Below are positions 1 to 64,000 of a stretch of DNA of 64,000 nucleotides, piece after piece. This stretch comes from Alteriqipengyuania lutimaris (GTDB lineage Bacteria; Pseudomonadota; Alphaproteobacteria; Sphingomonadales; Sphingomonadaceae), in contig NZ_QRBB01000001.1 of the NCBI RefSeq assembly GCF_003363135.1, forward strand, positions 186,001-250,000, given 5' to 3'. The translations under genes were made by a program, and so were the position numbers. Positions within the stretch are counted from its first letter, which is position 1; each line of letters starts with the position of its first letter. The notes beneath the pieces are model-generated. The model was not told the DNA's origin. It saw only the letters and a program-made list of their open reading frames with translations, and made no database searches.

Positions 1-1602
1 CGCCGTCTCATGAGCGGCGGTGCGGCGCTCGATAGCGTGGGCAAGTTCGCGCTGCTCCGCTTCGGACAGGGTGTAACGAAGAAGGCCCGTGCTCCCGTCG
101 AGGTGAACGGCGCAATCGTCGGGCACCTCGCACAGCGGTTTGCCGAACGCGACCGCCATGGGAATGCCCGCCGACGCGGCGAGGATGGCGAGGTGCGATG
201 TCGGGCCGCCGGCCATCGTGGCGATGCCTGCGATGCCCGCCGCCATCAGCGCCTCGAAATCGGACGGATAGAGGTCGTTCGCGATGACGATCGAACCTGC
301 CGGTGCCATCACCTCGTCCGCCGCGCCTACAAGAACGCGCAGGAAGCGTTGGCGCAAATCGGCGAAGTCGTCGGCACGGTCGGCAAGGCGGCTGTCTTCG
401 AGCGCGCGCATCTCCGCCTCCTGCTCGGTCATGACGTCCTGCCACGCCATTGCGGCACTCGCGCCGCCCTCGATCCGCGTTCTTGCCGTGTCGAGGAGGA
501 CCGGATCGTCAAGGATGGCGAGATGCGCGGCTGCGATGGTGGCACCGTGGCCCTTGCTTTCGGCATCGAGACTGGCGCGCAGCTCGGCCTGCGCATCGGC
601 GAAACGCTGGTGCTCGACGTCGGCACCCTGCGAGGTTTCGGTGACTTCCAGCTTCGAGCGATGGAGGTAGAAGGCCTTCGCCAGCGCCTGACCCGGCGCG
701 GCGGCGACCCCTGCGATCGTGCCTCGCGGAAGCTCGGCTCCCGTGCGTTGCGGGGCCATGCGGAGCTTGGGGCTGGCGGGCTCGGACGCAGGCTTGGTGG
801 CCCCTTCGATAACGTCGCCCGCGCCCGATTCGATCAGCGCGACGACCGCGTCCACGGCTTGCGCAGCATCCTTGCCACCCGCACGCACGGTCAGTCGCGC
901 GCCGTGGCTGGCGCCAAGCTTCATCACCGACGTCGTGCTACGCCCGTCGGCTGTCTTGGCGCCAAGCACGATTTCGATCGGCCCGTCCCACCGGGCAGCT
1001 TCTGCAGCGATCGCGGCGGCCGGGCGTGCGTGGAGACCGTGCGGGAGGGGCAGAGTCACACTGCGTTCTTCCGACATGGCCGCTTGCGGACCGGCACGAT
1101 CCGCCGCCTCCAGGGAAGCGGCAATCTGGAAAAGTGTTTCACCGGCTTCGCACGGGCGGGGAAACGCGCCGTGCGGCTGGATATCGCGCGCTTCCGAATC
1201 GAGCACGATGATGGGGGTGGCTAGGCTCTTGCCAGCGCGGGCCACGGCGGCCAGGTCGACCTGCATCAGCGGGTCGCCGGCCGTTACCGTGTCGCCTTTC
1301 GAGACCAACATCGCGAAAGGCGAACCGCCCAGCGCGACCGTATCGATCCCGCAGTGAATGAGGATCTGCCGTCCGTCAGCCACTTCGATCGTAACGGCGT
1401 GCCGGGCGGTCGCAACTGCGGCGACCACCCCGTCGCAAGGAGACCGGATGGTTTCGTCCAGCAGCTCGATCGCCAACCCTGCTCCGAGCGCGGCGGAGGC
1501 GAAGGCCGGGTCGGGCACCTGGTCGAGCGGCACCACCCAACCGGCGGCCGGAGCGCAGATCGTCGGCCCTGTCGCTCCGGTCGAGGAGGTCGATACTGCC
1601 AC
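1..1602 (-). CDS. nagF: PTS EIIA-HPr-enzyme I fusion (GlcNAc-type), 3' end outside window
   Basis: Open on the minus strand from a GTG at 1602 to the window edge (534 codons, no stop), so it is C-terminally truncated by the window. A TAA directly precedes the GTG in frame, fixing the 5' limit; GGGGAG lies 6-7 nt upstream. Domains in order: EIIA-Glc-like (about residues 15-140, active-site His in ILIHCGIDTV, partner His in ARHAVTI); HPr (about 165-250, His in GLHARPA, regulatory-site-like Ser in GRSTTSV); enzyme I N-domain with phospho-His in GGPTSHLAILA. The PEP-binding barrel would lie off the left edge. It should relay phosphate from PEP to a GlcNAc-specific EIIBC, probably the next gene leftward. 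It follows the TonB receptor on the same strand. The family (FPr/NagF) is known for amino-sugar and fructose PTSs; GlcNAc specificity is inferred from the neighbours. Confidence 0.9.
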   Translation of the reverse strand, partial: MAVSTSSTGATGPTICAPAAGWVVPLDQVPDPAFASAALGAGLAIELLDETIRSPCDGVVAAVATARHAVTIEVADGRQILIHCGIDTVALGGSPFAMLVSKGDTVTAGDPLMQVDLAAVARAGKSLATPIIVLDSEARDIQPHGAFPRPCEAGETLFQIAASLEAADRAGPQAAMSEERSVTLPLPHGLHARPAAAIAAEAARWDGPIEIVLGAKTADGRSTTSVMKLGASHGARLTVRAGGKDAAQAVDAVVALIESGAGDVIEGATKPASEPASPKLRMAPQRTGAELPRGTIAGVAAAPGQALAKAFYLHRSKLEVTETSQGADVEHQRFADAQAELRASLDAESKGHGATIAAAHLAILDDPVLLDTARTRIEGGASAAMAWQDVMTEQEAEMRALEDSRLADRADDFADLRQRFLRVLVGAADEVMAPAGSIVIANDLYPSDFEALMAAGIAGIATMAGGPTSHLAILAASAGIPMAVAFGKPLCEVPDDCAVHLDGSTGLLRYTLSEAEQRELAHAIERRTAAHETA

Positions 1603-1635
1603 TTATGTCTCCCCAGTGGTGCGCAAAAGCGCAGG

Positions 1636-1673
1636 CCTTCGCCCCGCCGACCATCCTATCAGCAGGGCGAAGG
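1636..1673 (-). terminator. Hairpin between TonB receptor and PTS gene
   Basis: A perfect 9-bp inverted repeat (CCTTCGCCC / GGGCGAAGG) with a 20-nt loop lies just after the receptor stop and about 30 nt before the PTS gene start. Only a short CTTTTG follows on the minus strand, so it could be a weak terminator, an attenuator or an mRNA-stabilising hairpin that makes receptor and PTS levels differ. Confidence 0.5.
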
Positions 1674-1681
1674 AACCAGCA

Positions 1682-4360
1682 TCAATATTCGAAACGGGCA
1701 CCGAAGAAGAAGTAGCGGCCGTTGTCGTAGATGGCACGCGGCCGGAATTCCTCGCCCGCGAACTGCACGATTTTTTCATTGGTCAGGTTGACCGCGTCGA
1801 AGGTGAGCGTGGCGAACTCGGTCACCCGCAGATCCAGCGAGGCGTCGAGCGAGCCGAAGCTTTTCTGGTTGAGCGAGGTGGCGCGGTCCAGCGTGATGAA
1901 GAAGTCGTCGCGCCAGTTATAGGTTACCTGGGCGCTCACGAAGCTGTCTTCGTAGTAGGCGCCCGCCTGGAGCGCATGCTTCGAATTGCCGGGCACGGGA
2001 TCGCCGTTGTCCGTTTCGGCATCCGAGTAGCTGTAGTTCGCATTGATCCCGAAATTGCCATAGACCGGCATCTGCGCGATCAGTTCGACACCCTTCACTT
2101 CGGCCGAACCGCCATTGGCGCGGCGATTGATCGAGAACTGGCAATCGTAGAGATCGGGATTGGTCGATCCCGGCGTCGGGACGCAGCGCGATTGGTCGGG
2201 GGCTGCCGTTTCGACCGCGAAGCTTTCGTTGGAGACGCGGTCGGTCACGAAGTTGGACACGTCTTTGTAGTAAAGCGCCATCGCCAGCAGCCCGCGATTG
2301 GGCAGGTAGTATTCGAAAGACAGATCGAACTGGTTGGCGCGATAGGGCTCCACATCGGCGCTGCCGCCCGATCCCGTCAGCGCGCCCGGGTTCAGCGTCA
2401 CGCGCGGCGCGATGTCGGTGAAGTCGGGGCGGGTCAGCGTGCGTGCGGCTGCGGCCCGCAGGATGAAGTTGTCCGTCAGGTCGAACGTCATATTCAAGCT
2501 GGGCAGAATGTCGGTGTAGCCGCGCTCCTCGGTCACCGGCAGGAAGTCGCCATAGGCGTTGGAAACCTGGCCTTCACCTTCGGCGCCCTGGATATAGCCG
2601 CTCGACGTCTGGTCGGTGTGAACGATCCTGACCCCGGCATTGCCGCGCCAGCCATCGCCGCCGAATTTGCCCATGACATATCCGCCATAGGTCTTCTCGT
2701 TGACCGAGAAGATTTCGGAATAGAGCGGAAGACGCTCTGATGCTGCGGGGAAGGCCCCGATCTGGTCGCGGATCAGGCTTGGCGTCGGCAGGAAGAAATC
2801 CGTGAGCGAGCCCGGCAGAGCGATCTTTTCGGCATAATCGGCCGGCGTCTGATCGTTGCCGAACGATGATGGTGTGCACACGCCGCCGCAGCCGCCATCG
2901 CGGAAGGGGACGAAGAAATCGCCATAGGTGGTGGCCTGGAAATCGGTCGCGCGATCGTGCTCGGTATATTTGAAGCCGGTCTTGACCGCCTGGAGGACGC
3001 CGAGATCGAGCTCCTGCTCGAAATCGAGATAGGCGAAGATTTCGCTGTCGTCGTTGCCGATCGAGTGGTTGGAGGCGAATTCGAAGGCCAGATCGTCCGG
3101 GTTCGTCGGGTCGACCGTGTCGAAGGACACGATCGGGGCACGGCCCGTCAAATCGAAGCTGAAGTCGCTGCTGCCGAGGAACTCGACGAAGGGCTGGCGC
3201 ACCGTGTCGCCTTGCGCATCGGTATAGCCGGCCTGCCCGCTGACGGTCAGGCCGCCGTCGGTCGCGTAGGACCAGTTGCCCGCGATATAGCGGGTTTCGG
3301 CAAACGCTTCGCGATCGAAGATGTCGTACACCTGTCCGAAGCCGCTGGCCCCCGCGATACCCTCGATGCGGCCCGCGACCACCGTGTCGCCTTCGACCTG
3401 GGTGTCGGTCAGCGTCACGCCGCTGGTGCCGCCCAGGCCCGAACGGGCTGGCCAGCCGAGATAGTTGTAGTTGGTGTTGTTGGCGTTGAAGCGGGTCCAT
3501 AGGCCGCTGATGCCGAACTCGATCTGGTCGGTGGGGCGGAACTGCAGTTCGAGGTTGCCGCCGTACCGCTCACGCTCCTGCAGGAACAGTGCGGAGCCGA
3601 TCAGGGTCGGAACCTGCAATTCCTGCCCCGACGGGTCGAGCGCACTGTCGTAGCCGAGGATTTCAAAACCGTCGCGCCGGATATTGCGCTTCTGGTAGAC
3701 CCCCGCGGCGAGCACGCCGAAAGTGCCCGCCGGGTTCGACCAGCTCACCACGCCGGAAACCTGCGGGTCGAGAGAATCGGCCTTCTCCGTATAGGCGCCC
3801 TCGACCGAGATTGTGGCGACGAAGGGATCGATATCGAGCGGCTTGCGCGTCAGCACGTTGATCGTGCCGCCGATGCCTCCTTCCTCGATGTCCGCGGTCG
3901 GGCTTTTGAAGACCTGCAGTTCCCCCACCACGTCGGAGGGCAGGACCAGGTAGTTGAAATTGCGCGTGGCAGCCTGCTGATCGAGCACGAACCAGTCCGC
4001 GGTGGCGACGGCGTGGCCGTTGACCAGCGTACGGGTCTGGTTGGGGGCGAGGCCGCGGAGCGAGACGCGCTCGCCCTCGCCGAATTCGCGGTTCGTCACA
4101 ACGCCGGGCACGCGCTGCAGCGATTCCGCCACGTTCCGGTCGGGGAACTTGCCGATGTCCTCGGCCGAGATGGCATCGACGATCGCATCGGCATTGCGCT
4201 TGGTATTGATCGCATCTTCGAGCGACGCGCGGATGCCGGTCACGACGATCGTTTCCCCGACCGCGTCCTCCTCCTCCGTAGCATCCTGCGCGTAGGCCGC
4301 CTGGCCCGAAAGGGCGATTGCCGAGACCGTTGCACCAAGGACCCAAACTGACTTCTTCAT
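1682..4360 (-). CDS. TonB-dependent receptor, probable GlcNAc/chito-oligosaccharide uptake
   Basis: 892 residues with a signal peptide (MKKSVWVLG...AYAQ, cleavage near residue 24), a TonB-box-like ETIVVTG, a plug domain (about 40-170, with the FPDRNVAESLQRVPGV and RGLAPNQTRTLVNG signatures of the Xanthomonas/Caulobacter receptor family) and a beta-barrel ending in aromatic FEY. GGGAGG sits 7 nt before the ATG. It would import oligosaccharides across the outer membrane using TonB/ExbBD energy. Substrate is inferred: it is divergent from nagQ-nagB-nagA-hexosaminidase and upstream of the PTS fusion on the same strand. Family sequence alone does not give the substrate. Confidence 0.93.
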   Translation of the reverse strand: MKKSVWVLGATVSAIALSGQAAYAQDATEEEDAVGETIVVTGIRASLEDAINTKRNADAIVDAISAEDIGKFPDRNVAESLQRVPGVVTNREFGEGERVSLRGLAPNQTRTLVNGHAVATADWFVLDQQAATRNFNYLVLPSDVVGELQVFKSPTADIEEGGIGGTINVLTRKPLDIDPFVATISVEGAYTEKADSLDPQVSGVVSWSNPAGTFGVLAAGVYQKRNIRRDGFEILGYDSALDPSGQELQVPTLIGSALFLQERERYGGNLELQFRPTDQIEFGISGLWTRFNANNTNYNYLGWPARSGLGGTSGVTLTDTQVEGDTVVAGRIEGIAGASGFGQVYDIFDREAFAETRYIAGNWSYATDGGLTVSGQAGYTDAQGDTVRQPFVEFLGSSDFSFDLTGRAPIVSFDTVDPTNPDDLAFEFASNHSIGNDDSEIFAYLDFEQELDLGVLQAVKTGFKYTEHDRATDFQATTYGDFFVPFRDGGCGGVCTPSSFGNDQTPADYAEKIALPGSLTDFFLPTPSLIRDQIGAFPAASERLPLYSEIFSVNEKTYGGYVMGKFGGDGWRGNAGVRIVHTDQTSSGYIQGAEGEGQVSNAYGDFLPVTEERGYTDILPSLNMTFDLTDNFILRAAAARTLTRPDFTDIAPRVTLNPGALTGSGGSADVEPYRANQFDLSFEYYLPNRGLLAMALYYKDVSNFVTDRVSNESFAVETAAPDQSRCVPTPGSTNPDLYDCQFSINRRANGGSAEVKGVELIAQMPVYGNFGINANYSYSDAETDNGDPVPGNSKHALQAGAYYEDSFVSAQVTYNWRDDFFITLDRATSLNQKSFGSLDASLDLRVTEFATLTFDAVNLTNEKIVQFAGEEFRPRAIYDNGRYFFFGARFEY

Positions 4361-4461
4361 CGAAACCTCCCTGTGATCCGCTTGCGTCGTGTTTCACCGA
4401 ACGGGGCGAAAGCGATGCAATCGAGCGTCCGGATGAAGTTTATGACAAGATTGTTGCCAGA

Positions 4462-4525
4462 AGCAATACCAAACTATAACCAATGCTTGCAAATATGGAT
4501 GTTATTGATTATTGGTATTATTGCT
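4462..4525. promoter_or_regulatory. Divergent promoter region with NagQ-like inverted repeat
   Basis: The AT-rich gap between the TonB receptor and nagQ holds AGCAATACCAA (4462-4472) and its inverted match TTGGTATTATTGCT (4512-4525), plus a related ATAACCAA (4476-4483). TGGTATT/AATACCA half-sites are, as I recall, the type reported for NagQ boxes in Xanthomonas. Placement between divergent regulon members suits a GntR-family operator controlling both directions. No in vivo evidence is available from sequence. Confidence 0.55.
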
Positions 4526-4586
4526 GGATCGCGACAGGAATGGCCGTCATTTCCGGATATCTACGCAATACAAGGGTTTTGGTCGG

Positions 4587-5330
4587 GTGCAAACGTTGAT
4601 CGATCTCAAGGACAGGTTTGATACCAGTGAGGCAACGCCGCTCTACCAGCGGCTCAAGAAGGCGATGCGCGAAAGCATCGATTCGCACGACTGGGAGCCC
4701 GACGACCCCGTCCCGTCGGAGCGTGATATTGCCGAGCGACTCGAGATTTCGCGCGTCACCGTGCGCAAGGCCATCGACGGGCTGGTCGAAGATGGAATGC
4801 TGGTGCGCAAGCGCGGCTCGGGAACATTCGTTGCGGGCCGCGTCGAGAAGAGCTTCGCCACGCTGACCTCTTTCACGGAAGACATGGCCGCGCGGGGCCG
4901 CAAGGTCCGCAGCGACTGGCTGGTGCGCGAGAAGGGAAGCGTTACGCCGGAGGAATCGCTCAGCCTTTCGCTCAGCCCGGGAACCGCAGTCTATCGCTTC
5001 AACCGTATCCGGTTTGCCGACAATGTCGCGATGGCGCTGGAATATTCGACGATCCCGGCAGAGTGCCTCGGGCCCGACGCGATGGTCGAGGAATCGCTTT
5101 ATGCGGCCCTGCGCGCCCGGCAGCAGAATCCGGTCCGTGCCCTCCAGCGGCTGAGGGCGGTCCTTTTTACCGCGGAGCAGGCTGAACTGCTCGATGTCCC
5201 CGCACTGAGCGCCGGGCTGCTGATCGAACGCATCGGCTATAACGCGGTCGGAAGCGCGGTCGAATGGACGCGGTCCTATTATCGTGGCGACGCCTATGAC
5301 TTCGTCGCCGAACTCAATCTCGGGAAATGA
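4587..5330 (+). CDS. nagQ: GntR/UTRA-family transcriptional regulator of GlcNAc genes
   Basis: 247 residues from a GTG at 4587. A longer TTG start at 4512 is in frame but sits inside the presumed operator, so I reject it. The N-terminal GntR winged helix (about 10-75) includes PSERDIAERLEISRVTVRKAI and the wing VRKRGSGTFV; the C-terminal half (about 90-245) is a UTRA effector domain ending in RSYYRGDAYDF. It is the first gene of a tight rightward operon with nagB-II and nagA, and divergent from the TonB receptor. NagQ/DasR-type regulators usually respond to GlcNAc-6-P or GlcN-6-P; derepression by one of these is inferred here. Adjacent operator half-sites suggest autoregulation. Confidence 0.88.
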   Translation: MQTLIDLKDRFDTSEATPLYQRLKKAMRESIDSHDWEPDDPVPSERDIAERLEISRVTVRKAIDGLVEDGMLVRKRGSGTFVAGRVEKSFATLTSFTEDMAARGRKVRSDWLVREKGSVTPEESLSLSLSPGTAVYRFNRIRFADNVAMALEYSTIPAECLGPDAMVEESLYAALRARQQNPVRALQRLRAVLFTAEQAELLDVPALSAGLLIERIGYNAVGSAVEWTRSYYRGDAYDFVAELNLGK

Positions 5331-5340
5331 GGGGCGGGCG

Positions 5341-6369
5341 GTGAATCCATCGGATACGCAAATGTATCGCGAGGCGGGCGAGGCGCCGGGATGCGTCGCA
5401 CGCCAGTCGAGCGAGGCCGGGGCGCATGTGGCAGCGATCGGGGCAGCCTTGCGCGACCTGTCGCCGCGCCTTGTGGCCACGATCGCGCGCGGCAGTTCCG
5501 ATCATGCCGCAACTTATGCGAAATATCTGATCGAGACCGCCACCGGCGTGCCCGTGGCATCGTTCGCGCCATCGGTCAGCTCGGTCTACGAAGCGCGCAG
5601 GACCATGCGCGGCGCGGCCTGCATCGCGATCTCGCAGTCGGGCAGGAGCCCGGACCTGGTGGCCGCAGCCCAGTCCGCAAGCCGGGGCGGAGCGCTGAGC
5701 ATTGCGCTGGTCAACGACACTGCTTCGCCTTTGGCCGAAGAGGCGGACCTGGTCGCGCCGCTGTGTGCGTTTCCCGAAACTGCGGTGGCCGCAACCAAAT
5801 CGTACCTCGCCTCGCTCGCGCTTATGGCCCGCTTCGTCGCCTCTTGGTCGCAGGATGCGGAGCTGGAAGCGGCGATCGACCGCCTGCCCGAAGCGATGGA
5901 GCGCGCGTGGGCGCTCGACTGGGGCGAGGCCGAGCGCACCCTGACCAAGGCGCGTAGCCTGTTCGTGATCGGCCGTGGTTCCGGGCTCGGCATTGCGCAG
6001 GAAGCGGCGCTGAAGTTCAAGGAAACGTGCCGGATCCACGCGGAGGCCTATAGCGCCGCAGAAGTTCTGCATGGTCCGGCCGCAGTGGTACGGGATGGCT
6101 TTCCCGTCCTCGCCTTCGCTCAGGATGACGCGTCGCGCAACAGCGTTGGCGAAACCTGTGCCCGGCTTGCCGCGATGGGCGCGCGTGTTTTCATAGCAGG
6201 GGCACAGGCGCCCGGCTGCACCTCGCTGCCTTCGCTGGCGCAGGATGCCCGTCTTCAACCGATATTGCTGGCACAGGCGTTCTACCGCCTAGCCAATGCT
6301 TGCGCCGTGGAACTGGGCGAAAACCCGGATGCTCCGCCGCATCTGATGAAAGTGACCGAGACCACATGA
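5341..6369 (+). CDS. nagB-II: Glucosamine-6-phosphate deaminase, SIS type (NagB-II)
   Basis: 342 residues from GTG 5341, 10 nt after the nagQ stop, with GAGGGG spanning the junction; ATG 5362 is an alternative. Two SIS sugar-isomerase domains are visible: an N-terminal one with ATIARGSSDHAATY and ISQSGRSPDLV, and a C-terminal one with FVIGRGSGLGIAQEAALKFKE. This resembles the isomerase half of GlmS without the glutaminase domain. SIS-type NagB-II enzymes, known from Shewanella and Xanthomonas, convert GlcN-6-P to fructose-6-P plus ammonia. The stop overlaps the nagA start (ATGA at 6366), indicating translational coupling. An agaS-type role on galactosamine is less likely beside nagA and a GH20. 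Confidence 0.9.
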   Translation: MNPSDTQMYREAGEAPGCVARQSSEAGAHVAAIGAALRDLSPRLVATIARGSSDHAATYAKYLIETATGVPVASFAPSVSSVYEARRTMRGAACIAISQSGRSPDLVAAAQSASRGGALSIALVNDTASPLAEEADLVAPLCAFPETAVAATKSYLASLALMARFVASWSQDAELEAAIDRLPEAMERAWALDWGEAERTLTKARSLFVIGRGSGLGIAQEAALKFKETCRIHAEAYSAAEVLHGPAAVVRDGFPVLAFAQDDASRNSVGETCARLAAMGARVFIAGAQAPGCTSLPSLAQDARLQPILLAQAFYRLANACAVELGENPDAPPHLMKVTETT

Positions 6370-7511
6370 GCGCAACCCTCCTCGTCGGCGGCCAGGTGCT
6401 GCTGAACGGTGCTCTTCAATGCGGAAAGGCTCTGGTCGTCGACAATGGCCGGATCGTCGCCATTCGCGATGCGGGCGAAGCTGCGGGAGCCGCCGAAGTC
6501 GTCGATATGGACGGCGGGATCGTGCTGCCCGGCTTCATCGATGTGCAGGTCAATGGCGGCGGCGGGCACCTGTTCAATGCCGATCCGAGCGTGGAAACGA
6601 TCCGCCTGATTGCTCAGACCCATGCCCGTTTCGGAACCACGACGCTGCTCCCCACGCTCATCAGCGACGAGCTGGACAAGATCGAGGCCGCAATCAAAGC
6701 CGTCGACGCCGCGATCGAGGCGGGTGTGCCCGGCATCGCGGGCCTCCATCTGGAAGGCCCGTTCCTCAGCACCGATCGCAAGGGCGTGCACGACGAAACT
6801 AAGTTCCGCGAATTCGAGGAACGGCATATCGACCTGATGGCGAGCCTGAAGCACGGGCGCACGCTGGTGACTCTGTCGCCGGAGCGGGCGGCGCCCAAGG
6901 TCATCGCCGGATTGAAAGCGCGAGGCGTGGTTGTCAGTGCGGGTCACACGAATGCCAGTTACGAGCAGATGCGCGCCGCTCTGGAGGCCGGCGTTACCGG
7001 CTTCACCCACCTGTTCAACGCGATGTCGCCGCTCAACAGCCGCGAACCCGGGGTGGTCGGTGCCGCGCTGGAAGATCGAGAGAGTTGGTGCGGTTTGATC
7101 GTGGACGGTCACCACGTCTCGCCCGTCACGATGAAGCTGGCCATGCGCTGCAAGCCGCTCGACAAGTTCATGCTCGTGACCGATGCCATGCCCTCGGTCG
7201 GGATGGAGGACGGCAGCTTCATGCTCCAGGGCCGCCGGATCCACGTGGAAGACGGAATCTGCATCACCGATGACGGCACACTCGCCGGGTCCGATCTCGA
7301 CATGGCCCGGGCCTTGCGCAACGCGGTGGCGATGCTGGATGTCGACATCGGGCAGGCCAGCGCGATGGCGTCACACAACCCCGCAGCGTTCATCGGCATA
7401 GCGGATGACCGGGGCACGATCCGCGAAGGGGCGATGGCGGACCTCGTCGTGCTGGACGAGCAGATGCATGTCAGATCGACCTGGATCGGCGGGGTGAAGG
7501 TCCATGGTTAG
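6366..7511 (+). CDS. nagA: N-acetylglucosamine-6-phosphate deacetylase
   Basis: 381 residues. I take the ATG at 6366, which overlaps the preceding stop by 4 nt, over an upstream extension inside nagB-II. Amidohydrolase-superfamily motifs are in order: PGFIDVQVNGGGG, HLEGPFLS, SAGHTNASYEQ, FTHLFNAMSPL, DGHHV and the catalytic-Asp region LVTDAMPSVG. It removes acetate from GlcNAc-6-P in the cytoplasm, supplying GlcN-6-P to the SIS deaminase just upstream. The GH20 gene overlaps its last 8 nt. The full-length match to the family and the pathway context make this call secure. Confidence 0.96.
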   Translation: MSATLLVGGQVLLNGALQCGKALVVDNGRIVAIRDAGEAAGAAEVVDMDGGIVLPGFIDVQVNGGGGHLFNADPSVETIRLIAQTHARFGTTTLLPTLISDELDKIEAAIKAVDAAIEAGVPGIAGLHLEGPFLSTDRKGVHDETKFREFEERHIDLMASLKHGRTLVTLSPERAAPKVIAGLKARGVVVSAGHTNASYEQMRAALEAGVTGFTHLFNAMSPLNSREPGVVGAALEDRESWCGLIVDGHHVSPVTMKLAMRCKPLDKFMLVTDAMPSVGMEDGSFMLQGRRIHVEDGICITDDGTLAGSDLDMARALRNAVAMLDVDIGQASAMASHNPAAFIGIADDRGTIREGAMADLVVLDEQMHVRSTWIGGVKVHG

Positions 7512-10089
7512 GTTTGCCCTCGCAACGCTGGTCGCAATCGGCCTTGGTGGGTGCACCACCATCGCACCGGAGGCCGAACGATCGAGCGCCGACGCCATCG
7601 GATCGGCCTTGCAGATCATCTACCGCGTTCTGGCCAATCGCGAGGAGGGCGGCTGCACCATACCCGGCTCCTCCGAAAAGACCGCAGATGCGTGCTACGA
7701 GGCCGAGCTTTCGATTCTCAGCGATCGCCCGGTCGATCTGACGGGCAGCACAATCTTTTTCAGCCAGGTGGATCCGGTTGCGCAGGTTGGTGGCGGCGGA
7801 TCGGTTCGCCTCGCGCATGTAAACGGAGACCTGCACGAGATCACCCTTTCCGGCCCCGCTGCGGCGGTCGGACCGGGGGCACCGGTCACGATCCCCTTCG
7901 TCGTGCGTGGTACGCTTTTGACGCGCGCCAAGATCATGCCGAATTACTACGTGGTCGATGCGAAGGGCCGGGCCGCGCTGATCGAGTCGACAAAAGAGGT
8001 GCCGGCCACGGCGATGGGGCGCAAAGCCCTGCCGTTCCTGGCCCCTCTACCGCCCGACCTGAAGCGCGCCCCCGAAGACGTAACCCCGATCGAAACGCCA
8101 GAGGTGACCTACCGGCAGAACGTAGGGACGCGGTTCGTGGCGGAGGCCGTCGATAGCGGGATCATCCCCACTCCACTGCGCATGGGGAGCGGTGGCAGCG
8201 ATCGTGTCGATCTCTCGCGCGGCATCGCCCCGGTCCTGTCAGGCATTGCCGAAGCCGAAGTGGTGGCCGCGCTGGATCGCCTTTCGGACTTGGGACTCGC
8301 CCAATCGGAGGACGGCGTGCCCCTACTGCTAACGGTCGATCCGTCGCTGAAACTCGAGGCCGAGGGTTATGAGCTGACGACTGCGCCCGAAGCGGTGACG
8401 ATCCGCGCGAGCGATCCGGCGGGCGCTTTCTACGGCTTGCAAAGCCTCTCGGCGCTGATCACACCCGGCGCAAAAAGCATTCCTGCGCTGCGTATCCAAG
8501 ACGCCCCGCGTTTTGCATTCAGAGGCCAGCACCTCGACATTGCGCGCAATTTCCATGGGCCAGAGACGATCCGCGCCCTGATCGATCAGATGGCGGCATA
8601 TAAGCTCAACAAGCTGCATCTCCATCTTGCCGACGACGAGGGCTGGCGGCTCGAGATCGCAGGTTTGCCCGAGCTCACCGCCGTGGGATCGCGGCGCTGC
8701 TACGATCCGGGCGAGACCCGCTGTTTGCTGCCGCAGCTTGGAAGCGGGCCCGATGAGAGCACTTCGGGGAGCGGCTTCCTGACGACAGAGGACTATGTTG
8801 ACCTGTTGCGCTACGCTGCGGCGCGGCACGTCGAGATCATCCCCGCGATCGACATGCCCGGCCACGCGCGAGCTGCAGTCAAGGCGATGGAGGCACGCTA
8901 TCGGCGCCTGAAGGCTAATGGGGCGAGCGAGGAAGTCGCCTCGGAATATCTGCTCAGCGATCCGGACGACCGCACGGTCTATGACAGTATCCAGCATTAT
9001 TCGGACAACACGATCAATGTGTGCCGTCCTTCGGCGTACAGGTTCGTCGCCCATGTTCTCGACCATGTCGCCGAAATGCACGCCGCAGCGGGGCAGCCGC
9101 TCCAGCGGTTCCACATCGGTGCGGACGAGACGGCGGGCGCATGGGCCGACTCCCCGATATGTGCAGCATTTCTGGCGCGAGCGGACACCCCTTCCTCTCC
9201 GCAGGAGCTGGCGGGTTACTTCGTGGCGCGCGTGGCAAACATGGTCGCCGAGCGGGGAATGACACCGGGCGCCTGGAGCGACGGGCTCTCCCATGCCGAC
9301 CCGGCGCGGCTGCCTAGCACTCTTCAATCGAACATCTGGGACACTCTGGCCTGGGGCGCGGCCAGGACGGCGAAGGATCACGCGGATCTCGGCTGGGACG
9401 TCGTGCTCTCGATACCCGACGCGCTGTATTTCGACATGCCCTATGCCGCGCATCCGGAGGAGGGCGGGTATTACTGGGCGATCCGCAGCGCGCCCACGCG
9501 CAAGCTCTTCTCCCTGATGCCCGAGAACCTTCCGGCTACCGCAAGCTACTGGCGCGACCGTGACGGGCAACCGATAGAGCAGCCCGTGCTCGAGCGACCG
9601 CGCCGCCGGTTTGCAGGAATTCAGGGGCAGGTCTGGTCCGAAACGATCCGCGACAGGGAAACGCTGGGATACCAGCTCTTCCCACGAATGCTCGCGCTGG
9701 CCGAAAAGGCCTGGCACCGCGCGGACTGGGAGCTGGAGGATGGCGCGGGCAAGGTGGACGATGCCGATCTGGCTGCCTCCATGCAGGCCGACTGGAACCG
9801 CTTCGCCTCGATCTTGTCGGCAAAGGAGCTGGTTAAGCTCGCGCAAGCCGGATGGTCCTATCGATTGCCACCGCCGGGCGTGATGAAGGATGGTGAGATC
9901 CTCAGATACAATGCAGCCCTGCCGGGTCTCGAGATCCAATGCGACATGGGGTCGGATGGGCAATCAGGTTGGCAGCCGGCTGCGCAGTGCGCATCTGCAA
10001 GAGGCAGAGATGTGAGGGTTCGGGTGGTTGGGCCTGCAGGGACCCGCTCCAGCCGGATCGTGACTGTCTCGCGAACAGATTATCCGTAG
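7504..10089 (+). CDS. Beta-N-acetylhexosaminidase (GH20), lipoprotein
   Basis: 861 residues, start overlapping nagA by 8 nt. A lipoprotein signal (VAIGLGGC, Cys17) predicts anchoring in an envelope membrane, most usefully facing the periplasm. Following domains: chitobiase-type carbohydrate-binding domain (about 30-165), GH20 N-terminal alpha/beta domain (about 195-330), catalytic GH20 barrel (about 335-740) with the Asp-Glu pair in FHIGADETAGAW, and a small C-terminal Ig-like domain ending RIVTVSRTDYP. It hydrolyses terminal GlcNAc from chito-oligomers or peptidoglycan fragments, feeding the PTS and NagA/NagB-II steps encoded alongside. Last gene of the nagQ operon; I see no clear terminator in the 274 nt that follow. 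Confidence 0.94.
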   Translation: MVRFALATLVAIGLGGCTTIAPEAERSSADAIGSALQIIYRVLANREEGGCTIPGSSEKTADACYEAELSILSDRPVDLTGSTIFFSQVDPVAQVGGGGSVRLAHVNGDLHEITLSGPAAAVGPGAPVTIPFVVRGTLLTRAKIMPNYYVVDAKGRAALIESTKEVPATAMGRKALPFLAPLPPDLKRAPEDVTPIETPEVTYRQNVGTRFVAEAVDSGIIPTPLRMGSGGSDRVDLSRGIAPVLSGIAEAEVVAALDRLSDLGLAQSEDGVPLLLTVDPSLKLEAEGYELTTAPEAVTIRASDPAGAFYGLQSLSALITPGAKSIPALRIQDAPRFAFRGQHLDIARNFHGPETIRALIDQMAAYKLNKLHLHLADDEGWRLEIAGLPELTAVGSRRCYDPGETRCLLPQLGSGPDESTSGSGFLTTEDYVDLLRYAAARHVEIIPAIDMPGHARAAVKAMEARYRRLKANGASEEVASEYLLSDPDDRTVYDSIQHYSDNTINVCRPSAYRFVAHVLDHVAEMHAAAGQPLQRFHIGADETAGAWADSPICAAFLARADTPSSPQELAGYFVARVANMVAERGMTPGAWSDGLSHADPARLPSTLQSNIWDTLAWGAARTAKDHADLGWDVVLSIPDALYFDMPYAAHPEEGGYYWAIRSAPTRKLFSLMPENLPATASYWRDRDGQPIEQPVLERPRRRFAGIQGQVWSETIRDRETLGYQLFPRMLALAEKAWHRADWELEDGAGKVDDADLAASMQADWNRFASILSAKELVKLAQAGWSYRLPPPGVMKDGEILRYNAALPGLEIQCDMGSDGQSGWQPAAQCASARGRDVRVRVVGPAGTRSSRIVTVSRTDYP

Positions 10090-10363
10090 AAAAGACGGTG
10101 CGGATCTATGTGAGCAATAAACGCTATCGGTCGATTTCTCGAAATACCCCCCGGCTGCCGTTCCCCGATGCGAACACATGACGGCTTATAGTCACCGTGT
10201 GAGCTTCCCGAATGACCAACCGTAAGTCCTCAGCAGTCACGAGTGGAGAGCAAGAAAGGGCGCAGCAGCATCCGGATCTCGGTCACTGGCTCCGGCCCCA
10301 TTCAGCCGAAAGTGGAATTTTGCAATCCGGCTGCGACTTAACGGTTGCCGCTCTTGGCTTGGG

Positions 10364-13300
10364 CTAGAATTCCCCAGCAATGCCAACTCTCGCCGTGGTA
10401 TTCCTCCCGGCCGAGTGAGCGACGCCGGCGGCAAGCGAGAACGGGGTTTCACTATCGATCCGGTGTGCGATGCTGGCCCCGAACCCTACCTCGCCACGAT
10501 AGATCGCCGCGTTCGCGGTGTAGCTTGTCCGGCCGGGTTCCGACGGCATGGGGGCTGCGGTCAGCGCCGTCACAGCGGCGATGCCGCGATTGGTCTCACG
10601 GTGCTCATATGCGGCGAGATCGAACAGGATATCGATGTTGCGCTCGTTGAAAGCGACCCGGTTGCCGATGCCGATCATATCCGCCACGGAAACCGTCGAG
10701 ATGCCAAGATTGCCCGAAGCATCGGCGGTCACGAAGCTCACCGCGCCGGACTGCCGGGCGTTGCCGGCGGTCGAGCCCAAACCGGCGAACGTATAGGTGC
10801 TTGCGCTGCCGCCAAGCGCGATCTGCCCATCGCGCGCCGCCACCGCTCCCTCGCCGATCGCGACCGCGCCCGTTCCCGAGGCGCGGCTCCCGTTGCCGAG
10901 CGCGACGGCCCCGTTGCCGATGGCGCTGTTGGCGTTTCCGATAGCGATCGCGCCGGTGCCCGTGGCGGTGTTGTTCGCACCCATGGCCACTGCTCCGGTG
11001 CCGGTCGCGGCATTCGGATCGCCAATCGCGACCGCGCCGTTTCCCGACGCGATGTTGTCCGCGCCGATCGAGACCGCCTGCCCGTTCATCGCCTGCGCAT
11101 TCGATCCCATCGCGACCGACCGGTTTCCGCTGGCAAGGCTCCCCGGTCCGATGGCGACCGCATCGGTGCCGGTCGCCGAGGCGGCGGCTCCGGTGCTGTT
11201 GCTTTCGAAAAAAGCGAGTTCGGCGCTGTTGGCGTCGGCGGTGGCCTGGGCGGTGCTGGCCCTCGCCAGGGCGGTGATCGCGGTATCCTGCGCGGTGGCC
11301 GCATTGGCGATTGCGGTATCGGCGGTGGCCTGTGCGGTCGCGGCGTTGGCCATCGCGCGAATGGCGTCGGTTTGCGCGGCGGCTGCCTCCGTTCGGGCCA
11401 CGTCCGCCGTGGCCTGCGCAGCATCCGCCTTGACCTGCGCGGTGTTTGCTGCGGCCAATGCGGTAAGCGCACCAGAGCCTGCGGCGTCGGCCGCGGCCTG
11501 AGCGGCAACCGCTTCCGCTCTCGCGAGATCGGCCGTCGACTGGGCGCTCGCCGCGTTGAGCACCGCCTGGTCGGCTCTCGCCTGGGCGGCGGCGGCCTCG
11601 GTTCGGGCCGTGTTTGCCGTCGCCTGTGACGCGGCCGCATTGGTGAGGGCGGTGGTCGCTGCACCCCGGGCGGCCGCGGCTTCGGTGCGGGCGACATCGG
11701 CCGCGCTTTGTGCGGTCGCCGCGTCGGCCAGAGCCATGTTGGCGGTCCCTTGCGCCGCGTCGGCCGCCGACTGCGCCGTGGCGGCATTGGCAAGGGCGGT
11801 GTTCGCGGTGCCCTGCGCCGCCGCAGCAGCAGCGGTGTTCGAGGCGATCTGGCCATCCTGAACGAGGTTCTGCGCCAGCGCCTGGTTTGCGCTCCCCTGC
11901 GCGGCGGCCGCGTCGGCCAGAGCCGTGTTCGCCGTCCCTTGCGCCGCGTCCGCCGCCGACTGCGCCGTGGCGGCATTGGCAAGGGCGGTGTTCGCGGTGC
12001 CCTGCGCCGCATTGGCGGAAGACTGCGCCGCCGTAGCAGCCGCGGCGCTCGAGGCGATCTGGCCATCCTGAACGAGGTTCTGCGCCAGCGCCTGGTTTGC
12101 GCTCCCCTGCGCGGCCGCCGCGTTGGCCAAGGCCGTGTTGGCGGTCCCCTGCGCCGCGTCGGCTGCCGCCTGCGCCGTGGCGGCATTGGCGAGCGCGGTA
12201 TTCGCGGTGCCCTGCGCCGCCGCCGCAGCAGCGGCGTTCGAGGCGATCTGGCCATCCTGAACGACGTTCTGCGCCAGTGCCTGGTTTGCGCTCCCCTGTG
12301 CGGCGGCCGCGTCGGCCAAAGCCGTGTTCGCCGTCCCTTGCGCCGCGTCCGCCGCCGACTGCGCCGTGGCGGCATTGGCAAGGGCGGTGTTCGCGGTGCC
12401 CTGCGCCGCAGCAGCAGCAGCGGTGTTCGAGGCGATCTGGCCATCCTGAACGAGGTTCTGCGCCAGCGCCTGGTTTGCGCTCCCCTGCGCGGCGGCCGCG
12501 TCGGCCAAAGCCGTGTTCGCCGTCCCTTGCGCCGCGTCCGCCGCCGACTGCGCCGTGGCGGCATTGGCAAGGGCGGTGTTCGCGGTGCTCTGCGCCGCAT
12601 TGGCGGAAGACTGCGCCGTGCTCGCGCTGGCGGCTACGGTCTGGAGTTGGGCGAAATTCACCGCATCGTTCGCCTGCGTGCCTGCGGCGAGATTGACGAT
12701 CTGCCGTTCCGCCCCGATGCTTCCGACTGAGACCGTATTGGTGCGGTTCGCCAGCGAGCCGGCGCCAAGCGCGACCGCCCCCTCCGCCGTTGCACGCGCG
12801 TCGTTGCCGATTGCGATCGCATTTACCGCAGTCGCTTCGGCTCCCAGATCGTCTGCATCGCTGCCATCGCCGCCGATGGCGATCGACTGGTCTCCGAAGG
12901 CCCTTGTGGAAGAGCCGAGTGCCGTTGCCCGCGCACCCCCGACATAGGAAAAGGCGCCCACGGCAGTTGAGTCCGCGGCCCTGGAAGCCGCGTTATGGCC
13001 CATCGCGGTCGACCTGTCCCCTCTTGCGGAACTGACGTAACCGGTGGCGGTGGATTGGACGCCGGCGGCGAGGCTCCATGAGCCGGTGGCGGTACTGCCA
13101 GCCCCGCTCGCTATCGAGTACGCGCCGAACGCGACCGAATTGGCCGCCCCCGCTTGCGCTAGCCGGCCGTAGGCGGAGGCATTGGCGCCGCTTGCCAAGG
13201 CATCATTGCCCACCGCGGTCGCACCGTCGTTGGAGGCGACTGCGCCGAGCGTGTCGGCATCATCGCCGTCTTCCCCGATCGCCACGCTGCGCGCGCCGGT

Positions 13301-14263
13301 GCCGCGCGCGTCCATGCCCACCGCGACCGAGCCCACGCCGGTGGCTTGCGCTCCGGCGCCCAGCGCGGTCGAGCCGGAGGCCAACGCGCCCGCACCCACT
13401 GCAGTCGCACGCAGGCTGGTCGCGGACGCGCCGCTGCCGAGCGCCGTCGCGCCCTCGGCCTCAGCAGCGGCGTCGTTGCCGACCGCGACGGCGTCGATTC
13501 CCGAAGCCAGCGCACCGTCCGGATTTGAATCGCCGCCATCGCCGCCGATCGCGATTGATCGGGCCCCGGTCGCCCATGCGGCGCGGCCCATGGCAATGGC
13601 ATCGGAACCCGTCGCCCGAGCCACTTGGCCGCTGGCGATCGAATTCAAACCCGAGGCGACAGCACTCTCCCCGATCGCAAGGCTGTAGTCGCCGGTTGCC
13701 GACGCAACGCCGCCGAGCGCCGTTGAATATCGCCCCTCCGCCTGGGCGAATGCGCCGATCGCCGTGGTGCTCCACGCGCTTGCCAGCGCGCCGCTGCCCA
13801 GCGCCGATGCGCCGGCATTGCTCGCCACCGCATCGGCCCCCAGCGCTATGGCATCACTGCCGGTCGCTTGTGCCCCCAGCATATTCCCGTCGACCCCGTC
13901 CCCGCCGATCGCGATCGACCGGGCACCGAAAGCTTGTGCCGCGCGGCCCAATGCGATCGAATCGAGGCTGCTGGCTTCCGCCAAGCGGCCGATAGCCACG
14001 CTGTTGTCTCCGCTCGCGTTCGTGCTGGAACCGACGGCGGTTGCGCCTGGGCCAGTCGCGCGTGCGAAGGTGCCGCAGGCGACGCTCGTGTCGGCATCGT
14101 TGGAATTGGCGCCGCCATCATTGTCGGTGCCTGCGTCGACCACGCCGTCATTGTCCCGGTCGAGCAGGCAGTCGTCGGCCCGGGCCGGGGTGGCCACGGC
14201 GACGGCCGCGGTGCTCGCCGCCAGCAGCAGCACCGAACGAAATGCAATCCCGTGCGTGTCCAT
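10364..14263 (-). CDS. Trimeric autotransporter adhesin (YadA/Hia type)
   Basis: 1299 residues from the ATG at 14263; the reading frame is open further upstream, but the signal peptide begins here (AFRSVLLLAASTAAVAVATPARA). Mature order: an acidic DRDNDGVVDAGTDND segment, a long YadA-type head of SxAxG 14-residue turns (about 60-560), a HIM/neck-like motif (VNLAAGTQANDAVNFAQLQ), an Ala/Gln-rich coiled-coil stalk with tandem repeats (about 570-1010), a second head (about 1020-1170), and a membrane anchor ending in GEF. Four acidic GGDGxD-type inserts recur in the first head. It should form a surface trimer for attachment or aggregation. The AraC gene lies upstream on the same strand with 227 nt between, so it may regulate the adhesin. 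Confidence 0.93.
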   Translation of the reverse strand: MDTHGIAFRSVLLLAASTAAVAVATPARADDCLLDRDNDGVVDAGTDNDGGANSNDADTSVACGTFARATGPGATAVGSSTNASGDNSVAIGRLAEASSLDSIALGRAAQAFGARSIAIGGDGVDGNMLGAQATGSDAIALGADAVASNAGASALGSGALASAWSTTAIGAFAQAEGRYSTALGGVASATGDYSLAIGESAVASGLNSIASGQVARATGSDAIAMGRAAWATGARSIAIGGDGGDSNPDGALASGIDAVAVGNDAAAEAEGATALGSGASATSLRATAVGAGALASGSTALGAGAQATGVGSVAVGMDARGTGARSVAIGEDGDDADTLGAVASNDGATAVGNDALASGANASAYGRLAQAGAANSVAFGAYSIASGAGSTATGSWSLAAGVQSTATGYVSSARGDRSTAMGHNAASRAADSTAVGAFSYVGGARATALGSSTRAFGDQSIAIGGDGSDADDLGAEATAVNAIAIGNDARATAEGAVALGAGSLANRTNTVSVGSIGAERQIVNLAAGTQANDAVNFAQLQTVAASASTAQSSANAAQSTANTALANAATAQSAADAAQGTANTALADAAAAQGSANQALAQNLVQDGQIASNTAAAAAAQGTANTALANAATAQSAADAAQGTANTALADAAAAQGSANQALAQNVVQDGQIASNAAAAAAAQGTANTALANAATAQAAADAAQGTANTALANAAAAQGSANQALAQNLVQDGQIASSAAAATAAQSSANAAQGTANTALANAATAQSAADAAQGTANTALADAAAAQGSANQALAQNLVQDGQIASNTAAAAAAQGTANTALANAATAQSAADAAQGTANMALADAATAQSAADVARTEAAAARGAATTALTNAAASQATANTARTEAAAAQARADQAVLNAASAQSTADLARAEAVAAQAAADAAGSGALTALAAANTAQVKADAAQATADVARTEAAAAQTDAIRAMANAATAQATADTAIANAATAQDTAITALARASTAQATADANSAELAFFESNSTGAAASATGTDAVAIGPGSLASGNRSVAMGSNAQAMNGQAVSIGADNIASGNGAVAIGDPNAATGTGAVAMGANNTATGTGAIAIGNANSAIGNGAVALGNGSRASGTGAVAIGEGAVAARDGQIALGGSASTYTFAGLGSTAGNARQSGAVSFVTADASGNLGISTVSVADMIGIGNRVAFNERNIDILFDLAAYEHRETNRGIAAVTALTAAPMPSEPGRTSYTANAAIYRGEVGFGASIAHRIDSETPFSLAAGVAHSAGRNTTARVGIAGEF
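11738..12617 (-). repeat. Tandem coiled-coil repeats in adhesin stalk
   Basis: Near-identical DNA units begin at 11841, 12051, 12240 and 12429 (marked by GAGGCGATCTGGCCATCCTGA), with a partial copy down to about 11738. Three units are 189 nt (63 residues) and one is 210 nt (70 residues). The extra 21 nt encode 7 residues (SSANAAQ-like). Both lengths are multiples of seven residues, so heptad phase is kept. Copies differ at few bases, implying recent duplication or gene conversion. Confidence 0.92.
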
Positions 14264-14490
14264 GATCCGATGTACCCAAAAAGTTTGGGCACCCCGATTT
14301 CCCGGAAAATGCGTTTCGGGCAGGCACGCAGCCCGTGCCGGTCCTGCGCCCCCCATCGCCATCCGGGGAGTCCCACGATGCCGCTCCCGTATCGGCAAAT
14401 TATCGGGGAACGGCGCGTGCAACCATGATGCAACGTCCCGCAAACATGGCTTATTGTTTCAACGCGATTCCGCGAACCGGGCGAGAACGC

Positions 14491-15492
14491 CTATCGCCGT
14501 TCCGCCTCCCAGGAAGCATAGATCCTGGGGACGTCGTCGCGCTGGGGATCGGCCTGCGGAATGTGCAAACCTCGCCGCTCGGCAACGCTTTTGCGAAGGG
14601 TTGTCGCGCTGTAGCCGAAGCTGCGGCGAAACGAGCGGCTGAAATGCGCGGAGTCCGCGTAGCCGTGATCATGGGCCAATTCGGAAATCGATCTCTTTTC
14701 CTGCGGATCGGACAAGGCGCGATGCATTCGCGTGAGGCGCAGTCGCTGGATATATCCGGCGACGCCGGCCTCGTCATGAAACGCGCGGTACAGACGAGAG
14801 CGGGACACTCCGAGACCGGTACAGATCGAGCGAACATCGATCGCATCCGAAAGGTGGTCGGCGATATATTGCTTCGCGCGGCGAGTCATTGCTTCGTCAC
14901 TGCCAGCGCCGACCAACGGTTCCGTTTCATGGACGGCGGCCGCTATCGCAGCGCGCAGAAGCTTCGCGACGTCGATCGGTTCGGGGGCGGACTGCGCGAG
15001 AGCCTTGGGAAGTTCTCTCAGCAGACCCGCGAGCAAATGGACCATTCCCATGCGCAGGACGAGGCCATGGAGTTGCGCGCAGGGCAGGGCTTCCTCGATG
15101 AATTCGCGCCGAAAGGCGACGGTAATGTTGTGCCCCTCATCCAGTTCCATGCGCAGCGGTTTGCTGCGATCGTGGATGACGCACTCGCCCGCCCGGGCGT
15201 CAAAGGGCTTGCCATCGGCATCGCCGCTTGCGGTGGTATCGACAAGCAACTGCAAGACGATATCGTCGCAACCGTCGCGGAGAAACAAGTCGGAGGGTCT
15301 CTCGACGCGCACGCGACTCAACCGTGCGTCGACGATGATGACCGGAGTGAGGAGCCACGCGCGAACCGAAGCCGAAAAGCGAAGCCCATCCGGCGAGGAA
15401 ACATCGTACAGGGGCATTGCGGAAGCCCAGGCTTCGAATCTCCGCTCTGCTGGAAGAACACGCGAGTCAAACTCAAGAAAGCTTGCCGACAA
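14491..15492 (-). CDS. AraC-family transcriptional regulator
   Basis: 333 residues from a TTG at 15492; GGGAG lies 8 nt upstream and supports this start over internal codons. The N-terminal half (about 1-200) is an effector domain of the AraC-binding type found with cytoplasmic sensors; the C-terminal 100 residues hold two helix-turn-helix motifs (SICTGLGVSRSRLYRAF and ISELAHDHGYADSAHFSRSFRRSFG). It lies directly upstream of the adhesin on the same strand, so adhesin control is a reasonable inference. The ligand is unknown. A short tail of about 35 residues follows the DNA-binding domain. Confidence 0.9.
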   Translation of the reverse strand: MSASFLEFDSRVLPAERRFEAWASAMPLYDVSSPDGLRFSASVRAWLLTPVIIVDARLSRVRVERPSDLFLRDGCDDIVLQLLVDTTASGDADGKPFDARAGECVIHDRSKPLRMELDEGHNITVAFRREFIEEALPCAQLHGLVLRMGMVHLLAGLLRELPKALAQSAPEPIDVAKLLRAAIAAAVHETEPLVGAGSDEAMTRRAKQYIADHLSDAIDVRSICTGLGVSRSRLYRAFHDEAGVAGYIQRLRLTRMHRALSDPQEKRSISELAHDHGYADSAHFSRSFRRSFGYSATTLRKSVAERRGLHIPQADPQRDDVPRIYASWEAERR

Positions 15493-15978
15493 GATTTTTT
15501 CTCCCGCCTTAATCGGCTATCCGAGCGCACCGACTTTTAGGCCGAAAACCATGCAGCGCAACGGCTTTGCAGATCGCGTAGTTCCATGAGAGAGCGCAAA
15601 ACTGGCGCGCCTCAAGCAGAACGAACGGTAGCTTTGGGGATCTGCCCGCTCCATTTCGAATGACGGGATCGGGGCGCAAAGCCATCATCGCGTACTCAGT
15701 TTCAGTAATTCGCCAGCCCAACACGTAGGGGGTGTGACAATCACGCCGCCACGTCGAATCCGTCGGCCATGATCTGAAGGCCGAGGTCGAGACGTGGTCG
15801 CGGCCCCTTTCAACCCGGTCGATCAGGCAGCTGCAGCGGCAATCGAAGGCCATGCGCAACGCCGGCGAGTACTAGCACTGGGACCTCCGTGGCAAGACCG
15901 CCAAAGCTGATGCTGGAGCGGGGACCGCCCATAGGGCTCCCCCGTTTGGAGGGGAGTGTTCCCATCTTTGACCGGAGG
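15493..15978. other. Gene-poor stretch before tRNA-Thr
   Basis: This 486-nt stretch holds no convincing gene. Short minus-strand frames (for example 15509-15859) have no recognisable domain and no good ribosome site. The only protein-like signal is a possible integrase remnant on the plus strand near 15740-15930, listed separately. The 15493-15600 part may carry the promoter of the AraC gene. Confidence 0.5.
15740..15930 (+). pseudogene. Possible phage-integrase remnant next to tRNA-Thr
   Basis: In one plus-strand frame the stretch reads SIRQLQRQSKAM, then a stop (TAG near 15871), then HWDLRGKTAKADA. The latter resembles the DLRxKAATD segment around a catalytic Arg of some tyrosine recombinases. 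No start, no complete domain and an internal stop make it at best a decayed fragment. Position beside two tRNA genes, common integration targets, is the supporting context. A chance resemblance is quite possible. Confidence 0.22.
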
Positions 15979-16054
15979 TGGTGCCGCTTAGGTGACTCGA
16001 ACACCTGACCCCATCATTACGAATGATGTGCTCTACCAACTGAGCTAAAGCGGC
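15979..16054 (-). tRNA. tRNA-Thr(CGT)
   Basis: 76 nt including encoded CCA. Cloverleaf visible on the minus strand: acceptor GCCGCTT/AAGCGGC, D-arm with AGCTCAGTTGGTAGAGC, anticodon stem CATCA/TGATG around loop TTCGTAA (anticodon CGT, codon ACG), T-arm AGGTG-TTCGAGT-CACCT, discriminator A. Confidence 0.97.
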
Positions 16055-16185
16055 ATATCGCTTGGAGCGCTGCCCCTTATCGTCGCGATCGCGCGCGGGC
16101 AAGGGGATTAGACCATGCGATCTTGCGATTGGTATCCGCAAGCCTGGGCGGTGTTGGCCGCCCTTGCCAGCCGGATCGCGGAAAA

Positions 16186-16259
16186 TGGAGGCCCGAGCCG
16201 GAATCGAACCGGCGTGCAAGGATTTGCAGTCCTCTGCGTAACCACTCCGCCATCGGGCC
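16186..16259 (-). tRNA. tRNA-Cys(GCA)
   Basis: 74 nt including encoded CCA, minus strand. Acceptor GGCCCGA pairs with TCGGGCC, anticodon loop CTGCAAA gives GCA, T-arm has GGTTCGATTCC, and the discriminator is T (U73), typical for tRNA-Cys. It lies 131 nt upstream of tRNA-Thr on the same strand and could be cotranscribed. Confidence 0.97.
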
Positions 16260-16407
16260 CCGACTTTACGCGGGCTTGGCGCGAAGCGGGGCATCTAGCG
16301 AGTCGCGCCGCGCAGTTCAATCGGATTGTGGCGGATCTTGCAGCCCCCCCCCGCCCCGGGAGGCGACCGGGTTCACTTCCGTGAACCTTCGTATAAGAGA
16401 CGCGGCC

Positions 16408-17181
16408 ATGTCGATTGCCGCAATGCTCGAACCGATCGCCGGGAATGGCGAGACCGTGACCCTCCCCGCCGACCGATGGCTCCAGGGCCGCACGCTCTAC
16501 GGCGGTGCCAGCGCATTGATCGCCTATACCGCCGCGATCCGCGCCTTCCCCGACCTGCCGCCACTGCGGTCCGCCCAGGTCGCCTTCGTCGCGCCGGTCG
16601 GGGCGCAGGTGACGCCGCGGACGCAGATGATCCGGCAGGGGCGCAACGTCGTGCAGGTGCGGGCGGAACTGCTGGTCGAGGGGCAGGTGGCGCTTGCGTC
16701 CCTGTGGCTCTTCGGCACCGCGCGCGAGGCGAATGCGGTCCACCCCGCCGATCCGGTCACCCCGGCACCCATCGCGGTCGAGGATGCGGAGATCGTGATG
16801 GCGGACAAGGGCCCGGCCTTCATCCGGAACAATTTCGAGCTGCGCCGCGCGGCACCTTCGGGCGGCGACGGCGGGCCGGCGGTGCGCCGCTGGCTTCGGC
16901 TGAAGAACGACGATCTCGATCCGACCAGCCGCCTGATCCTGATCGGCGACACGATGCCGCCTGGTTCGATGCGGGCCATGCAGCGCCCCGGCCCGATGAG
17001 TTCGATGAACTGGGCGATCAACCTGCTCGATCCCATGGCCGAGACGCGCGACGGCTGGTGGCTATGCGAATCGTCGAGTGACCATGCGGGCGACGGCTAT
17101 TCGAGCGAACGCCTGCGCCTGTGGGATGCCGACGGGCGGCTTGTGACGATCGGCCAGCAGGCGGCGGCGATCTTCGGGTAG
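16408..17181 (+). CDS. Double-hotdog acyl-CoA thioesterase family protein
   Basis: 257 residues from the ATG at 16408. The N-terminal hotdog has RWLQGRTLYGGASALIAY and the conserved LRSAQVAFVAPVG strand; the C-terminal hotdog (about 140-257) has GDTMPPGSM and ends with LRLWDADGRLVTIGQQAAAIFG, a common ending for TesB-like/4HBT_3 proteins in which an active-site loop precedes the QxA helix. It would hydrolyse acyl-CoA esters in the cytoplasm, with unknown chain length. Monocistronic; the dispersed repeat follows it, then the convergent crotonase gene. Confidence 0.85.
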   Translation: MSIAAMLEPIAGNGETVTLPADRWLQGRTLYGGASALIAYTAAIRAFPDLPPLRSAQVAFVAPVGAQVTPRTQMIRQGRNVVQVRAELLVEGQVALASLWLFGTAREANAVHPADPVTPAPIAVEDAEIVMADKGPAFIRNNFELRRAAPSGGDGGPAVRRWLRLKNDDLDPTSRLILIGDTMPPGSMRAMQRPGPMSSMNWAINLLDPMAETRDGWWLCESSSDHAGDGYSSERLRLWDADGRLVTIGQQAAAIFG

Positions 17182-17259
17182 GGAGAGCCGCCTCCTCTCG
17201 GTGAGGGCCGTAGCCAGCAATTCTCCGCCAACGGTCGCGGCGCACTTCTGTGGCCATTT

Positions 17260-17431
17260 TCCTACTTCGCGCGTCCGGGCTAGCGTCGCGGCGGCTCTTT
17301 CGCATCGTCGTCATTTCCCGCGCACGCACGCCCGCGCGGCCAAAAACCCGCAATGTGTCACCCGGCTCGCAACATCCCCTTGAATGACATGGATTTTCTG
17401 AGGGTGACACGTGGGTGACACCTGTCACCCT
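17260..17431 (+). repeat. Dispersed intergenic repeat R2, copy 1
   Basis: It shares with 57172-57364 the blocks TCCTAC..CGCGC, CTAGCGTNGCGGCGGCTCTTTC, CATCGTCGT and GTGTCACCCGG, then a cluster of GGGTGACA/TGTCACCC elements in both orientations. Both copies sit in the same orientation between convergent genes. The surrounding gap 17182-17545 has nothing else recognisable except a small CTCTCCCTGAAAGGGGAG hairpin near 17516-17533. Confidence 0.7.
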
Positions 17432-17545
17432 GTGTAACGCACCGATTTCATACCCCCGCCGTGGGGAGGGGCCCCGGGGTGGACGTTCTTTGCCACCGGC
17501 CTGCCAACCATCCGACCTCTCCCTGAAAGGGGAGTTCAGGACTAC

Positions 17546-18772
17546 CTAACTCGCATCGGAAAAATCGGCTGCGCGCTTGGCCATGCCCGCCATCACCGCC
17601 TCTATCTGGTTGGGCTGACGGATGATCTTCGCCTGCTCCTCGCTCTCGGCCATCAGCAGGTCTTCGCCCCGCTGGTCATGCATGCGGTTGGAGAGGCGCT
17701 TGGCGGCGCGCACGGCGTCGGGGTTACGCTGCGCGATGGTGGCGGCGATTTCCTTCGCCTTAGCGAGCGGATCGTCCGCCACGAAGGTCGCGAGGCCCAG
17801 CGCCTGCGCCTCTTCGCCGGTGAACTCGCGATTGGTGTAGACCAGCTCGCGCAGCACGTCGTCGCGCACGAGGCCGCGCCACAGGTGGTAGCCACCCATA
17901 TCGGGGACGAGGCCCCATTTCATCTCCATGATCGCCATGCGCGTGGTCGGCGCGGCGACGCGGATATCGGCTCCACTGGCGATCTGCATCCCGCCGCCGA
18001 AGCACACGCCGTGCAGCGCCGCGATGACCGGCATCGGCAGCTTGCGCCACACGGTCGCGACCTGCTGGTAGGTGTTCGAATCGCCGTAGATGCGCGTCGT
18101 CAGCTTGGGCTCATCCGGGTCGGGTGTGCGCGCAAAGCTCGACGTGTCGAGCCCGGCGCAGAAGCTCGGCCCCGCGCCCGACAGGACGACGACGCGCACG
18201 TCCTTGCGGTCCATCAGCGCCTCGCCCGCCGCGATGATCGCTTCGAACATCTGCGGGTCGAGCGCGTTCATCTTGTCCGGCCGGTTGAGGCGGACGTGCA
18301 TCACGCCGCTATCGTCCAGCTGCGTCTCGACGCGCTTTTCGTCTGCTTGGGTCGCCATCGTCGCGCTCTCCCGCTGTCTGGTGGCATTGAAGACAATCGG
18401 CGTGTGGTCGCGCATGATCGCCACGCTGTCCAGAGCGAAGGCCCGCGCCGCGGCCGGTTCGAAACGGTATCCCGCGCCGTCGGTGACGATCAGCGGGTCG
18501 AGGCGCACGGTGGCCAGCTTGCGCCGCAACCGCGCGATGTGGACCGCGACGCGATTGGTGCCCGGTTCGAAGGAGAGCCGCCACACGTCAGCCAGCAGGT
18601 CCTGCTGGCTGACCGTCCTCCCCGGCGTCTCCGCCAGCCGCCACAGCAGCGCGAATTCGCGCGGGTGCAATGCCAGCCAGCGCCCGTTGCAGGCGGCATC
18701 GCGATGGAACAGGTCGAGCCGCAACGGCCCGGCCTCCATCGACCTCGCAATGAGTTGCTGCGCTGCGTGCAC
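17546..18772 (-). CDS. OmpR-type winged-helix domain in frame with a crotonase-family enzyme
   Basis: One 408-residue frame from GTG 18772 (ATG 18739 alternative). Residues about 12-108 form an OmpR/PhoB-type winged helix (HPREFALLWRLAE, QQDLLADVWR, NRVAVHIARLRRKL, DGAGYRFEP) with no receiver domain. Residues 139-408 are a crotonase/enoyl-CoA hydratase (oxyanion-hole segments SGAGPSFCAGLD and GVCFGGGMQIASGADIR; EMKWGLVPDMGG). Where classical hydratases have GGGxEL, this has GGGMQI, so one catalytic Glu is replaced by Gln while the second (AIMEMKWG) is kept. That suggests a crotonase other than a standard hydratase. ATG 18358 is preceded by a strong GGGAGAG, so the 270-residue enzyme may also be made alone. 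Linker 109-138 is low complexity without stop. Confidence 0.85.
   Translation of the reverse strand: MHAAQQLIARSMEAGPLRLDLFHRDAACNGRWLALHPREFALLWRLAETPGRTVSQQDLLADVWRLSFEPGTNRVAVHIARLRRKLATVRLDPLIVTDGAGYRFEPAAARAFALDSVAIMRDHTPIVFNATRQRESATMATQADEKRVETQLDDSGVMHVRLNRPDKMNALDPQMFEAIIAAGEALMDRKDVRVVVLSGAGPSFCAGLDTSSFARTPDPDEPKLTTRIYGDSNTYQQVATVWRKLPMPVIAALHGVCFGGGMQIASGADIRVAAPTTRMAIMEMKWGLVPDMGGYHLWRGLVRDDVLRELVYTNREFTGEEAQALGLATFVADDPLAKAKEIAATIAQRNPDAVRAAKRLSNRMHDQRGEDLLMAESEEQAKIIRQPNQIEAVMAGMAKRAADFSDAS
18366..18372 (-). promoter_or_regulatory. Internal ribosome-binding site for stand-alone crotonase
   Basis: GGGAGAG on the minus strand, 7 nt before the in-frame ATG at 18358 (protein MATQADEK...). 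It is stronger than anything before the GTG at 18772, suggesting that the enzyme domain is translated separately as well as, or instead of, as a fusion. Confidence 0.6.
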
Positions 18773-18917
18773 CCGCCCCCGCCGCCTGCTGCCCCCGGCC
18801 CGAAAGGCATCATGGCACGAAGGCCAGCCTGCGGGAAAAGCAGAACAATCCGGAATGGATGCTTGGCTGGCGGGCCCGGTCGTGCCGGTCCTGTCGCGCG
18901 CGTCCGCAGCCGGGCGA

Positions 18918-20129
18918 TCACCCGGTGGCAGTCTCGCGCTGGAGGAAACGCTTCACGTTGCGCGCCGCCTGGCGGATGCGCTGCTCGTTCTCGACCATCG
19001 CGATCCGCACGTATCCCTCGCCCTCTTCGCCGTAGCCGATCCCGGCGGCGACTGCGACGCCCGCTTCCTCCAGCAGCTGCTTGGAAAATTCGAGGCTGCC
19101 CATGTTGTGGAAGCCCGGCGGCAGCGGCGCCCAGGCGAACATGCTCGCGGGCGGAGTGGGAATGTCCCATCCGGCCCGCCCGAACGCCTCCACCATGACA
19201 TCGCGCCGGTTCTGGTAGCGCAGGCGGTTTTCCTGGACGATGTCCTGCGGGCCGTTGAGCGCGGCGCAGGCCGCCGCCTGGATCGGGGTGAAGGCACCGT
19301 AATCGAGGTAGGACTTCACCCGCGTCAGTGCCGCGATCAGCTGGGGATTGCCGACCGCAAAGCCCATCCGCCATCCGGCCATCGAATAGGTCTTCGACAT
19401 CGAGGTGAACTCGACCGCACACTCCTTCGCGCCCGGCACCTCGAGGATCGAGCGGGTCGGCTTGCCGTCGTAATAGAGCTCCGAATAGGCGAGGTCGGAG
19501 AGGACCCAGACCTTGTTCTCCCGCGCCCAGGCGACCAGCCGCTCGTAGAAGGCGAGGTCCACGGTCTCGGCCGTGGGGTTGCTGGGATAGTTGACCACCA
19601 GCACGCTCGGCCGCGGCGAGGTATAGGCCATCGCCTGGTCGAGCGCGTGCCAATAGGCCTCGTCGGGCGTGGTCGGGACCGATCGGATCGTCGCGCCGGC
19701 AATGATGAAGCCATAGGTGTGGATCGGATAGGACGGGCTCGGCGCCAGCACCACGTCGCCCGGTGCGACGATCGCGGTCGCCATCGAGGACAGGCCTTCC
19801 TTCGAGCCCATCGTGACCACCACTTCGCGCTCGGGATCGAGATCGACGTTGAAGCGGCGCCCGTAATAGTTCGCCTGTGCCTTGCGCAGCCCCGGGATCC
19901 CGCGCGACTGGCTGTACCCGTGCGCGGATGCCTTGCCCGCCACCTCGCACAGCTTGTCGATCACATGCTGCGGCGGAGGATGGTCGGGATTGCCCATGCC
20001 AAGGTCGATGATGTCGCGCCCCGCCCGCCGGGCCGCGTGTCGCATCGCGTTGACTTCGGCAATCACGTAAGGCGGCAGCCGCCGCATCCGGTAGAATTGG
20101 TCGTCGCTCAGTGTGGCCTCCTTCACCAT
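18918..20129 (-). CDS. alaC: Alanine-synthesising transaminase (class I/II aminotransferase)
   Basis: 403 residues from the ATG at 20129, chosen because GGAGG lies 5 nt upstream; the frame is open further 5' but that overlaps the divergent phaC leader. Fold type I PLP enzyme: RLPPYVIAEVNAM, IIDLGMGNPDHPPP, HGYSQSRGIPGLRKA, NYPSNPTAETV, the PLP lysine in TSMSKTYSMAGWRMGF, and C-terminal YVRIAMVENEQRIRQA. Close to E. coli AlaC (412 aa) along its length; it would make alanine from pyruvate with glutamate as donor. An LL-diaminopimelate aminotransferase is a related alternative. Divergent from phaC; the winged-helix/crotonase gene follows after 145 nt. Confidence 0.88.
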   Translation of the reverse strand: MVKEATLSDDQFYRMRRLPPYVIAEVNAMRHAARRAGRDIIDLGMGNPDHPPPQHVIDKLCEVAGKASAHGYSQSRGIPGLRKAQANYYGRRFNVDLDPEREVVVTMGSKEGLSSMATAIVAPGDVVLAPSPSYPIHTYGFIIAGATIRSVPTTPDEAYWHALDQAMAYTSPRPSVLVVNYPSNPTAETVDLAFYERLVAWARENKVWVLSDLAYSELYYDGKPTRSILEVPGAKECAVEFTSMSKTYSMAGWRMGFAVGNPQLIAALTRVKSYLDYGAFTPIQAAACAALNGPQDIVQENRLRYQNRRDVMVEAFGRAGWDIPTPPASMFAWAPLPPGFHNMGSLEFSKQLLEEAGVAVAAGIGYGEEGEGYVRIAMVENEQRIRQAARNVKRFLQRETATG

Positions 20130-20258
20130 GCCGTCCTCCATTCTGGAACGGCGAGGGCATCTGTGCAATTGAAGCTTGAGAGAGGGTGAGAATTTTTGCA
20201 GCGACCGCAAAGGAAGCGGCGCGGCCTCGCCTCGGATCGGCATGAAAGGACCCGTGCG

Positions 20259-22151
20259 ATGGCGGACAAGGATTCCAGCTCACCCACGCCGCCCCGGACC
20301 GGCACCGACCCGTTCGGCGCGATGCTGGAAGCACAGGCCCGCTGGACCGAGATGATGTTCGCCCCGCTCGCCCGGACTGCGGCGGGAGGCGAGAATGCCT
20401 CTTCGCCCGCCATGGCCGACCTGCAGAAATGGACCGAGAATGCCACGCGGCTGCAGACCATGTGGATCGAGTTCTGCCAGAACCATGCGCTGGAGGCGAC
20501 GAGCGAGATGATGGCGGGCGATCCGGCCAAGTGGTTCGCCATGTTCGAGACCTGGGCTGAGCAGCTGCCCTTCGCCGATCCGGCCGAACAGCAGCGCTGG
20601 TGGGCCGAAAGCGCGCAGTTGTGGCAGGCGCTGCTCTCGCCGCAGGACCAGTCGGGCGCCGAGGGCGAGCTTCCGCGCGAGGATCGCCGCTTCGCCGATC
20701 CGCGCTGGCGGGAACAGCCGATGTTCGCGCTGATCCACCAGACCTATCTGATGCTGACCGAGCGGGTGGTGTCGATGGTAGAGCGGATGGACCATGTCGA
20801 TCCGGCCAAGCGCGAGCAGCTGAAGTTCGCGACGCAGGCGATGGCCGAAGCGCTTAGCCCTGCCAACTTCGCGGCGACCAATCCGATCGTGCTCGACCGG
20901 ATCATGGAAACGCGCGGCGACAGTCTTGTCCGGGGCATGCAGAACCTGCTGGATGATCTCAGGAAGGGCCAGCTGACCCATTCGGACCCGCAGGCCTTCG
21001 AGGTAGGGGAGAATATCGCGACCACGCCGGGCCATGTCGTGTACGAGACGCCGCTCTACCAGCTGATCCAGTACGAGCCGACGACCGAGAAGGTGCTGGC
21101 CACGCCGCTGGTGATCTTCCCGCCCTGGATCAACCGGTTCTACATCCTCGATCTCAACGAGAAGAAGAGCTTCGTGCGATGGGCGGTTGGCCAAGGCCTC
21201 ACGGTCTTCATGGTCAGCTGGAAATCGGCCGACGCGTCGATGAAGGATGTCGTGTGGGACGACTACATCGCCGCGCAGATCGACGCGATCGACCATGTGA
21301 AGAAACGGCTGGGCCAGCCGGCAGTCCATGCCATCGGCTATTGCGTGGCGGGCACGACGCTCGCCGCCACATTGTCGATCCTGGCGAAGAAGGGCGAGGC
21401 CGAGAAGGTCAGGAGCGCCACCTTCTTCACCGCGCAGGTCGATTTCGACGATGCGGGCGAACTGCTGCACTTCATCGACGACCAGCAGCTCGCCGCGATC
21501 AAGGGGATCGAGCGCGACGGGATCATCGACGGGCGCTACATGGCGGCGACCTTCAACCTGCTGCGCGGCAACGACCTGATCTGGAACTACGTCGTGCGCA
21601 ACTACCTGCTGGGGGAGGATCACACCGCCTTCGACCTGCTCCACTGGAACGGCGACGTCACCAACCTGCCCGCCAGGTGGCACCGCGATTACCTGCGCGA
21701 TCTCTACCGCGACAACCTGTTGGTGAAGCCGGGGAAGCTCGACGCGCTCGGCGTGCCGATCGACCTCTCACGGGTCGAGACGCCCACCTACGTCCAGGCG
21801 GGCAAGGAAGACCACATCGCCCCTGCCGGCAGCGTGTGGAAGATCACCCATCACTTCGCAGGCCCGATGCGCTTCGTGCTCGCGGGCTCGGGCCATATCG
21901 CGGGCGTGGTCAATCCGCCCGAGGCAAAGAAGTACCAGTACTGGATCAACGAGGACGACGGCATCGATACGCTCGAGGAATTCCGTGCCGGGGCGACCGA
22001 GCATCCGGGCAGCTGGTGGCCCGACTGGATCGATTGGATCCGGGCGCAGGACGACAGGGAGATCGCGGTGCGGGGCAAGCGAAAACCGGGCAGCGGGGCG
22101 AAGGACAAGGTGATCGAACCTGCCCCCGGCCGCTACGTCAAAACCCGCTGA
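20259..22151 (+). CDS. phaC: Class I poly(3-hydroxyalkanoate) synthase
   Basis: 630 residues, ATG 20259 with AAAGGA about 8 nt upstream. N-terminal PhaC domain (about 60-270) precedes an alpha/beta-hydrolase fold. Lipase-like box with catalytic Cys is IGYCVAGTTLAA, catalytic Asp in YVQAGKEDHIAP, catalytic His in AGSGHIAGVVNPP; also PPWINRFYILDL and VSWKSADASMKDV, typical of class I. It polymerises hydroxyacyl-CoA on granule surfaces. The phasin gene follows after 116 nt behind its own operators, so the pair forms a PHA module; phaA/phaB are not in the window. Confidence 0.95.
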   Translation: MADKDSSSPTPPRTGTDPFGAMLEAQARWTEMMFAPLARTAAGGENASSPAMADLQKWTENATRLQTMWIEFCQNHALEATSEMMAGDPAKWFAMFETWAEQLPFADPAEQQRWWAESAQLWQALLSPQDQSGAEGELPREDRRFADPRWREQPMFALIHQTYLMLTERVVSMVERMDHVDPAKREQLKFATQAMAEALSPANFAATNPIVLDRIMETRGDSLVRGMQNLLDDLRKGQLTHSDPQAFEVGENIATTPGHVVYETPLYQLIQYEPTTEKVLATPLVIFPPWINRFYILDLNEKKSFVRWAVGQGLTVFMVSWKSADASMKDVVWDDYIAAQIDAIDHVKKRLGQPAVHAIGYCVAGTTLAATLSILAKKGEAEKVRSATFFTAQVDFDDAGELLHFIDDQQLAAIKGIERDGIIDGRYMAATFNLLRGNDLIWNYVVRNYLLGEDHTAFDLLHWNGDVTNLPARWHRDYLRDLYRDNLLVKPGKLDALGVPIDLSRVETPTYVQAGKEDHIAPAGSVWKITHHFAGPMRFVLAGSGHIAGVVNPPEAKKYQYWINEDDGIDTLEEFRAGATEHPGSWWPDWIDWIRAQDDREIAVRGKRKPGSGAKDKVIEPAPGRYVKTR

Positions 22152-22179
22152 GGCACGCACTTTCCCTAACGTAAACGGA

Positions 22180-22245
22180 TTTTGTGCACTGCACAAAAAA
22201 TACTTGATCTTCGCTCGCGCAATGCCTATTTGTGCAGTGCAGCAA
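22180..22245 (+). promoter_or_regulatory. Phasin promoter with two TGCANTGCA operators
   Basis: A perfect 19-bp palindrome, TTTTGTGCA-C-TGCACAAAA (22180-22198), and a second near-palindrome, TTGTGCA-G-TGCAGCAA (22230-22245), flank a plausible promoter: TTGATC (22204-22209), 17 nt, TATTTG (22227-22232). The second site overlaps the -10, the first lies just upstream of the -35. TGC-rich palindromes of this kind are bound by the PHA-sensing repressor PhaR in other proteobacteria; assignment to PhaR here is by analogy. Confidence 0.65.
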
Positions 22246-22267
22246 GAACCAAGAGGTTTACGTTCCA

Positions 22268-23140
22268 ATGGCTGATCAGACCACCGACAAGGGCGATGCC
22301 GCGGCTCAGAAGGCGTATGAAACCGCCGTCGCTGCGCAATCGGACAAACCGAAGTCGGACAGCAAGCCTGCTTCGACCCAGGGCGCGAACACGCCTGCGG
22401 CGAAGGAGGAAACGGCTCCTGCTGCTAAGCCTGCCAAGACCGAAGCGGTTGTCAGCAAGACGGCGACCCCGGCCAAGGCCAGCACCAAGTCCAAGCCTGC
22501 AGCCGCGAAGAAAGCGGTCGCCAAGGCTCCGGCCAAGACCGCGTCTTCCAAGAAGGTCGGCCCCGCCAAGCGCAAGGCTCCTGCAAAGACAAAGGCGGTG
22601 GAGACCAAGGCGACGAAGACCTCGACACCTGCGAAGAGCGCAGCGCGCACTTCGACCCCCAAGACCGAACAGACCCCCAAGACTAAGGACACCACCATGG
22701 CTACCACGACCGAATCCAAGACCGCGAATGTCGCCAGCGACATGGCGAACGAAATGCAGACCCGCCTTGCCGGCATGTACGAAAAGGGCACCGAGATGAC
22801 CGGCGAAATGGTCACCTTCCAGCGTGCCAATGCCGAAGCGATGGCCGAAGCGAGTAAGATTCTCTTCACCGGCATGCAGGACATGACCCGCACCGCCGTG
22901 GAAGAAAGCCGCAAGGCCGCCGACCAGCTGAGCGAAGATGCGCGCCTGATGGCGGCCGCCAAGTCGCCGACCGAGCTCGTGAAGCTGCAGGGCGACATCA
23001 TGCGCCGCTCGTTCGACAATGTCGTCGCGACCAGCTCGAAGAACACCGAAGCGTGGATCAAGCTGACCAACGAAGCCTTCGCTCCGCTGACCAGCCGCAT
23101 GAGCGAAGCGGTCGACAAGATGAACAAGCTGGCCGCCTGA
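22268..23140 (+). CDS. Phasin with N-terminal histone-like Ala/Lys/Pro-rich region
   Basis: 290 residues from ATG 22268. Residues about 1-140 are low-complexity and rich in Ala, Lys, Pro and Thr ([16 protein letters not shown] type), like histone-H1-type tails; residues about 150-290 are an alpha-helical phasin domain ([39 protein letters not shown]). It should coat PHA granules and may tether them to DNA, as PhaF does in Pseudomonas, where the basic region is C-terminal instead. An in-frame ATG at 22697 (residue 144, MATTTESK) preceded by AAGGACACCACC could give a phasin-only short form. Followed by a strong terminator. Confidence 0.88.
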
Positions 23141-23192
23141 TCGCAGCCCCGCATCGCCCGGACCGATCGGTACGGGCACGCGAAAATCATCG

Positions 23193-23226
23193 AAGGGGCC
23201 GGGCGATCGGATCGTCCGGCCCCTTT
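23193..23226 (+). terminator. Rho-independent-type terminator after phasin
   Basis: AAGGGGCCGG (23193-23202) pairs with CCGGCCCCTT (23216-23225), with inner pairing of the loop (CGATC/GATCG) and TTT at the end. About 50 nt after the phasin stop. Confidence 0.75.
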
Positions 23227-23361
23227 GCCGTTCCAGCCCGCCGTTCCCGAAACCGGTGCGCCGCTCTCTTGCAGATCGGCGAGGCGATACGATATTGTGG
23301 CGCTATGCGTGAATGTTCAAACTCCTCCCCGACCGCGCCCGGCGCCGCCGCGCAGGGGGCG

Positions 23362-23736
23362 ATGGCCGTGGTGCCATCTCCGGCGATCGTCGCGATGGCC
23401 GGCGAAGGGGATGGCGATGGCAACGAAGGTCGCCCTGCCGACCCCAATGTGGGCGTCGCGACCAAGACGCGCGCCAAGCCCAAGAAGCCGAGCCAGTACA
23501 AGGTGCTGCTGCTCAACGACGATTACACGCCGATGGAATTCGTCGTCATGGTGCTCAAGCGCTTCTTCCGGATGGATCTGGACGAAGCGACGCGCGTGAT
23601 GCTCCACGTCCACCAGCGCGGGGTGGGCGTCTGCGGCATCTTCCCCTACGAAGTCGCCGAAACCAAGGTGAACCAGGTGATGGATTTCGCGCGCCAGAAC
23701 CAGCACCCGCTGCAATGCACGCTCGAAAAGGCCTGA
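23362..23736 (+). CDS. clpS: ATP-dependent Clp protease adaptor ClpS
   Basis: 124 residues from ATG 23362, preceded by AGGGGG; starts at 23305 or 23395 are also in frame and homologues vary at this end. The core (about 45-124) has [17 protein letters not shown] with the NDD(Y/F)T N-degron pocket motif, [25 protein letters not shown], and ends [11 protein letters not shown]. ClpS binds N-end-rule substrates and delivers them to ClpA. The N-terminal 40 residues are flexible and acidic, as usual. It stands alone between the phasin terminator and lptF. Confidence 0.93.
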
Positions 23737-23837
23737 TCGGCGGCCCTGCCGATCGCCCCTCCCTGAATACCCATGACGCGCGGGTGCTTTGCCGCTAGGG
23801 CCTGACGCCAAGGCTCAACTTCGATCCGGGACCCCCC

Positions 23838-25061
23838 TTGCCCTTCAGCTCGCGCCTCGACCGTTACCTCTTCCGACTGACGATCATCCCGCTGCTTGGG
23901 GTGTTCGTGCTCGCCGCGTCGCTGCTGATCCTCGACCAGATGCTGCGCCTGTTCCGCTTCGTGTCGACCGAAGGCGGCCCCGTGGGCGTGGTCTTCCAGA
24001 TGCTCGGCACACTACTGCCCGACTATGCGAGCCTCGCCATTCCGCTCGGCCTGCTGCTGGGCGTGCTGTTCGCCTTCCGCCAACTCGCGCTGTCGAGCGA
24101 ACTCGACGTGATGCGTGCCGTCGGCCTTGGCTACACGCGCCTGCTGCGCGTCCCCTATGCGATCACGCTGATGCTGATCGCCGTGAACGCGGCGCTGGTG
24201 TTCTACATCCAGCCGGTGTCCAAATATTACTACGAGGAACTGCAGTTCGACCTGCGTTCGGGCGCGCTCGGCGCGTCGATCAAGGTCGGCGAATTCACCA
24301 CGCTGGCGGACCGGATGGCGCTGCGGATCGAAGCGAGCGAGGATTCGGGCCGCGAATTGCACGGCATCTTCGCACGGGTCATGGCCGAAGACGGGCAGGT
24401 CCTGTCGATCAGCGCGCGCGAAGGACGGTTCCTGTCGACCAGCGACGATCCCGATACGATCATCCTTCGCCTGAGCGACGGCACCATCATCCAGAACCCG
24501 GAGGGCGAGACCCCGCGCGTACTGAGCTTCGAACTGCACGACCTGCCGATCGATCTGCCCACGATCCAGAGCTTCCGCCAGCGCGGCGAGGGCGAATCGG
24601 AATATATCCTGCCGGAGCTGCTGAAAATGGGGTGGAGCGACGGCGCGACCGAGGAACAGCGCAACGCCAGCCAGGCGAGCTTCAACTATCGCATGGTCGA
24701 ACTGGCGATGATGCTGTTCATGCCACTGCTGGCGGTGGCCCTCGCCATCCCGCCCAAGCGATCGACCAGCGCGCTCGGCGTGTTCGTCGCGGTCGTGCTC
24801 GTCGTCGCCTATCACAAGGTCAACCAGTACATGCAGGATCTGGCGAGCCTCGGCCGGATCGACCCCACGCTGGGCCTTTGGGGGCCTTTCGCGGTCTTCG
24901 TCGGCCTGATCCTGTGGTGGTTCTGGCAGATCGCCTACGTCCCCGGCGGCCAGCCGATCGGGGCGCTGGAAACGGTGTTCTCCAAGCTGGTGAAGAAGAT
25001 CGGCAAGATCCTGCGCCCGCGTCGCCGTGCCGACGGCTTCCGGCCCGAGCAGGCGAGCTAG
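23838..25061 (+). CDS. lptF: LPS export ABC transporter permease LptF
   Basis: 407 residues from a TTG at 23838 (MPFSSRLDRYLFRL). YjgP/YjgQ family: three N-terminal transmembrane helices (about 15-110), a periplasmic beta-jellyroll (about 130-270, DLRSGALGASIKVGEFTTL), then three more helices (about 285-390). With LptG and LptB2 it extracts LPS from the inner membrane to the LptA bridge. lptG follows 9 nt later. The long soluble-looking overlapping frames on both strands are shadows of the GC-rich coding. Confidence 0.94.
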   Translation: MPFSSRLDRYLFRLTIIPLLGVFVLAASLLILDQMLRLFRFVSTEGGPVGVVFQMLGTLLPDYASLAIPLGLLLGVLFAFRQLALSSELDVMRAVGLGYTRLLRVPYAITLMLIAVNAALVFYIQPVSKYYYEELQFDLRSGALGASIKVGEFTTLADRMALRIEASEDSGRELHGIFARVMAEDGQVLSISAREGRFLSTSDDPDTIILRLSDGTIIQNPEGETPRVLSFELHDLPIDLPTIQSFRQRGEGESEYILPELLKMGWSDGATEEQRNASQASFNYRMVELAMMLFMPLLAVALAIPPKRSTSALGVFVAVVLVVAYHKVNQYMQDLASLGRIDPTLGLWGPFAVFVGLILWWFWQIAYVPGGQPIGALETVFSKLVKKIGKILRPRRRADGFRPEQAS

Positions 25062-25070
25062 CACCGCGCG

Positions 25071-26168
25071 ATGTCCTTCGACTTCTTCCCCTCGCGGACC
25101 CTGACGCTTTACCTCGCGAAGATGTTCAGCTTGCGCATCCTCGCGGTGCTGGTGATGCTGGTGCTCGTGCTGATGATGCTCGACCTGCTGTCGACCAGCG
25201 GCGAGATCCTGGCAGTCGAGGGCAACAGCGAGGCGGATTTGTGGCGCTATGCCTCGCTCCGCGTGCCGCTGCTGATACAGCGCTTCCTGCCCTATTCGGT
25301 GCTGCTGGCGACGATCATCACGCTCGTCACGCTGAACCAGAACAGCGAGGTGATCGCGATGAAGGCCTCGGGGCTTTCCGCGCACCAGGTGCTCGCCCCG
25401 CTGATCATGACCGCACTGGTCGTGTCGATCGCGACCTTTGCCTTCAACGAGCGGGTGGTGACGCGCGCGGCGTCCGAACTCAACGTGTGGGAAGCGTCCG
25501 AATTCGGCGCGCTGTCGCAGGCGGAGGAAACGCGCGGCAGCATCTACCTCGTGGACGGGTCCGATATCCTCACCGCGCGCGGCTACGAGGCGAACGGCCC
25601 CGCCCCACGCCTGACCGACGTGACCTTCTATCGCCGCAGTCCCAGTGGCGAAATCGTCCAGCAGATCGATGCGCCGCTCGCGGTGCGCGGCAATGACGGC
25701 TGGGCGATGCAGACGCCGCAGGTCTTCACCGTCGGTACGGCGAGCACGACACTGCCCGACGAACTGATCGTCGCGCCCGGCATCACGCCCGCACAAATCG
25801 AACTCGCCTCGGTCGATCCCGCCGCGCAGCCCTTCTGGCAGCTGGACGGTTCGATCGACGCCTATCGCGCCGCCGGGCGCGACACGGGCGAGCTCGAGGC
25901 CAATTACTGGCACAAGATATCGGGGCCGTTGTCCGCGATGCTGATGCCCATCCTGGGCGCAGTCGCGGGCTTCGGCCTCGCCCGATCGGGCCAGCTCTTC
26001 GTGCGCGCGGTGACCGGCATGTTCTTGGGCTTTGCCTATTTTGTGATCGACAATGCCGCGCTCGCCATGGGCGATTTCGGCGGCTACCCGCCCTTCCTCG
26101 CCGCGTGGGCGCCGTTCTTCCTGTTCCTGCTGATCGGGGAGACCGTGCTGGTCCGCACGGAGGAATGA
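25071..26168 (+). CDS. lptG: LPS export ABC transporter permease LptG
   Basis: 365 residues, ATG 25071. Same YjgP/YjgQ architecture as LptF: helices near 15-110, periplasmic domain about 120-265 (GSIYLVDGSDILTARGYE), helices about 280-360 (PLSAMLMPILGAVAGFGLARSGQLF). LptF and LptG form the membrane heterodimer of the LPS exporter. Its stop overlaps the acetyltransferase start (ATGA at 26165), so the three genes are probably one operon. Confidence 0.94.
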   Translation: MSFDFFPSRTLTLYLAKMFSLRILAVLVMLVLVLMMLDLLSTSGEILAVEGNSEADLWRYASLRVPLLIQRFLPYSVLLATIITLVTLNQNSEVIAMKASGLSAHQVLAPLIMTALVVSIATFAFNERVVTRAASELNVWEASEFGALSQAEETRGSIYLVDGSDILTARGYEANGPAPRLTDVTFYRRSPSGEIVQQIDAPLAVRGNDGWAMQTPQVFTVGTASTTLPDELIVAPGITPAQIELASVDPAAQPFWQLDGSIDAYRAAGRDTGELEANYWHKISGPLSAMLMPILGAVAGFGLARSGQLFVRAVTGMFLGFAYFVIDNAALAMGDFGGYPPFLAAWAPFFLFLLIGETVLVRTEE

Positions 26169-26683
26169 GCGCGTATGCGATCCGCCTCTCGCGATTCGGG
26201 GATGCCGCGGCGTTCTCGGAGGTCGAGACCGACGCAGCGCAGCTCCTCGCTGCCGAGCCGAGCCTTGCCGGAATTCCGGTACCCCCGAGCCGCAGCGCGG
26301 AGGAATATCGCAGCATGATCGCGCAGCGTCACTGTCTCACGGCGGTGGTCGGGGACGAGGTGGTCGGGTTCGCCGCGACAAGACCCCACGGGCGCGAGCT
26401 GCATCTTCACGAACTCAGCGTCGCCAGCGGCTTCCAGCGTATGGGGATCGGGGGAACCCTGCTGCGCGCGCTCAAGATCGATGCGCAGAACGCGGGCATG
26501 CGCGCAATCACCTTGCACACCTATCGCGACCTGCCGTGGAACACGCCATTCTATGCCCGGCACGGCTGGAGCCCGATCGACGATCTGTCCGCACACCCCA
26601 GGCTTGCGGCGGGCCAGGATGCGGCTGTCGCATTCGGTCTGCCGCGCGAGCGGCGCTGTGCGATGATCTGCCTTCTGGATTGA
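26165..26683 (+). CDS. GNAT-family N-acetyltransferase
   Basis: 172 residues; ATG 26165 overlaps the lptG stop by 4 nt, which selects this start over a longer frame. GNAT signature: ELHLHELSVASGFQRMGIGGTLLRAL (strand beta4 and the acetyl-CoA pyrophosphate loop Q/R-x-x-G-x-G) and FYARHGWSPID. The acceptor substrate cannot be told. Coupling to lptFG may reflect only convenient expression, or an envelope-related substrate. Confidence 0.85.
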   Translation: MSAYAIRLSRFGDAAAFSEVETDAAQLLAAEPSLAGIPVPPSRSAEEYRSMIAQRHCLTAVVGDEVVGFAATRPHGRELHLHELSVASGFQRMGIGGTLLRALKIDAQNAGMRAITLHTYRDLPWNTPFYARHGWSPIDDLSAHPRLAAGQDAAVAFGLPRERRCAMICLLD

Positions 26684-26699
26684 GAGTGCCGGGCGGGGC

Positions 26700-27839
26700 T
26701 CAGCCCGCGCTGTTGCCTTCGGACGGCTCGACATTCGTGCGCTTCAGCATCGTGCTGCGCGCGATCCGGCCCACCAGCACCAGCAGTCCGGGATGGTTCG
26801 CCCCGTCGTAGGTCGAACCCATCCCCAGCTCGCGCGCGAGGCGGCGATGGGCCTCGGGCAGGTCATGGTAGGGCATCGATGGCATCAGATGGTGCAGCGC
26901 ATGGTAGCGCAGGCCGACCGGCGCCCAGACCTCCGCCACGATTCCGGGCGGGGGTACGTTGACCGAATCGAGGAACTGCGCCGTCACGGTCATCGCCTCG
27001 CCTTCGTTCTCCCACAGGTGCGCGACCAGCGTGCGCAGCTGGTTGAGCAGCGCCGTAAGCGAGAGGATCGCGAGCGCGATCAGCAGCGGCCGCCAGCCGA
27101 AGGCCAGCGGGCTGGCAAGCAGTGCGATCGCCCATACGCAGGCGCCCGCTTCCTGCCAGCGCACCCGCTTTGCAAACGCGCCTTCGGGCGCCTTGCGGCG
27201 GAACTCGGGATTGATCGAGAGCGAGGACAGCCGCTGCCAAGTGAAGCGGCGCACCGCCGGGATGACCGCGCCGAGCGGCACCAGCACCGCGAAGCGGAAC
27301 AGCAGCGCCACGGGGGCAAGCAGCGCCACGAGCACGAACAGCGGCAGGCTCCACGGCTTCATCAGCGCGAGCGGCAGGTATTCGGGATCCTCGACCGTGC
27401 CGTACTGCGTGCGCTTGTGGTGGATCGTATGCACGCCTTCGTACATGAAGCTGGGCGTCAGCAGGGGGATGCCGACCAGCAGGTTCCAGCCTGTCCGGAA
27501 ACCGCGCAGGGCTTTCTTGTGGATGTGGGTCAGCTCGTGGATGAACATTTCCGCGCGGTAGAACGCCAGCGCCCCGACCAGCCCTGCCAAAATCTGGATG
27601 GCGAGATTGCCCGCAAGGATCGCGGTCGCGATCGCCGCATAGCCAAGCCCTGCCGACAGCAGCATGTCGGCCCAGTAGACCGCCGGCTTCGCAGTGCCGA
27701 GGTCCTTGGTCAGGTCGCGCGCGGCGCGCAGCATCGCCTTGTCGTCCTCGACCATGAATTGGAGGCGGGTCGCACGCACGGGCGCAATCTGGCGCTCGGG
27801 CTGCGGCTGGGCTGGATCGATCGTCTGGTGCATGGTCAT
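26700..27839 (-). CDS. Fatty acid desaturase family membrane protein
   Basis: 379 residues from ATG 27839 (a second ATG is two codons on). Membrane di-iron desaturase with the three His clusters HELTHIHK, HTIHHKR and HALHHLMPSMPYH, and hydrophobic segments near 60-110, 165-210 and 250-295. It would introduce a double bond or hydroxyl into a lipid chain; substrate and regiospecificity are unclear. Convergent with the GNAT gene, divergent from the 27980 gene with a 140-nt promoter gap. Confidence 0.86.
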   Translation of the reverse strand: MTMHQTIDPAQPQPERQIAPVRATRLQFMVEDDKAMLRAARDLTKDLGTAKPAVYWADMLLSAGLGYAAIATAILAGNLAIQILAGLVGALAFYRAEMFIHELTHIHKKALRGFRTGWNLLVGIPLLTPSFMYEGVHTIHHKRTQYGTVEDPEYLPLALMKPWSLPLFVLVALLAPVALLFRFAVLVPLGAVIPAVRRFTWQRLSSLSINPEFRRKAPEGAFAKRVRWQEAGACVWAIALLASPLAFGWRPLLIALAILSLTALLNQLRTLVAHLWENEGEAMTVTAQFLDSVNVPPPGIVAEVWAPVGLRYHALHHLMPSMPYHDLPEAHRRLARELGMGSTYDGANHPGLLVLVGRIARSTMLKRTNVEPSEGNSAG

Positions 27840-27979
27840 GTCGGGGGTTTGTCCAGAGCGGGTGTTACTGCAATTACCACGGTGAGCCAAACGCATGTTC
27901 CCCGTCAGAGTGATCGACTGGCTTGCGTCCGGCGCACGCGGGCGACACAGGGGCCAAATTGCACAGGCAGATACGGGAC

Positions 27980-29179
27980 ATGCGCGTGAAGGATACAACC
28001 ACACCGGGCCAGGGCGCCTCGGCACCGGGCGGCGATATAGTGACCGAGCCCGTGACCGACAAGCGCGGGCGCGCCGCCTTCGTCGATCTGGGCCGCGCTT
28101 TCGCTGCACGCCTGCCGCATTCGGTACCGCAGATGCGCTCCGAACAGATCGAGCTGGTCGATCCGGACAAGAACCCGTTTTTCGGCCATGCCGACGCCCA
28201 ATTGTTCATCGCCTACCGCGATGGAAAGCCGGTCGGGCGGATCAGCGCGCAGATCGATCACCTTGCCCTGGCCGTCCCGGTCGAACAGGGCATGGGTCCG
28301 GGCACCGGCATGTTCGGCTATTTCGATGCCGAGGATGCCCAGGTGGCCGCCTCCCTGCTCGACCGCGCCGAGGAATGGCTCAAGGCCAAGCGCATGACGC
28401 GCGTGCTCGGCCCCATTTCGATGTCGATCTGGGAAGAGCCGGGCCTGCTCGTGCGCGGACAGGATCATGCGCCGATGGTCATGATGGGGCACCATCCCGC
28501 GCACTACGCCGCGTTCATCGAGGCGCGCGGGTATGAACCTGCAAAGCGGCTCTACACCTACGAGTTGCCGGTCTCGAAGGAATTCCCGCCGGTAGTCCAG
28601 CGGATCGTCCAGTCGGGGGAGCGCAATCCGCGCATCCGCATGCGCCCGGTCGATCTCGATCACTACGAGCGCGAAATCGAGATTATCCTCGAAATCCTCA
28701 ACGATGCGTGGTCGGACAACTGGGGCTTCGTTCCGCTGACCTCGCGCGAGGTGGCGCATACGGGCAAGAAACTGCGTCCGCTTATCCATACCGAACTTAA
28801 CCGGATCGTCGAACTGGATGGGGAACCAGTCGCCTTCATGATGACCTTGCCCGACGTGAACGACCTGTTCGCGCGCACAGACGGCAAGCTGTTCCCCTTC
28901 GGCTGGCTCAGGACGCTGCGCTGGATCAGGAAACCGATGGGTGCAGGCATGCGGGTTCCGCTGATGGGAGTGCGCAAGAAGCTGCACAATTCCAGGCTCG
29001 CCAGCCAGCTCGCCTTCATGATGATCAACGATATCCGCAGGGTTGCCGACGAAAGATTCAACTCTCAGCGGGGCGAGATCGGCTGGATTCTCGAGGATAA
29101 CCAGGGGATGGTCGCCATTGCGGACATGATCCAGGGCCGGATCAACCGCGAATACGTGATCTACGACAAGGATTTGTAG
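27980..29179 (+). CDS. Conserved GNAT-fold-like protein of about 400 aa
   Basis: 399 residues from ATG 27980. I recognise it as a conserved alphaproteobacterial protein usually annotated N-acetyltransferase. Two GNAT-like halves seem present: FFGHADAQLFIAYRDGKPVGRISAQIDHLAL and GPISMSIWEEPGLLVRG in the first, LNRIVELDGEPVAFMMTLPDVNDLF in the second. No secure catalytic residue or substrate is visible. It is the last gene before the general stress locus; an EcfG promoter begins 2 nt after its stop, so it is separately transcribed from the response regulator. Confidence 0.7.
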   Translation: MRVKDTTTPGQGASAPGGDIVTEPVTDKRGRAAFVDLGRAFAARLPHSVPQMRSEQIELVDPDKNPFFGHADAQLFIAYRDGKPVGRISAQIDHLALAVPVEQGMGPGTGMFGYFDAEDAQVAASLLDRAEEWLKAKRMTRVLGPISMSIWEEPGLLVRGQDHAPMVMMGHHPAHYAAFIEARGYEPAKRLYTYELPVSKEFPPVVQRIVQSGERNPRIRMRPVDLDHYEREIEIILEILNDAWSDNWGFVPLTSREVAHTGKKLRPLIHTELNRIVELDGEPVAFMMTLPDVNDLFARTDGKLFPFGWLRTLRWIRKPMGAGMRVPLMGVRKKLHNSRLASQLAFMMINDIRRVADERFNSQRGEIGWILEDNQGMVAIADMIQGRINREYVIYDKDL

Positions 29180-29180
29180 C

Positions 29181-29206
29181 GGAACGCCAGCGCGGGTCGT
29201 ATCGTT
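29181..29206 (+). promoter_or_regulatory. EcfG-type promoter of response regulator gene
   Basis: GGAAC (29181-29185), 17 nt, CGTT (29203-29206): an exact match to the alphaproteobacterial general-stress sigma factor consensus, 50 nt before the response regulator ATG. Confidence 0.8.
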
Positions 29207-29256
29207 CGATAGCTGACCGCGCCGGCCGGCGTGGGCTTTGCGAAGGATTCCCCGTT

Positions 29257-29682
29257 ATGCCGTCCGCCGGCACACCTGCACAAAAGTCCCGCAAGATCGG
29301 CCCGGTGCTGGTGGTCGAGGACGATGCCGCGCTGGCGCTGGCGGTCGAGGACGCTCTCCTCGATGCCGGAGCGCGATCGGTATCGATCGCCTCCACCACG
29401 CAGCAGGCGATCGACACACTGCGCGACGACCGCTTCGAGACGGTGATCCTCGACGTCCATCTGGCCGATCGCGGCGACGGGTGGGCGATCGCCGAACTGG
29501 TGCGCGCGCTTGGCGCAGGAGGGCCGAAGATCATCTTCGCCACCGGATCGCCCGACGCCATTCCCGCCGATATCGCCGATCTTGGCCCGGTCCTCGCCAA
29601 GCCTTACGATTTCAACGAACTGGTCGCGCATGTCCGCGCGCGCGGTCGCATGTCGCTGTTTTCCCGCTTGCGGCGCGATTGA
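29257..29682 (+). CDS. Single-domain response regulator, stress-locus associated
   Basis: 141 residues: a receiver domain without output domain. Acidic pocket in LVVEDDAAL, phospho-acceptor Asp in VILDVHLADRG, conserved Thr in IIFATGSP, Lys in LAKPYD. The FATG segment resembles the FATGUY group of single-domain regulators, to which SdrG of Sphingomonas (a general stress response component) belongs; here the following aromatic is replaced by Pro. It is preceded by an exact EcfG promoter and sits beside phyR. A role as phosphate sink or relay between PhyK-type kinases and PhyR is inferred. Confidence 0.88.
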   Translation: MPSAGTPAQKSRKIGPVLVVEDDAALALAVEDALLDAGARSVSIASTTQQAIDTLRDDRFETVILDVHLADRGDGWAIAELVRALGAGGPKIIFATGSPDAIPADIADLGPVLAKPYDFNELVAHVRARGRMSLFSRLRRD

Positions 29683-29739
29683 CGCCGCTGACGGCGCGCA
29701 TTTTCCTTTTCCGGAACCCGACTCCATCGCCTCAGGCAT

Positions 29740-29832
29740 AAAAAAAGGCCTTCGATCCGCGTCGAGCGGAACGAAGGCCTTCGGGATCGTATCACCGGCC
29801 GCTTGGACGGGAGGGGGGTCTCGGCGGTGACA
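29740..29832 (-). ncRNA. gsrN: Candidate GsrN-type general stress sRNA
   Basis: The minus strand has a textbook terminator, AAGGCCTTCG/CGAAGGCCTT (29745-29781) followed by seven U, but no minus-strand gene upstream that would need it. Immediately upstream on that strand is a 5' hairpin, TCACCG/CGGTGA (29792-29830, plus CCG/CGG), whose loop carries CCCCCCTCCC (29818-29809). An EcfG-like promoter precedes it. The resulting RNA would be about 90-95 nt with an exposed C-rich loop and a 3' terminator. This is the architecture described for Caulobacter GsrN, which I recall being reported as encoded near the core stress regulators in several alphaproteobacteria. The 5' end is estimated from the promoter. 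Confidence 0.62.
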
Positions 29833-29839
29833 TAGAGGA

Positions 29840-29864
29840 AATGCCCCGGCAAAGAGGCGGTTCC
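29840..29864 (-). promoter_or_regulatory. EcfG-like promoter of candidate sRNA
   Basis: On the minus strand GGAAC (29864-29860), 16 nt, CATT (29843-29840): one mismatch from the GGAAC-N16-CGTT consensus, correctly placed about 8 nt upstream of the hairpin that would start the sRNA. Confidence 0.5.
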
Positions 29865-29940
29865 ACGGTGGTGAAATTTTTTTCGGAGACGTCATATTAG
29901 CGCGATCGAAGAATGCCGGCAGGGAACTTGGCGCAGGTCT

Positions 29941-29965
29941 GGAACCGGCTCTGGTGCCACACGTT
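29941..29965 (+). promoter_or_regulatory. EcfG-type promoter of phyR
   Basis: GGAAC (29941-29945), 16 nt, CGTT (29962-29965): exact consensus, 31 nt before the phyR ATG. Predicts positive feedback of EcfG on phyR. Confidence 0.85.
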
Positions 29966-29996
29966 GCGGGGTAGGTTTCAGACGGGAAAGAGATTT

Positions 29997-30797
29997 ATGT
30001 CGATTGGTGAAAATGTCGCGGCGAACCTTCCTTACCTTCGCCGCTATGCGCGCGCGTTGACCGGGTCGCAGCAAACCGGAGATGCCTTCGTACGGGCCAC
30101 GCTGGAAGCGGCGCTGGCGGACGACGACCTGAAGGCGTCGCTGGAAGGCGGGCGGGTCCCGCTGTACCGCGCGTTCAACAAGGTCTGGTCGAGCGCCTAT
30201 CTCGAAGTCTCCGATCACGGCGCCGATGCCGACCTGCCGGGCGACGTCGAGGCGGACCGCCTGCAGACCGTAACCCCGCTCAATCGCCAGGCGCTCCTGC
30301 TGACCACGCTCGAGGACTTCACGATCGAGCAGTCGGCCGAAATCATGGAAAAGTCCTCCGAAGAGGTCGAAAAGATGGTGCAGGACGCGATTGCGGAAAT
30401 CGATCGCGAATCCGCTACCAGCGTGCTCATCATCGAAGACGAGCCGCTGATCTCGATGCAACTCGAAGATCTGGTCCGCGGCCTCGGCCACGATATCTGC
30501 GGCACCGCCGCCACGCGCACGCAGGCGCAGGAAGTCGTCGCGCAGAAGACGCCGGGCCTCGTGCTGGCCGATATCCAGCTCGCCGACGGGTCTTCGGGCC
30601 TCGACGCGGTCGACGATATCCTGAGCATCGGCAGCGTGCCGGTGATCTTCATCACCGCCTATCCGGAACGGCTGCTGACCGGCGACCGGCCGGAGCCGAC
30701 CTACTTGGTGACCAAGCCCTTCCAGGAAGCGACCGTACGCGCAGCGATCAGTCAGGCGCTGTTCTTCAACGCCAACCGGGACAGCGCGACCGCCTGA
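29997..30797 (+). CDS. phyR: General stress response anti-anti-sigma regulator PhyR
   Basis: 266 residues, ATG 29997. The N-terminal 130 residues are an ECF-sigma-like domain (NLPYLRRYARALTGSQQTGDAFVRATLEAAL; QALLLTTLEDFTIEQSAEIMEKSSEEVEKMV) without DNA-binding determinants. The C-terminal receiver has VLIIEDEPLI, phospho-Asp in LVLADIQLADG, Thr in VIFITAYPE and Lys in VTKPF. When phosphorylated it mimics sigma and sequesters NepR, freeing EcfG. Its partners nepR, ecfG and a PhyK-like kinase lie within 3.6 kb, and it has its own EcfG promoter. Length and domain order match the family. Confidence 0.97.
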   Translation: MSIGENVAANLPYLRRYARALTGSQQTGDAFVRATLEAALADDDLKASLEGGRVPLYRAFNKVWSSAYLEVSDHGADADLPGDVEADRLQTVTPLNRQALLLTTLEDFTIEQSAEIMEKSSEEVEKMVQDAIAEIDRESATSVLIIEDEPLISMQLEDLVRGLGHDICGTAATRTQAQEVVAQKTPGLVLADIQLADGSSGLDAVDDILSIGSVPVIFITAYPERLLTGDRPEPTYLVTKPFQEATVRAAISQALFFNANRDSATA

Positions 30798-30828
30798 CGA
30801 GGTTGCACACCGTTCGGCAACGAACCCC

Positions 30829-30858
30829 GAAAGGGCGTCGCGATTGCGGCGCCCTTTC
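30829..30858 (+). terminator. Hairpin terminator between phyR and convergent kinase
   Basis: GAAAGGGCG (30829-30837) and CGCCCTTTC (30850-30858) form a 9-bp stem with a 12-nt loop, in the 144-nt gap between convergent genes. The trailing T content is weak on the plus strand (TCTCGTTG); it may serve both directions. Confidence 0.6.
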
Positions 30859-30941
30859 TCGTTGTGCATCGCGCGTCCAGTAAGGTTCCAGGGAAGTCGG
30901 GAGCCAGTGGCGGCTCGCCGAACGGCATGCGGAAGGTTGCG

Positions 30942-32627
30942 TCAGTTGGTCGGCGCGGCTTCGCTCAGCTGGTTGCGGCGCGCGCGCAGCTGGAACTCGG
31001 CGCGTTTGCGCACGGGCACCTGCAGCACGCAACGCACGCCCTCGCGCGCGAAGCTGAGATCGACCGGATGCTTGAGCTCGTGTGCGACGATCTTCTCGAT
31101 CAGTTCGGTCCCGAACCCGCGCGTCCGATCCTGCGAGACCGGCGGGCCGTTCGATTCCTGCCACACGACCTCGACCAGGTCGTCGTTCAAGCGCTTCCAG
31201 TCGACGCGCAGCCTGCCGCCCTCGACCGACAGGGCGCCATATTTCGATGCATTGGTCGCAAGCTCATGAATCGCCAGGCCGAAGGACAGCGCGTCGTTGG
31301 GCGCCAGCTCCACCCCCGGCCCCTTCAGCTCGAGCATGGCATCGACCGAATTGGTATAGGGGGCGAGTTCGGCCTCCAGCACCGCCTGCAGCGGGGTCGT
31401 GCCCCATTCCGACTGGGTCAGCAGGTCGTGCGTGGCGGACAGCGCGCGGATGCGACCGTCCAGACCGCTCGCGAAATCCTCGAGCGAAGTGGCGCGGCGC
31501 CGGGTCAGCGCGACGATCGACAGCACGTTGGCGAGCGTATTTTTGACGCGGTGGTTGAGTTCGCGGGTCAGCGAATTGCGGATCGAATTCTGCTCGGCAT
31601 AGAAATCGAGCGCCGACTGGTCCTCGTGCGCCTGCTGGGTCAGCAACCGGGCCACTAGCATCGAAAGGCTGGCCACCGCGATTCCGAACAGAAGCGTGAT
31701 CATCGACAGCAGCGACAGGGCATCGCCGCGCGCCGATTCGACCTCCACGGTCATCGGACGGTCGGCCAGGCTGACCTCGATCCGCGTGACATTGCCGGTC
31801 ATGCGCGAGGGCGTATGCGAAGCGACGAGATTGCCGGGCGAAGGTTCGCCGTCGTACAGGCGTACCCCGCGCTCCCCGATCAGCTCGCGGGTCAGCACGG
31901 AGTCGAGAAATTCCTGAGAACTGAAGGGGCTGTAGACGAAGCCGCGGATCAGCTCGCCGCCCGTCCCCGGTTCGAACACCGGCATGTACACGATGAAACC
32001 CCGGCGCTCCGCGTCCTGGCCCGACACCAGTTCTACCGGACCGCTGGCAGTCGGGCGCCCCGTCCGGATCGCTTCCTGCATGGCCGAGCGGCGGTCCGCT
32101 TCCGAATACATGTTGAATCCCCGCGCGCGCGCCATGCGATCGGCCATCGGTTCGAAAAAGGTCACCGGCACGGCGAAGTTGCTTTGCCGGTCGGGCAGCG
32201 GCTCGATCGTGAAGGCCTCGCCGGTTTCCGATGTCACCATTGCTTCGAACGCGCCGATCTGGCCGCGCGGGACGATCGGGCTCCAGCCGATTCCCATGGA
32301 CCCGCGATAATCCGCGTCTAGCCGCAGTTCGGTGGCGAAGCGCCGGAAAAGGTCGGCGGGCACGCGATCGAGCGTGCTGATCAGCGCCGCCCCCGCGATG
32401 AGGTAGGAGCCGCTGGTATTGACCCTGCGATCGAGCGAGGACGCGATGACCTGCGCCGTTTCGCCGAGCACCGCCTGTTCGCGGCGACGCTCCCCCCGTT
32501 CGATCGCGAAGACGCTGAGCGCGGTGATGGCGGTGATGAGCAGGAAAATGATCACGGGCACGGCCCGGGGATAATGGATCAGCCAGCGCCGTACTCGACG
32601 TGTAGGAAGGGCCGTTTCGGACGCCAC
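30942..32627 (-). CDS. phyK: PhyK-like sensor histidine kinase (CHASE, HWE/HisKA_2)
   Basis: 561 residues from GTG 32627 (GGAG 7 nt upstream). An N-terminal transmembrane helix (about 22-42), a periplasmic CHASE-type sensor (about 75-290), a second helix (about 305-330), then a HisKA_2/HWE dimerisation domain with phospho-His in LTRELNHRVKNTLANVLSIV and an ATPase domain with HELATNASKYGALS and RTRGFGTELIEKIV. It lies convergent to phyR and divergent from nepR-ecfG, the classical position of PhyK. It should phosphorylate PhyR (or the nearby single-domain regulator) on stress. The sensed signal is unknown. Confidence 0.92.
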   Translation of the reverse strand: MASETALPTRRVRRWLIHYPRAVPVIIFLLITAITALSVFAIERGERRREQAVLGETAQVIASSLDRRVNTSGSYLIAGAALISTLDRVPADLFRRFATELRLDADYRGSMGIGWSPIVPRGQIGAFEAMVTSETGEAFTIEPLPDRQSNFAVPVTFFEPMADRMARARGFNMYSEADRRSAMQEAIRTGRPTASGPVELVSGQDAERRGFIVYMPVFEPGTGGELIRGFVYSPFSSQEFLDSVLTRELIGERGVRLYDGEPSPGNLVASHTPSRMTGNVTRIEVSLADRPMTVEVESARGDALSLLSMITLLFGIAVASLSMLVARLLTQQAHEDQSALDFYAEQNSIRNSLTRELNHRVKNTLANVLSIVALTRRRATSLEDFASGLDGRIRALSATHDLLTQSEWGTTPLQAVLEAELAPYTNSVDAMLELKGPGVELAPNDALSFGLAIHELATNASKYGALSVEGGRLRVDWKRLNDDLVEVVWQESNGPPVSQDRTRGFGTELIEKIVAHELKHPVDLSFAREGVRCVLQVPVRKRAEFQLRARRNQLSEAAPTN

Positions 32628-32695
32628 GAATGCTCCGCTTTAACTTTGTATTTCCCGCGCGTCCGGCGGTTCGGAAAGCTACCTGATACAGCAAG

Positions 32696-32720
32696 GGAAC
32701 CACGCGCGGGCCGCAACGTT
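32696..32720 (+). promoter_or_regulatory. EcfG-type promoter of nepR-ecfG
   Basis: GGAAC (32696-32700), 16 nt, CGTT (32717-32720): exact consensus, 76 nt upstream of nepR, implying autoregulation. The CGTTCC end also gives GGAAC on the minus strand, with GGTT 16 nt away, a weaker divergent match toward phyK. Confidence 0.85.
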
Positions 32721-32795
32721 CCAAGTGTCTCGGATCGATTATGGGAAGGGTAGGCTTGGGTTTCGGCTATCGAACGCCCATGTTAGCCAGCAAGT

Positions 32796-33014
32796 ATGGA
32801 CGACAAACACAATCCGGATGCTAAGCATGCGCCTCACAGGCCTACGGGCGAAGGCAGGGACGGCATGAATCAACCGCAATGGGCGGATAGCCTGCGCAAT
32901 TTGTACGACTCGGTCGTCGACGAACCGATTCCCGACAGCTTCAAGGATTTGCTCGACCAGTTCGACGAACCCAAGAAGGATGGGCCGAAGCAGGACGGGG
33001 GTGATGCAACGTGA
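32796..33014 (+). CDS. nepR: Anti-sigma factor NepR
   Basis: 72 residues, ATG 32796. Small and polar with the NepR core WADSLRNLYDSVVDEPIPDSFKDLLDQF, which forms the two helices clamping EcfG or PhyR. The flanks are charged and disordered, as in the family; ATG 32865 (MNQPQW) is a possible shorter start. Its stop overlaps the ecfG GTG by 4 nt (GTGA at 33011), so anti-sigma and sigma are translationally coupled. Confidence 0.95.
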   Translation: MDDKHNPDAKHAPHRPTGEGRDGMNQPQWADSLRNLYDSVVDEPIPDSFKDLLDQFDEPKKDGPKQDGGDAT

Positions 33015-33631
33015 GTTCGCATCCCGCACCCGCCGCCGATCCGGTCGAGTTCAAGCGTGAACTGACCGGTGTGGTCCCGCACCTGCGCGCCTTCGCGCGC
33101 GGGCTTTGCGGCCGCCCCGACATGGCCGACGACCTCGTGCAGGAAACGCTGATGAAGGCGTGGGCCGCGCAGGAGCGGTTCGAGCCGGGCACCAGCATGC
33201 GCGCATGGACCTTCGTGATCCTGCGCAATGCCTATCTCACCGACATGCGCCGCAACCGCTTCCGCGGCGAATATGACGAGAACGTTGCTGAGCGTATCCT
33301 GACCGCGCCTGCGGGCCAGGAGGAACCGATCCACCTGTCCGACATGCACCGTGCGCTGCTGACGCTCCCGCCCGAACGGCGCGAGGCGCTGCTGCTGGTG
33401 GGTGCGGGCGGTTTCTCTTACGAGGAAGCGGCCAATATCTGCGGCTGCGCGGTCGGCACGATCAAGAGCCGCGTGGGCCGTGCCCGCGCCGCGCTCAACG
33501 CGATGCTCGCCGATGGCGACATTCCCCAGCGCTCGATCGACGACGAAACCGCGCACCGCGCGATCCTCGAAGAGCTGGACGATGTCGCAGCGGGCAAGGG
33601 CCTTGCCGAACCGACCAATGGGCGCACCTGA
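33011..33631 (+). CDS. ecfG: General stress response ECF sigma factor EcfG
   Basis: 206 residues from GTG 33011. Region 2 (about 20-85) has LRAFARGLCGRPDMADDLVQETLMKAW and RNAYLTDMRRNRFR; region 4 (about 115-175) has LLTLPPERREALLLVGAGGFSYEEAANICGCAVGTIKSRVGRAR. The 30-residue tail after region 4 is typical. It directs RNA polymerase to GGAAC-N16/17-CGTT promoters, three exact examples of which occur in this locus. Released from NepR by phosphorylated PhyR. Confidence 0.96.
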   Translation: MSSHPAPAADPVEFKRELTGVVPHLRAFARGLCGRPDMADDLVQETLMKAWAAQERFEPGTSMRAWTFVILRNAYLTDMRRNRFRGEYDENVAERILTAPAGQEEPIHLSDMHRALLTLPPERREALLLVGAGGFSYEEAANICGCAVGTIKSRVGRARAALNAMLADGDIPQRSIDDETAHRAILEELDDVAAGKGLAEPTNGRT

Positions 33632-33664
33632 CACCCGCGCCGACATTGCCCCGGACCCCTTAGC

Positions 33665-34939
33665 GTGAGCGACACCGCGCCCGAACCTGGCGAACCCCGG
33701 CCTGGCGGGCGCCGGCCCGATGAGCCCCAGTCCGGTGAGCCTTCACCGCCCCGCGCCACCCCCGGCGCACCCTCGCGCACGAAAACCGGAAGCTCGAAGA
33801 AGCGCACCCTTCTGGCCGAGCAGGAATTGCGGCTGCTCAGCACGCTGGTGGTGCTGCTCGGGATCGGGCTGTTCCTCGCCCTGCCCTTCGTCCTCTCGAT
33901 CGGGTCGGTCGTATTTCTTCCGCTGACCACGGCGATCATCCTGTCGGTGCTGCTCGCCCCGCTGGCCGACCGCATGTCCAGCTGGGGCCTGCCCAATACG
34001 CTCGCCTCGACTCTCTCGCTGCTGATATTCCTCGCGGTCGTCGTGCTCGCTTTCGGTGCGATCCTGCAACCGGCCTTCACGCTGTTCGATCGCCTGCCCG
34101 ACCTGATCGACCAGATCGGCGGGCGTTACCAGGAAATGCAGGCCGAATTCGCGTGGCTCGCCAACGCCAACGACCGGCTGGCGGAACTGGTCGGCCAGTC
34201 GGGCGCGAACGAGGTCGTGCTGGCCAGCCCCTCGGTGTTCCAGCAGGTCGCGATCAGCGCGCCGGTGCTGCTGCTGGAGGTGATGCTGACCTTCCTGATG
34301 GCGTTCTTCATGATCGAGGCACGCGGCCGCGTGCGCCGCAACATCCTGTTCGGGCGCACCAGCTTCGGCACCTCGGTGAAGGCCGCGCGGGTCCTGCGCG
34401 AAGTGCAGGACCGGGTGGCGGCCTACATCCTGACCGTCGCGTGGATCAATCTGGGCGTCGGGATGGTCGTCGCGCTGGGCGCATGGGCGCTCGGCCTGCC
34501 CGCCCCGATCATGTGGGGCGGCCTCGCCACGCTGCTCAACTTCATCCCTTACGTGGGACCGCTCGCGCTCACCGCGCTGCTCACGCTGTTCGGCCTCGGC
34601 ACCGCGGATACGGTGTTTCTCGGCCTGATCCCGCCGATCGCCTATGTGACGCTGCATGCGTTCGAGGCGAATGCGATCACGCCTGCGATCCTCGGCCGGC
34701 GCTTCACCATGAACCCGGTGATGATCCTGCTCGCCTTTTCCTACTTCACCTGGATCTGGGGCGCGATCGGCGCGCTGCTGTCGGTGCCGCTGCTGCTGAT
34801 GCTCACCGCCTTCTTCGACCATGTCGGGCGGCCCAACCTGCTCGGCTTCATCTTCGGCGAGCCGCTGTTCCAGACACCGCTGCTGGAAGAGGGTGACGAG
34901 GCGGACGGCGTGAAGCTTCCCGAAGAGAACCCCGCATAA
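33665..34939 (+). CDS. AI-2E family transporter
   Basis: 424 residues from GTG 33665, 33 nt after ecfG and so probably in the same operon. A Pro/Gly-rich cytoplasmic N-terminus of about 45 residues, then about seven or eight transmembrane helices in the AI-2E (PF01594) pattern: two early helices, a soluble helical stretch (about 140-185), and the conserved NFIPYVGPL and DTVFLGLIPP segments. The family is named for AI-2 export by TqsA but members include Na+/H+ antiporters and uncharacterised permeases, so substrate is open. Stress-regulated expression is inferred from position. Confidence 0.85.
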   Translation: MSDTAPEPGEPRPGGRRPDEPQSGEPSPPRATPGAPSRTKTGSSKKRTLLAEQELRLLSTLVVLLGIGLFLALPFVLSIGSVVFLPLTTAIILSVLLAPLADRMSSWGLPNTLASTLSLLIFLAVVVLAFGAILQPAFTLFDRLPDLIDQIGGRYQEMQAEFAWLANANDRLAELVGQSGANEVVLASPSVFQQVAISAPVLLLEVMLTFLMAFFMIEARGRVRRNILFGRTSFGTSVKAARVLREVQDRVAAYILTVAWINLGVGMVVALGAWALGLPAPIMWGGLATLLNFIPYVGPLALTALLTLFGLGTADTVFLGLIPPIAYVTLHAFEANAITPAILGRRFTMNPVMILLAFSYFTWIWGAIGALLSVPLLLMLTAFFDHVGRPNLLGFIFGEPLFQTPLLEEGDEADGVKLPEENPA

Positions 34940-34945
34940 GAAAAG

Positions 34946-34966
34946 GGGCCGAGCCTCCATCGGCCC
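34946..34966. terminator. Hairpin between AI-2E gene and sodB
   Basis: GGGCCGA (34946-34952) pairs with TCGGCCC (34960-34966), with an AAAA run before it that becomes UUUU on the minus strand. It lies between convergent genes and suits termination of sodB (minus) and probably also of the AI-2E operon. Confidence 0.6.
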
Positions 34967-34999
34967 GACCCCTCTCGGTCTTCAGAACTATCGCGAAGC

Positions 35000-35614
35000 T
35001 CAGTTCGGATAGGTCCAGGTCTTCCCGCGGGCGAGGTTCTCGCTCGCGAAGGCCCAGTTCAGCTTCTCGGTCGTCAGCGCCTTGAGATAGGCGGGACGCG
35101 CGTTCTGGTGATCGAGGTAATAGGCGTGTTCCCACAGGTCGATCACGAGGAGCGGGTTGACCCCGTCCTGATCGGCCAGCGTGTCGCCGTCATGCGTTTC
35201 CTCGATCGAGAGCTTGCCGCCCTTCTCTGCCAGCCACACCCAGCCGCTGGCGAAATGGCCTGCGCCGCGTTCCTGCAGCTTTTCCTTGAGCGAATCGACC
35301 GACCCGAAGGCGCTTTCGATCATGCTCTTGAGCTCGTCCGACGGCGCCGATTCCTGGCCCGCCATCGAGTGCCAGTAGAAGCCGTGGTTCCAGCTCTGGG
35401 CGGAGTTGTTGAACAGACCCTGGTCGCTACCGCGTGCGGCGGCAATGATGTCTTCAAGCGGCTTGTCCGCGTGATCCGTGCCTTCGATCGCGTTGTTGGT
35501 CTTGTCGATATAGGCCTTATGGTGCTTGCCGTGGTGGTAGCTGAGCGTCTCGGCGGAAACCGCCGGGGCCAGCACGTCGTCCGGATAGGGCAGCGGGGTA
35601 ACTTCGAAAGCCAT
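35000..35614 (-). CDS. sodB: Superoxide dismutase (Fe type)
   Basis: 204 residues from ATG 35614 with GGGAG 9 nt upstream. Metal ligands: His in LSYHHGKHH, His in SWNHGFYWHSM, and Asp/His in VIDLWEHAYYLDHQ; the GGxG-type region is KLQERGAGHFASGWVWLA. Residues such as FNNSAQSWNH favour iron over manganese. It dismutates superoxide in the cytoplasm. The frame runs open far upstream through the symporter gene, but that part is shadow. 32 nt after the symporter on the same strand. Confidence 0.97.
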   Translation of the reverse strand: MAFEVTPLPYPDDVLAPAVSAETLSYHHGKHHKAYIDKTNNAIEGTDHADKPLEDIIAAARGSDQGLFNNSAQSWNHGFYWHSMAGQESAPSDELKSMIESAFGSVDSLKEKLQERGAGHFASGWVWLAEKGGKLSIEETHDGDTLADQDGVNPLLVIDLWEHAYYLDHQNARPAYLKALTTEKLNWAFASENLARGKTWTYPN

Positions 35615-35646
35615 AGGTTTTGTCTCCCGTTGGTTGGGTTTGTAAT

Positions 35647-36972
35647 TCAGCTGTCGGTCATTGAACGCGCGGGATCGCCATCCGTTGCATCGAATTCGGG
35701 ACTTTCCCGGTCTGTCGCGCTGGCCAGTGCAACATCCGCGGTCACATTGGCGAGCGTGCGCATGATGTCGGGGATCATCTCGACCGCCACGAGCAGCGCC
35801 AGCGGCTCCACCGGCACGCCCATCGCGAGCGCGATCGGTCCGATCGAGATGACGAAGCTGATCGATCCGGGCAGGCTGACCGATCCGATCGAGATGACGA
35901 AGGCCACCGCGAGGCCCGCCAGCAGCGCGGGCACGCCGAGTTCGATGCCGAACAGGTGCGCGACGTAGATCGCCACGGCGAGGTTCATCGCCGGGCTCGT
36001 CGCGCGGAAGATCGCCACCGAGAGCGGCAGGACGAAGTCGGCGACATTCTCCGAGATATCCAGTCGCCGCGCGCTCGCGAGCATGGCGGGCAGGCTGGCG
36101 AGCGAGCTCTGGGTCGAGATGGCAACCGCCTGCGCAGGCAGCATCGCGCGCGCGAACTTCACCGGCCCGTGGCGCACCGCGCCGACAATGAACGCAGCGA
36201 CCAGCACGATCCCGCCCATCGCGCTGACGGTCACGATATAGTGGATCAGCGTCAGGAACGCCGCATCCCCGCCCGCCCGCGCCGCGACGCCCAGCCCCAG
36301 TGCGAACACGCCGACGGGCGCTACCCACAGCACCCAGCCGATCACCAGCAGCATGGCATTGGCGACCGCTTCGAAGAAGCCGCGCAGCGTCGCCGATTGC
36401 TCGGCAGGCAGCCGCGTGATCGCAACTGCGAACAGCGCGAAGAAGATCGTCAGCGGCAGCATCGCGGTATCCGCGGCGGCTTCGACGATGTTGGGCGCGA
36501 CGAGCGAGAGGATGAAGTCGCCGATTCCCGGCACCGCCTGCGGCTCGACATCGGCGGCGAGCAGCGCGCGCGCGCCGTCGGGCGGCGGCACCACGCCCAG
36601 CAGCAGCGGCATCGCGATGATCGTCGCGATCCCGCCGCAGAGCAGCGCCGCGCCCACGAAGACCAGCATTCGCCGCGCGGTCGAGCCCGCGCGCGCCGCG
36701 GTCGCCAGCTGGGTGATGCCGAGCACCAGCAGCGCGGCGACCAGCGGAATGATCGTCATCTGCAAGGCGCGCAGCCACAGCGCGCCCACGGGCGCGGTGA
36801 CGGGAAGGATGCTGTCCGCCACCGGTCGCCCGGCGATAAGCGAGCCGACCAGCAGCCCGCCGACCAGCCCGCCGAAGGTCAGCCAGATCGGCAGGCGCAG
36901 AGTGACGAGCCGCGCGGGCCGCTGTGTTTCAGGTTCCGCCAAGCTGGATTGCCCCCTTCCCTCCGGGTGCAT
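35647..36972 (-). CDS. Dicarboxylate/amino acid:cation symporter (DAACS)
   Basis: 441 residues from ATG 36972; a TTG 30 nt further on, behind GGAGGGAAGGGGG, is a credible alternative start. About eight transmembrane helices and the re-entrant hairpin signatures of the SDF family, with a Ser/Thr-rich loop ([22 protein letters not shown]) and the helix-8 [22 protein letters not shown]. Members import glutamate, aspartate or C4-dicarboxylates with Na+ or H+; substrate undetermined. Divergent from glmM with a 63-nt gap. Confidence 0.88.
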
Positions 36973-37035
36973 GGACGTCCACAAGCGCGCCACGCAATCC
37001 GATCCGGTAGAGACCACAAGCGAGGGTGTGAAGAC

Positions 37036-38373
37036 GTGGCACGCAAGTATTTCGGAACCGACGGCATCCGGGGCGAAACCAACAAGGGCGCGATGACCGC
37101 GGCGATGGCGATGCGCGTCGCGCAGGCGGCAGGCGCGCATTTCCGCCGGGGCGAGCATCGCCACCGCGTGGTGATCGGCAAGGACACCCGCCTGTCGGGC
37201 TATATGGTCGAGAACGCGCTGGTCGCGGGCTTCACCAGCATGGGCGTCGACGTGATCCAGACCGGCCCGCTGCCCACCCCTGCAATCGCCATGCTGACGC
37301 GCGAGATGCGCGCGGACCTGGGCGTGATGATCTCCGCCAGCCACAACCTCTACCGCGACAACGGCATAAAGCTGTTCGGCCCCGACGGCTTCAAGCTGTC
37401 GGACGAGGACGAGGACGCGATCGAAGACCTGATCGCCTGCAAACCCGAACTGGTGCCTGCGAGCGAAATCGGTCGCGCCCGCCGGATCGAGGATGCGCGG
37501 GGGCGCTATATCCACGCGGTCAAGCAGTCGGTCAGCGACCAAATCCGCTTCGACGATCTCAAAGTGGTGATCGATTGCGCGCATGGCGCGGCCTACCAGG
37601 TTGCCCCCAGCGCGATCTGGGAACTGGGCGCGGAGGTCATCACCCTCGGCGTCGAGCCCAACGGCACCAACATCAACGACGGCGTCGGCTCGACCGCGCT
37701 CGACGCGGTGAAGGCCAAGGTGGTCGCAAGCGGTGCCGATGTCGGCATCGCGCTCGATGGCGATGCGGATCGCCTGATCGTGATCGACGAGAAGGGCGAG
37801 GCGATCGACGGCGACCAGATCATGGCCGCGATCGCCACGCGGATGGCCGAAAAGCAGGCGCTGCGCGGCGGCGGCGTGGTCGCCACGGTGATGAGCAACC
37901 TGGGGCTGGAACGCTATCTGGAAGGCAAAGGGCTGACGCTCGAGCGGACCAAGGTCGGCGATCGCTACGTGCTCGCCCGCATGCGCAGCGGCGGGTTCAA
38001 TGTGGGCGGCGAACAGTCGGGCCACATGATCCTGCTCGACCATTCGACCACCGGCGACGGCACACTGGCGGCGCTGCGCGTGCTGACCAGCCTCGTGCGC
38101 TCGAAGCGCCCGGCATCGGAGGAACTGCGGATGTTCGAGCCCGTGCCCCAGCTGCTCAAGAACGTGCGCTACGAAGGCTCCAGCCCGCTTGAGGCGGCGA
38201 ACGTCAAGCAGGCGATCGAGGAAGCGCGCGGCGCGCTGGGCGACAAGGGGCGCATGGTGATCCGCGCCTCGGGCACCGAGCCGCTGATCCGCGTGATGGC
38301 CGAAGGCGACGATGCGGGCGAGGTGGAGCGGCTGGTCGACATGGTCTGCGACGAAGTGGGCAAGGCCGCCTGA
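37036..38373 (+). CDS. glmM: Phosphoglucosamine mutase
   Basis: 445 residues from GTG 37036 (GAGGG 9 nt upstream), equal to the E. coli length. Starts [16 protein letters not shown]; phosphoserine loop [17 protein letters not shown]; Mg site [10 protein letters not shown]; sugar loop [12 protein letters not shown]; phosphate-binding [15 protein letters not shown]. It converts GlcN-6-P to GlcN-1-P for UDP-GlcNAc synthesis, hence peptidoglycan and LPS. GlcN-6-P is also the product of the NagA step encoded at the left of the window. Confidence 0.98.
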
Positions 38374-38388
38374 TGCGGGATAACGACG

Positions 38389-38613
38389 ATGCTTGAAATG
38401 CGCCCCGATTGCGAACGCTGCGGCACGGACCTTCCGCCCTCGGTCCCCGGCGCCTTCATCTGCAGCTTCGAATGCACCTTCTGCGCGCCGTGTGCGGAAG
38501 CGCTGGACGACCTGTGCCCCAATTGCGGAGGCGAACTGATGGACCGGCCGACCCGGGCGGCCAAGCTACTGGAGAAATACCCCGCGAGCACCCAGCGCAA
38601 GTTCAAGGGATGA
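38389..38613 (+). CDS. DUF1272 zinc-ribbon-like small protein
   Basis: 74 residues. Three CxxC-type knuckles are visible (CERCG, CTFCAPC, CPNCGG), with LEMRPDCERC at the start and RPTRAAKLLEKYPAS near the end, all characteristic of the DUF1272 family. It probably binds one or two zinc ions. Function unknown. It follows glmM by 15 nt and is likely cotranscribed. Confidence 0.88.
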   Translation: MLEMRPDCERCGTDLPPSVPGAFICSFECTFCAPCAEALDDLCPNCGGELMDRPTRAAKLLEKYPASTQRKFKG

Positions 38614-38633
38614 TGGCTTACGCACACCGAGTC

Positions 38634-38719
38634 GGCCCTGCGCAGGCAGGGGCCCATGGATTGCCCGTAACGCGCGCCACCGGCCTTATCTGGATCCTCG
38701 CCTGCGCGGGGATGACGAG
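38634..38719. repeat. Imperfect inverted intergenic repeat R3
   Basis: CCCTGCGCAGGCAGGGGCCC (38636-38655) is an imperfect inverted match to GGATCCTCGCCTGCGCGGGG (about 38692-38711), core GCGCAGGC/GCCTGCGC, ending in GATGACGAG. Elements of this kind are frequent between genes in sphingomonads. It separates the DUF1272 gene from thiD and could form a hairpin in the transcript. Confidence 0.55.
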
Positions 38720-38725
38720 TTAGAC

Positions 38726-39550
38726 ATGACAAACGCAAAGCCCCCGCCCCGCATCCTCTCCATCGCCGGGTCCGATTCGGGCGGCGGCGCGGGGATCCAG
38801 GCCGACATCAAGACGATCGCGATGCTTGGCGGGTATGCGATGACCGCGATCACCGCGATCACCGCGCAGAATTCGCGCGGGGTTCAGGGCGTCACTCCGC
38901 TGACCGGCGATTTCGTGATGGAGCAGGTCGATTCCTGCCTCACCGATTTCGGCGCCGATGCGATCAAGATCGGGATGCTCCACGATGCCGGGATTATCGG
39001 CGCGGTGGCCGAGGGGCTCGCCACCCTGCCCGAGGCGCAAGGCGTGCCGATCGTGCTCGATCCGGTGATGGTCGCCACCTCGGGCGCGCGGCTGCTTCAG
39101 GAAGACGCGGTGGAAACGATGCGCACGGCGCTGTTCCCGCTCGCCACCCTCATCACCCCCAACCTTCCCGAACTGCAGATCCTTGCGGGTCGGACGCTGC
39201 CCGACACGGGCGAGATCACCGAGGCCGCGATCGCGCTGGCGAGCGCGCACGGGTGCTACGTTCTCGCCAAGGGCGGCCATACCGATGACGCGCGCGTGAT
39301 CGATATCCTGTGCGGCCCCGAAGGCTTTCTGATGCAGTTCGACGACGCGCGGATCGACACTCCGCACACGCATGGCACGGGCTGCACGCTGTCCGCCGCG
39401 ATCGCCACGCTGATGGGTCACGGCCAGCGGATCGACCACGCGGTACGGCTGGCGCGGCAATTCACGCGCGCCGCGATCCTGAACGCACCGGGCTTCGGCG
39501 ACGGCAATGGCCCGATGGGCCATCACGCCGTGCGCAGGCTGGAGGACTAG
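38726..39550 (+). CDS. thiD: Hydroxymethylpyrimidine/phosphomethylpyrimidine kinase
   Basis: 274 residues, ATG 38726. Ribokinase-like fold: [21 protein letters not shown] (HMP-binding start), [38 protein letters not shown], and the anion-hole/catalytic [14 protein letters not shown]. It phosphorylates HMP and HMP-P in thiamine synthesis. Its TAG overlaps the stop of the convergent LOG gene (shared CTAG at 39547-39550). Confidence 0.96.
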
Positions 39551-40437
39551 ACCTTCAGGTCGTAGAACTTGGAGATCGCCGCCCAAGCCTCGTCGGCGGT
39601 TTCGCACCAGGTGATGAGGTCGAGATCGCGGGGGCTGATGGTGCCTTCCTCGGCCAAAGCCTCGAAATCGATCACGCGGTTCCAGAAATCCTTGCCGAAC
39701 AGCAGAATGGGCATGGCCTTCATCTTGCCCGTCTGGATCAGGGTGAGCAGTTCGAAGAACTCGTCGAACGTGCCGAACCCGCCAGGGAACACCGCGACCG
39801 CCTTGGCCCGCAGCAGGAAATGCATCTTGCGCAGCGCGAAGTAGTGGAACTGGAAGCTCAGGTACGGCGTGACATAGGTATTGGGTGCCTGCTCGTGCGG
39901 CAGGACGATATTGAGCCCGATGCTCTCGCCCCCGGCATCGCTCGCCCCGCGATTGCCCGCCTCCATGATCGAGGGGCCGCCGCCGGTGGTGACGATGAAC
40001 TGCCGCTGGCCATTCTCGATGATCGCCTTCTCGGTCACCATCCGCGCGAGGTTGTAGGCCTCCTGGTAATATTTCGCCTTCTCGATCAGCCGTTCGACCG
40101 TCTTTTGCTCAGCCTCCGACTTCTCTTTCGCCGATTCGCGCAGCGCGTCGACCTCTTCTGGCGAGGGGATGCGCGCGGAACCGTACATCACCATCGTGGA
40201 GCCGACGCCCGCTTGGTCCAGCAGCATCTCGGGCTTGAGCAGCTCGAGCTGGAAGCGCACGGGGCGCAGTTCGGGTTGGAGAAGGAAATCCTCGTCGCGG
40301 AACGCCAGCTTGTAGGCCGGATGGCGTGTCTGCGGGGTCTGTTCGACCGAACAGGCCTCATCCACGAAACACGCTTCTTCTTCCGCTGCATAAAAGCGCC
40401 GATCGTACAGATCGCGCACACCGCCATTATTGTTCAT
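39547..40437 (-). CDS. LOG family protein (TIGR00730-like)
   Basis: 296 residues from ATG 40437. Rossmann-like LOG core: MVMYGSARIPSP, IVTTGGGPSIMEAGNRGA, and the signature PGGFGTFDEFFELLTLIQTGK. An N-terminal extension of about 85 residues precedes it, a form common in alphaproteobacteria. LOG proteins cleave nucleoside 5'-monophosphates (cytokinin riboside phosphoribohydrolase activity in some); this longer subclass could be an AMP nucleosidase-like enzyme. The exact substrate is not deducible. Confidence 0.87.
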   Translation of the reverse strand: MNNNGGVRDLYDRRFYAAEEEACFVDEACSVEQTPQTRHPAYKLAFRDEDFLLQPELRPVRFQLELLKPEMLLDQAGVGSTMVMYGSARIPSPEEVDALRESAKEKSEAEQKTVERLIEKAKYYQEAYNLARMVTEKAIIENGQRQFIVTTGGGPSIMEAGNRGASDAGGESIGLNIVLPHEQAPNTYVTPYLSFQFHYFALRKMHFLLRAKAVAVFPGGFGTFDEFFELLTLIQTGKMKAMPILLFGKDFWNRVIDFEALAEEGTISPRDLDLITWCETADEAWAAISKFYDLKV

Positions 40438-40627
40438 TCCTGCTGCGATAGGCGGCGCGCATGATGTGGGCAAGGGATTGGAAAGTCCCGGCACGACTTT
40501 CCGCAGATCGCCCTGCCGCAAGGTGGATAGAAGCCGAAAAGCGTGACGTGCGATCTTCCCTGTCGCGATCCGTGCAGGCATGATCGCATCACGAACCTGA
40601 AACGGCCCGCTTCCGAGGAGACACGAC

Positions 40628-40960
40628 ATGACGACCCCGACCCCGCTGGACGACAAGGTCTTCGTCGCCGGGCAGATCGCGCCCGAGGAAATGCGCGCGC
40701 TGGCCGAACAGGGTTTCCGCTCGGTCATCGGCAACCGGCCCGACGGCGAGGAGCCCGGCCAGCCGACCTGGGCCGAACTGTCCGCGGCCGCGCGCGAGGC
40801 AGGCCTCGAAGCCAAGCTGATCCCGATCGCCAGCGCGGAAGACATGGAAGCGCGCAAGGCCGAGTTCGCAAAGGCAACCGCCGAGATGCCGGGGCCGATC
40901 CTCGCCTTCTGTCGCACCGGCACCCGGTCGGCCAGGCTCTACGAGGCTGCGCAGGAGTGA
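40628..40960 (+). CDS. TIGR01244/DUF442 phosphatase-like sulfur transferase
   Basis: 110 residues, ATG 40628 with GAGGAG upstream. Dual-specificity-phosphatase-like fold with the Cys loop FCRTGTRSARLY (C-x5-R) and the early VAGQIAPEEMRALAEQGFRSVIGNRPDGE, diagnostic of the family often called beta-lactamase hydrolase-like. Such domains are linked to sulfide or persulfide metabolism when fused to ETHE1-type proteins; here it stands alone. Confidence 0.87.
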   Translation: MTTPTPLDDKVFVAGQIAPEEMRALAEQGFRSVIGNRPDGEEPGQPTWAELSAAAREAGLEAKLIPIASAEDMEARKAEFAKATAEMPGPILAFCRTGTRSARLYEAAQE

Positions 40961-41115
40961 CGCGACCGCCCGCTTTCGGCCCCTCCACGTAAAACTTCGG
41001 ATGGACAAAGAGTGGGTTGCCTCGCCCGGGGGCGCGAACCATGCTAGGGCATGAGAGGTTTCGTTCGGGGCGAAACCCAACTCCCGACCGCCCGATCAGG
41101 ATGTGGTTACGCTGA

Positions 41116-43764
41116 ATGGCAGAAGCAGACGCAGACGTGACCGAGTTCGACCACCCGGTCGTGGCGGTGGGTGCGTCCGCGGGCGGCGTCGAGGCGCTGA
41201 AGGCCTTCGTGGCCGAGCTTCCGGCAGAGACGGCGGCCAGTTTCGTCATCCTCCAGCACCTCGCCCCCGATCACGATAGCCAGCTCGGCGATATCCTGAC
41301 GCGTGCCGCCAAGTTGCCGGTGCTCGAAGCGGACGAGAACATGGAGGTGGCGAGCGGGCACATCTATGTGATCCAGCCCGGCAAATACCTGACCATCGTC
41401 GATCACGGCCTGTTCGTGGAGCCGCCTACCCAGCCGCGCGGCCTGCGCATGCCGATCGACCATTTCATGCGCTCGCTCGCCGAAACGGCGCGCGAACGCG
41501 CGGTCGGCGTGATCCTGTCGGGCACCGGGAACGACGGGACGGCGGGGCTGAAGGCGATCAAGGGCGTCGGCGGAGTCGCGCTGGCGCAAGACCCGCAGAC
41601 CGCGCTCTACGACGGCATGCCGCGCTCCGCGATCGAGGCCGGCGTGGTCGACAAGGTGGGCGATCTGCCGACGCTGGGATCGAACATCGTCGAAATCGCC
41701 GACCGGCTGCGCCAGCCCCCTGCCGAAGGCGAGTTCAGCCGCAAGGATTTCCAGGGCGTGCTCGCCCTGCTCAAGGCCCGGATGGGGCACGATTTCACGC
41801 CTTACAAGGGCGGCACGATCGCGCGCAGGCTGCTCCGGCGGATGAACCTGCTGCGCTTCGACACGCTGGCGGAGTACCTGGCGCACCTGCGCGACAACGC
41901 CGACGAGATGCGGCAGCTGTTCGACGACCTGCTGATCAACGTGACCAGCTTTTTCCGTGACGCAGACATCTGGGATGCGGTGACGCGAGAGGCTCTGGCA
42001 CCGCTGATCGAGCAGCAGTCGCAGGCGAAGGAACCGGTGCGCATCTGGGTTCCGGCATGCTCTTCGGGCGAGGAAGCCTTCACCATCGCCATGCTGATGG
42101 ACGAACAGTGCACGAAGATGGAAAAGCCCTGCAACTGGCAGATCTTCGCGACCGATCTCGACAAGGATGCCATCGCGCAGGGGCGCGAGGGGGTCTACCG
42201 GCTGAACATCGCCGACGAGGTCGGCCCCGCGCGTCTCGAGAAATATTTCCAGCGCGAGAACGACGGCTACCGCATTCGCAAGCATCTGCGGGAGAAGGTG
42301 CTGTTCGCGCAGCACAACCTGCTCAGCGATCCGCCCTTCTCGCGGCTCGACCTGATCAGCTGCCGCAACCTGCTGATCTACCTCGACAACAAGCATCAGG
42401 AGCAAGTGCTCGAAAGCTTCCACTTCGCGCTCAAGGAAGGCGGGATGCTGGTGCTCGGCGCGTCGGAAACCCACGGTTCGCGCCAACGTGAATTTAGCAC
42501 CATCGATTCGAAGGCGCATATCTACGGCCGCAAGCCCGGTCGATCGCTCGCCAGGCTGAGCCCGCGTGCGGGACGCACGCCAGGGGAGACCAATGCCGAT
42601 CCCGCACGCCCCAGCCGCAGGGACAGGGAGCGCGACCTCAGCGGGCAGATACGCAGGTCGCTGCTCGATCGCTATGCCCCCGCCTCGGTCGCGGTGAAGC
42701 GGGACGGCGAAATTGCCTACTTCCACGGTCCCGTACGCCGGTTCATCGACCAGCCCGAAGGGTCGCCGACGCATTCGATCTTCGACATCCTGCCAACGCC
42801 CCTGCGCAGCCGCGCACGCGAGGCGATCAAGGAAGTCGGGTCGGGAGAGACGGCAAGGCACCGCAGCGCGCGCATTCACGATCCCGATCGCGACGGGTCG
42901 GTGTGTCTCGAATGCGTCAAGCTCGAGTCCGACGAAGGCGAGTTGTTCCTGCTCAGCTTCATCGAGCAGGAGGAAAGCCAGGCCGACCGCCCCCCGCCTC
43001 CGACCGACGACAGTTCCAAATATGTCCGCCAGCTCGAGAACGAACTGGCGATCGTGCAGGAAGACCTGCAGACGACGGTGGAGGAGCTGGAAACCTCGAA
43101 CGAGGAACTGAAGGCGAGCCACGAGGAAGCGGTGGCCGCCAACGAAGAGCTGCAATCCGCCAACGAGGAGCTCGAAACCAGCCGCGAGGAGCTGCAGTCG
43201 CTCAACGAGGAGCTGGTGACGGTCAACAACCAGCTGGAAGAGAAGATCGACGAGATCGAGAAGACCAGCGACGACCTGCGCAACCTGCTCACCAGCACCA
43301 AACTGCCGGTGCTGTTCCTCGGCCCCGAACTGACCATCAGCGGCTTCACGCCGAGCGTGCGCGAGCTGGTCGAACTGCGCGAAACCGATATCGGGCGCCC
43401 CGTATCCGAACTGGCCTTCAAGGCCGATGATCCGACGCTGTTCGAGGATATCGAGCTCACGCTCGACAATCTCTCCGCGACCGAGAAGCAGATCAGGTCC
43501 GACGAGGGCAAGACCTATGTCCGCAGGGTGCAGCCCCACCGGACGTCGGACGAGCGCATTCACGGCGTCGTGGTGACCTATGCGGACATTACCGAGCAGG
43601 CCGAGATCGCCGCGCGGCTGACCGAGCGCGAACGGCAGCAGCGGATCATCGCCGAACTGGGCCAGAAGGGGCTGGCGGCGCGCAACACGCAAGCCTTCCT
43701 GAACGAATTGTGCGCGACCCTGCGCGTCGCCTACGACTGCGATTACTCGAAGGTCCTCGTATAG
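41116..43764 (+). CDS. CheB-CheR-PAS hybrid, first part of an amber-interrupted sensor kinase
   Basis: 882 residues, ATG 41116. Domains: CheB methylesterase (about 10-190; VGASAGGVEAL with catalytic Ser, LSGTGNDGTAG with Asp), CheR methyltransferase (about 200-480; LINVTSFFRD, WVPACSSGEEAFTIAMLM, ISCRNLLIYL), a PAS-like segment (about 515-610), a long Glu-rich coiled coil (about 630-725, repeated SNEEL/NEEL), a PAS domain (about 730-835), and the first helix and strand of a GAF domain ending KVLV before TAG 43762. The next in-frame codons continue the same GAF domain, so the protein is truncated. Methylates/demethylates unknown targets; related fusions act in non-chemotaxis signalling. Confidence 0.88.
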   Translation: MAEADADVTEFDHPVVAVGASAGGVEALKAFVAELPAETAASFVILQHLAPDHDSQLGDILTRAAKLPVLEADENMEVASGHIYVIQPGKYLTIVDHGLFVEPPTQPRGLRMPIDHFMRSLAETARERAVGVILSGTGNDGTAGLKAIKGVGGVALAQDPQTALYDGMPRSAIEAGVVDKVGDLPTLGSNIVEIADRLRQPPAEGEFSRKDFQGVLALLKARMGHDFTPYKGGTIARRLLRRMNLLRFDTLAEYLAHLRDNADEMRQLFDDLLINVTSFFRDADIWDAVTREALAPLIEQQSQAKEPVRIWVPACSSGEEAFTIAMLMDEQCTKMEKPCNWQIFATDLDKDAIAQGREGVYRLNIADEVGPARLEKYFQRENDGYRIRKHLREKVLFAQHNLLSDPPFSRLDLISCRNLLIYLDNKHQEQVLESFHFALKEGGMLVLGASETHGSRQREFSTIDSKAHIYGRKPGRSLARLSPRAGRTPGETNADPARPSRRDRERDLSGQIRRSLLDRYAPASVAVKRDGEIAYFHGPVRRFIDQPEGSPTHSIFDILPTPLRSRAREAIKEVGSGETARHRSARIHDPDRDGSVCLECVKLESDEGELFLLSFIEQEESQADRPPPPTDDSSKYVRQLENELAIVQEDLQTTVEELETSNEELKASHEEAVAANEELQSANEELETSREELQSLNEELVTVNNQLEEKIDEIEKTSDDLRNLLTSTKLPVLFLGPELTISGFTPSVRELVELRETDIGRPVSELAFKADDPTLFEDIELTLDNLSATEKQIRSDEGKTYVRRVQPHRTSDERIHGVVVTYADITEQAEIAARLTERERQQRIIAELGQKGLAARNTQAFLNELCATLRVAYDCDYSKVLV
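43762..43764 (+). other. In-frame amber codon splitting one sensor-kinase frame
   Basis: TAG interrupts a frame otherwise open from 41116 to 45525. The GAF domain runs through it: KVLV, TAG, then EQDRSQFFLAAGAGW. Homologous GAF domains often have Tyr or Glu here (VLxY or VLE), so one base change (TAC/TAT or GAG to TAG) explains it. Possible meanings: recent nonsense mutation, strain variant, read-through, or sequencing error. Confidence 0.9.
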
Positions 43765-43818
43765 GAGCAGGACAGGTCGCAGTTTTTCCTCGCCGCGGGC
43801 GCGGGGTGGGACGATGGC

Positions 43819-45525
43819 GTGATCGGCAAGGCGACCGTGCCCGACAGCGTTCAGAGCCAGGCCGGCTTCACGATCCAGGACAAAGCGGTGCTGGTCACCG
43901 ACTTCGCCAGCGAGCGCCGGTTCGAGGCCCCGCCCCTGCTCAAGGCGCACCACGTCTCTTCGGGCATCAGCTGCGTGATCGAGATCGGCGGCAAGCCGTG
44001 GGGCGTGCTGGGGCTGCACGATCGCGATCCCGATCATTTCCGCGAAGAGGATCTCCTGATCGTGCAGGCCGCCGCCAATGTGGCCGCGGCGACGATCAAG
44101 CAGGTCCAGCGCGAACAGCAGACCGCGCGCGAAGGCCTGATCCTGTCGATGGCGATCAAGACCGCCGAGATGGGCGTGTGGCAGTACGACGCAACGACCG
44201 GCGCAGTCGTATGGGACGAACGGCTGCGCGAGATCATCGGTCGCAGCGGATCGCGCGAGAAACCGTCGGCGGCCGATTTCTTCGCGATGATCCATCCCGA
44301 CGACGTCGAACGGGTTCGTGCGGCGCTGGACGAGACGATCGCCAACGGCGCGCCCTTCGACGAGGACTTCAGGCTCACCCGCGCAGACGGCAAGCTGGCC
44401 TGGCTCGACGGGCGCGGCGAACGCATCGTCGAGGGCGACACCACGCGGGTGATCGGCATCAATGCCGACATCACCGAACGCAAGCTGGCCGAGGAACAGA
44501 ACAGCTTCATCATGCGCGAGCTCGATCATCGCGTGAAGAACGTCCTCGCCATCATCCTCTCGATCGCGAAGATCACGGGCGCGAACGCACCCGATTTCAA
44601 GACCTTCAGCGATGCGTTCGAGAAACGCCTCTACGCGATGGCGCGCACCCACAGCCTGCTCGCCGAATCGCGCTGGCAGGGCGCCGACCTGCGCTCCCTC
44701 GTCACCGACGAGCTCGGCCATTCGGGCGACAAGGACGCGATCGAGATCACGGGGCCGAGCGTGAACCTCACGCCCAGCGCGGCGCAGAACATCTCGATGG
44801 CGCTGCACGAATTGACCACCAACGCGATCAAGTACGGCTCGCTGTCGGTGACCGGCGGGGTCCTGCGGGTCGCGTGGGACTGGCGCACGCAGGACGGGGG
44901 CGATCGCGTCCTCGCCCTCCGGTGGGAGGAATCGGGCGGCCCCCGGGTCGAGAAGCCCGACCGAAGGGGCTTCGGCTCGACCGTGATCGAGCGGATCCTG
45001 CGCGCGCAGCTGAGCGCCAGGACCGAGATCGACTACGCCCCCGAAGGCCTCAAGGTGCTGTGCGAAATCCCGGCCGGGCGGATCCTGCCCGGCTCGGCAA
45101 GCGAGGGCAAACCGACCGCAACGCCCACATCGGCGCTGCCGCGGGTCGATCTCGACCTGCTCGAAGGCTCGCGGATCCTCGTCCTCGACGACGAGTGGCT
45201 GGTGGCCGAACAATACGCCAATTCGCTGGTCGGCGCGGGTTGCGAGGTGGTCGGCCCGTTCCACGATATCGCGCAGGCGCGGCAGGCGGTCGAAACCGGC
45301 AAGCTCGATTTCGCGGTCGTCGATTTCAATATCGACGGCGAGGAAGCGACCCCGCTGCTCGAACTGCTCGAGGAGCGCGAGGTCCCCTTCCTCGTCGTCT
45401 CGGGTTACGGGACTGACCTCAACCTGACCGAGAAACTGGGCGAGCGTGCCTTTCTCGCCAAGCCCGCCTCGCCTGCGGCGATGCTGGCGCGCGTGGCGCA
45501 GGTGCTCGATCGCCGCGATGGGTGA
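43819..45525 (+). CDS. GAF-PAS-HWE histidine kinase-receiver, second part of interrupted hybrid
   Basis: 568 residues if restarted at GTG 43819; the frame itself is continuous back to 43765 after the amber codon. Rest of GAF (about 1-95, EEDLLIVQAAANVAAATIKQ), PAS with PAC ending ADITERKLAEEQ (about 105-230), HWE/HisKA_2 kinase with phospho-His in MRELDHRVKNVLAIILSIAKI, ATPase box LHELTTNAIKYGSLS, and C-terminal receiver (about 445-565; ILVLDDEWLVAEQ, phospho-Asp in AVVDFNIDG, Lys in LAKPAS). No strong ribosome site precedes GTG 43819, so independent expression is doubtful. Overlaps the following cheB by 8 nt. Confidence 0.82.
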   Translation: MIGKATVPDSVQSQAGFTIQDKAVLVTDFASERRFEAPPLLKAHHVSSGISCVIEIGGKPWGVLGLHDRDPDHFREEDLLIVQAAANVAAATIKQVQREQQTAREGLILSMAIKTAEMGVWQYDATTGAVVWDERLREIIGRSGSREKPSAADFFAMIHPDDVERVRAALDETIANGAPFDEDFRLTRADGKLAWLDGRGERIVEGDTTRVIGINADITERKLAEEQNSFIMRELDHRVKNVLAIILSIAKITGANAPDFKTFSDAFEKRLYAMARTHSLLAESRWQGADLRSLVTDELGHSGDKDAIEITGPSVNLTPSAAQNISMALHELTTNAIKYGSLSVTGGVLRVAWDWRTQDGGDRVLALRWEESGGPRVEKPDRRGFGSTVIERILRAQLSARTEIDYAPEGLKVLCEIPAGRILPGSASEGKPTATPTSALPRVDLDLLEGSRILVLDDEWLVAEQYANSLVGAGCEVVGPFHDIAQARQAVETGKLDFAVVDFNIDGEEATPLLELLEEREVPFLVVSGYGTDLNLTEKLGERAFLAKPASPAAMLARVAQVLDRRDG

Positions 45526-46507
45526 CGGGGACCATCGCCGCGACCTGATCGGCATCGGGGGCAGCGCGGGCGGCCTGCCCGCTTTGCTCGAATTGCTCGA
45601 CAGCTTCCGGCCGCAGGAGCCCGCGTCGCTCTTCGTCGTGCTGCACCGAGCGAAAGAGGCCGGTCATCTGTTCGAGATCCTGCGGCGCCGGTCCCCCATC
45701 GACGTGATCGAGCCGGAGGATGGCACCCCCATCCGTCACGGCTGCCTCCACCTGGCGCCGCCCGATGCGCATATGTTGATCGGCGACGATCACGTGCACC
45801 TGCGGCGCGGCCCGAAGGAGAACAATTTCCGCCCCGCCATCGACCCGCTTTTCCGGTCGCTGGCGGTCTTCGGCGGATCGCGTGCAACGGCCGTGATCCT
45901 GTCGGGCTACCTCGACGACGGGGCGGCCGGGAGCCGCGCGATCGCGCGCGTGGGTGGGGGCGTGATCGTGCAGGACCCGAACGACGCGACCTCGCCCAAC
46001 ATGCCGCGCGCCGCGATCAGCGCGGTGGGCGAGCCGGAGACGATCGCGAGCGCGCGCGCAATCGGCGAGGCGCTGTCGGGCATCGTGGCGCAGCCCGCGG
46101 GCCCCGCGCACGATGCGCCGCAGAGCGTCCGGGTGGAGATGATGATCGCGGGACTGGAGAAGGCCAGCATGACGAGCGAGGATCGGCTGGGCGAACTCTC
46201 GCCCTATAATTGCCCCGACTGCAACGGGGTCCTGTGGCGGATCGAGGACGGCCCGCTCAGCCGCTTCCGCTGCCACACCGGCCATGCCTACACGCAGAGC
46301 GCGCTGGCCGAACGGCAGGACGAACTGCTCGAGCAGAGCATGTACGACACGCTGCGTTCGCTGAGGGAAAAGGCGCGGATGATGCGCGATCTGGCCGAGC
46401 GCGACGACATCAACCGCAAGACCTACCTGCAGCGCGCAACCGACGCCGACACCGATGCCGCCAATGTCGAACAGCTGATCCTGACACGCGGCAGACGCGC
46501 GTCCTAG
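45518..46507 (+). CDS. Stand-alone CheB-type methylesterase with C-terminal Cys motif
   Basis: 329 residues from ATG 45518, inside the end of the kinase gene. CheB catalytic domain without receiver: LIGIGGSAGGLPALLELL (Ser), VVLHRAKEAGHLFEIL (His region), LSGYLDDGAAGSRAI (Asp). A C-terminal stretch has CPDCNGVLW and CHTGHAYTQ, a zinc-knuckle-like element seen in this CheB subgroup, then a helical tail. It duplicates the CheB activity of the hybrid upstream and is probably cotranscribed with it. No chemoreceptors lie nearby, so a role outside flagellar chemotaxis is likely. Confidence 0.88.
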   Translation: MGDGDHRRDLIGIGGSAGGLPALLELLDSFRPQEPASLFVVLHRAKEAGHLFEILRRRSPIDVIEPEDGTPIRHGCLHLAPPDAHMLIGDDHVHLRRGPKENNFRPAIDPLFRSLAVFGGSRATAVILSGYLDDGAAGSRAIARVGGGVIVQDPNDATSPNMPRAAISAVGEPETIASARAIGEALSGIVAQPAGPAHDAPQSVRVEMMIAGLEKASMTSEDRLGELSPYNCPDCNGVLWRIEDGPLSRFRCHTGHAYTQSALAERQDELLEQSMYDTLRSLREKARMMRDLAERDDINRKTYLQRATDADTDAANVEQLILTRGRRAS

Positions 46508-46574
46508 GCGGGCGCCCGAGCGCCGCCCGCCACCGGGCATGTGGCCGGAGCGGTCGGGTCGTCTGCAAAAAAGC

Positions 46575-46648
46575 TGGATGCCCCGTGAGGATTCGAACCT
46601 CAATTGACGGAGTCAGAGTCCGTAGTCTTACCATTAGACGACGGGGCA
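46575..46648 (-). tRNA. tRNA-Gln(CTG)
   Basis: 74 nt including encoded CCA. Acceptor TGCCCCG pairs with CGGGGCA, anticodon stem ACGGA/TCCGT around loop CTCTGAC (anticodon CTG), T-arm TGAGG-TTCGAAT-CCTCA, discriminator T. The U1-A72 first pair is the feature used by the GatCAB amidotransferase route in bacteria that charge this tRNA with Glu. Confidence 0.95.
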
Positions 46649-46833
46649 ATGCCTGCGCGCGGTAAGGCTCGTGGACGAGTCTTGCGCGCTTGCGGAGCGG
46701 CGCATCTAGAAAGCCGGGGGCGCAGCGTCAAGCGTTGAGATTGCGGGCGGCCTTGCCGGAATGCGCCCTTCCGGGTAGCATGTGCGACAGGTCCCCGCAG
46801 GATATCCGCTGCGGGCGGAATGGAAAAAGTATT

Positions 46834-48063
46834 ATGGCGGACTTCGTGCCGCCGGACGATAGCAAGAGGGCTTGCAACACGGGGGGCAATAAGTCCGGCG
46901 AGGTAGCAAAGGATCGCTACCACCACTCTCCGAAGCCCAAGGGTTCGCACACGCGCCAGCGCCCCATCGATGCCAAGGTCGATGGCCGCGGCGATGGCAG
47001 GCGGCGCAATAGCGCATCGAACCATCGCCCCGCCCCGCGCAAACCCGAACGCCATGGTCGCCAGGCCTACGCGGCGCTCGACCTGGGCACCAACAATTGC
47101 CGCCTCCTCATCGCGCGCCCTTCGGGCCAGGATTTCACTGTCATCGACGCCTTCAGCCGGGTGGTGCGGCTGGGCGAAGGGCTCGCGCTGACGGGCAGGC
47201 TGTCTGACGAGGCGATGGACCGCGCGCTCGGCGCGTTGCAGGTCTGCGCGGAAAAGCTGCGCCGGCGCAACGTCTTCCTCGCCCGCTCGGTCGCGACCGA
47301 GGCATGCCGCCGCGCCGCCAACGGCGCCGATTTCATCGAACGGGTGCGCCAGGAAACGGGCATCGTGCTCGACATCATCTCGGCGCAGGAGGAAGCGCGC
47401 CTCGCGGTGCTCGGCTGCCACGTCCTGCTCGAACAGGGCGAGGGGCCCGCGCTCATCTTCGACATCGGCGGCGGCTCGACCGAGCTCATCCTCGTCGGGC
47501 CCGGCGACGGCGCGGTCCCGCGTATCCTCGACTGGCAGAGCGTGCCGTGGGGCGTCGTCTCGCTGACCGACACGATCATGCGCGAATGCGAACCCGCGCA
47601 CGACGAGGCGGGGCGGCTTGCGCACTATGCCGCGATGCGCGCGAGGGTGGACGAGAGCTTCGCCCCCTTCGCGAGCCGCATCGAAGACGCCTCGCGCGAG
47701 GAGGATATCCGCCTGCTGGGGACCAGCGGCACGGTGACCACGCTGGCCAGCCTGCATCTCGAGCTGCCGCACTATGATCGCCGCGCGGTCGACGGGCTGA
47801 TCGTGCCCTCGCATTCGATGCGCGCGATCTCCACCCGCCTCTCGCGCCTGAGCGAGCGCGAACGCGGGCAGGTGCCCTGCATCGGGCAGGACCGCGCCGA
47901 ACTGGTGGTGGCGGGCTGCGCGATCCTCGAATCGATCCTCGACCTGTGGCCGGCGGACCGCCTCGGCGTTGCCGACCGGGGCATTCGCGAAGGCATCCTG
48001 CGCAGCCTGATGGCGGCCGACTCCGGCGGCGAGCAACCCCGTTCGCGCGCCGGCAACCCCTAG
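46834..48063 (+). CDS. ppx: Ppx/GppA exopolyphosphatase family protein
   Basis: 409 residues from ATG 46834. A basic, low-complexity extension of about 73 residues precedes the ASKHA-fold core: YAALDLGTNNCRLLIA, VVRLGEGLALTGRLS, SVATEACRRA, SAQEEARLA and the phosphate loop IFDIGGGSTELIL, then LLGTSGTVTTLASLH. It releases phosphate from polyphosphate or pppGpp. The core of about 335 residues lacks the C-terminal HD-like domain of longer E. coli Ppx/GppA. The basic tail may bind polyanions. rlmE follows after 15 nt. Confidence 0.92.
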   Translation: MADFVPPDDSKRACNTGGNKSGEVAKDRYHHSPKPKGSHTRQRPIDAKVDGRGDGRRRNSASNHRPAPRKPERHGRQAYAALDLGTNNCRLLIARPSGQDFTVIDAFSRVVRLGEGLALTGRLSDEAMDRALGALQVCAEKLRRRNVFLARSVATEACRRAANGADFIERVRQETGIVLDIISAQEEARLAVLGCHVLLEQGEGPALIFDIGGGSTELILVGPGDGAVPRILDWQSVPWGVVSLTDTIMRECEPAHDEAGRLAHYAAMRARVDESFAPFASRIEDASREEDIRLLGTSGTVTTLASLHLELPHYDRRAVDGLIVPSHSMRAISTRLSRLSERERGQVPCIGQDRAELVVAGCAILESILDLWPADRLGVADRGIREGILRSLMAADSGGEQPRSRAGNP

Positions 48064-48078
48064 AATGGACCTGACAGC

Positions 48079-48738
48079 ATGAGCCGATCCAGAGGCGACC
48101 CCGACAAGCGCGTGAAGACCGCGCGCGGCCGCACCGCGTCCTCGACCCGGTGGCTGGAGCGGCAGCTGAACGACCCCTACGTGCGCGAGGCGAAGGCCGC
48201 GGGCTATCGCAGCCGCGCGGCGTTCAAGCTGATCGAGCTGGACGAGAAATTCGGCATCCTGCGCGGATCGTCGCGGATCGTGGATCTCGGCATCGCGCCC
48301 GGCGGCTGGGCGCAGGTTGCGCGCAAGAAGCGCCCGCAGGCGACGATCGTGGGGATCGACCTTCTGCCGACCGAAGCGATCGAGGGGGTCACGATCCTCG
48401 AAATGGATTTCATGGCCGACGAGGCACCCGATGCCATCATGGGCCATCTGGGCGGTCCGCCCGATCTCGTGATGTCGGACATGGCGGCGAACACGGTCGG
48501 CCACAAGCAGACCGATCACCTGCGCACGATGGGCCTCGTCGAAACGGCGGCGGACTTCGCGATCCAGACGCTGGCCCCCGGCGGGCAATTCCTCGCCAAG
48601 GTGCTGGCAGGCGGCACCGATGCCGAGCTGCTCACGCTGCTCAAGAAGAACTTCAAGACGGTGAAGCACGCCAAGCCACCCGCGAGCCGCAAGGGCTCGT
48701 CCGAATGGTACGTCGTCGCCCAGGGTTTCAAGGGCTAG
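48079..48738 (+). CDS. rlmE: 23S rRNA 2'-O-ribose U2552 methyltransferase
   Basis: 219 residues, ATG 48079. FtsJ/RrmJ family: SRAAFKLIELDEKFGIL (catalytic Lys), SAM loop VDLGIAPGGWAQVA, LVMSDMAANTVGH (Asp), FLAKVLAGG (Lys) and RKGSSEWYVVAQGF (Glu) complete the K-D-K-E tetrad. It methylates U2552 in the ribosomal A loop. The basic N-terminus (SRGDPDKRVKTARGRTASS) is usual. Placed after ppx, a frequent alphaproteobacterial pairing. Confidence 0.97.
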   Translation: MSRSRGDPDKRVKTARGRTASSTRWLERQLNDPYVREAKAAGYRSRAAFKLIELDEKFGILRGSSRIVDLGIAPGGWAQVARKKRPQATIVGIDLLPTEAIEGVTILEMDFMADEAPDAIMGHLGGPPDLVMSDMAANTVGHKQTDHLRTMGLVETAADFAIQTLAPGGQFLAKVLAGGTDAELLTLLKKNFKTVKHAKPPASRKGSSEWYVVAQGFKG

Positions 48739-48807
48739 CGATCTCAGAATGCGGGGCGGGGCATGATGCCGCCGCCCTCGCCCGAAAGGCTTTGGTCTTC
48801 GCTGCCT

Positions 48808-49497
48808 CTAGTCCTCGCTGGACGTGGCTGCGGCCTGCTCGGCCACGGGCTGGTCGGCGCCCATCGCGCCGGCGGCCTCGGCTTCACCCGACTCGGCGCC
48901 TTCGACCGCGCCAGGGCCTTCGCCCGCACCGTCGACGTCATCGCCCTCGGCAGGCGCTTCTTCGGCTTCGGGCTCGGGCAGCGGCGGGCCGCCGCCGTTT
49001 TCGAGCAGGTAGAGAATCACGTTGGCGCGATCCTCGGGATTGGAAAGGCCAGCGAAGCTCATCTTGGTGCCGCTGGCGAAGGCGCGCGGGCTGGCGAGCC
49101 AGGCGTCCATGTTCTCGTAATTCCATTCGCCGCCATGGCCCGACAGCGCGGAGCTGTAGGCGAAGCCGGGCGCGTGCTGGCCGATGCCGGTGCCCAGCAC
49201 ACCGTAAAGATTGGGGCCGATACCATTGCCGCCGCCCTGCGCGATCGTGTGGCAGGCGGAGCACTTGGCGAACACACCTTCGCCCGCCGATGCGCTGCCC
49301 GAAGCGAGCAGATTGGCAAGCGAGGGTCCGCTTTCGGCGGCGCCTTCTTCCTCGGCACCTTCGATGAAGAAGCCCGGCTCTTCCGGAGCTTCCGGATCGT
49401 CGCCGTGGAAGTACTTCGCGCTGATGCTCGAAAGGCCGAGCGCCACCACGCCGGAAAACAGGATCCACCCGAAAGCGGTATTGCGATCGTCTTTCAT
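48808..49497 (-). CDS. cycM: Membrane-anchored c-type cytochrome (CycM-like)
   Basis: 229 residues from ATG 49497. An uncleaved N-terminal helix (FGWILFSGVVALGLSS) anchors a periplasmic class I cytochrome c domain with haem motif CSACH and Met ligand in TKMSFAGLSNPEDRANVILYL. An acidic linker (about 30-55) and a very acidic Glu/Ala/Gly tail of about 55 residues flank the haem domain. CycM-type cytochromes carry electrons from the bc1 complex to an aa3 oxidase. The acidic tail is longer than usual and may aid docking. Divergent from the DUF4129 operon. Confidence 0.9.
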   Translation of the reverse strand: MKDDRNTAFGWILFSGVVALGLSSISAKYFHGDDPEAPEEPGFFIEGAEEEGAAESGPSLANLLASGSASAGEGVFAKCSACHTIAQGGGNGIGPNLYGVLGTGIGQHAPGFAYSSALSGHGGEWNYENMDAWLASPRAFASGTKMSFAGLSNPEDRANVILYLLENGGGPPLPEPEAEEAPAEGDDVDGAGEGPGAVEGAESGEAEAAGAMGADQPVAEQAAATSSED

Positions 49498-49600
49498 CGA
49501 AATTTGCCTGGCCACATCTGCTGGGGAAGGTTGCGTGGGCGATCTAGCCACACGGCTTTGTGTGCGCAAGTGCCACGCGCCCGATAGGAACGAAGGTCCT

Positions 49601-50284
49601 ATGTCCGCAATGCCTTGCGACGCAAGTGACCGCGTGCAATCCCTCGCCCCCGTGACGATAGGCGCAGGCACCGATGACGCGGCGGCGGACGCGTGGCGCA
49701 GCGTGCGCGACGATAGCGATATCCAGTTCGCACCCATCGAACCGCCCGCGCCGCGCGAAATGCCCGAGTGGCTGCGGGCCGTCGGCGAATTCCTGGTGGA
49801 TGTTTTCGGTCCGCTCGCCCGCGCCTTCGTGGCCGCGTGGCCGGTGCTGCAATGGGTGCTGGTCGGCGTCGGAGTGATTCTGCTGGCGCTGCTGATCGCA
49901 AGGATCGCGGGGCTCGAGGTTTTCGCGAAGCGCGATGCCGCCCCGGACGAGGGCGCCGAGCCGGCGATCGATCCGGCCGAGGCGCGCGCGCTGCTCGACG
50001 ATGCCGACGCGCTGGCGGCCAAGGGGCTCTACGGCGAGGCGGTCCGCCTGCTGCTCGCGCGCAGCATCGGCCAGATCGCCACGCGGCGCCCCGACCTCGT
50101 CCAGCCGTCGAGCACGGCGCGCGAACTCGCCCGGCTCGACGGCCTGCCCGAGGCGGCGCGAACCGCCTTCGCCGCGATCGCGCGCGCGGTGGAACGCGCG
50201 CTCTTTGCGCTCGAGGACCTGAGCGAGCCGGACTGGCGCACGGCGCGCGCCGCCTATGCCGATTTCGCGCAGGAGCGTGGCTGA
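49601..50284 (+). CDS. DUF4129 domain membrane protein
   Basis: 227 residues from ATG 49601 (GAAGG 4 nt upstream; the next ATG is three codons on). One or two central transmembrane helices (about 80-112, WPVLQWVLVGVGVILLALLIARIAG), then a cytoplasmic C-terminal DUF4129 domain (about 130-225) with LYGEAVRLLLARSIGQIATRRPDLVQPSSTARELAR. First gene of a six-gene operon with DUF4350, MoxR, DUF58, SpoIIM and RDD members. Role unknown; the family often accompanies MoxR/DUF58 pairs. Confidence 0.84.
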   Translation: MSAMPCDASDRVQSLAPVTIGAGTDDAAADAWRSVRDDSDIQFAPIEPPAPREMPEWLRAVGEFLVDVFGPLARAFVAAWPVLQWVLVGVGVILLALLIARIAGLEVFAKRDAAPDEGAEPAIDPAEARALLDDADALAAKGLYGEAVRLLLARSIGQIATRRPDLVQPSSTARELARLDGLPEAARTAFAAIARAVERALFALEDLSEPDWRTARAAYADFAQERG

Positions 50285-50285
50285 G

Positions 50286-51587
50286 ATGGCCGCATCCACC
50301 GATCGCGCCGCCTTCGGCAAGCGCGGCACCTTCGCGCTCGTCGTCTTCGCGGTCCTCGCCTTCGTCGCGTTCCTGTTCCTGGTCGGTCAGGGCGGGCTTT
50401 CGGGGAATGCCAATAATGGCCGCGCCCATGCCGCAGGCACGGGATTGACGGGCTTCGCCGCGCTGACCCGCATGCTCGAGGCGCAGGACGTGCCGGTGGT
50501 CCGCTCGCGCGACCGGGGCGCGATGGACACGCCCGGGCTGCTGGTGCTGACCCCGCCGCCCGAAGTCGACACCGACGAGCTGGCCGAGATCGTCGACCGG
50601 CGGCGCACCATCGGGCCGACGATGATCGTAGCGCCCAAATGGGCTACGTTTCCTGCACAGGGACGCGGCGTGAAACCCGGATGGGTCAACATTGTCAGGC
50701 CATCTGGCCGGTGGGATCTCACGATCGACACGCATGATCTGCTCGTCGACTTGGTCGACGTCGATCCGGGCGAGGGCCGGATGCGCGGCGCGACCGTCGC
50801 GGATGGAAACGCACGCTGGCGCGGTTTGGGATCGGCCGGCGGACTGCCCAGCCCCCGCTTCCTCACCGCGCTCCGCGCTCGCGATGCCGAAGGGGTCCTC
50901 AGCCCCGTGGTGGTCGACGACCAGAACCGCATGCTGGCCGCCCATCTTGCCGACGACGGCAGCTATCTCGACGGCGATCTCTACCTCGATCCCGAGCGCG
51001 GCGATGGCCGCCCAGTCTACAACGTGCTGATCGTGGCGGAGCCCGACCTGCTGAACAACTGGGGCCTCGCGGACGCGACCCGCGCCGCGCTGGCCTCGGA
51101 TCTCGTCGCGCTCGCACGGCAGGGGACGGAAGCGCCGGTGCACTTCGACATGACGCTGAACGGGCTCGGCGCCTCGCGCAACCTCCTGACGCTCGCGTTC
51201 GAGCCGCCCTTCCTCGCCGCCACGTTGACGCTGCTGCTGGCGCTCGCCATCGCGATGTGGCGCGCCTTTGCGCGCTTCGGCCCGGCGCTGCGCCCGGCCC
51301 CCGCGATCCAGCCGGGCAAGAGCCAGCTGGTCGCCAATGGCGCGGATGTGATCGCGCGCAGCCGTCGCCTGCGGCTGCTGAAGACCCCGTACGAGGCGCT
51401 GGCGCGCGCGCGCATCGCGCGGCGTCTGGGCCTGCACGAAGCCGATGCCGAGGATATCGACCGCGCGCTCGCCGCGCGGGGGCACCCCGGCCTCGAACAA
51501 CAGCTCGAACCCCTTCGCGGGGCACGGCGCAGCACCGAGATCGTCCGTGCCGCCCGCTCGCTCCGCGACCTCGAAAGGACCTTATGA
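50286..51587 (+). CDS. DUF4350 domain-containing membrane protein
   Basis: 433 residues, ATG 50286, one base after the DUF4129 stop. An N-terminal helix (about 17-38), an extracytoplasmic DUF4350 domain (about 55-290; [47 protein letters not shown]), a second helix (about 305-330), and a cytoplasmic helical tail. The DUF4350 fold resembles glutamine-amidotransferase-like domains of ABC accessory proteins and may bind a ligand. Stop overlaps the MoxR start (ATGA). Confidence 0.84.
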
Positions 51588-52546
51588 CACAGCCGCTGGA
51601 AACGCTTCGCACCCTCGCCGCCGACGTGAAGGCGCAAGTCGGCAAGGCCATTATCGGCCAGGAAGAGACGATCGATCACCTGCTCGTCGCGCTGATCGCG
51701 CAGGGCCACGTGCTGCTGGAGGGGCCGCCGGGCACCGCCAAGACCTTCCTCGCGCAGTGCTTCGCGCGCGCCACCGGGCTCGACTATGGCCGCATCCAGT
51801 TCACGCCCGACCTGCTGCCGGGCGATATCCTCGGCTCCAACCTGTTCAACTTCCAGACCAGCCAGTTCACGCTGACGCGCGGCGCGATCTTCACCGAGCT
51901 GCTGCTGGCGGACGAGATCAACCGCACCCCGCCCAAGACGCAGGCCGCGCTGCTCGAGGCGATGCAGGAACGCCGCGTGACGCTGGACGGCGAAACGCAC
52001 GTGCTGCCCGACCGCTTCATGGTGATCGCGACGCAGAACCCGATCGAGAGCCAGGGCGTCTACCCGCTGCCCGAGGCGCAGCTCGACCGCTTTCTGTTCA
52101 AGCTGATGGCCGCCTATCCGAGCGCGGAGGAAGAGGCGAATATCGTCGCGCGCTTCGGTGCCGAGCAGGGCCCGCCCCGGCCCGAGACCTTCGGGATCGA
52201 GGCGGTGACGGGGCGCGACGCGCTGCAGGAGAGCATTGCTGCGGTGAAGGCGGTCACCCTCGCGCCCGAGAATGTCGACTATGTCGTGCGGCTGGTGCGC
52301 GCGACGCGCGACCACGCCGATCTCGCGACCGGCGCATCCCCGCGTGCCGCCGTGCTGCTGGGCAATGCCGCCCGCGTCCGCGCCGCGATCGACGGGCGCG
52401 ACTACGTGGTGCCCGACGATATCAAGGCGCTGGCGACAGGCGTGCTGCGCCACCGCCTGATCCTGTCGGCCGCCGCCGAGATCGAGGGGCGCGAGGTCGA
52501 GGCGATCGTCGCCGACCTGATCGAAAGCACGCAGGCGCCGCGGTGA
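51584..52546 (+). CDS. MoxR family AAA+ ATPase
   Basis: 320 residues, ATG 51584 with GAAAGGA upstream. AAA+ core: Walker [14 protein letters not shown], Walker B with sensor region [22 protein letters not shown], sensor 1 [24 protein letters not shown], and the C-terminal lid with [16 protein letters not shown]. MoxR ATPases act as chaperones for maturation of partners containing von Willebrand A-like folds, here most likely the DUF58 protein encoded next. Confidence 0.94.
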
Positions 52547-52556
52547 ACCCGAACCA

Positions 52557-52708
52557 CCAGATCCTCCCCGCTTTTGCCCGAAGGGCACAAGTGGGGAGGG
52601 GGACCACCCGCAGGGTGGTGGAGGGGTGTTTCCCTTCAAGCCCCCCTCCGTCAGACGCCTTCGGCGCCTGCCACCTCCCCATTTGCGCTTCGCGAAAACG
52701 GGGAGGAA
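52557..52708 (+). repeat. Dispersed palindromic repeat R1, copy 1 (inside operon)
   Basis: It shares its ends with 56977-57153: CCAGATCCTCCCCGCTTTT at the left and CCACCTCCCCATTT...ACGGGGAGGAA at the right, with internal GGGGAGGGGGACC and CCCCTCCGTCAG blocks. CTCCCC/GGGGAG segments and smaller internal palindromes let it fold into nested hairpins. Copy 1 lies between the MoxR and DUF58 genes and its right end, GGGGAGGA, is the Shine-Dalgarno of the DUF58 gene. Confidence 0.8.
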
Positions 52709-52715
52709 TGCGGGC

Positions 52716-54035
52716 GTGACCGCGCTGCTCCCCACCACCCGCACCGCGCGGATCGTGGCGCTCGCCGCGCCGCTCGCGCTGGCGGTCGCGCTGCTGGCGC
52801 CGGCGGCATGGCTCGCCGTGCCCGTCGCGGCGGCGGTGCTGCTGGTGCTGGTGCTGGTCGATGCGGCGCGCGCCGGAAACCTCGCGGACTGGAAGCTGGA
52901 GCACGAGAGCGATGTCGAGATCGGCCAGCCGACGCTGCTATCGGTGTCCGCCGACCTCACCGGTCGCGCAGGCGCGGTGCAGGCCGCGCTGGCGGCCGAG
53001 CCGCGGCTTGCCCCCGGCGGACGCATCACGCTCGATCTCGAACCCGCGCACGGCATCTGGCGGGGCGAGGCGGAGCTTGCCGCGACCCGGCGCGGCACCG
53101 CCGAGATCGATGCGCTATGGCTCGCGTGGGAAGGGCCGTGGGGCCTCGGCTCGCGCCAGAAGCGCATCGCGCTCGACCGCGAGGTCCGCATCTGGCCCGA
53201 CCTCTCCCCGATCCGATCGCGCCCGCTGCAGGCGCTGCTGCGCGATGCCGAGCTGGGCGTCACCAGCCGCCGCCGCCGCGGCGAAGGCACGCAGTTCGAG
53301 GCGCTGGCGGAGTACCAGCCGGGCATGGACCGCCGCCGGATCGACTGGAAGGCCAGCGCCCGCCACGCGGCGCTCTATGCGCGCGAGAACGAGGCGGAGC
53401 GCAACAACCAGATCGTCTTCGCCTTCGACTGCGGGCAGGCGATGTGCGAGCCGATCGACGGCCTACCCCGGCTCGACCGTGCCGTCAGCGCGGGCCTGAC
53501 CGCAGCTTACGTGGCGCTCAAGGGCGGCGACCGCACGATGCTGTTCGGCTTTGCGCGCAAGCCCCTGCTCGCCAGCCCCTTCGTGAGCGAGACGCGCAGC
53601 TTCGTGCGCCTGCAGCAGGCGGCGGCCGGGCTCGATTACATGCCGGGCGAGGAAGCGAACTACACGCTGGCGCTCGCCACCCTCAGCGCCCGGCTCAAGC
53701 GGCGTTCGCTGGTCGTGCTGTTCTCCGATTTCAGCGACACGACCGCGGCGGAGCTGATGATCGAGAGCCTCGGGCGGTTGCGGCAGCGCCATGCGGTGAT
53801 CTTCGTGACGCTCGAGGACCGCGAGCTGGCCGCCTTCACCGATGCGCAGCCCGATTCGATCGACGCGCTCGCCCGCGCGGTCACCGCCGACGCGCTCGCC
53901 CGACAGCGCCAGCTGGTCATCACCCGCCTGCGCCGGATGGGTATCGACGTGATCGAGGCACCGCATGACAAGCTCGGCTTCGCGCTGATCGACCGTTACC
54001 TCGCCCTGCGCGCGCAGGAGGCGATCGCAGGATGA
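52716..54035 (+). CDS. DUF58 domain-containing protein
   Basis: 439 residues from GTG 52716; the frame is open upstream but through the repeat, and GGAGG at 52702-52706 supports this start. Two adjacent N-terminal helices (about 13-50), then a domain with the DUF58 signature GTQFEALAEYQPGMDRRRIDWKASARHAALYARENE and a von Willebrand A-like C-terminus (LVVLFSDFSDTTAAELMIESLGRL). The vWA-like part is the expected MoxR client. In the operon it may form a membrane complex with the DUF4129, DUF4350, SpoIIM and RDD proteins. Stop overlaps the next start. Confidence 0.9.
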   Translation: MTALLPTTRTARIVALAAPLALAVALLAPAAWLAVPVAAAVLLVLVLVDAARAGNLADWKLEHESDVEIGQPTLLSVSADLTGRAGAVQAALAAEPRLAPGGRITLDLEPAHGIWRGEAELAATRRGTAEIDALWLAWEGPWGLGSRQKRIALDREVRIWPDLSPIRSRPLQALLRDAELGVTSRRRRGEGTQFEALAEYQPGMDRRRIDWKASARHAALYARENEAERNNQIVFAFDCGQAMCEPIDGLPRLDRAVSAGLTAAYVALKGGDRTMLFGFARKPLLASPFVSETRSFVRLQQAAAGLDYMPGEEANYTLALATLSARLKRRSLVVLFSDFSDTTAAELMIESLGRLRQRHAVIFVTLEDRELAAFTDAQPDSIDALARAVTADALARQRQLVITRLRRMGIDVIEAPHDKLGFALIDRYLALRAQEAIAG

Positions 54036-55102
54036 AGCCGCCCGTCATCCGCAACCCCTTCCGCGCGGCCCCCCCGCCCGAGGTGCCCGCGATCGAGGCG
54101 GCTGCCCTGCGCTCGGACCGGTTTCGGCTGGAGCGCGAGGGCGACTGGCGCCGGCTCGACCGGATTGTCAAGCGGCTCGAGCGCGGCAGCATCCGGCGCC
54201 TGTCGGACGAGGATATTGCCGACCTGCCGGTGCTCTACCGCCAAGCCGCCTCGAGCCTCGCCGTGGCCCGCGAAACCTCGCTCGACGCAGCGACGCTCGG
54301 CTTTCTCGAAAATCTGGTCGAGCGCGCATGGTACCAGGTCTACGGCCCGCGCAGCGGCGTCTTCCGCTGGCTCGCGGGCTTCCTGCGCGGCGGATGGAGC
54401 CGCGCGGTCCGCGCCATCGGCATCGACATCGCGCTCGCCTTCGCCGCCATGGCGGCCGGGGTGGCCGCCGGCTGGCTGCTCGTCGCGCGCAATCTCGACT
54501 GGTATTTCGCGCTGGTGCCCGGCGGCATGGCGGGGGGCCGCGTACCGGGCGCCAGCCGCGCGGAGCTGGCGCAGACGCTGGGCATAGCCGACAGCGCGGG
54601 CGGCCTTTCCGCCTTCGCCGCCTACCTGTTCTACAACAATGCCACCGTGTGCATCCTCGCCTTCGCGCTCGGCTTCGCCTTCGGCGTGCCGACGCTCCTG
54701 CTGCTGATCTACAACATGGCGATGCTCGGCGCGATGGCGTGGCTGTTCCATTCGGTCGGCCTGCTGCCCGAATTCATCGCCTGGCTGAGCGTGCACGGCA
54801 CGACCGAGTTCGGCGCGATCCTGCTCGCGGGCGCGGCGGGCGTCCATGTCGGGCGCAGCATGGCCTTCCCCGGTAATGCCAGCATCCTCGCCGCGACCGC
54901 CGCGGCCGGGCGACGCGCCGCGCTGGTGATGCTCGGCTGCGTCATCATGTTGATCTTCGCCGCCGTGCTCGAGGCCTTCCCGCGCCAGCTCGCCGGGTTC
55001 GAGGCGCGCGTCGTCATCGGCGTCTTCATGCTGCTGGTGTGGACCGCGCTGTTCACGCTCGTGGGCCGCCGCGCGCCATCCTCGTCCGGGGAGGCCGCAT
55101 GA
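54032..55102 (+). CDS. SpoIIM/DUF95 family membrane protein
   Basis: 356 residues, ATG 54032 overlapping the previous stop (ATGA). A soluble N-terminal helical region (about 1-120) is followed by about five or six transmembrane helices with the family hallmark YNNATVCILAFALGFAFGVPTLLLLIYNMAMLGAMAW and HGTTEFGAILLAGAAGVHVG. Homologous to stage II sporulation protein M, but here in a non-sporulating bacterium, where such genes regularly accompany MoxR-DUF58 clusters. Confidence 0.9.
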   Translation: MKPPVIRNPFRAAPPPEVPAIEAAALRSDRFRLEREGDWRRLDRIVKRLERGSIRRLSDEDIADLPVLYRQAASSLAVARETSLDAATLGFLENLVERAWYQVYGPRSGVFRWLAGFLRGGWSRAVRAIGIDIALAFAAMAAGVAAGWLLVARNLDWYFALVPGGMAGGRVPGASRAELAQTLGIADSAGGLSAFAAYLFYNNATVCILAFALGFAFGVPTLLLLIYNMAMLGAMAWLFHSVGLLPEFIAWLSVHGTTEFGAILLAGAAGVHVGRSMAFPGNASILAATAAAGRRAALVMLGCVIMLIFAAVLEAFPRQLAGFEARVVIGVFMLLVWTALFTLVGRRAPSSSGEAA

Positions 55103-56001
55103 CCGCGCTGGCGGCCCCGGACAGCAAACGGCTGCGGCAGGTGATCACGCCCGAGGGCGTGCCGCTGCGGATCGTGCTCGCGACGCGCGGAGCCCGGCTG
55201 CTCGCGCTCGTCCTCGACTATGCGATCATCTTCGCCACCGTCCTGGCGGTCGCCATCGCGCTGATCCTGATCGGGATCAATCTGGGCACGCTCGAGCAGC
55301 TCGACAACGGGCCGGGCGAATTCCTTATCGTGATCTTCTTCATCGCGATGTTCGTGCTGCTGAACGGCTATTTCATCTTCTTCGAAATGGGGCCGAGAGG
55401 GGCGACGCCGGGCAAGCGGCTGGTCGGCATCCGGGTCGCCGCGCGGCCGCAGGGCCAGGCGGGCGAACGCCTGACCGCCGAAGCGATCATCGCGCGCAAC
55501 CTGTTGCGCCAGATCGAGATCTTCCTGCCGCTGACCTTCTTCCAGAGCGCGGGCGACGGCGGCGCGGCGTGGATCGCCGGATCGCTGTGGTTCGCGACCT
55601 TCATGCTGTTCCCCTTCTTCAACCGCGATGCGCTGCGCGCGGGCGACGTCGTCGCGGGGACCTGGGTGGTCGTGGCGCCGCGGCGCAAGCTGGCCGACGT
55701 GCTCTCGCTCGCATCGGCGCAGGACAGCGCCGCCACGCCCGTCTACCGCTTCGGACCCGAAGAGCTGACGGTCTACGGCGAGTACGAGCTGCAATCGCTC
55801 GAACGCGTGCTGCGCGACGGCGATGAGGCGACGCTCGCCGCGGTCCACCGCGCGATCGTCCGCAAGATCGGCTGGGAAGCCGGATCGGGCGACGAGCGCG
55901 CATTTCTCGAAGCCTTCTACACCGCGCTGCGCGCCAAGCTGGAAGGCGACCTGCGCTTCGGCCAGCGAAAGGCGGACAAGCACTCGGCGCTGGAAGGCTA
56001 G
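55099..56001 (+). CDS. RDD family membrane protein
   Basis: 300 residues, ATG 55099 overlapping the SpoIIM stop. RDD domain with the Arg/Asp signatures RGARLLALVLDYAIIFATVL and ATPGKRLVGIRVAARPQGQAGERLTAEAIIARNLLRQIE and three or four transmembrane segments (about 30-55, 75-95, 150-175). A cytoplasmic tail of about 100 residues (ADVLSLASAQDSAATPVYRF) completes it. Last gene of the operon; its function in such clusters is unknown. Confidence 0.9.
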   Translation: MTALAAPDSKRLRQVITPEGVPLRIVLATRGARLLALVLDYAIIFATVLAVAIALILIGINLGTLEQLDNGPGEFLIVIFFIAMFVLLNGYFIFFEMGPRGATPGKRLVGIRVAARPQGQAGERLTAEAIIARNLLRQIEIFLPLTFFQSAGDGGAAWIAGSLWFATFMLFPFFNRDALRAGDVVAGTWVVVAPRRKLADVLSLASAQDSAATPVYRFGPEELTVYGEYELQSLERVLRDGDEATLAAVHRAIVRKIGWEAGSGDERAFLEAFYTALRAKLEGDLRFGQRKADKHSALEG

Positions 56002-56078
56002 CGCGCGGGCTAGCGCGCGCCATCGGCGCCGATTGCACGCTTGGCCCGGCTCCGGTATTATCCTTGCCGGAGAGAGAC

Positions 56079-56972
56079 ATGAAACACGCCCCCGCCATCG
56101 GCGAATACATCACCCGCGCAGAGATCGCCGAACTCAGCGCCAAGTCCGATGCACGCGCCGCCGCGACCGTGCTGTTCCAGAGCGCGCTTGCAGTGGCGGC
56201 CTTTGCGGTGGCGATCGTGTGGCCCAACCCGCTGACGATCCTCGCCGCGATCATCGTGCTGGGCGGGCGCATCCAGGCCTTCGGGATCATCACGCATGAT
56301 TGCGCGCATGGCGCGTTCTTCCGCACGCCGAAGCTGAACGTGTTCGTCGGCAAGTGGGTGAGCGGCGCGGCGGCGCATGTCCCGCTCGACCTCTATCGCC
56401 GCTATCACCTCAACCACCACAAGTACGCGGGCACGCCCGACGATCCGGACAAGTGGATGGTGAAGTCCTACCCCGTCACGCGCGCCTCGCTGAAGCGCAA
56501 GCTGGTCCGCGACGTGACCGGCCAGACCGGCTTTCGCGACCTGCTGGGCGAGATCAAAAACTTCAAGTGGAGCCAGACCGGGCCGTCGGTGCTGTTCCAC
56601 ACGCTGCTCTTCGTGGCGCTGCTCGCGGTCGGTGCGCCGTGGGCCTACCCGATGTGGTGGGCCGCGCGGATCTTCGTCTATCCGCTGACGATGCGGCTGC
56701 GGCAGATTTCCGAGCATGGCGTGGCGAAGGACCGCGATGCGATGGATGCCCGCATCAACACCGGCACCACGATCCCGCGCTGGTGGGAGGCGCTGCTGCT
56801 GTCACCCTGCAACGTGAACTACCACTTGGAGCATCACATTTTCGCGGGCGTCCCGCCCTACCGGCTGGCGCGGTTGCACCACCTGCTTTCGGAGCGCGGC
56901 TACTACCGCGACCATGACTGCATCGCGCACGGCTTCGGCGACGTACTGCGCCGCGCGACGCGCCCGGCCTGA
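56079..56972 (+). CDS. Fatty acid desaturase-family membrane enzyme
   Basis: 297 residues from ATG 56079 (GGAGAGAG just upstream; a TTG 15 nt earlier is less likely). Three His clusters, ITHDCAHGAFF, RRYHLNHHKYAG and NVNYHLEHHIFAGVPPYRL, mark the di-iron desaturase/hydroxylase family; hydrophobic segments near 45-75 and 170-200. The HDCAHG form and short length resemble sphingolipid or carotenoid desaturase/hydroxylase relatives, but the substrate is not deducible. Distinct from the desaturase at 26.7-27.8 kb. Confidence 0.87.
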   Translation: MKHAPAIGEYITRAEIAELSAKSDARAAATVLFQSALAVAAFAVAIVWPNPLTILAAIIVLGGRIQAFGIITHDCAHGAFFRTPKLNVFVGKWVSGAAAHVPLDLYRRYHLNHHKYAGTPDDPDKWMVKSYPVTRASLKRKLVRDVTGQTGFRDLLGEIKNFKWSQTGPSVLFHTLLFVALLAVGAPWAYPMWWAARIFVYPLTMRLRQISEHGVAKDRDAMDARINTGTTIPRWWEALLLSPCNVNYHLEHHIFAGVPPYRLARLHHLLSERGYYRDHDCIAHGFGDVLRRATRPA

Positions 56973-56976
56973 CGCT

Positions 56977-57153
56977 CCAGATCCTCCCCGCTTTTCCCGG
57001 AGGGACAAGCGGGGAGGGGGACCGCCGGACCGCTAGGTCCGGGGGTGGAGGGGCCCAATCTGAGGCCGCAGCGCCTCACCCCCGCCCCTCCGTCAGATGC
57101 CTGACGGCATCTGCCACCTCCCCATTTGGCGCTCCGCGCAAAACGGGGAGGAA
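56977..57153 (+). repeat. Dispersed palindromic repeat R1, copy 2
   Basis: Second copy of the element at 52557-52708, same orientation, beginning CCAGATCCTCCCCGC and ending ACGGGGAGGAA. The centre differs (GGACCGCCGGACC-type palindrome and an extra GC-rich segment) while the ends are conserved. It starts 5 nt after the desaturase stop. With R2 copy 2 it fills most of the 423-nt gap 56973-57395. Confidence 0.8.
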
Positions 57154-57171
57154 CCTGCAGGCCTTCTGCTG

Positions 57172-57364
57172 TCCTACACGCGCCGCTCGCGCTAGCGTGG
57201 CGGCGGCTCTTTCCCATCGTCGTCCCTGCGTTTCCCTTCCGCGCGCCTCATGGAAAAAAGAGGCGCAAACCGGCAAAGTGTCACCCGGCCGGAAATATGT
57301 CTTTGTAAAACAGAGGCTTCCCGAGGTTTTTCGAGGGTGACACCAGGGTGACACGTGTCACCCT
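57172..57364 (+). repeat. Dispersed intergenic repeat R2, copy 2
   Basis: Matches 17260-17431 in the CTAGCGTNGCGGCGGCTCTTTC block, the GTGTCACCCGG block and the terminal cluster of GGGTGACA elements. Here that cluster includes a perfect 18-bp palindrome, GGGTGACACGTGTCACCC (57346-57363). Located between a plus-strand gene and a convergent minus-strand gene, as for copy 1. Confidence 0.7.
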
Positions 57365-57395
57365 CGTCACCCCTGTCCGACAGGGAAGCAGGCCG

Positions 57396-58451
57396 CTATT
57401 CGCCCTCGCCGTAGATCGCGATCTCGCGCAGCCCTTCGCTGGTCGAGCGGGCGCGGTACATGCCGGGCGTGTTGAAGCTGAAGATCGCATCGCCTGCGGG
57501 CGTGACGAGGATCACGCCGCCGTCGCCGCCCAGCTCCTTCACCTCGGCCAGAACCTCATCGGCGACATTCTGAGACTTGGCACGGGTCCAGACCGGATGC
57601 GGTTCCACACCCGCTGCCAGCAGATCGAGGATTTCTTCCTGAAGCCGCAACCGCGTGCAGATCTCCTGCGCCACGCCGACGCGGATGAAGAACTCGCCCC
57701 AGCCGGTCGCGGAGACCGCGCAAGCGCGGTTGTCGGCATAGGTCCCGGCGCCGATCACCGGGGCATCGCCGATCCGGCCCCAGCGCTTGCCGGTCATCCC
57801 GCCGGTCGAAGTCCCCGCCGCAAGGTTGCCTTCCCTATCGAGCGCAACCGCGCCGACCGTCCCGAACTTGAGGTCGACGTCCAGCGCCGAAAGCGCCTCC
57901 GCCTTCATCCGTTCGAGCGACTCCCGGCGTGCCTCGGTCGCGAACCATTCGTTTTCCACTCGCTCCAGATCCGTGCCGTCGGCGAAGGTTTCCGCCCCCG
58001 CCCCGCTCAGGAAGACATGCCGCCCGTCGCGCATCACTTCTTGAGCGAGCAGGATCGGGTGGCGCACCGTGCTGGTGCCCGTCACCGCGCCCGCCGCGCG
58101 GTCGCGCCCATCCATCAGCGCGGCGTCATGCTCGATCGTGCCGTCCCAGGTAAACACCGCCCCGCGCCCGGCGTTGAACCTCGGCTCGTCTTCCATCAGC
58201 GTGATCGCGGCGGTCACCGCGTCCATCGCGCTGCCGCCATCGCGCAGGATGTCTTCGCCCGCTTTCAGTGCCGCATCGAGCGCGGCGCGATACTCGGTCT
58301 CCTGCTCTGCCGTCATGTTCGCACGCTCGATCGTCCCCGCCCCGCCGTGGATCGCGAAGGACCAGCGCGGTTCGCCCGGGTCGTAACCGTCCTGTGCAGC
58401 GGCGGGTGCGGCAAGCATGAAGGAAAGAGCGAGTGCGATGATCGCGCGCAT
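57396..58451 (-). CDS. Isoaspartyl peptidase/L-asparaginase, exported Ntn-hydrolase
   Basis: 351 residues from ATG 58451, where a signal peptide begins (IIALALSFMLAAPAAAQ). Plant-type asparaginase fold: FAIHGGAGTIERA at the start, FNAGRGAVFTWDG, and the autoprocessing site KFGTVGAVALD, whose Thr becomes the N-terminal nucleophile of the beta subunit, then GTSTGGMTGKRWGRIGDAPVIGAGTYAD. It would remove beta-aspartyl residues from peptides in the periplasm. The start is preceded by AAGGGG. Divergent from the following acetyltransferase. Confidence 0.93.
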   Translation of the reverse strand: MRAIIALALSFMLAAPAAAQDGYDPGEPRWSFAIHGGAGTIERANMTAEQETEYRAALDAALKAGEDILRDGGSAMDAVTAAITLMEDEPRFNAGRGAVFTWDGTIEHDAALMDGRDRAAGAVTGTSTVRHPILLAQEVMRDGRHVFLSGAGAETFADGTDLERVENEWFATEARRESLERMKAEALSALDVDLKFGTVGAVALDREGNLAAGTSTGGMTGKRWGRIGDAPVIGAGTYADNRACAVSATGWGEFFIRVGVAQEICTRLRLQEEILDLLAAGVEPHPVWTRAKSQNVADEVLAEVKELGGDGGVILVTPAGDAIFSFNTPGMYRARSTSEGLREIAIYGEGE

Positions 58452-58551
58452 GAAGGAAATCCCCTTGTTCTGGTCGGCGCCGTTCTGCCCTGTCGCCACC
58501 GCACGGTCCAGCGCTTCCCCGACGCGGATCCACGCGCTAGGCACCTCACCC

Positions 58552-59064
58552 ATGATCCTGCGCCCCGCCACCCTCGACGATGCGCCCGCGCTGGCCGCGC
58601 TCGGCCGGGAGAGTTTCTGCGCCGCCTTCGCGCATCTCTACAAGAAGCAAGACCTCGATGCCTTTCTGGAAGAGGTCTATTCGCAAGCCGCGGTGGCCGA
58701 AGAAATCGCCGATGATTTCTGCATCCACCGGCTGGCGGATGATGGCGAGAGGCTGCTCGGCTTCGTCAAGCTGCGCGCGCCCAGCTGGTACGCGGAATAT
58801 TCCGACGCGGCGAACCCGATCGCGCTCGGCCAGCTCTACACCCAGCCGGACCTCGTCGGGCAGGGCATCGGCGCCGCGCTGATGGACTGGGCGATGGCGG
58901 AGGCGCGCGAGCGTGCCCACGACGCGGTCCAGCTTTCGGTCTGGAGCGAGAACACGCGCGCGCAGAAGTTCTACCAGCGCTACGGCTTCGCGAAGATCGC
59001 CGATATCGACTTCTGGGTGGGCGACCACCGCGACGACGAGTTCCTCTACGAGCTGCGCCTGTAG
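58552..59064 (+). CDS. GNAT-family N-acetyltransferase
   Basis: 170 residues from ATG 58552 (MILRPATLDDAPAL, a typical GNAT beginning); the longer frame upstream overlaps the asparaginase promoter. LGQLYTQPDLVGQGIGAALMDWAMAEARE carries the acetyl-CoA loop (Q-x-x-G-x-G-x-A), and SVWSENTRAQKFYQRYGF is the classical motif B. Acceptor substrate unknown. Confidence 0.88.
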   Translation: MILRPATLDDAPALAALGRESFCAAFAHLYKKQDLDAFLEEVYSQAAVAEEIADDFCIHRLADDGERLLGFVKLRAPSWYAEYSDAANPIALGQLYTQPDLVGQGIGAALMDWAMAEARERAHDAVQLSVWSENTRAQKFYQRYGFAKIADIDFWVGDHRDDEFLYELRL

Positions 59065-59162
59065 GCGATCTCTCTCGCCCTTTCGTCGAGCGGACTCTTG
59101 CCAATCCGCGCCCGGCGGCGCACTCCTGCCCGCGACAATCCACACCGGGGAAACCGCCGCCA

Positions 59163-60956
59163 ATGAAGACCTTCGCCGCCGCCATCGCACTCGTCGCGCT
59201 GCTGCCAGCCGCGCCCGCTTTCGCCCAGGCCACCGAAGCTGCAACGCCTGCCGCCCAGCCCGACTGGGTCGAGACCAGCAATGCCTACACGCAGAAGCTG
59301 ATCGACTTCGAAGCGCAGTTCTACCCCGAAGGCGCCTCGTCCTCCGGCTACGAGCAGTATGACGGCCAGACCTTCGATTATTCGCTCGACGCGGACGAGC
59401 GCTACGTCGCGGGCGCGAAGGAACTGAAGGCCGAATTCACCGCAGCGATGGCGCGAGAGAGCAATCCCTTCGTCAAGCAGGACCTCGCCATCCTGATCGA
59501 CAATCTCGACCGCAGTATCGCCTCGAACGAGCTGAACGAGCAATACATGCTCGAATGGACCGAGCTGCCGCAGAACATCTTCTATTCGATCGGCAGCATC
59601 CTGTCCGACCAGACCGCCGAGAACCGCCGCGCCTCGGCGCTGGAACTGCTGCGCAAATATACTGGCGTAGCGGACGGCTACGAGCCCTATACCGAGCAAG
59701 CCAAGACGCATTTCGAAGCCAGCCGGGGGGACGGGAAGATCGGGCCCTATCGGGTCGAGGTCGCGGAATCGATCGGCAAGATCCCGACCTTCGTCGCAGG
59801 CATTCGCGAGCTGTTCGACAAGTACGAGATCGAAGGCGCGGACGAAGCGCTCGACGCGATGGAAACGCAGTTCGCCGATTACGGCGAGTGGACCCAGGAA
59901 GAAGTTCTGCCGGAAGCCCGCGACACCGCCCGCCTCCCCGAAGAACTTTACGCGCTCAACCTGCGCAATGTCGGAATCGACATGGACCCGCGCGAGGCGA
60001 TGAGCCAGGCGCGCCGCGGCTTCTACGAAATCCGCGCCCAGATGGAGGCGCTCGCCCCGCAGATCGCGGAGAAGAACGGCTGGCCCGAGACCGACATGGC
60101 CGGGGTGATGAAGCAGTTGAAGCAGCAGACCATCCCCAACGACGAGATCGAGGAATTCTATCGCGGCGTGAACCGCGAACTCGAAGCCAAGGCGCGCGAG
60201 AACGACATCGTCAGCATTCCGGACACCGAGTTGCAGATGCGCGTCGCGAGCGAGGCGGAAAGCGCCGCGCAGCCCGCGCCGCACATGCGCCCGCCGCGCC
60301 TGATCGGGAACACCGGCGAACAGGGCACTTTCGTGCTCACCGTCGGCAATCCGACCGCCAGCGCGGACGACGCCTACGACGATTTCAACTTCCCCGCCGC
60401 CGCGTGGACGTTGAGCGCGCACGAGGCGCGCCCCGGTCACGAGATGCAGTTCGCCGCGCTGGTCGAGCAGGGCGTGTCGCTCGCCCGCATGCTCTACGCC
60501 TTCAACAGCGTGAACGTCGAAGGCTGGGCGCTCTATGCCGAGGCGGAGATGATGCCGCACGAGCCCATCGAGGGCCAGTTCATCGCCCAGCAGTTCCGAC
60601 TGCTGCGCGCGGCCCGCGCCTTCCTCGACCCCGCGCTCAACCTCGGCCTGATGACCCGCGACGAGGCCGAATACGTGCTGCGCGATGAAGCGCTGTTCTC
60701 GCCCGGCATGACCAAGCAGGAGCTCGACCGCTACCAGTTCCGCATGCCCGGCCAGGCTGGCGCGTACTACTACGGCTATCGCAAGCTGATCGACCTGCGC
60801 GTCGAGACCGAACTGGCGCTGGGCGAAGCGTTCGACGAGAAGGAATTCAACGACTTCCTGCTGGCGCAGGGGATCATCCCGCTCGAACTGATCGCACAGG
60901 CGGTGCGCGAGGGATTCATCCCCGCGCACCGGCCGGCGTCCGGCGGCGCCGGATGA
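59163..60956 (+). CDS. DUF885 family exported metallopeptidase-like protein
   Basis: 597 residues, ATG 59163, with signal peptide (FAAAIALVALLPAAPAFAQ). DUF885 proteins are mostly helical; the diagnostic zinc-site motif is LSAHEARPGHEMQF, followed by EGWALYAEAEMMP, where a downstream Glu can be the third ligand. The C-terminus has PGQAGAYYYGYRKLIDLR. It probably acts as a periplasmic dipeptidase or carboxypeptidase, as reported for some relatives; substrate not established. Followed by the SigF-type promoter. Confidence 0.9.
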   Translation: MKTFAAAIALVALLPAAPAFAQATEAATPAAQPDWVETSNAYTQKLIDFEAQFYPEGASSSGYEQYDGQTFDYSLDADERYVAGAKELKAEFTAAMARESNPFVKQDLAILIDNLDRSIASNELNEQYMLEWTELPQNIFYSIGSILSDQTAENRRASALELLRKYTGVADGYEPYTEQAKTHFEASRGDGKIGPYRVEVAESIGKIPTFVAGIRELFDKYEIEGADEALDAMETQFADYGEWTQEEVLPEARDTARLPEELYALNLRNVGIDMDPREAMSQARRGFYEIRAQMEALAPQIAEKNGWPETDMAGVMKQLKQQTIPNDEIEEFYRGVNRELEAKARENDIVSIPDTELQMRVASEAESAAQPAPHMRPPRLIGNTGEQGTFVLTVGNPTASADDAYDDFNFPAAAWTLSAHEARPGHEMQFAALVEQGVSLARMLYAFNSVNVEGWALYAEAEMMPHEPIEGQFIAQQFRLLRAARAFLDPALNLGLMTRDEAEYVLRDEALFSPGMTKQELDRYQFRMPGQAGAYYYGYRKLIDLRVETELALGEAFDEKEFNDFLLAQGIIPLELIAQAVREGFIPAHRPASGGAG

Positions 60957-60984
60957 TCGCGGCGGGCCTGGCGCGAGCCGTCGT

Positions 60985-61010
60985 GTAACCGCTGGCAATG
61001 TCCGCGCGAA
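60985..61010 (+). promoter_or_regulatory. SigF-type promoter of sigF-nrsF
   Basis: GTAACC (60985-60990), 16 nt, CGAA (61007-61010), 10 nt before the sigma factor ATG. This matches the promoter motif I recall for Caulobacter SigF (GTAACC-N16-CGAA) and predicts autoregulation. Because it ends so close to the ATG, the transcript would be nearly leaderless. Confidence 0.7.
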
Positions 61011-61019
61011 AGGCCGGGC

Positions 61020-61550
61020 ATGATCGCCGAGGAAAGCACGCTGGCCGACCTGATGCGCCGCTCGCAGCGCGGCGACCGGCAGGCGTACAACGTCCTGCTC
61101 ACCGAGAGCCGGATGTGGCTGGAGCGGTTCTTCCGCCGCCGGGTGCCCCCTTCGCAGATCGACGATCTGGTGCAGGACGTGCTGATGGCGGTGCATCGCA
61201 AGCGCGCCACCTGGGACCCGGCGCGCGCCTACCTGCCGTGGCTGGCCGCGATCGCGCGCTATCGCTGGGTCGATCACCTGCGCAAGGCCTACCGGTCCGC
61301 GACGAGCGAACTGGGGGACCACGATGTGGCGGAGGATAGCGAGGAAGACAGCACGATCGCGCGGCTCAGCCTCGACCGCCTGTTCATCGAGCTTCCCGAA
61401 AAGCAGGCCGAAGCGATCGAACTGGTCAAGATCGACGGCCTCTCGATCCGCGAGGCGTCCGAAAGGACCGGGCAGAGCGAGAGCCTGGTCAAAGTGAATA
61501 TCCATCGCGGGCTCAAGAAGCTCGGCAAGATTATCGAGAAGGCAGACTGA
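61020..61550 (+). CDS. sigF: ECF sigma factor, SigF type
   Basis: 176 residues, ATG 61020. Region 2: LMRRSQRGDRQAYNVLLTESRMWLERFF and DDLVQDVLMAVHRKRATWDPARAYLPWLAAIARYRWVDHLRK; region 4: ELPEKQAEAIELVKIDGLSIREASERTGQSESLVKVNIHRGLKKL. The RRRVPPSQIDDLVQDVLMAVH pattern and the neighbouring DUF1109 gene place it with Caulobacter SigF, which responds to heavy metals and oxidants. nrsF starts 2 nt after the stop. Confidence 0.93.
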   Translation: MIAEESTLADLMRRSQRGDRQAYNVLLTESRMWLERFFRRRVPPSQIDDLVQDVLMAVHRKRATWDPARAYLPWLAAIARYRWVDHLRKAYRSATSELGDHDVAEDSEEDSTIARLSLDRLFIELPEKQAEAIELVKIDGLSIREASERTGQSESLVKVNIHRGLKKLGKIIEKAD

Positions 61551-61552
61551 CA

Positions 61553-62188
61553 GTGTCCACGCAGAACCTGATCGCGCGGCTATCCGACGAGCTCGAACCG
61601 CGCACGCCGATGCGCCGCCGGCAGGGCCTCGCGCTGGTCGCCGCCGGGCTGGGGCTGACCGTGATCCTCGTCGCCGGGGTTCTGGGGTCGTGGCGCGCGG
61701 CCCTGGCGGGCCATGCGTCGCCCGAGTTCTACATCGTCAACGCCATGCTCCTGGTGCTCGGCGCAGCCGCTGCGAGCGCGGCGGTGGCAATGGCTGCGCC
61801 GCAGGTCGGCAACCGACAGGATGGCGCGCGCTGGGGCCTCGCGATGGTCGCGATCCTGCCGCTGGTCGCAATCGGCGTTGCCCTTTCGCAAGGCCTGAGC
61901 GCGCGCGAGATGATCGACGAGCACGCGGCCCGTTGCGTCGCATGGGGCACCGCCAGCGGCCTGCTCGTATTTGCCGCGCTCGGCGGGTGGCTGCGCCGCG
62001 GCGCGCCGGTCTCGATCGAGGCGGCGGGGCTTTACTCGGGTGTTGCCGCCGGGGCTCTGGGCAGCTTCGCCTGCGGCCTGTCTTGCCCGATCGACGATAT
62101 GGTCCATCTCGGCCTGTGGCATGTCGCGCCGATCCCGCTCGCCGGGCTGGCGGGTCGGCTGATCCTCCCTCGCCTCATCCGGTGGTGA
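61553..62188 (+). CDS. nrsF: NrsF (DUF1109) membrane anti-sigma factor
   Basis: 211 residues from GTG 61553. A short cytoplasmic N-terminus is followed by six transmembrane helices (about 25-45, 60-80, 95-115, 130-147, 155-175, 185-205). Conserved cysteines are visible in AARCVAW and in FACGLSCPIDDMVH; in Caulobacter NrsF, paired cysteines sense the stress and release SigF. The close spacing with sigF supports the pair. Convergent with the transporter gene, 4 nt apart. Confidence 0.93.
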   Translation: MSTQNLIARLSDELEPRTPMRRRQGLALVAAGLGLTVILVAGVLGSWRAALAGHASPEFYIVNAMLLVLGAAAASAAVAMAAPQVGNRQDGARWGLAMVAILPLVAIGVALSQGLSAREMIDEHAARCVAWGTASGLLVFAALGGWLRRGAPVSIEAAGLYSGVAAGALGSFACGLSCPIDDMVHLGLWHVAPIPLAGLAGRLILPRLIRW

Positions 62189-62192
62189 AAGT

Positions 62193-63200
62193 CTAGAGCC
62201 ACTTCAATCGTTTGAAGATCGTCAGCAGCACCACGATGATCGCGATGCAGACCGCGGCAACCCACCAGAAGGCGTCACTGTCGTTCACCCCGGGCATCCC
62301 GCCGACATTGATGCCGAGCAGCCCGGTGAGGAAGCCCAGCGGCAGGAAGATGCCCGCGACGATGGTGAGCATGTAGGTCGCGCGTTCGTTGCTCGCGAGC
62401 GCGCGGGCGCGCAGCTCGTCCATCAGCACCACCGCGCTTTCCTTGCTGACGTCGATATCGTCGAGATAGCGGCGCAGGCGGTCGATCGTCTCGGCGATCT
62501 CGCGCCGGTCGTGCTCCTCGAACCAGGGCGGCGCGTCGCGGCTGATGGCCTCGAGCGCGACATGCTGGGGCCCCATGTGGCGTTGCAGGCCAAGGCAATT
62601 GCGCCGGATGGTGGCGATCTTCTGGAGCATTTCCTCGGGATCGTCGTCCATGTCCTGCGCTTCCAGCTCGTCGATATGGTCGTTCATATCGACGATCGAG
62701 GCGTTCATCCGCGCCACCATCGCCTCGGTCAGCGCGGTAACGATCGCACCCACGTCGCCCGGTCCCGCCCCGCGATCGATCCGGGCGAGGATCTGGCGCG
62801 GCGTCTGCAGCGGATGGCGGCGCAGCGTGATCAGCCGCACGCCGTCGCTCCACACCTGCATGCTGATCATGTCCTCGGGCTCGGCTCCGGGGTTGAAGTT
62901 GATCCCCCTGAGAGTCGCGACCAGCGTATTGCCCTCGCGGAAGGCGCGCGGGCGGGTCTCGTCGCTGGTCAGAAGTTCGGCGGTCGGTTCGGGAATGCCG
63001 AGCCGTTCCTGCAGCCATTCATAGACGCCGGGCGTGTTGCGACACAGGTGCAGCCACAGCACCTCCCCGCCAGCGCCCGCATCGCCCGGCTGCCAATGCT
63101 GGATCGCCGCCCAGTCGATCGGGCGGCCACCGCCATTGCCGTCGAGCACCCGTGCGAAAAGCAGCGGAGTGCCGGGTTCGGTATCGTTCAGTTCGGCCAT
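62193..63200 (-). CDS. zntB: CorA-superfamily transporter, ZntB-like
   Basis: 335 residues from ATG 63200 (GGGGGC just upstream; ATG 63209 is an alternative). A large cytoplasmic funnel domain (about 1-275; DWAAIQHWQPGD, FREGNTLVATLRGINFNPG) is followed by two C-terminal transmembrane helices with the pore-loop signature GLLGINVGGMPG. GIN instead of the CorA GMN is typical of ZntB-type proteins, which transport zinc rather than magnesium. KRLKWL tail as in the family. Convergent with nrsF. Confidence 0.9.
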   Translation of the reverse strand: MAELNDTEPGTPLLFARVLDGNGGGRPIDWAAIQHWQPGDAGAGGEVLWLHLCRNTPGVYEWLQERLGIPEPTAELLTSDETRPRAFREGNTLVATLRGINFNPGAEPEDMISMQVWSDGVRLITLRRHPLQTPRQILARIDRGAGPGDVGAIVTALTEAMVARMNASIVDMNDHIDELEAQDMDDDPEEMLQKIATIRRNCLGLQRHMGPQHVALEAISRDAPPWFEEHDRREIAETIDRLRRYLDDIDVSKESAVVLMDELRARALASNERATYMLTIVAGIFLPLGFLTGLLGINVGGMPGVNDSDAFWWVAAVCIAIIVVLLTIFKRLKWL

Positions 63201-63370
63201 CGCCCCCATCTGGTCTAAAGTGTCGCCAATAGACAATACCCGAGTACGGAACGCCGATCCTGCGGCAGACCCGTCTCTCGGAACGAGGAAAACTCGAAAT
63301 TTACTATTGCAGCTCTGATCGTGTTGGCGTTTCAGGGCCGAAAGATTCCGGTAGGACACAGAAAGCATCA

Positions 63371-64000
63371 TGACCAAATTCCTCGTTCACGGCCTGCGTG
63401 CCGCATCGGCGCTCGCGCTTGTCGGGGCTGCCAGCCCGAGCCTTGCCGGAGGCTTTCTCATCAACGAACAGTCGACCACCGCCACCGGCCGCGCGCTGTC
63501 CGGCGCAGCCGTGGCCGCCGATGGCCCGGGCGCAATTTTCTTCAATCCCGCCATCATGACCGAGCTCGAAGGCATTCAGCTCGAAGCGGGCGGCCAGATA
63601 CTGCTGGCCAAGGCAGAGCAGATCGATCGCGGCAGCACGCGGACCATTCCCGGCTTGCCCGTCACGGCGCCGGTCGGAGGCAATGGCGGTGGCAATCCAT
63701 TTCCCCAGCCGCTGCTCGTGCCCAATGCATCCGCCAGCGTGCAGGTGAGCGACCGCGTGTGGCTGGGCGTCAGCGTCAATGGCCCATTCGGCCTGATCAG
63801 CGATTACGACGAGGGGTTTTTCGGCCGTTACGACGCCGACCGCTCGAAGCTCTTCACGCTCAACGTACAGCCGAGTGCGGCGGTCAAGCTGTCCGACAAC
63901 GTCTCGATCGGTGCCGGTCTCGACGTCCAATATGCCGATGTCGAACTGACCAACGCCCTGCCCAATCTTGCCCCGGGGTCGCCGGACGGACTGCTCGACG
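63371..64000 (+). CDS. OmpP1/FadL/TodX-family outer membrane transporter, 5' part
   Basis: 210 codons from ATG 63371 to the right window edge without stop, so the 3' end is missing. Signal peptide (LRAASALALVGAASPSLA), then the FadL hallmark GGFLINEQSTTATGRALSGAAVAADGPGAIFFNPAIMTEL, corresponding to the hatch-domain NPA region, and barrel strands with WLGVSVNGPFGLISDYDEGFFGRYDADRSKLFTLNVQPS. It would allow hydrophobic compounds such as long-chain fatty acids across the outer membrane. Divergent from zntB with a 170-nt gap. Confidence 0.92.

Follow-up and report, generated by a model that had tools for sequence, protein, structure and literature searches.

The window analysed here is a stretch of 64,000 nucleotides from Alteriqipengyuania lutimaris in which genes of the general stress response are neighbours. 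The gene phyR (29997..30797, plus strand), recognized by the Pfam domains PhyR_sigma2, PhyR_sigma-like and Response_reg, is preceded on the same strand by an EcfG-type promoter motif, GGAAC-N16-CGTT (29941..29965). Beyond it lie, on the minus strand, a gene for an HWE histidine kinase with a CHASE domain (30942..32627, assigned with Pfam), which we take to be phyP, and, on the plus strand, nepR for the anti-sigma factor (32796..33014, Pfam NepR) and a sigma factor gene (33011..33631, Pfam Sigma70_r2 and Sigma70_r4_2) that is called ecfG for its place beside nepR. On the other side of phyR, at 29257-29682, Pfam indicates a single-domain response regulator, which could belong to the stress pathway and whose homologues are found here in many of the genomes that carry the RNA described below.

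Between this regulator gene and phyR, the minus strand holds a predicted small RNA of about 90 nt (29740..29833, called from sequence and fold, with its 3' end in a T tract), which is convergent with the regulator gene. Its promoter motif is of the EcfG type, with GGAAC as the -35 element (29860..29864) and, after a 16-nt spacer, CATT as the -10 element (29840..29843). CATT is a plausible EcfG -10 element because one EcfG-dependent gene (#1442) in the Sphingomonas melonis Fr1 table, in the part of PMC6599016 available to us, has the box GGAAC-N16-CATT. The RNA would start 6 to 9 nt past the -10 element. A first hairpin, which begins about 7 nt past CATT and ends about 45 nt after the presumed RNA start, is made up of the 5' arm UGUCACCGCCG (29822..29832), the 20-nt C-rich loop AGACCCCCCUCCCGUCCAAG (29802..29821) and the 3' arm CGGC-C-GGUGAUA with one bulged base (29790..29801). 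The loop, which is likely the recognition site, holds a run of six C at 29818-29813, inside CCCCCCTCCC. It is followed by the single-stranded linker CGAUCCCG (29782..29789), an intrinsic terminator hairpin (29745..29781) and a T7 tail (29740..29746) whose first two T also pair within the terminator stem. A sequence-only reading of this DNA had described the promoter, the hairpin, the loop and the terminator with its T7 tail on the minus strand, and all of them are found where it had placed them. It had also called the RNA antisense in orientation to phyR, which has to be corrected, since the two are divergent and do not overlap.

The evidence from the single sequence is mixed, because GGAAC-N15-18-CRTT is found six times in the window when 2.7 matches are expected, a count reached by 5 of 100 shuffles, and because a simple terminator scan of the window reported two sites, both elsewhere, and missed the hairpin of the RNA. 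The 94-nt minus strand folds with -44.3 kcal/mol (z -5.4), and none of 200 shuffles was equally stable; the 201-nt region has a single match in its own genome. It is conservation across genomes, and not these single-sequence signals, that lifts the candidate RNA above chance. With a 151-nt region as the query, blastn (E<=0.01) gave matches in 92 of 199 family genomes. We read 84 strong loci, including that of the window, and four of the 15 weak matches (L086-L088 and, later, L238); no phyR match was present at L086-L088, the three weak loci read for it. In the alignment of the 84 strong loci, mean conservation is 100% for GGAAC, 96% for CATT, 96% for the 5' arm, 97.5% for the loop, 92% for the 3' arm, 95.5% for the linker and 68% for the terminator, with 54% for the promoter spacer and 38% and 35% for the flanks; recruitment by blastn with the RNA biases this set to conserved copies, a bias from which the comparison with PhyR below is free. 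The exact box GGAAC-N16-CATT is present in 73 of the 84 loci and a near variant in nine, with CGTAT instead in two (L014 and L015), and a clear T tract is missing in two loci (L053 and L083). A phyR homologue is divergent from the RNA in all 84, with a gap between match starts of 101-289 or 929-1093 nt, and of 1695 nt in L075. In L101 and L112, a gene for a Crp-type regulator (Pfam cNMP_binding and HTH_Crp_2) lies between the RNA and phyR on the strand of the RNA, which retains its own EcfG-type box despite the intervening gene. By eye, many loci also have an UP-element-like A-tract about 10-15 nt ahead of GGAAC (upstream of 29864 on the minus strand of the window).

Pairing was assessed in a MAFFT alignment of 81 RNAs, which were the RNAs of the 84 loci without L077 (identical RNA) and without L053 and L083 (untrimmed 3' ends). 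In this alignment, 94.5% of cells are paired and both sides change at 12 of 24 pairs; sliding of the pairing partner lowers the paired cells to 31.5-51.1%, and in 500 shuffles the alignment was not equalled on any of the five measures. Covariation is strong in the terminator, where both-side changes occur at 10 of 13 pairs, 91.5% of cells are paired and the variable upper stem shows compensatory changes. It is modest in the first hairpin (98.1% of cells paired), with both-side changes at 2 of 11 pairs, in one sequence each. The second pair of this hairpin is GU in 38 RNAs, AU in 26 and GC in 17, and the single bulge position of the 3' arm varies or is absent. The run of C between the arms of the first helix has a length of 5, 6, 7 or 8 in 4, 42, 34 and 1 of the 81 RNAs, respectively. 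An alignment of phyR upstream regions had been proposed beforehand, with lost conservation as the outcome that would count against the candidate; what we found are covarying stems and a conserved loop. The stand-alone RNA gene of about 90 nt predicted by that first reading, with an EcfG-type promoter, a C-rich 5' loop and a 3' terminator, is conserved in close and distant relatives.

The distribution of the RNA follows that of PhyR. A covariance model of the RNA (R1), searched in 249 family genomes at E<=0.01, matched 108 of them, six only weakly (<30 bits) and 102 at >=62 bits. A PhyR protein search of the same 249 genomes gave a match in 224 (E<=1e-30); the top 102 matches score at least 332 bits with 67-100% identity, and the next, among the matches listed, at most 310 bits with at most 62% identity. 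The 102 genomes with a strong RNA match are exactly the 102 genomes with the best PhyR matches. Both the RNA and the PhyR match are missing in three genomes of carrier genera (G135, 77% complete; G138, 92%; and G172, 99%). Carriers span about 40 genera of the sample, and the PhyR proteins of two Citromicrobium MAGs (L132 and L172) are 95-96% identical to that of the window. Of the 249 genomes, 100 contain the loop core CCCCCTCCCGTCCAA, all but two of them in a single copy. All but one of these genomes (99) belong to the 102; the exception is G608, whose match has no promoter box and no like hairpin and was taken as chance, and three members of the 102 (G073, G188 and G588) lack the exact core. 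R1 also matched G009 at a second place, which is a plain palindromic terminator. In a sample of 385 genomes of the class, R1 was strong in four family genomes and weak in six others. These six matches outside the family (E<=0.01; best 39.2 bits, L093) are terminator-like hairpins in which the C-rich loop is absent, and their stretches gave no phyR match (neighbours were listed for L093 only). In the order sample of 196 genomes, the 52 genomes matched by R1 at E<=0.001 all belong to the family, three of them with a weak match.

The exact pattern CCCCCCTCCCGTCCAAVCGG matched at least 119 stretches, from Novosphingobium, Porphyrobacter, Qipengyuania, Altererythrobacter, Croceicoccus, Tsuneonella, Pelagerythrobacter, Citromicrobium, Blastomonas marina and others, and, within Erythrobacter, from E. 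vulgaris, E. sanguineus, E. rubeus, E. fulvus, E. cryptus and E. donghaensis; E. litoralis is not among the matches listed for this pattern. A divergent phyR is present in 106 of these at least 119 stretches, at 156-357, 977-1062 or 1436-1588 nt, and in 12 of the remaining 13 the stretch ends, on the phyR side, no more than 960 nt from the RNA. The last one, L119 from an Anaerolinea MAG, lacks both the promoter box and phyR and was taken as chance. GGAAC-N15-18-[CG]NTT is found in 110 stretches and GGAAC with another -10 element in seven; L195 is cut off and L119 has none. In one Sphingomonadales MAG (L175), the RNA stands beside a PhyR of just 60% identity, under the 67% of the 249-genome sample.

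The known RNA with which the candidate was compared in the first place is GsrN, which is described in the accessible part of PMC5869019 as an RNA of about 100 nt that depends on SigT/EcfG, exposes a 5' C6 loop and ends in an intrinsic terminator. Its C6 loop pairs with G-rich mRNA sites, for example in the katG leader, cleavage yields a stable 5' isoform of 51-54 nt, and an effect of Hfq and a stress survival phenotype are reported (PMC5869019). GsrN typically lies near the stress-response locus, with C. crescentus as the stated exception, and Erythrobacter litoralis figures as an outgroup without an apparent gsrN-like gene (PMC5869019, Figure 9 legend). The RNA described here is like GsrN of Caulobacter and other Caulobacteraceae in its length of about 100 nt, EcfG/SigT promoter, six-C 5' loop, terminator and stress locus, and its conserved linker CGAUCCCG would be a natural place for cleavage. 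It is unlike GsrN in that the GsrN target sites given in the available part of PMC5869019 resemble UCGGGGGGCG and do not match the complement of CCCUCCCGUCCAAG, so that the C run alone is in common; the katG leader site of GsrN is not kept in the carriers tested either. R1 gave no convincing match outside the family in the 385 class genomes, a sample in which Caulobacteraceae were not singled out. The reading as GsrN-type is partly supported, as a likeness at the level of design that does not imply membership by common descent. Of the label GsrN-type, which the sequence-only reading had given to the RNA, the design (promoter, C-rich loop, terminator and locus) holds, and the letters of the loop and the katG site do not. 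Putative GsrN-like RNAs of Rhizobium, Sinorhizobium and Brucella are alike in locus position, EcfG box and C-rich 5' loop, but those have transcriptome evidence too, whereas ours is known from sequence and theirs were compared by their description in the accessible part of PMC5869019.

At gathering cut-offs, Rfam 15 gave three tRNAs only in the window, and its families were rejected for the RNA, where just sub-threshold C-rich or terminator matches occur. The highest score, 38 bits for ctRNA_p42d (cut-off 50, E 6e-5), falls on the terminator of L030. The family ar14, with C-rich anti-Shine-Dalgarno-like loops, scored 22.2 and 26.7 bits, below its cut-off of 58.8. The actinobacterial 6C RNA (RF01066) also has C-rich loops on stable hairpins, but it belongs to other bacteria and reached 31 bits in one of five loci (cut-off 47, E 1.1). 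The Caulobacter sRNA CC1840 (RF01521) aligned weakly over its full length, with 20.7 bits in the window and 30.8 bits in L072 (cut-off 50); it was absent from the E<=10 matches when 20 loci, including the window's own copy (L002), were scanned, and across the class it was found in 0 of 385 genomes. RNAs with CCUCCUCCC loops presumably are those named cuckoo and CcsR, and an assignment to the cuckoo type was rejected, as that type requires several CCUCCUCCC-loop hairpins and we found one hairpin, with the loop CCCCCCUCCC. SmelA075 and SmelA099, as described in the available part of PMC3927594, likewise have anti-Shine-Dalgarno-like C-rich hairpin loops on more variable stems, but they carry three or four CCUCCUCCC hairpins, compared to one here, with the loop CCCCCCUCCC.

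That the locus contains a real EcfG-linked small RNA is very likely. We consider it probable that this small regulatory RNA acts in trans in the general stress response, is controlled by EcfG and works like GsrN, and a GsrN-like action through base pairing, taken on its own, is only a shade less probable. The promoter motif suggests that expression depends on EcfG. Under stress, EcfG would be freed from NepR through PhyR and would then transcribe the RNA from a promoter of its own that points away from phyR. The predicted 90-nt transcript would consist of a 5' hairpin showing the fixed C-rich loop, the conserved linker and the terminator hairpin with its U tail, and the loop may pair with G-rich mRNA leaders, altering their translation or stability in the way of the C6 loop of Caulobacter GsrN. 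In favour of such an RNA, conservation is limited to the promoter boxes and the RNA, the stems covary and presence tracks PhyR; against it count the lack of a standout target, the little covariation of the first hairpin and a -10 element that is mostly CATT and not CGTT.

A search for G-rich leaders complementary to the loop had been proposed; among 225 gene starts common to G000 and G162 (about 13% of the window's own genome), no loop partner stood out. The mean pairing energy of the real loop was -12.6 kcal/mol, weaker than in all 15 shuffled loops, which ranged from -13.2 to -15.7, and gene-start regions may avoid long G runs. The gene katG is present in the own genome. In 7 of 9 carriers whose katG locus was fetched (five further katG carriers are outside this count), no G5 run occurs within 260 nt ahead of the profile start; in the other two, it lies inside the coding start (G004) or 249 nt upstream (G019). 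Two katG genomes of the same genus, outside the RNA-tested set, have no G5 run and a run inside the coding start, respectively. As the leader G-site is not kept, katG was rejected and is probably not a target. The stress-locus genes were rejected as well, as the leaders of nepR, ecfG, phyR, the kinase gene and the neighbouring regulator gene showed no clear pairing with the loop; the phyR leader pairing beats its shuffles in 46 of 72 cases. Perfect GGAGGGGGG sites number 20 in the own genome, where the reversed pattern has 28. The RNA gene itself accounts for one, and two precede possible starts by 17 and 23 nt (L255 and L258). At L258:1500-1526, also in the own genome, GGGGAGGGGGG could pair with part of the loop; a 260-aa frame, comF-like by eye, may start 23 nt further on.

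Alternatively, the RNA could be real and controlled by EcfG while the loop serves to sequester, or to dock on, a single conserved partner, which might be a protein or an abundant RNA, rather than to pair with many mRNAs; we consider this unlikely, though the most probable of the alternatives. With its 20 nt and near-complete conservation in the 84 loci, the loop exceeds the usual length of a pairing seed and might bind a protein, and neither an enrichment of complementary gene starts nor a kept katG leader site speaks for pairing. Moreover, the loop is retained in a second copy in G080 (L238:2465-2556, minus strand), which has a different stem, its own terminator and the box GGAAC-N16-CGTA and adjoins a gene with an integrase core domain, so loop and promoter motif may form a mobile module. 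It is kept in part at a second site in G191 (L296, minus strand), as CCCCCCTCCCGTCCAA about 40 nt behind GGAAC-N16-CATT. However, a C run that varies between 5 and 8 C is easier to reconcile with pairing than with a rigid protein site, and the target test spanned only the above 13% of one genome and one relative. It is doubtful, to nearly the same degree, that the 20-nt loop is the whole functional module, with stems, terminator, distance to phyR and genomic site free to vary, and that a single partner makes the RNA a stress-induced decoy or docking RNA. If true, such an RNA would give the PhyR-EcfG switch a new kind of output.

It is considerably less probable that the conserved element acts in cis, as a minus-strand leader or attenuator or as a terminator at the boundary, insulating phyR from the convergent gene. 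The site in G191 does lie ahead of a possible gene start and looks leader-like, with CCCCCCTCCCGTCCAAAG and a G5 run further down. In G731 and G759, where PhyR is 60-61% identical, a diverged RNA (L342:1593-1697 and L343:2526-2629; 36 bits with R1) behind GGAAC-N16-CGTT is flanked by phyR and an ecfG-like gene, whose strand it shares, and has no T tract; its arms are UAUCACCAC and GUGGUGA, its loop has C5 + C6 or C4 + C6, and its linker is CGAUCCCG. These two loci look as if they derive from another lineage. In the window, however, the opposing gene at 29257-29682 occupies the space behind the terminator, the promoter boxes, loop and linker are more conserved than the terminator hairpin, and a boundary terminator does not need a near-invariant loop. 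A short peptide gene, for which a frame of 13 codons from an ATG at 29833-29831 is open in the window sequence, can practically be dismissed because the C-run length is variable and shifts the frame, and the frame is not kept (ATG in 27 and the stop after 13 codons in 28 of 81), while there would be no room for a ribosome site after the presumed transcript start. A chance GGAAC with chance hairpins next to it, an idea suggested by a motif frequency in the window of just about twice that in shuffles, is ruled out for practical purposes by the blastn matches, the covariation, the co-occurrence with PhyR and the 84-locus alignment.

The trans-acting RNA preferred here is a candidate stress-type small RNA beside phyR in a group of marine and soil bacteria for which the literature searched describes none. 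That literature, which omits most subscription journals and in which PMC5869019 alone is of direct relevance, contained no description of a phyR-adjacent RNA, and the words non-coding, noncoding and intergenic are absent from the accessible part of PMC6599016. The candidate would widen the reach of post-transcriptional control in the general stress response to other Erythrobacter species, to Novosphingobium and to about 40 genera of the sample. Its co-occurrence with phyR, usual single copy and short length make deletion and rescue simple, and shared descent versus repeated origin of C-rich stress RNAs across orders becomes testable. With a wider model (R2), no diverged copies were found in 24 genomes of sister genera, a set that had no positive control, and in 20 sister phyR upstream stretches nothing scored better than matches with E 0.1 and 0.6. 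By tblastn, the neighbour divergent from phyR in L219, a stretch from an RNA-less sister genome, is a NepR-like frame; L221 has a similar appearance by eye. One possible history is that, when nepR-ecfG moved, the divergent promoter was taken over by the RNA. On the strand of the RNA and at about the same distance, 14 of the 20 sister stretches carry an EcfG-like box, mostly GGAAC-N16-TGTT.
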